A DNA stretch of 9,097 bases from JBGPLH01 sp041486365 [NCBI: Thermodesulfobacteriota bacterium] (lineage in GTDB: Bacteria > JAUYMQ01), in the NCBI GenBank assembly GCA_041486365.1, contig JBGPLH010000112.1:1-9097 (forward strand). Reading direction: 5' to 3'. Position 1 is the stretch's first letter, and the number at the start of each line of letters is the position of its first letter. The notes beneath the pieces are model-generated. The model ran no database searches and was not told where the DNA came from. It worked only from the letters and a program-made list of their open reading frames with translations. Positions 1 through 9,097 of this stretch are shown here, one piece after another. The position numbers and the translations under genes were made by a program.

Positions 1-105
1 GAACCCGTGGGCGAGGGAGACCTCCTGCACGAGGCGGCGCATGAGATAGAGGTGCTTCGGGTCGCTGGGGATTCGGATCGAGACGGTCGATTCGGCGGCC
101 ACCAC
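1..105 (-). CDS. RsbW-like anti-sigma factor kinase, N-terminal fragment (cut by window edge)
   Basis: A reading frame opens with tandem GTG codons (105-103 and 102-100) four bases after the phosphatase stop codon and runs open to base 1, giving 35 residues. After a short leader comes the pattern S-I-R-I-P-S-D-P-K-H-L, then an amphipathic helix with M-R-R-L-V-Q-E-V. This is how GHKL-type anti-sigma kinases (RsbW/SpoIIAB, HATPase_c_2) usually begin: a first beta strand, then a helix ahead of the N-box. The ATP-binding motifs lie outside the window, so the family call rests on this start and on the context. In the RsbU/RsbW families, a PP2C phosphatase encoded beside an RsbW kinase acts on the same antagonist protein. 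The four-base gap implies translational coupling, with the G-rich end of the phosphatase gene serving as ribosome binding site. Which GTG is used is undecided. An ATG at 40-38 would remove the first strand and is less likely. Confidence 0.7.
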   Translation of the reverse strand, partial: MVAAESTVSIRIPSDPKHLYLMRRLVQEVSLAHGF

Positions 106-109
106 GCCC

Positions 110-1351
110 TCACCGCCCCGCGCCGGGAAAACCGATCGCGACGAGCAGGGTGTCGTCGGTCGCGGGTCCGCGGCGGAAGGAATCGACGCCGGACACGAGC
201 AAGCCGCACAGGTCGGCGAGCGGCGAGCGGCCGTGCTCGACGAGAAGCTTCTCGAGGCGGTCCACTCCGTACAACGAGCCGCTCCCGTCACGCGCCTCCG
301 AGAGGCCGTCCGTGTAGAGCACGAGCCGGTCGCCCGCGTGCAGCGCGATCTCGCTCTCGTCGCCCGCCCCGCGAAGCTCCGGCTCGAGGCCAAGCACAGG
401 CGAGGCCGCGGCCAGCCGCTCCACGCTCCCCGACCCGGCACGCAGCAGGAGCGCCGGCGGATGCCCCGCGGAGGCCCAGGCGAGGCGGCGCTTCCCCAGA
501 TCGATCTTCCCCACGATCATCGTCATGTACATGCCGAGCTCGGCGAACTGCGCGTACACGAACCGGTTCATCGCGCGGATCGTCTCGGCCGGTGTGGCGC
601 GCTCCTGCTCCAGACGCACCAGCTCCATGTGCACGCGGTTGGCCATGCAGCTCGCCGCGATCCCGTGCCCCGTCACGTCGCAGACCGCGACGGAGATCTC
701 CTGTTCCCGCAGGTGCTGATGCGCGTAGTCGCCGCCGATCCCGATCATGGGCCGGTAGAACGTCTCGATCTCGACGTCGGAGCGCTTCACGGGGGGCGGG
801 ATCAGGCTCCGCTGCACCCGCTCGGCCAGCGCGAGATCCTGCTTCACCTGCTGGTGTGCATGGCGGAGTTCTTCGTTGGCCTCCTCCAGCTCGGCCGTGC
901 GAAGGCGGACCTTCTCCTCGAGCCGCTCGTTCGCCTCCCGGAGCTCCTCCAGGAGCCGCAGGTTCGCGCGCTGCAGATCGAAGGTCTCGATGGCACGCCG
1001 GACGTTGATCCGGAGGTCCTCGTCCTCCCAGGGCTTCGTGACGTAGCGGTAGACGCGGCCCGCGTTGATCGCCGCGATGGCGGACTCGATGTCGGTGTAC
1101 CCGGTGAGGACCATCCGGATGGCCTGGGGCCGGATGGCGATGCTCTTCTCGAGGAACTCGGCGCCGCTCATGCCGGGCATGCGCTGGTCGGCGATGATGA
1201 GCCCCACGTCCTCCTTCCGGAGGATCTCGAGGGCATCGGCGCCGCTGGAGGCGGTGAGGACCCGGTAATCGGGCTTGAAGGTGTACTCGAGGAGCTTGAG
1301 GATCGATATCTCGTCGTCCACGACGAGGATCGTGTGCTTCTCCGCCGTCAT
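110..1351 (-). CDS. Response regulator with PP2C-type (RsbU/SpoIIE) serine phosphatase output
   Basis: A cytoplasmic protein of 413 aa. Residues 7-125 form a receiver: acidic pair D12-D13, phospho-acceptor D55 in the segment I-I-A-D-Q-R-M-P-G, switch T83 and K106. Residues 126-180 are a heptad-rich coiled coil (L-R-L-L-E-E-L then E-E-K-V-R-L-R-T-A-E-L). Residues 181-408 are a PP2C/SpoIIE domain with metal-ligand candidates D208 (GGD), D225 (C-D-V-T-G-H-G), D348 (Y-T-D-G-L-S-E-A) and D399/D400 (A-T-D-D-T-L-L). The block after GGD reads Y-A-H-Q rather than the more usual aromatic-x-D. In this family the phosphatase dephosphorylates an STAS-domain anti-sigma antagonist, and receiver phosphorylation tunes the activity. 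The ATG at 1351 is chosen because the receiver begins four residues later and GGGAGAG stands about seven bases upstream. An in-frame ATG at 1435 would add 28 residues unlike any domain. It lies 93 bp after the kinase gene and immediately before the RsbW-like gene. Confidence 0.93.
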   Translation of the reverse strand: MTAEKHTILVVDDEISILKLLEYTFKPDYRVLTASSGADALEILRKEDVGLIIADQRMPGMSGAEFLEKSIAIRPQAIRMVLTGYTDIESAIAAINAGRVYRYVTKPWEDEDLRINVRRAIETFDLQRANLRLLEELREANERLEEKVRLRTAELEEANEELRHAHQQVKQDLALAERVQRSLIPPPVKRSDVEIETFYRPMIGIGGDYAHQHLREQEISVAVCDVTGHGIAASCMANRVHMELVRLEQERATPAETIRAMNRFVYAQFAELGMYMTMIVGKIDLGKRRLAWASAGHPPALLLRAGSGSVERLAAASPVLGLEPELRGAGDESEIALHAGDRLVLYTDGLSEARDGSGSLYGVDRLEKLLVEHGRSPLADLCGLLVSGVDSFRRGPATDDTLLVAIGFPGAGR

Positions 1352-1394
1352 CCCGCTCTCCCGGTCCGTGCCCTGTCCCGCGCGCCGAAAAGCG

Positions 1395-1430
1395 CCGTGA
1401 CACGGCATCATAGCGGTCCCGGCGGGACCG
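1395..1430. promoter_or_regulatory. Two operator-like dyads over the candidate promoter
   Basis: Two perfect inverted repeats lie close together. CGGTCCC (1414-1420) and GGGACCG (1424-1430), with a 3-bp centre, fill almost the whole 17-bp spacer of the candidate promoter. CCGTG-A-CACGG (1395-1405) is centred at 1400, the predicted transcription start. Neither is followed by a T-run on the minus strand, so they are not terminators. Their position over spacer and start site is typical of repressor operators. The binding protein is unknown. The half-sites CGGTCCC and CCGTG differ, so two proteins, or one operator plus a chance palindrome, are possible. Confidence 0.4.
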
Positions 1431-1435
1431 GGCAA
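1407..1435 (-). promoter_or_regulatory. Candidate sigma70-type promoter of the receiver-phosphatase gene
   Basis: Read on the minus strand, TTGCCC (1435-1430) and TATGAT (1412-1407) are separated by exactly 17 bp. They match the -35 and -10 consensus at 4/6 and 5/6. The predicted start falls near 1400, giving a leader of about 50 nt before the ATG at 1351. The site sits in the 93-bp gap after the kinase gene. No terminator is visible there, so this would be an internal promoter inside an operon. It is a sequence match only. Confidence 0.5.
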
Positions 1436-1444
1436 GGCAGGTGA

Positions 1445-3319
1445 TCAGCGGGCGCGGGGTCCCAGGGGAAGCTCTACAACGAAGGTGCTCCCCTGCCCGA
1501 GGACACTCTCGACGCGAATGATCCCCCCGTGCTTCTCCACGATGCCGTGGCTCACGGAGAGGCCAAGCCCCGTCCCCTTCCCGACGGGCTTCGTCGTGAA
1601 GAAGGGGTCGAAGACCCGCTTCACCTTATCGGGCGGGATGCCGCTGCCCGTGTCCCGGACCGCCACGGAGACCCGGGGCTCCCCGTCCGGGCCGGGGGTC
1701 ACGGACGTGGTCACGTGGATCTCCCCCTCGCCCCCGTTCTCGACGATCGCGTCGATCGCGTTCCCGAGAAGGTTCATGAACACCTGGTTCAACTGTCCCG
1801 GGTAGCAGGCGATCAGGGGGAGATCACCGTAGTGGCGGTGCACCTTGATCCGCTCGCCGAGGCGGTGGTGCAGGAGATGAAGCGTGCTCTCGATCCCCGC
1901 GTGCAGGTCCGCGTCCTTGAACTCGGCCTCATCCAGCCGGCTGAAGGTGCGGAGATCGGCCACGATGTTCTTGGTGCGGAGCGCCCCCTCCTTGCAGCGC
2001 GAGAGCATGTCCTCGACCTCGGAGAAGATCTCCTCGTCGACCGCCTCGCCGCGCGCGAGCGACTCGCGGAGCGCGTCCAGGCGCCGCCCCACGTGGCCGA
2101 GGAAGCCATAGACGATGCTGATGGGGTTGTTCAGCTCGTGCGCCACCCCGGCCACGAGCTGGCCGAGGCTCGCCATCTTCTCCGACTGGATGAGCTGCGA
2201 TTCCTTGCGCTGTACTTCCTCGAGCGCATCCGCCAGGCGGTCCTTCTGCTCAGCCACCTCCCAGTACAGCATCGACTGCCGGATCGCGACGGACACCTGG
2301 TCCGCGATCGCCTGCACGAAGTCCTTCTCCTCCTCCGTCCACGCGTGCGGGGTGTTGACGTACAGCGACAGGGTGCCGAGGAAATCCTCCTTATAGAAGA
2401 GCGGGACCAGCATGAGGGAGCGAACGCCGTGGATGACCTCGATGAACCGGGGGTCGGTCACCGTGACCCGCCTCGTCATCGGGTCGTTCTCCACGTCGTC
2501 CACGGCGTAGGGACGGCGCGTGCCCAGCATGTGCAGCATGGCCGGATCGTTTTGGCCCAGGCGCGGAAGCGTCGCGCCGAGGGCCGAGAGCAACCCGGGC
2601 GCCGCGTACTCGTGATCGATCCGCATGCTCCCCTCGTCCGTGCTCGCCGACAGCACCAGGAAGCAACGGTCAGCCCCGAGGGCTCGGCCCACCTGCTCCA
2701 CCGTGGTCTGGAGCACGCGGTCGAGATCGAGGTGACCGCGGATCGCGCCGGTGATCAGATTGATCATCGACTCGCGGCCCAGCGTCCGCTCGAGCTCGAG
2801 CGTGCGCTGCTTGACCAGCGCCTCGAGCATGTCGGCCTTCGCCTGGACCCGTTCGAGGTCCTGCTTCCGGACGCGGGCGCTCACGTGGAGCGTGAGGGCG
2901 AGAAGGATCTTGTAGGAGAGCGGGCTGCGCTGCGCGATCAGCTCCTTCATGAGCACCCGATCGAGCCGCAGCAGTTCGGCGTCGGTGTCGGCGATGACCG
3001 AGGCCGTGCGCGTGCGTCCCTCCAGGACGGCCAGCTCGCCGAACAGAGCGCCCCGGCCGAGCTCCGCGACGGGAATCTCGTTCCCGTCGGCCAGGCGCAC
3101 GATGCGAACTTTCCCGGAACCGACGATGTAGAGCGAATCGCCGGCGTCTCCCTCCCGGATGATCACCTCCCCCGCCCGGAAGCGGACGGCCTCCACCAGG
3201 CCTGCGAGCTGGCGCAGGTCCGGGTCACAGAGCGCGAGGTCGGGATCGATGGTGGCGGGAACGACATCGCCCACCCCCAGCGTGCCGCGAAGCACCTCGT
3301 ATCGGGCATCGAGATCCAT
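1445..3319 (-). CDS. Soluble sensor histidine kinase with cyclic-nucleotide-binding and GAF domains
   Basis: 624 aa with no membrane segment. Residues 33-150 form a cyclic-nucleotide-binding (Crp/PKA-type) domain. Its phosphate-binding cassette F-G-E-L-A ... R-T-R-T-A-S aligns with the PKA cassette without gaps, leaving the ribose-binding Glu (E95) and phosphate-binding Arg (R104) in place. Residues 150-185 are a coiled coil and about 190-350 a GAF domain (D-R-C-F-L-V-L ... L-M-L-V-P-L-F ... L-G-T-L-S-L-Y). A second coiled coil (355-383) leads into the HisKA H-box G-V-A-H-E-L-N-N-P with phospho-acceptor H394. The HATPase has its N-box around N519, G1 D-T-G-S-G-I-P (556-562), F-box F-D-P-F-F-T-T-K (570-577) and G2 G-K-G-T-G-L-G-L (580-587). 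All catalytic motifs are intact. The ATG at 3319 has AAGGGAGCG upstream. A start at 3430 would add 37 low-complexity Arg/Pro residues and would place the start inside the upstream terminator. Likely partners are the two similar receivers in this window. Confidence 0.93.
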   Translation of the reverse strand: MDLDARYEVLRGTLGVGDVVPATIDPDLALCDPDLRQLAGLVEAVRFRAGEVIIREGDAGDSLYIVGSGKVRIVRLADGNEIPVAELGRGALFGELAVLEGRTRTASVIADTDAELLRLDRVLMKELIAQRSPLSYKILLALTLHVSARVRKQDLERVQAKADMLEALVKQRTLELERTLGRESMINLITGAIRGHLDLDRVLQTTVEQVGRALGADRCFLVLSASTDEGSMRIDHEYAAPGLLSALGATLPRLGQNDPAMLHMLGTRRPYAVDDVENDPMTRRVTVTDPRFIEVIHGVRSLMLVPLFYKEDFLGTLSLYVNTPHAWTEEEKDFVQAIADQVSVAIRQSMLYWEVAEQKDRLADALEEVQRKESQLIQSEKMASLGQLVAGVAHELNNPISIVYGFLGHVGRRLDALRESLARGEAVDEEIFSEVEDMLSRCKEGALRTKNIVADLRTFSRLDEAEFKDADLHAGIESTLHLLHHRLGERIKVHRHYGDLPLIACYPGQLNQVFMNLLGNAIDAIVENGGEGEIHVTTSVTPGPDGEPRVSVAVRDTGSGIPPDKVKRVFDPFFTTKPVGKGTGLGLSVSHGIVEKHGGIIRVESVLGQGSTFVVELPLGPRAR

Positions 3320-3381
3320 GGTGCGCTCCCTTCGGCCGCGGGGGGCCGGGCGCGGCGGGCGCCGGCCGGCCGCCGGTGACC

Positions 3382-3387
3382 ATTCTA
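3382..3387 (-). promoter_or_regulatory. Weak -10-like element upstream of the histidine kinase gene
   Basis: The minus strand reads TAGAAT (3387-3382), 5/6 to the -10 consensus, about 60 bp before the kinase start and just downstream of an intrinsic terminator, so the kinase gene should need a promoter here. No convincing -35 box stands 16-18 bp further upstream. The only TTGACA-like hexamer, TTCACA, is 12 bp away, which is too close. An alternative sigma factor or an activator-dependent promoter is possible. Confidence 0.25.
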
Positions 3388-3412
3388 CGCGAACCGGCGT
3401 GTGAAGCAGGCG

Positions 3413-3449
3413 GAAAAATGGCCCGAGCACGGGGGGACGTGCTCGGGCC
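3413..3449 (-). terminator. Strong intrinsic terminator ahead of the kinase gene
   Basis: A perfect 12-bp inverted repeat, GGCCCGAGCACG (3420-3431) against CGTGCTCGGGCC (3438-3449), encloses a 6-nt loop. On the minus strand it is followed at once by ATTTTTCC (3419-3412). A GC-rich stem with a direct U-run is the textbook rho-independent layout. It would stop transcripts coming from the small gene at 3860-3669 before they reach the kinase gene. There is no T-run on the plus side, so the orientation is clear. Confidence 0.85.
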
Positions 3450-3496
3450 GTGGGATGGCCGACGGACGGACGGGTCTTTCGGCCAGGACCGGAGGT

Positions 3497-3513
3497 CCCG
3501 AGCGAAGCTCGGG
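3497..3513. repeat. 7-bp perfect hairpin sharing its arm sequence with the terminator
   Basis: CCCGAGC (3497-3503), a GAA centre and GCTCGGG (3507-3513) form a tight stem-loop. The same 7-mers occur in the terminator stem about 60 bp downstream on the minus strand. The second arm of this hairpin can therefore also pair with the first arm of the terminator, giving mutually exclusive structures. Confidence 0.6.
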
Positions 3514-3543
3514 CCGACCAGTTTCAGAATGATATGGAGTCCG

Positions 3544-3599
3544 GGAAACGCGGCGGAACGAACTCACCGTTGGTACCCCCTGCGCCCCGCCGCGTTTCC
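3544..3599. repeat. 13-bp perfect inverted repeat with a 30-nt loop
   Basis: GGAAACGCGGCGG (3544-3556) pairs without mismatch with CCGCCGCGTTTCC (3587-3599). The 30-nt loop contains AACG (3557-3560) and CGTT (3568-3571), which can form a small internal stem, and a GGTACC palindrome (3572-3577). There is no T-run next to the minus-strand exit, so it is not a terminator. It may be an RNA stem of the small transcript, protecting its 3' part or serving as a protein-binding site. Confidence 0.6.
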
Positions 3600-3668
3600 T
3601 TCCGACCCAGCGACCTGAAAGCCCATTGGGAAGGGCCGCCGGGCCTGAGAGGGCCTTGCGAGACGGAC

Positions 3669-3860
3669 TTACAGGGGCTGCCGCCGGGCCTCGTACCGCT
3701 CCCTCGCCCGAAGATCCACCAGGTCGTGAAGCGATCCGAAGAGCCTGGAGAGCGAGATCCCCGTGGAGGCATTCGCACACCGGTTCCGCATCCGCGATCC
3801 CGACCTGCGCGCCGCCGGCCTCGTCATCATCGACTGTATCGTCATGGCCTGTCCGTTCAT
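3669..3860 (-). CDS. Small basic protein of 63 aa behind a sigma54 promoter; function unknown
   Basis: An ORF from ATG 3860 to TAA 3669. The start is supported by a strong ribosome binding site, AGGGAGGG, with about eight bases between GGAGG and the ATG. The predicted sigma54 start point is only about 25 nt upstream of the ATG, so promoter, leader and start codon fit together. The product is Arg-rich. Its first half is low in hydrophobic residues (M-T-R-P-A-A-R-R ... R-M-R-N-R); its second half looks like an amphipathic helix (S-L-S-R-L-F-G-S-L-H-D-L-V-D-L-R-A-R-E-R-Y-E). A single Cys is present (C28). There is no signal peptide, membrane segment or recognisable domain. It could be a small regulatory or nucleic-acid-binding protein, or a short translated leader of an RNA whose function lies in its 3' structure. 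Codon choice is mostly GC-ending but not decisive. Confidence 0.6.
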   Translation of the reverse strand: MNGQAMTIQSMMTRPAARRSGSRMRNRCANASTGISLSRLFGSLHDLVDLRARERYEARRQPL

Positions 3861-3896
3861 CGTTTGACCCTCCCTGCCGGTGTTGACTTCGGGTAG

Positions 3897-3912
3897 AGCA
3901 AGGGACGTGCCA
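3897..3912 (-). promoter_or_regulatory. Full-consensus sigma54 (RpoN) promoter
   Basis: The minus strand reads TGGCACG (3912-3906), TCCC, TTGCT (3901-3897), which fits the -24/-12 consensus TGGCACR-N4-TTGCW at every defined position, with correct GG-to-GC spacing. Counting from the -12 C at 3898, transcription should start near 3886. That leaves a leader of about 25 nt carrying a strong ribosome binding site before the ATG at 3860. It was the only such site found in the intergenic DNA when both strands were read by eye. sigma54 promoters need an AAA+ activator, and one with an intact GAFTGA loop is encoded at 7526-9028. Confidence 0.85.
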
Positions 3913-3921
3913 AACGAGCGG

Positions 3922-3974
3922 AGAAAGAAAACCGGCCCGCGGCGCGGCTCTTTTTCGAGGCCGCACGCGGGCCG
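3922..3974 (-). terminator. Intrinsic terminator of the paralogue cluster
   Basis: CGGCCCGCG (3933-3941) pairs perfectly with CGCGGGCCG (3966-3974). The stem continues for 4 bp after a small internal mismatch and closes over a T-rich loop (3948-3960). On the minus strand the stem is followed by TTTTCTTTCT (3931-3922). It lies about 80 bp after the stop codon of the third paralogue and just before the sigma54 promoter, so it separates the two transcription units. Confidence 0.75.
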
Positions 3975-3982
3975 AGCCCCAT

Positions 3983-4033
3983 CGTGCTCGAATCGGCATG
4001 CTGGGGAGCACCGCTCATGCCGCGAGCGGCACG
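3983..4033. promoter_or_regulatory. Nested dyads at an enhancer position for the sigma54 promoter
   Basis: CGGCATG (3994-4000) and CATGCCG (4016-4022) form a perfect inverted repeat with half-site centres 22 bp apart, two helical turns. They are flanked by CGTGC (3983-3987) and GCACG (4029-4033) in the same symmetry. Overlapping alternative dyads are GTGCTC (3984-3989)/GAGCAC (4006-4011) and TGCT-N4-AGCA (3999-4010). The block is centred near 4008, about 120 bp upstream of the predicted sigma54 start at 3886, a usual distance for bacterial enhancer-binding proteins. It also lies in the 3' untranslated part of the third paralogue, so an RNA structure is the alternative. Confidence 0.4.
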
Positions 4034-4051
4034 GTCCCGGCGCGCCCTCCC

Positions 4052-4957
4052 TCAGAACTTCAGGCTGATCACCGGCAGGAGGAAGCCCTGCTCCTTCACA
4101 TCCGTCGTCGAGCCGTCATCGGCCGTGAACTTGTAGTAGCCCTGCTTCAGGCCGTTCATGCACACGTCCCACTCGCCGGAGGAATCCGACGTGTCGGAGA
4201 AGTTGAAAGGACCCCCCAGGCCCTCGGCCACGAGGTTCACCTGCGTGTTCGCCGGCGCCCATCCAAACAGACAGGCCGTCGTGCGCGCGTCGTTCTCCTC
4301 GGGGACGCGGTAGCTGCCCCCGATGATTCCCCCGATCGAGAGCTTCGGGCCGACCGCGGGAGGCGTGAAAAAGATGAGCTTGTCCTCGACCTTGGGGAAT
4401 AGCTGCACCGACATTTTCGTTGGGAACCGGTCGAAGCGATCCGTCTGGGCATTGAAGCGCTCGACCGACAGGCGCTGGCGGCTGACCGTCGACCGCAGAG
4501 AATCAGTGAACGCGATCGGAGCCCCCATGAACCACGCCCTGATTTGCTCATCGGTGCAGCTCCCGAGGCCGCGAAACAGGACCACGTTGCTCGGGTTCAC
4601 GTTGAAGCTCTGCAGGTTCGTGTGGATCGAATTGATGACCGCGCCCTGCGCGTTGCCGTACTGCACAACCGCGCCCGAGGTGAGGACGTTGACGTCCTCG
4701 ATCGCGCCCGCGAAGCCGCCCTCCGGCACGACGTCGTCGATGAGAATGAGGCCTTCCCGGTGGTTTTCCTGGATGCCCCGCACCTGGGTCCTGAAGTTGC
4801 TCAGGTCGGTGCGGATCAAGCTGGATAGCTCCTGGTCGGTGAGGGCTCCCGTGTTCGTGCTGAAGGTGGGGAGCGCGATCAGGGCGACCGCGCCGATGAG
4901 GAGGGTCTTCCAGAGCAGACTGCGGCCCGCGGGTGGCCGCGGAGAGGGAGGTCGCAT
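4052..4957 (-). CDS. Exported protein of a tandem paralogue family, third copy; function unknown
   Basis: 301 aa. An n-region of Pro/Arg (M-R-P-P-S-P-R-P-P-A-G-R) precedes a hydrophobic segment (14-30) ending A-L-P-T-F-S-T, a Sec signal peptide or N-terminal anchor. Residues 40-155 look mainly helical. A middle segment shared with the other copies follows (L-S-V-E-R-F ... L-F-P-K-V-E-D-K-L-I-F-F, about 163-197). The C-terminal part (209-280) resembles a bacterial Ig-like fold: I-G-G-S-Y-R, then N-L-V-A-E-G-L-G-G-P-F-N, then G-Y-Y-K-F-T-A-D-D-G. C229 and C266 are conserved in all three copies and could form a disulfide; C134 is shared with the second copy only. The protein ends in Phe. AAGGAGAC precedes the ATG by five bases. 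The gene starts 17 bp after the second copy, so the two are cotranscribed. Envelope or extracellular location is inferred. No enzyme motif is visible. Confidence 0.85.
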   Translation of the reverse strand: MRPPSPRPPAGRSLLWKTLLIGAVALIALPTFSTNTGALTDQELSSLIRTDLSNFRTQVRGIQENHREGLILIDDVVPEGGFAGAIEDVNVLTSGAVVQYGNAQGAVINSIHTNLQSFNVNPSNVVLFRGLGSCTDEQIRAWFMGAPIAFTDSLRSTVSRQRLSVERFNAQTDRFDRFPTKMSVQLFPKVEDKLIFFTPPAVGPKLSIGGIIGGSYRVPEENDARTTACLFGWAPANTQVNLVAEGLGGPFNFSDTSDSSGEWDVCMNGLKQGYYKFTADDGSTTDVKEQGFLLPVISLKF

Positions 4958-4974
4958 CGGGTCTCCTTGACCGT

Positions 4975-5877
4975 TCAGAACGTGGACCGAAGTGCGCGCG
5001 CGAAACCCTGCTCGACGTCGTCGCTGCGCGATCCGTCCGTGGCGGTGAACTTGTAGTACCCCTGATTGAGACCGATCAGGCAGAGATCCCAGTTCCCGTT
5101 CGAGTCGGCCGTGTCGCTGCCGTTGAAGGGGCCGCCGAGCCCCTCGGCTGTGACATTGATGCTGGCGCCCGCCGCCGAGGTTCCGAACACGCAGGCGGTG
5201 GTATTGGCGTCGTTCTCGTTGAGCCGGGTGTAGGAGCCGCCCAGCAACTCCGCGATCCGGACCCGACTACCACCCCCCGAAAAGCTCGAGTCGGTGAAAA
5301 TCAGGCGATCCCTGGGGTTCGGGAACACCTGCGAGGAGAACGACAGCGGCACCCTGACGAACTCGGCCGGCACGACATCGAAATACTCGACGCTGATCTT
5401 GGGACGCCGGAGCGTCATCGCGAGCCACTTGTCGAAGCTCGTCGGCTCGCCCCAGAGCCAGGCCTCGATCAACCTGTCCGTGCAGCCCCCCATGCCCCGG
5501 AGCTGCTGGGGGTCGTCCGAGCTCACGCCGTACATGTCGATCGCATCCCGGACATCACAGAGCGCATCCTTGTAACCATCGTTGTACGCGTCGAGCGCGT
5601 TGTATCCGGCCTGGCCGATCTGGCCGACGAGGTTGGAGACGTTCACCTCGTTGACCACCCTCGGCAGCTCGCGGATCTGATTGGACACCTCGCCCCTGAT
5701 CACGCCGACGGATTGCGCGAACTCGCCCGAGATGGACTGAAGCTGCACGCGCAGGAGGACCTGGTTATCGAGGCCGGTGCTGAAGGTGGGAAGCGCGAAG
5801 AATGCCACGACGGCGATGAGAAGGGTTTTCCAGAGCAGACGGCGGCCGGCGCGGGGCCGCTGCGAGGGGGGTCGCAT
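4975..5877 (-). CDS. Exported protein of a tandem paralogue family, second copy; function unknown
   Basis: 300 aa, closest to the third copy: both have L-L-W-K-T-L-L-I and A-L-P-T-F-S-T in the signal region, and a G-C-T-D or S-C-T-D motif near residue 132. Residues 35-115 look like long amphipathic helices (V-Q-L-Q-S-I-S-G-E-F ... G-Q-I-G-Q-A-G-Y-N-A-L). The middle segment (161-195) reads I-S-V-E-Y-F-D-V ... Q-V-F-P-N-P-R-D-R-L-I-F-T-D. The Ig-like tail holds A-E-G-L-G-G-P-F-N-G-S-D-T-A-D (244-258), C229 and C266. An extra Cys (C107) makes four cysteines, so two disulfides are possible here. The last residue is Phe. The ATG is preceded by GGAGGATTCC, a good ribosome binding site. The 89-bp gap to the first copy holds a direct repeat of CGCCGGTT but no clear terminator, so one operon is likely. 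Not recognised as a named family. Confidence 0.85.
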   Translation of the reverse strand: MRPPSQRPRAGRRLLWKTLLIAVVAFFALPTFSTGLDNQVLLRVQLQSISGEFAQSVGVIRGEVSNQIRELPRVVNEVNVSNLVGQIGQAGYNALDAYNDGYKDALCDVRDAIDMYGVSSDDPQQLRGMGGCTDRLIEAWLWGEPTSFDKWLAMTLRRPKISVEYFDVVPAEFVRVPLSFSSQVFPNPRDRLIFTDSSFSGGGSRVRIAELLGGSYTRLNENDANTTACVFGTSAAGASINVTAEGLGGPFNGSDTADSNGNWDLCLIGLNQGYYKFTATDGSRSDDVEQGFARALRSTF

Positions 5878-5966
5878 GGAATCCTCCGTTGAAAAGCCGT
5901 ACTCTTGGATCCCGCGCCGGTTCTTTCGCCCGGGCGGGGTACGCCGGTTGCCTTGAACGGGCGGCG

Positions 5967-6857
5967 CTAGAACTTGAACTTCGGCTGGAGGAACCGGAAA
6001 CCCTGCTCGTGGGTTTCCGTGCTGCTGCCGTCATCGGCCTCGAACTTGTAGTTGCCGTACTTGAGCGTCAGACAGACGTCCCATTTCCCGTTCAGATCGG
6101 CCGTATCGGACCCGTTGAAGGGTCCGCCCAGTCCCTCCGCCGTCACGTCCACGTTCGCGCTGGGTAGAGCTAGTCCGAAGACGCAGGCCCTGCTCGTGGC
6201 ATCAGGGTCACCCGCGAAGGCGTAGCTGCCTCCCACGATTCCGCCCACGCGGAGATTCCCCGCGCCCCCGCCCATCATTCCCGGATCCGTGAACAGGAGC
6301 CTGTCACTCGTCGTGGTGAAGACCTGCGCCGACATGATGACTGGGCTGCGGATGAACCTGTCCTGCAGGACGTCGAACCGCTCGACGTTCAACCGGGTTC
6401 CGCGCAGGGACATCGCAAGCGACTTCTTGAAGCCCACGGGCGCCGTCCAGAGGATATTCTCCGCGATGGCGTCGGCATCCGTTCCCACGCCCCGGAGCTG
6501 GCTCGCGGACAGGGGATCCAGCCCGGTGTTCTGCACGAGATTGTCGATCCCATTGAGCGTGTTCTGGTAGGCGATATTGAAGTCGAAGTAGGCGTTGTAG
6601 CCGATGTCCCCGATAGCCTCGATCGTGGCGTTGAAGCCGGCCTCCGGGACGGTTTTGGGAACCGCCACGAGATCCACCCTCACGTTCGACTGGATCTCCC
6701 GCGCCTCGAACTGGAAGTCGCCGATGAGCGCCTGAATGCCGCCGATGAGCGGATCGCTTCCCTTTCCGGCGCCGGGGGTGGGGAACGCGAGAGATACGAG
6801 CAGGATGACGATGAGCAGACCGCGGCCGACGAGGGGCCGCGAAGCGGGGGGTCGCAT
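5967..6857 (-). CDS. Exported protein of a tandem paralogue family, first copy; function unknown
   Basis: 296 aa, the most divergent of the three. M-R-P-P-A-S-R-P-L-V-G-R precedes a hydrophobic core (G-L-L-I-V-I-L-L-V-S-L-A-F) and P-T-P-G-A-G-K-G, consistent with a cleavable Sec signal. It lacks the L-L-W-K-T block and the middle Cys (G-V-G-T-D replaces G-C-T-D near 125). It keeps Q-L-R-G (120-123), L-N-V-E-R-F-D-V (156-163), D-R-L-L-F-T-D (185-191), the Ig-like tail A-E-G-L-G-G-P-F-N-G-S-D-T-A-D (240-254) and the Cys pair C225/C262. It ends K-F-K-F. GGAGGAACCT stands before the ATG. It is the first gene of the cluster, after a candidate terminator and a leader hairpin. Shared architecture points to gene duplication followed by divergence. 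Structural, adhesive or binding roles are all conceivable; none is shown. Confidence 0.85.
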   Translation of the reverse strand: MRPPASRPLVGRGLLIVILLVSLAFPTPGAGKGSDPLIGGIQALIGDFQFEAREIQSNVRVDLVAVPKTVPEAGFNATIEAIGDIGYNAYFDFNIAYQNTLNGIDNLVQNTGLDPLSASQLRGVGTDADAIAENILWTAPVGFKKSLAMSLRGTRLNVERFDVLQDRFIRSPVIMSAQVFTTTSDRLLFTDPGMMGGGAGNLRVGGIVGGSYAFAGDPDATSRACVFGLALPSANVDVTAEGLGGPFNGSDTADLNGKWDVCLTLKYGNYKFEADDGSSTETHEQGFRFLQPKFKF

Positions 6858-6873
6858 AGGTTCCTCCGTGGCG

Positions 6874-6897
6874 GGTTACCGGCGCGAGGCCGGAACC
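6874..6897 (-). repeat. Stable leader hairpin before the paralogue cluster
   Basis: GGTT-A-CCGGC (6874-6883), a GCGAG loop and GCCGG-AACC (6889-6897) form a 9-bp stem with one bulged base. It ends about 17 bp upstream of the first paralogue's start codon, just ahead of its ribosome binding site. It has no T-run and is not a terminator. It may stabilise the mRNA or affect initiation. Confidence 0.45.
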
Positions 6898-6940
6898 GTG
6901 AGGGGTCATGCGTCTTGGGCCACCCACCCCCTTCATAGAT

Positions 6941-6992
6941 GAAAACCCGAAGCCCGCGCAAGGCATCCCCCCGCGCGGCGCTCCAGGTTTTC
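6941..6992 (-). terminator. Candidate intrinsic terminator after the iron-permease-like gene
   Basis: An outer stem GAAAACC (6941-6947)/GGTTTTC (6986-6992) encloses an inner stem CCGCGC (6954-6959)/GCGCGG (6973-6978). Read on the minus strand, this is an A-run, a GC-rich stem and GGGTTTTC. The T-run is separated from the inner stem by several bases, so the fit is imperfect. It lies 23 bp after the stop codon at 7015 and probably separates the regulator/permease pair from the paralogue cluster. The symmetry would also allow action in the other direction. Confidence 0.5.
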
Positions 6993-7014
6993 GGCCACGG
7001 CCCTGTCCCCAAGG

Positions 7015-7473
7015 TCAGAGCTTCTCGATCTCCACGGTCGTCTTGCCGCCCCGCCGGAGCTTCCTCGCGTCCTGGACGAGCCTCAGGAACCGCAGGTGCA
7101 GCTCCTCCAGATCGTCCTCGGAGAAGTCCTCGATCGAGATCAGGCGGTTACTCGCCCCCTCGGTGGAGGCGATCAGCTCGTTCAGCTTGAGCTGAACCGC
7201 CCGCGACTCCTTGTTCTGCGTGTGCTGGATGAGGAAGACCATGAGGAAGGTGAGAATGGTGGTCCCCGTGTTGATGACGAGCTGCCAGGTGTCCGAGAAG
7301 CGAAAGATCGGCCCGGTCAGCGCCCACGCGAGCACGACCAGGACGGCTATGCCGAAGCCCCAGGCGGACCCGGTGGCGCCGGCCGTTCTTCCGGCGAGGT
7401 GATCGAACCATCCCTTCAGGCCCGCGTAGGGCGACCGCCTTCGCAGCTTCACCGTGTCCATCAGCTTCATCAC
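7015..7473 (-). CDS. Low-affinity iron permease family membrane protein
   Basis: 152 aa with two hydrophobic helices (about 37-57 and 63-83). The second runs into the characteristic segment I-L-T-F-L-M-V-F-L-I-Q-H-T-Q-N (73-87), followed by R-A-V-Q-L-K-L-N-E-L-I (91-101). This pattern and length are typical of the bacterial low-affinity iron permease family (Pfam Iron_permease), small relatives of yeast Fet4. Iron transport by the bacterial members is inferred from that similarity and is not firmly established. The C-terminal 50 residues are cytoplasmic and charged (F-S-E-D-D-L-E-E-L-H-L-R-F-L). The start is ATG 7473 or the adjacent ATG 7470; both follow GGGAGGGG. The gene starts 52 bp after the NtrC-like gene with no terminator between them, so the two are probably cotranscribed. 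Confidence 0.88.
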   Translation of the reverse strand: MMKLMDTVKLRRRSPYAGLKGWFDHLAGRTAGATGSAWGFGIAVLVVLAWALTGPIFRFSDTWQLVINTGTTILTFLMVFLIQHTQNKESRAVQLKLNELIASTEGASNRLISIEDFSEDDLEELHLRFLRLVQDARKLRRGGKTTVEIEKL

Positions 7474-7525
7474 CCCTCCCGGATCGTTGCCCGCGGCTGC
7501 CCCTTTGCCATCCTCTTCCCCCCGC

Positions 7526-9028
7526 TCACCTATCCCGATCGGTGATCCCGTAGCGCTTGAGCTTCTCCATGAACGGGCGGAGCGAGATCCCGAGGGCGCG
7601 GGCTGTGCGCGTGCGGTTCCAGCCGTGGCGCTCGAGCTCGCGGAGGATCAGGGCGCGCTCATAGGCCTGCATCCGCTCCCGGAGAGTCGCCCCTTCCCCT
7701 TCCGCCGGATTCCCCGCGGCGGGGAGCGCGCCTTCCGCCGGGCCGGGCCGCGGGGCCTCGGCGCCCGCTGAGACGATCTTCTCGGAGAGGAGATCGGGGG
7801 TGATCGGCTCCCCCGGCGACAGGAGCGTGACGGCGCGCTCGATCTCGTGCTCGAGCTCGCGGACGTTGCCGGGAAAGCGGTACGCCTGCAGGCGGTCGAG
7901 AGCGTCGGCGGTGATTCCGGTCACGATCTTCTTCGCCCGGCGCGCGTACTTGTGCAGGAAGTGATCGACCAGGAGCGGCACGTCTTCCATGCGCTCGCGC
8001 AGCGGCGGCATGCGGATGGGGAAGACATGGAGGCGGTAGTAGAGATCCTCCCGGAAGCGTCCCGACCTCACCGCCTCCTCCAGGTCGCGGTTCGTGGCGG
8101 AAATGACGCGCACGTCCACCTTGCGGACGGACGTGTCACCCACGCGCTTGATCTCGCCCTCCTGCAGCACGCGCAGCAGCCCCGCCTGGAGCGCGGGCGG
8201 CATGTCGCCGATCTCGTCGAGGAAGATCGTCCCGCCGTCGGCCACTTCGAAGAGCCCCTTCTTCTCCTCCACGGCGCCGGTGAACGCGCCCTTGCGGTGG
8301 CCGAAGAGCTCGCTCTCGAGCAGGCTCTCCGAGAGCGACGCGCAGTTCTGCGCGACGAAGAGCCGCCCGCGGCGCGGGCTGTTGTAGTGAATCGCCCGGG
8401 CGACGATCTCCTTTCCCGTGCCGGTCTCCCCCGTGATCAGCACCGTGGTGGGCGAATCGATCACGCGCGTGAGGAGATCGAAGACGCGCTGCATCGCGGG
8501 GGAGCGCCCGATGATCTGATCGAAGCCGTAGAGGCTCTCGACCTCCCGCTTCAACTCCACGTTCTCGCGCACGAGCCGCGCGTTGAGCTGCCGCAGCTCC
8601 TCCGCGAGTCGCCGGTTGGCCTCCTCGAGATCGTGGGTCTCCAGCGCGCGCTTCACCTTCTGGCGTATCTCGGTCTCCTCCCAGGGCTTCGTGAGGTAGA
8701 GGTAGACCTTCCCGTTGTTGATCGCCTCGATGGCCGAGCCCATGTCGCTGTAGCCGGTGAGGATCATGCGGATGGCGTGGGGGCGCAACGCGATGCTCCG
8801 CTCGAGGAGCTCGGAGCCGGTCATGCCGGGCATCCGCTGGTCGGCCAGGATCAGGGCCACGTCCCGATCGCGGAGGATCCCGAGGGCCTCCTCGCCGCTC
8901 CCCGCGGTGAGGACCTCGTACTCGTCCTTGAAGGTGTACTCGATGAGCTTGAGGATGTCGGGCTCGTCGTCGACGACGAGGATCCGATGGGGCTCAACCG
9001 GGGCGGGTGCCGGCACGGCGCGCTCCAT
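7526..9028 (-). CDS. NtrC-family sigma54-dependent response regulator
   Basis: 500 aa. Receiver 14-130: D20/D21, phospho-acceptor D63 in I-L-A-D-Q-R-M-P-G, switch T91, K114. A coiled-coil linker follows (133-165). The AAA+ sigma54-interaction domain (about 170-400) has Walker A G-E-T-G-T-G-K-E (200-207), the sigma54-contacting loop G-A-F-T-G-A (247-252), Walker B G-T-I-F-L-D-E (266-272), R-F-R-E-D-L-Y-Y-R-L (324-333) and F-P-G-N-V-R-E-L (385-392). A Pro/Ala/Gly-rich linker (421-447) leads to a Fis-type HTH (about 453-495). The recognition helix reads I-S-L-R-P-F-M-E-K-L, with a Pro where relatives usually have Thr. The protein should hydrolyse ATP to open sigma54-RNA polymerase complexes when phosphorylated. 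The intergenic sigma54 promoter at 3897-3912 is a natural candidate target. No Shine-Dalgarno sequence precedes the ATG, but no better start exists in frame. Confidence 0.95.
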   Translation of the reverse strand: MERAVPAPAPVEPHRILVVDDEPDILKLIEYTFKDEYEVLTAGSGEEALGILRDRDVALILADQRMPGMTGSELLERSIALRPHAIRMILTGYSDMGSAIEAINNGKVYLYLTKPWEETEIRQKVKRALETHDLEEANRRLAEELRQLNARLVRENVELKREVESLYGFDQIIGRSPAMQRVFDLLTRVIDSPTTVLITGETGTGKEIVARAIHYNSPRRGRLFVAQNCASLSESLLESELFGHRKGAFTGAVEEKKGLFEVADGGTIFLDEIGDMPPALQAGLLRVLQEGEIKRVGDTSVRKVDVRVISATNRDLEEAVRSGRFREDLYYRLHVFPIRMPPLRERMEDVPLLVDHFLHKYARRAKKIVTGITADALDRLQAYRFPGNVRELEHEIERAVTLLSPGEPITPDLLSEKIVSAGAEAPRPGPAEGALPAAGNPAEGEGATLRERMQAYERALILRELERHGWNRTRTARALGISLRPFMEKLKRYGITDRDR

Positions 9029-9052
9029 GGGGGATGACGGGGGACTGTGCAG

Positions 9053-9081
9053 ACCATAGCCCGCGGATCGGGGCTTTTCAA
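9053..9081 (-). promoter_or_regulatory. Candidate sigma70-type promoter of the NtrC-like gene
   Basis: The minus strand reads TTGAAA (9081-9076), 17 bp, then TATGGT (9058-9053), 5/6 and 4/6 to the -35 and -10 consensus. The predicted start near 9046 gives a leader of only about 18 nt, with no purine-rich ribosome binding site before the ATG at 9028. The upstream gene lies outside the window. Confidence 0.5.
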
Positions 9082-9097
9082 GAAACAGCGCGGGCCC

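What the first reader, a model, noticed from the sequence alone, without database searches (positions are those of the whole stretch)
3413..3912. Self-contained sigma54-driven small gene or RNA, from promoter to terminator
A full-consensus -24/-12 promoter (3897-3912), a correctly spaced start point, a strong ribosome binding site, a 63-codon ORF, a hairpin-rich 3' region and a 12-bp-stem intrinsic terminator follow one another in under 500 bp, bounded upstream by another terminator. This is a complete transcription unit that standard annotation would probably miss or fill with a spurious longer ORF. The product is unrecognised and may be a small basic protein, a regulatory RNA, or both.
Basis: partly seen in the sequence, partly recalled or inferred. 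Interest (0 to 1): 0.8.

Follow-up and report, generated by a model that had tools for sequence, protein, structure and literature searches.

The report
Sigma54-driven structured small RNA unit
A short stretch between genes in an unidentified GC-rich bacterium has a textbook nitrogen-type (sigma54) start signal, a strongly folded RNA end and a clean stop signal, so it probably makes a small regulatory RNA, while the small protein suggested for it is doubtful and no relatives were found to test either.

Summary
The anatomy is real. On the minus strand an exact TTGGCACG-N4-TTGCT promoter (3913-3897; 0.0003 expected per window) is followed by a GGAGG/ATG pair, a 63-codon ORF (3860-3669), a hairpin chain and a perfect 12-bp terminator (3449-3420); another terminator lies upstream (about 3974-3922). 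The halves differ: the 3' half (3413-3668) folds far better than shuffles (z -5.2; -2.96 without the terminator), the 5' half does not (+0.76). The ORF's codon signal is weak (0.118 per codon; 44-codon stretches reach that in 116 of 2000 shuffles), while the overlapping plus-strand frame 3730-3861 scores like the window's genes (0.396; 0 of 2000) but lacks a start, so the ORF may partly be a gene remnant's shadow. My searches (Rfam, Pfam, NCBIfam, PHROGs, PDB, plasmids, phage DNA, IMG/VR) gave no accepted relative of unit or peptides. No genome is held for the window, so conservation, the decisive test, could not be examined. Best reading: a free-standing sigma54-dependent regulatory RNA working like Pxr, GlmY or CrcZ, possibly with an early-translated ORF: a new, unproven member of a known kind.

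The parts
3897..3913 (-). exact -24/-12 (sigma54) promoter TTGGCACGTCCCTTGCT; predicted +1 about 3886
3984..4031 (.). cluster of four short dyads (arms 6-7), about -98 to -145 from the predicted start; possible activator-binding region
   Evidence: four or more such dyads in 3.25% of simulated sequences; the longest arm alone is unremarkable (23.5%)
3922..3974 (-). intrinsic terminator of the upstream gene 4052-4957, insulating the unit
   Evidence: 3915-3985 folds at -40.7 kcal/mol
3868..3874 (-). Shine-Dalgarno-like GGGAGGG, 7 nt before the ATG
   Evidence: predicted mean unpaired 0.64-0.70 in the first 60-100 nt of RNA, 0.15-0.33 at 150-218 nt, 0.00-0.01 from 260 nt on
3669..3860 (-). 63-codon ORF; doubtful protein; C-terminal helix 37-60 predicted
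3730..3867 (+). coding-like frame of 45 codons plus TGA, preceded by a stop (3727-3729), no ATG at its 5' end; possible gene remnant
3647..3653 (-). CCCUCUC predicted to pair with the SD (3874-3868)
   Evidence: pair probabilities 0.68-1.0; SD as closed in 4% of 150 randomised downstream sequences
3604..3645 (-). hairpin 1 of the 3' domain (12-bp outer stem)
3544..3599 (-). hairpin 2, long GC-rich stem with perfect 13-bp outer arms
   Evidence: pair probabilities 0.97-1.0
3488..3522 (-). hairpin 3
3456..3485 (-). hairpin 4
3413..3449 (-). intrinsic terminator: 12-bp perfect stem 3449-3420 plus U run
1445..3319 (-). downstream gene: cNMP-binding / GAF / HisKA / HATPase sensor kinase
7526..9028 (-). 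NtrC-type sigma54-activating response regulator (candidate activator; link not shown)
   Evidence: Response_reg, Sigma54_activat, HTH_8

Best explanation
A free-standing transcription unit for a small regulatory RNA of about 440-475 nt. Sigma54 polymerase sits at 3897-3913 and is opened by a phosphorylated NtrC-type activator bound upstream (inferred; perhaps the regulator encoded at 7526-9028). Transcription runs from about 3886 to the terminator at 3420-3449. The product ends in a chain of stable hairpins (3413-3668), which is probably the stable, functional part and acts on mRNAs or an RNA-binding protein (inferred). The 63-codon ORF may be translated briefly from the nascent RNA, before its SD is closed by the rest of the transcript, but it is not needed for this reading. 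Shown: promoter, terminators, ORF, predicted structure. Inferred: transcription, activator, target, stability.
For: Exact promoter far beyond chance. Terminators on both sides in the right orientation. 3' half z -5.2, and -2.96 without the terminator, against +0.76 for the 5' half. Weak codon signal of the 63-aa ORF. NtrC-type activator and kinase genes nearby. Precedents for the layout in passages read: pxr, glmY, crcZ/crcY.
Against: No homologue found and no Rfam match, so no covariation. The structure is not unique in the window: after GC correction 3 of 139 segments of 256 nt are as low, this region and two others, one of them inside the kinase gene. The plus strand of the same 3' region folds nearly as well (z -4.69). 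The SD/ATG placement argues for translation. The activator is unknown, and the dyads upstream are only weakly unusual.
Confidence: 0.5

Rival explanations
1. A sigma54-controlled small-protein gene: the 63-aa basic protein is the product, and the hairpins are a 3' UTR.
For: GGAGG plus ATG 26 nt after the predicted start with a long ORF arises in 0.245% of simulated sequences. AlphaFold on the single sequence gives a confident C-terminal helix, residues 37-60. All three thirds score above zero (0.18, 0.139, 0.033), and in the last one (3672-3734) the plus frame that shares its wobble positions is poor. GC3 is 0.86.
Against: Codon score 0.118 over 63 codons; some 44-codon stretch reaches that in 116 of 2000 shuffles (a comparison slightly hard on the longer ORF). 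Over the shared 44 codons the minus frame scores 0.076 against 0.396 for the plus frame, whereas in 210 of 210 overlapping windows of the seven genes the sense frame wins. Synonymous usage cannot decide: 16% of sense windows score as low and 36% of shadow windows as high. No accepted match in Pfam, NCBIfam, PHROGs or PDB and none in IMG/VR or plasmids. The N-terminal half has low model confidence.
Confidence: 0.2
2. An untranslated leader with an attenuator: the sigma54 promoter serves the downstream kinase (and SpoIIE-type regulator) genes, and the 3449-3420 hairpin is a conditional terminator.
For: The kinase starts about 94 nt after the U run on the same strand. The scan found no sigma70-like promoter in 3000-4500. 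Hairpin 3 and the terminator share GGCCCGAGC, so alternative pairings exist.
Against: The alternative duplexes (-15.7 and -19.5 kcal/mol) are weaker than the two hairpins they would replace (-21.9 and -27.4), and the terminator pairs at probability 0.96-1.0. By a hand estimate, from no call, about 0.3 such 9-nt repeats are expected by chance at this GC content. A TAGAAT -10-like box before the kinase (read by eye) could serve it.
Confidence: 0.12
3. No functional unit: gene debris. The plus strand carries the end of a decayed gene (3730-3867), the minus ORF is its shadow, and promoter or hairpins are leftovers or chance.
For: The plus frame 3730-3861 scores 0.396, like the window's genes, and 0 of 2000 shuffles reach it. 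It has no plausible start. It shows a faint resemblance to the RNase E/G motif.
Against: The exact promoter and its placement relative to SD, ATG and terminators. A remnant of one gene does not explain the 3' hairpin chain. The plus peptide has no accepted family.
Confidence: 0.16

Closest known systems
Pxr small RNA of Myxococcus xanthus (PMC5568312; passages seen)
   Same: Intergenic, appears to be transcribed from its own sigma54 promoter, in all homologs examined there located next to the gene of a sigma54-dependent response regulator (nla19), predicted to fold into several stem-loops.
   Different: Pxr is about 108 nt and has a known developmental role. This unit is about 4 times longer, carries an ORF, and the sigma54 regulator gene is about 3.6 kb away. 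Homology was not tested directly.
GlmY small RNA of Escherichia coli (PMC7073468; passages seen)
   Same: Sigma54 promoter controlled by a two-component system with an activating response regulator (QseE/QseF).
   Different: GlmY has an overlapping sigma70 promoter and a known partner, RapZ. None of this is known here, and no Rfam family matches.
CrcZ/CrcY small RNAs of Pseudomonas (PMC8657755; passages seen)
   Same: RpoN-dependent non-coding RNAs activated by an NtrC-family regulator (CbrB).
   Different: They act by sequestering Hfq/Crc. That was not tested here.
RNA released from the 3' UTR of the glutamine synthetase mRNA (PMC9731577; listing and start of abstract seen)
   Same: General layout of an ORF followed by a 3' part that yields a small RNA.
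   Different: A large, well-known enzyme gene; here the ORF is short and doubtful. That glnA is sigma54-driven is recalled, not read.

Membership tests
sigma54-dependent promoter | GG at -24 and GC at -12 in TTGGCACG-N4-TTGCW (consensus recalled) | tested here: met
   exact match
sigma54-dependent promoter | activator (enhancer-binding protein) site upstream | tested here: inconclusive
   dyad cluster at 3984-4031, 3.25% of simulated sequences have as many; activator unknown
sigma54-dependent promoter | RpoN-dependent transcription | not testable with these tools
   no expression data
bacterial small regulatory RNA | own promoter and intrinsic terminator in an intergenic region | tested here: met
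   as sequence features:
bacterial small regulatory RNA | more stable fold than shuffled sequence | tested here: met
   3' half z -5.2, whole z -3.18; but 5' half +0.76 and plus strand of the 3' half -4.69
bacterial small regulatory RNA | conserved or covarying structure in relatives | not testable with these tools
   no relatives found
families held in Rfam 15 | covariance-model score above the gathering cut-off | tested here: not met
   0 matches in the whole window; 9 sub-threshold matches at 3350-4080, best by bits BjrC80 at 3414-3524, 23.4 bits against a cut-off of 80, E 0.028
protein-coding gene (63 aa) | codon usage like neighbouring genes and better than the opposite strand | tested here: not met
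   0.118 per codon against 0.315-0.459 for the seven window genes on which the model was trained (left-out windows mean 0.38, 5th percentile 0.085); opposite frame 0.396
protein-coding gene (63 aa) | ribosome binding site and start codon | tested here: met
protein-coding gene (63 aa) | homologues or dN/dS below 1 | not testable with these tools
   no homologues found
RNase E/G remnant (plus strand 3730-3867) | match to RNase E/G profile PF10150 | tested here: not met
   no Pfam match at E up to 10 (with HMMER's filters); 5.0 bits with a local profile, 1 of 5000 shuffles as high, but the family was picked after seeing a hit

The most novel reading that the evidence does not exclude
A dual-function sigma54 transcript of an unplaced lineage. 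A short basic peptide is made only from the nascent RNA, until the growing transcript (finally 3647-3653) closes its Shine-Dalgarno, and the hairpin chain then acts as a regulatory RNA. Its 5' half arose antisense to a gene fragment resembling the most conserved RNase E/G motif, and it could pair with the host's own RNase E mRNA.
Probability: 0.04. Interest if true: 0.7.

Novelty: new member of a known kind. Interest (0 to 1): 0.36.

Why it matters
Sigma54-controlled small RNAs link two-component signalling to post-transcriptional control, but the examples read or recalled here come from cultured Pseudomonadota and myxobacteria. If real, this would add one from an unplaced, GC-rich lineage, sitting among a sensor kinase, a SpoIIE-type regulator and an NtrC-type activator. 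It is also a caution: a good promoter, SD and ORF can coexist with a better coding signal on the other strand.

Tried and rejected
Relatives. In those 80 loci and L081, tblastn of the 63-aa, the 45-aa and the first paralogue gave nothing better than E 0.15. The profile of the three paralogues was searched in 98 + 144 + 395 + 245 + 294 = 1176 genomes of five groups reachable through those loci: 1 weak match (E 4.9e-4, 20 bits), taken as chance and not examined further beyond that tblastn; these groups may simply not include the window's phylum. Of 11 genomes, 11 hold kinase matches, best 51% identity in the kinase domain; the sigma54 activator at E <= 1e-120 rang in 0 of 12 (a strict limit that shows little). 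One search was made to see which control genomes exist. IMG/VR: no confirmed relative of the 63-aa peptide or of the paralogue profile. Phages: no DNA match. Plasmids: six records with short DNA hits at E 0.02-0.05, no protein hits.

Anti-RNase E idea: followed because the Shinella plasmid hit reads as an RNase E/G motif (the name of the motif is my recognition, the plasmid stretch is unannotated). With profiles from 3 and then 17 of the 20 fetched RNase E/G loci the plus peptide scores 4.6 and 5.0 bits, with 1 of 5000 shuffles and 0 of 686 other window peptides as high each time. The family was chosen after the fact, Pfam does not report it, and other hits over the same stretch lie in unrelated genes (the Frondihabitans one partly in a hypothetical gene; a Paracoccus one under lnt), so it is kept only as a lead. 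BLAST hits in loci L055, L046 and L060 were looked at and set aside as chance.

Attenuation by hairpin 3 / terminator exchange: energetically poor. GGA motifs (CsrA-type RNAs): 13 against 8.5 expected, not pursued. Runx and PHROG matches of the 63-aa peptide (E 0.029, 0.095, 0.13) are below or without cut-offs and taken as chance. The 208-, 148-, 84-, 80- and 53-codon ORFs over the region have negative codon scores.

Full report
What was checked. The window is 9097 bases, 67% GC. No genome is held for it. Its seven clear genes lie on the minus strand: a response regulator with SpoIIE phosphatase domain (110-1351), a cNMP/GAF histidine kinase (1445-3319), three paralogous proteins of unknown family (4052-4957, 4975-5877, 5967-6857), a low-affinity iron permease family protein (7015-7473) and an NtrC-type sigma54 activator (7526-9028). 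The finding lies in the gap 3320-4051.

Promoter. TTGGCACGTCCCTTGCT at 3913-3897 (-) has no mismatch; the only other site within three mismatches has three. 3000 simulated windows give 0.00033 exact matches and 0.008 core matches per window. Counting from the -12 position, the start is about 3886. The segment 3976-4052, between the upstream terminator and the upstream gene, holds four short dyads at about -98 to -145. Simulated sequence has four or more in 3.25% of cases, but the longest arm (7) is ordinary (23.5%). This fits an activator site without proving one.

Boundaries. The terminator 3449-3420 has a perfect 12-bp stem, a 6-nt loop and a U run and forms at probability 0.96-1.0 in the full transcript. 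A second one (about 3974-3933, T-rich tail to 3922, -40.7 kcal/mol for 3915-3985) closes the upstream gene. The unit is therefore insulated on both sides, as far as sequence tells.

Two different halves. The whole transcript folds at z -3.18 (1 of 100 shuffles as good). The signal is in the 3' half: 3413-3668 has z -5.2 (0 of 200) and 3452-3668, without the terminator, z -2.96 (1 of 200). The 5' half 3669-3886 has z +0.76 (152 of 200). Two cautions: the plus strand of the 3' half has z -4.69, and after GC correction 3 of 139 segments of the window are as low: one overlaps this region, the others start at 6913 and at 2625, the latter inside the kinase gene.

The ORF. It begins 26 nt after the predicted start behind a GGAGG. 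Such an arrangement with at least 50 open codons arises in 0.245% of simulated sequences (0.9-4.7% with looser rules). Its codon score is 0.118 per codon, against 0.315-0.459 for the seven genes the model was trained on and a mean of 0.38 for left-out windows of them. Some 44-codon stretch in some frame reaches 0.118 in 116 of 2000 shuffles of the gap. The frame on the opposite strand that shares its wobble positions, 3730-3861, scores 0.396, never reached in the 2000 shuffles. In 210 overlapping windows of the genes the true frame always beat its shadow. Over the same 44 codons the minus frame has 0.076. By this measure the coding signal belongs to the plus strand for the first two thirds of the ORF. 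In the last third (3672-3734) the minus frame has 0.18 and the plus frame is poor and stopped. Synonymous choice alone does not decide. The plus frame has no ATG at its 5' end and is preceded by a stop, so it looks like a remnant rather than a gene. AlphaFold on the single 63-aa sequence gives mean pLDDT 71, pTM 0.36, with one helix, 37-60.

Possible self-limiting translation. In nascent RNA of 60-100 nt the SD is mostly open (mean unpaired 0.64-0.70). It is already mostly paired at 150 and 218 nt (0.15, 0.33), before 3647-3653 is made, and fully closed from 260 nt on (0.00-0.01); in the full transcript its partner is 3647-3653. With randomised downstream sequence it is as closed in 4% of 150 trials. 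This is suggestive only.

Homology. Rfam: none above a cut-off. The 63-aa and 45-aa peptides have no accepted match in Pfam, NCBIfam, PHROGs or PDB and none in plasmids by tblastn; the 63-aa peptide has none in IMG/VR; the 45-aa peptide was not searched there. DNA: none in phages, six records with short hits in plasmids at E 0.02-0.05. One of these is what I recognise as the RNase E/G catalytic motif of Shinella, read antisense. The plus peptide aligns to that motif with gaps at 5.0 bits, 1 of 5000 shuffles as high, but the family was chosen after the hit. I keep it as a lead.

Comparison with known systems. Passages of three papers show the same logic elsewhere: pxr, which appears to be transcribed from a sigma54 promoter next to a sigma54-dependent regulator gene (PMC5568312); glmY from a sigma54 promoter under a two-component system (PMC7073468); crcZ/crcY from RpoN-dependent promoters under CbrAB (PMC8657755). 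The present unit works like these on paper. It is not shown to be a homologue of any, and it is longer than Pxr. Literature searches for sigma54-driven small ORFs and for dual-function RNAs with RpoN returned two papers and one, none read beyond the listing; some searches were the other searches.

Verdict. Its reading holds in part: a sigma54 transcription unit is likely, a structured RNA product more likely than the 63-aa protein. Everything hangs on relatives or transcript data that were not available, so the interest is moderate.

Noticed in passing
window 4052-6857 (-): Three tandem paralogues (41-42% identity to the first) with a conserved start and a conserved EGLGGPFN...DT.D motif; no accepted family in Pfam or NCBIfam for the first, low-confidence helical-plus-strand model without a PDB match at E<=0.001.
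   Followed up: partly
window 6941-7000 (-): The lowest-energy of the 60-nt segments sampled every 20 nt on the minus strand (-40.9 kcal/mol), in the gap between the permease gene and the third paralogue; perhaps a terminator or a second structured element.
   Followed up: no
window 110-3319 and 7526-9028 (-): Two response regulators with receiver domains but different outputs (SpoIIE phosphatase; sigma54 activator) lie on either side of the unit together with a cNMP/GAF kinase, suggesting one signalling island.
   Followed up: no
window 3789-3847: Five of the six plasmid records with DNA hits match here; the Shinella one encodes what looks like the RNase E/G motif on the opposite strand.
   Followed up: yes
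window 3384-3390 (-): TAGAAT box upstream of the kinase start that could be a -10 element of its own promoter (read by eye); no good -35.
   Followed up: no
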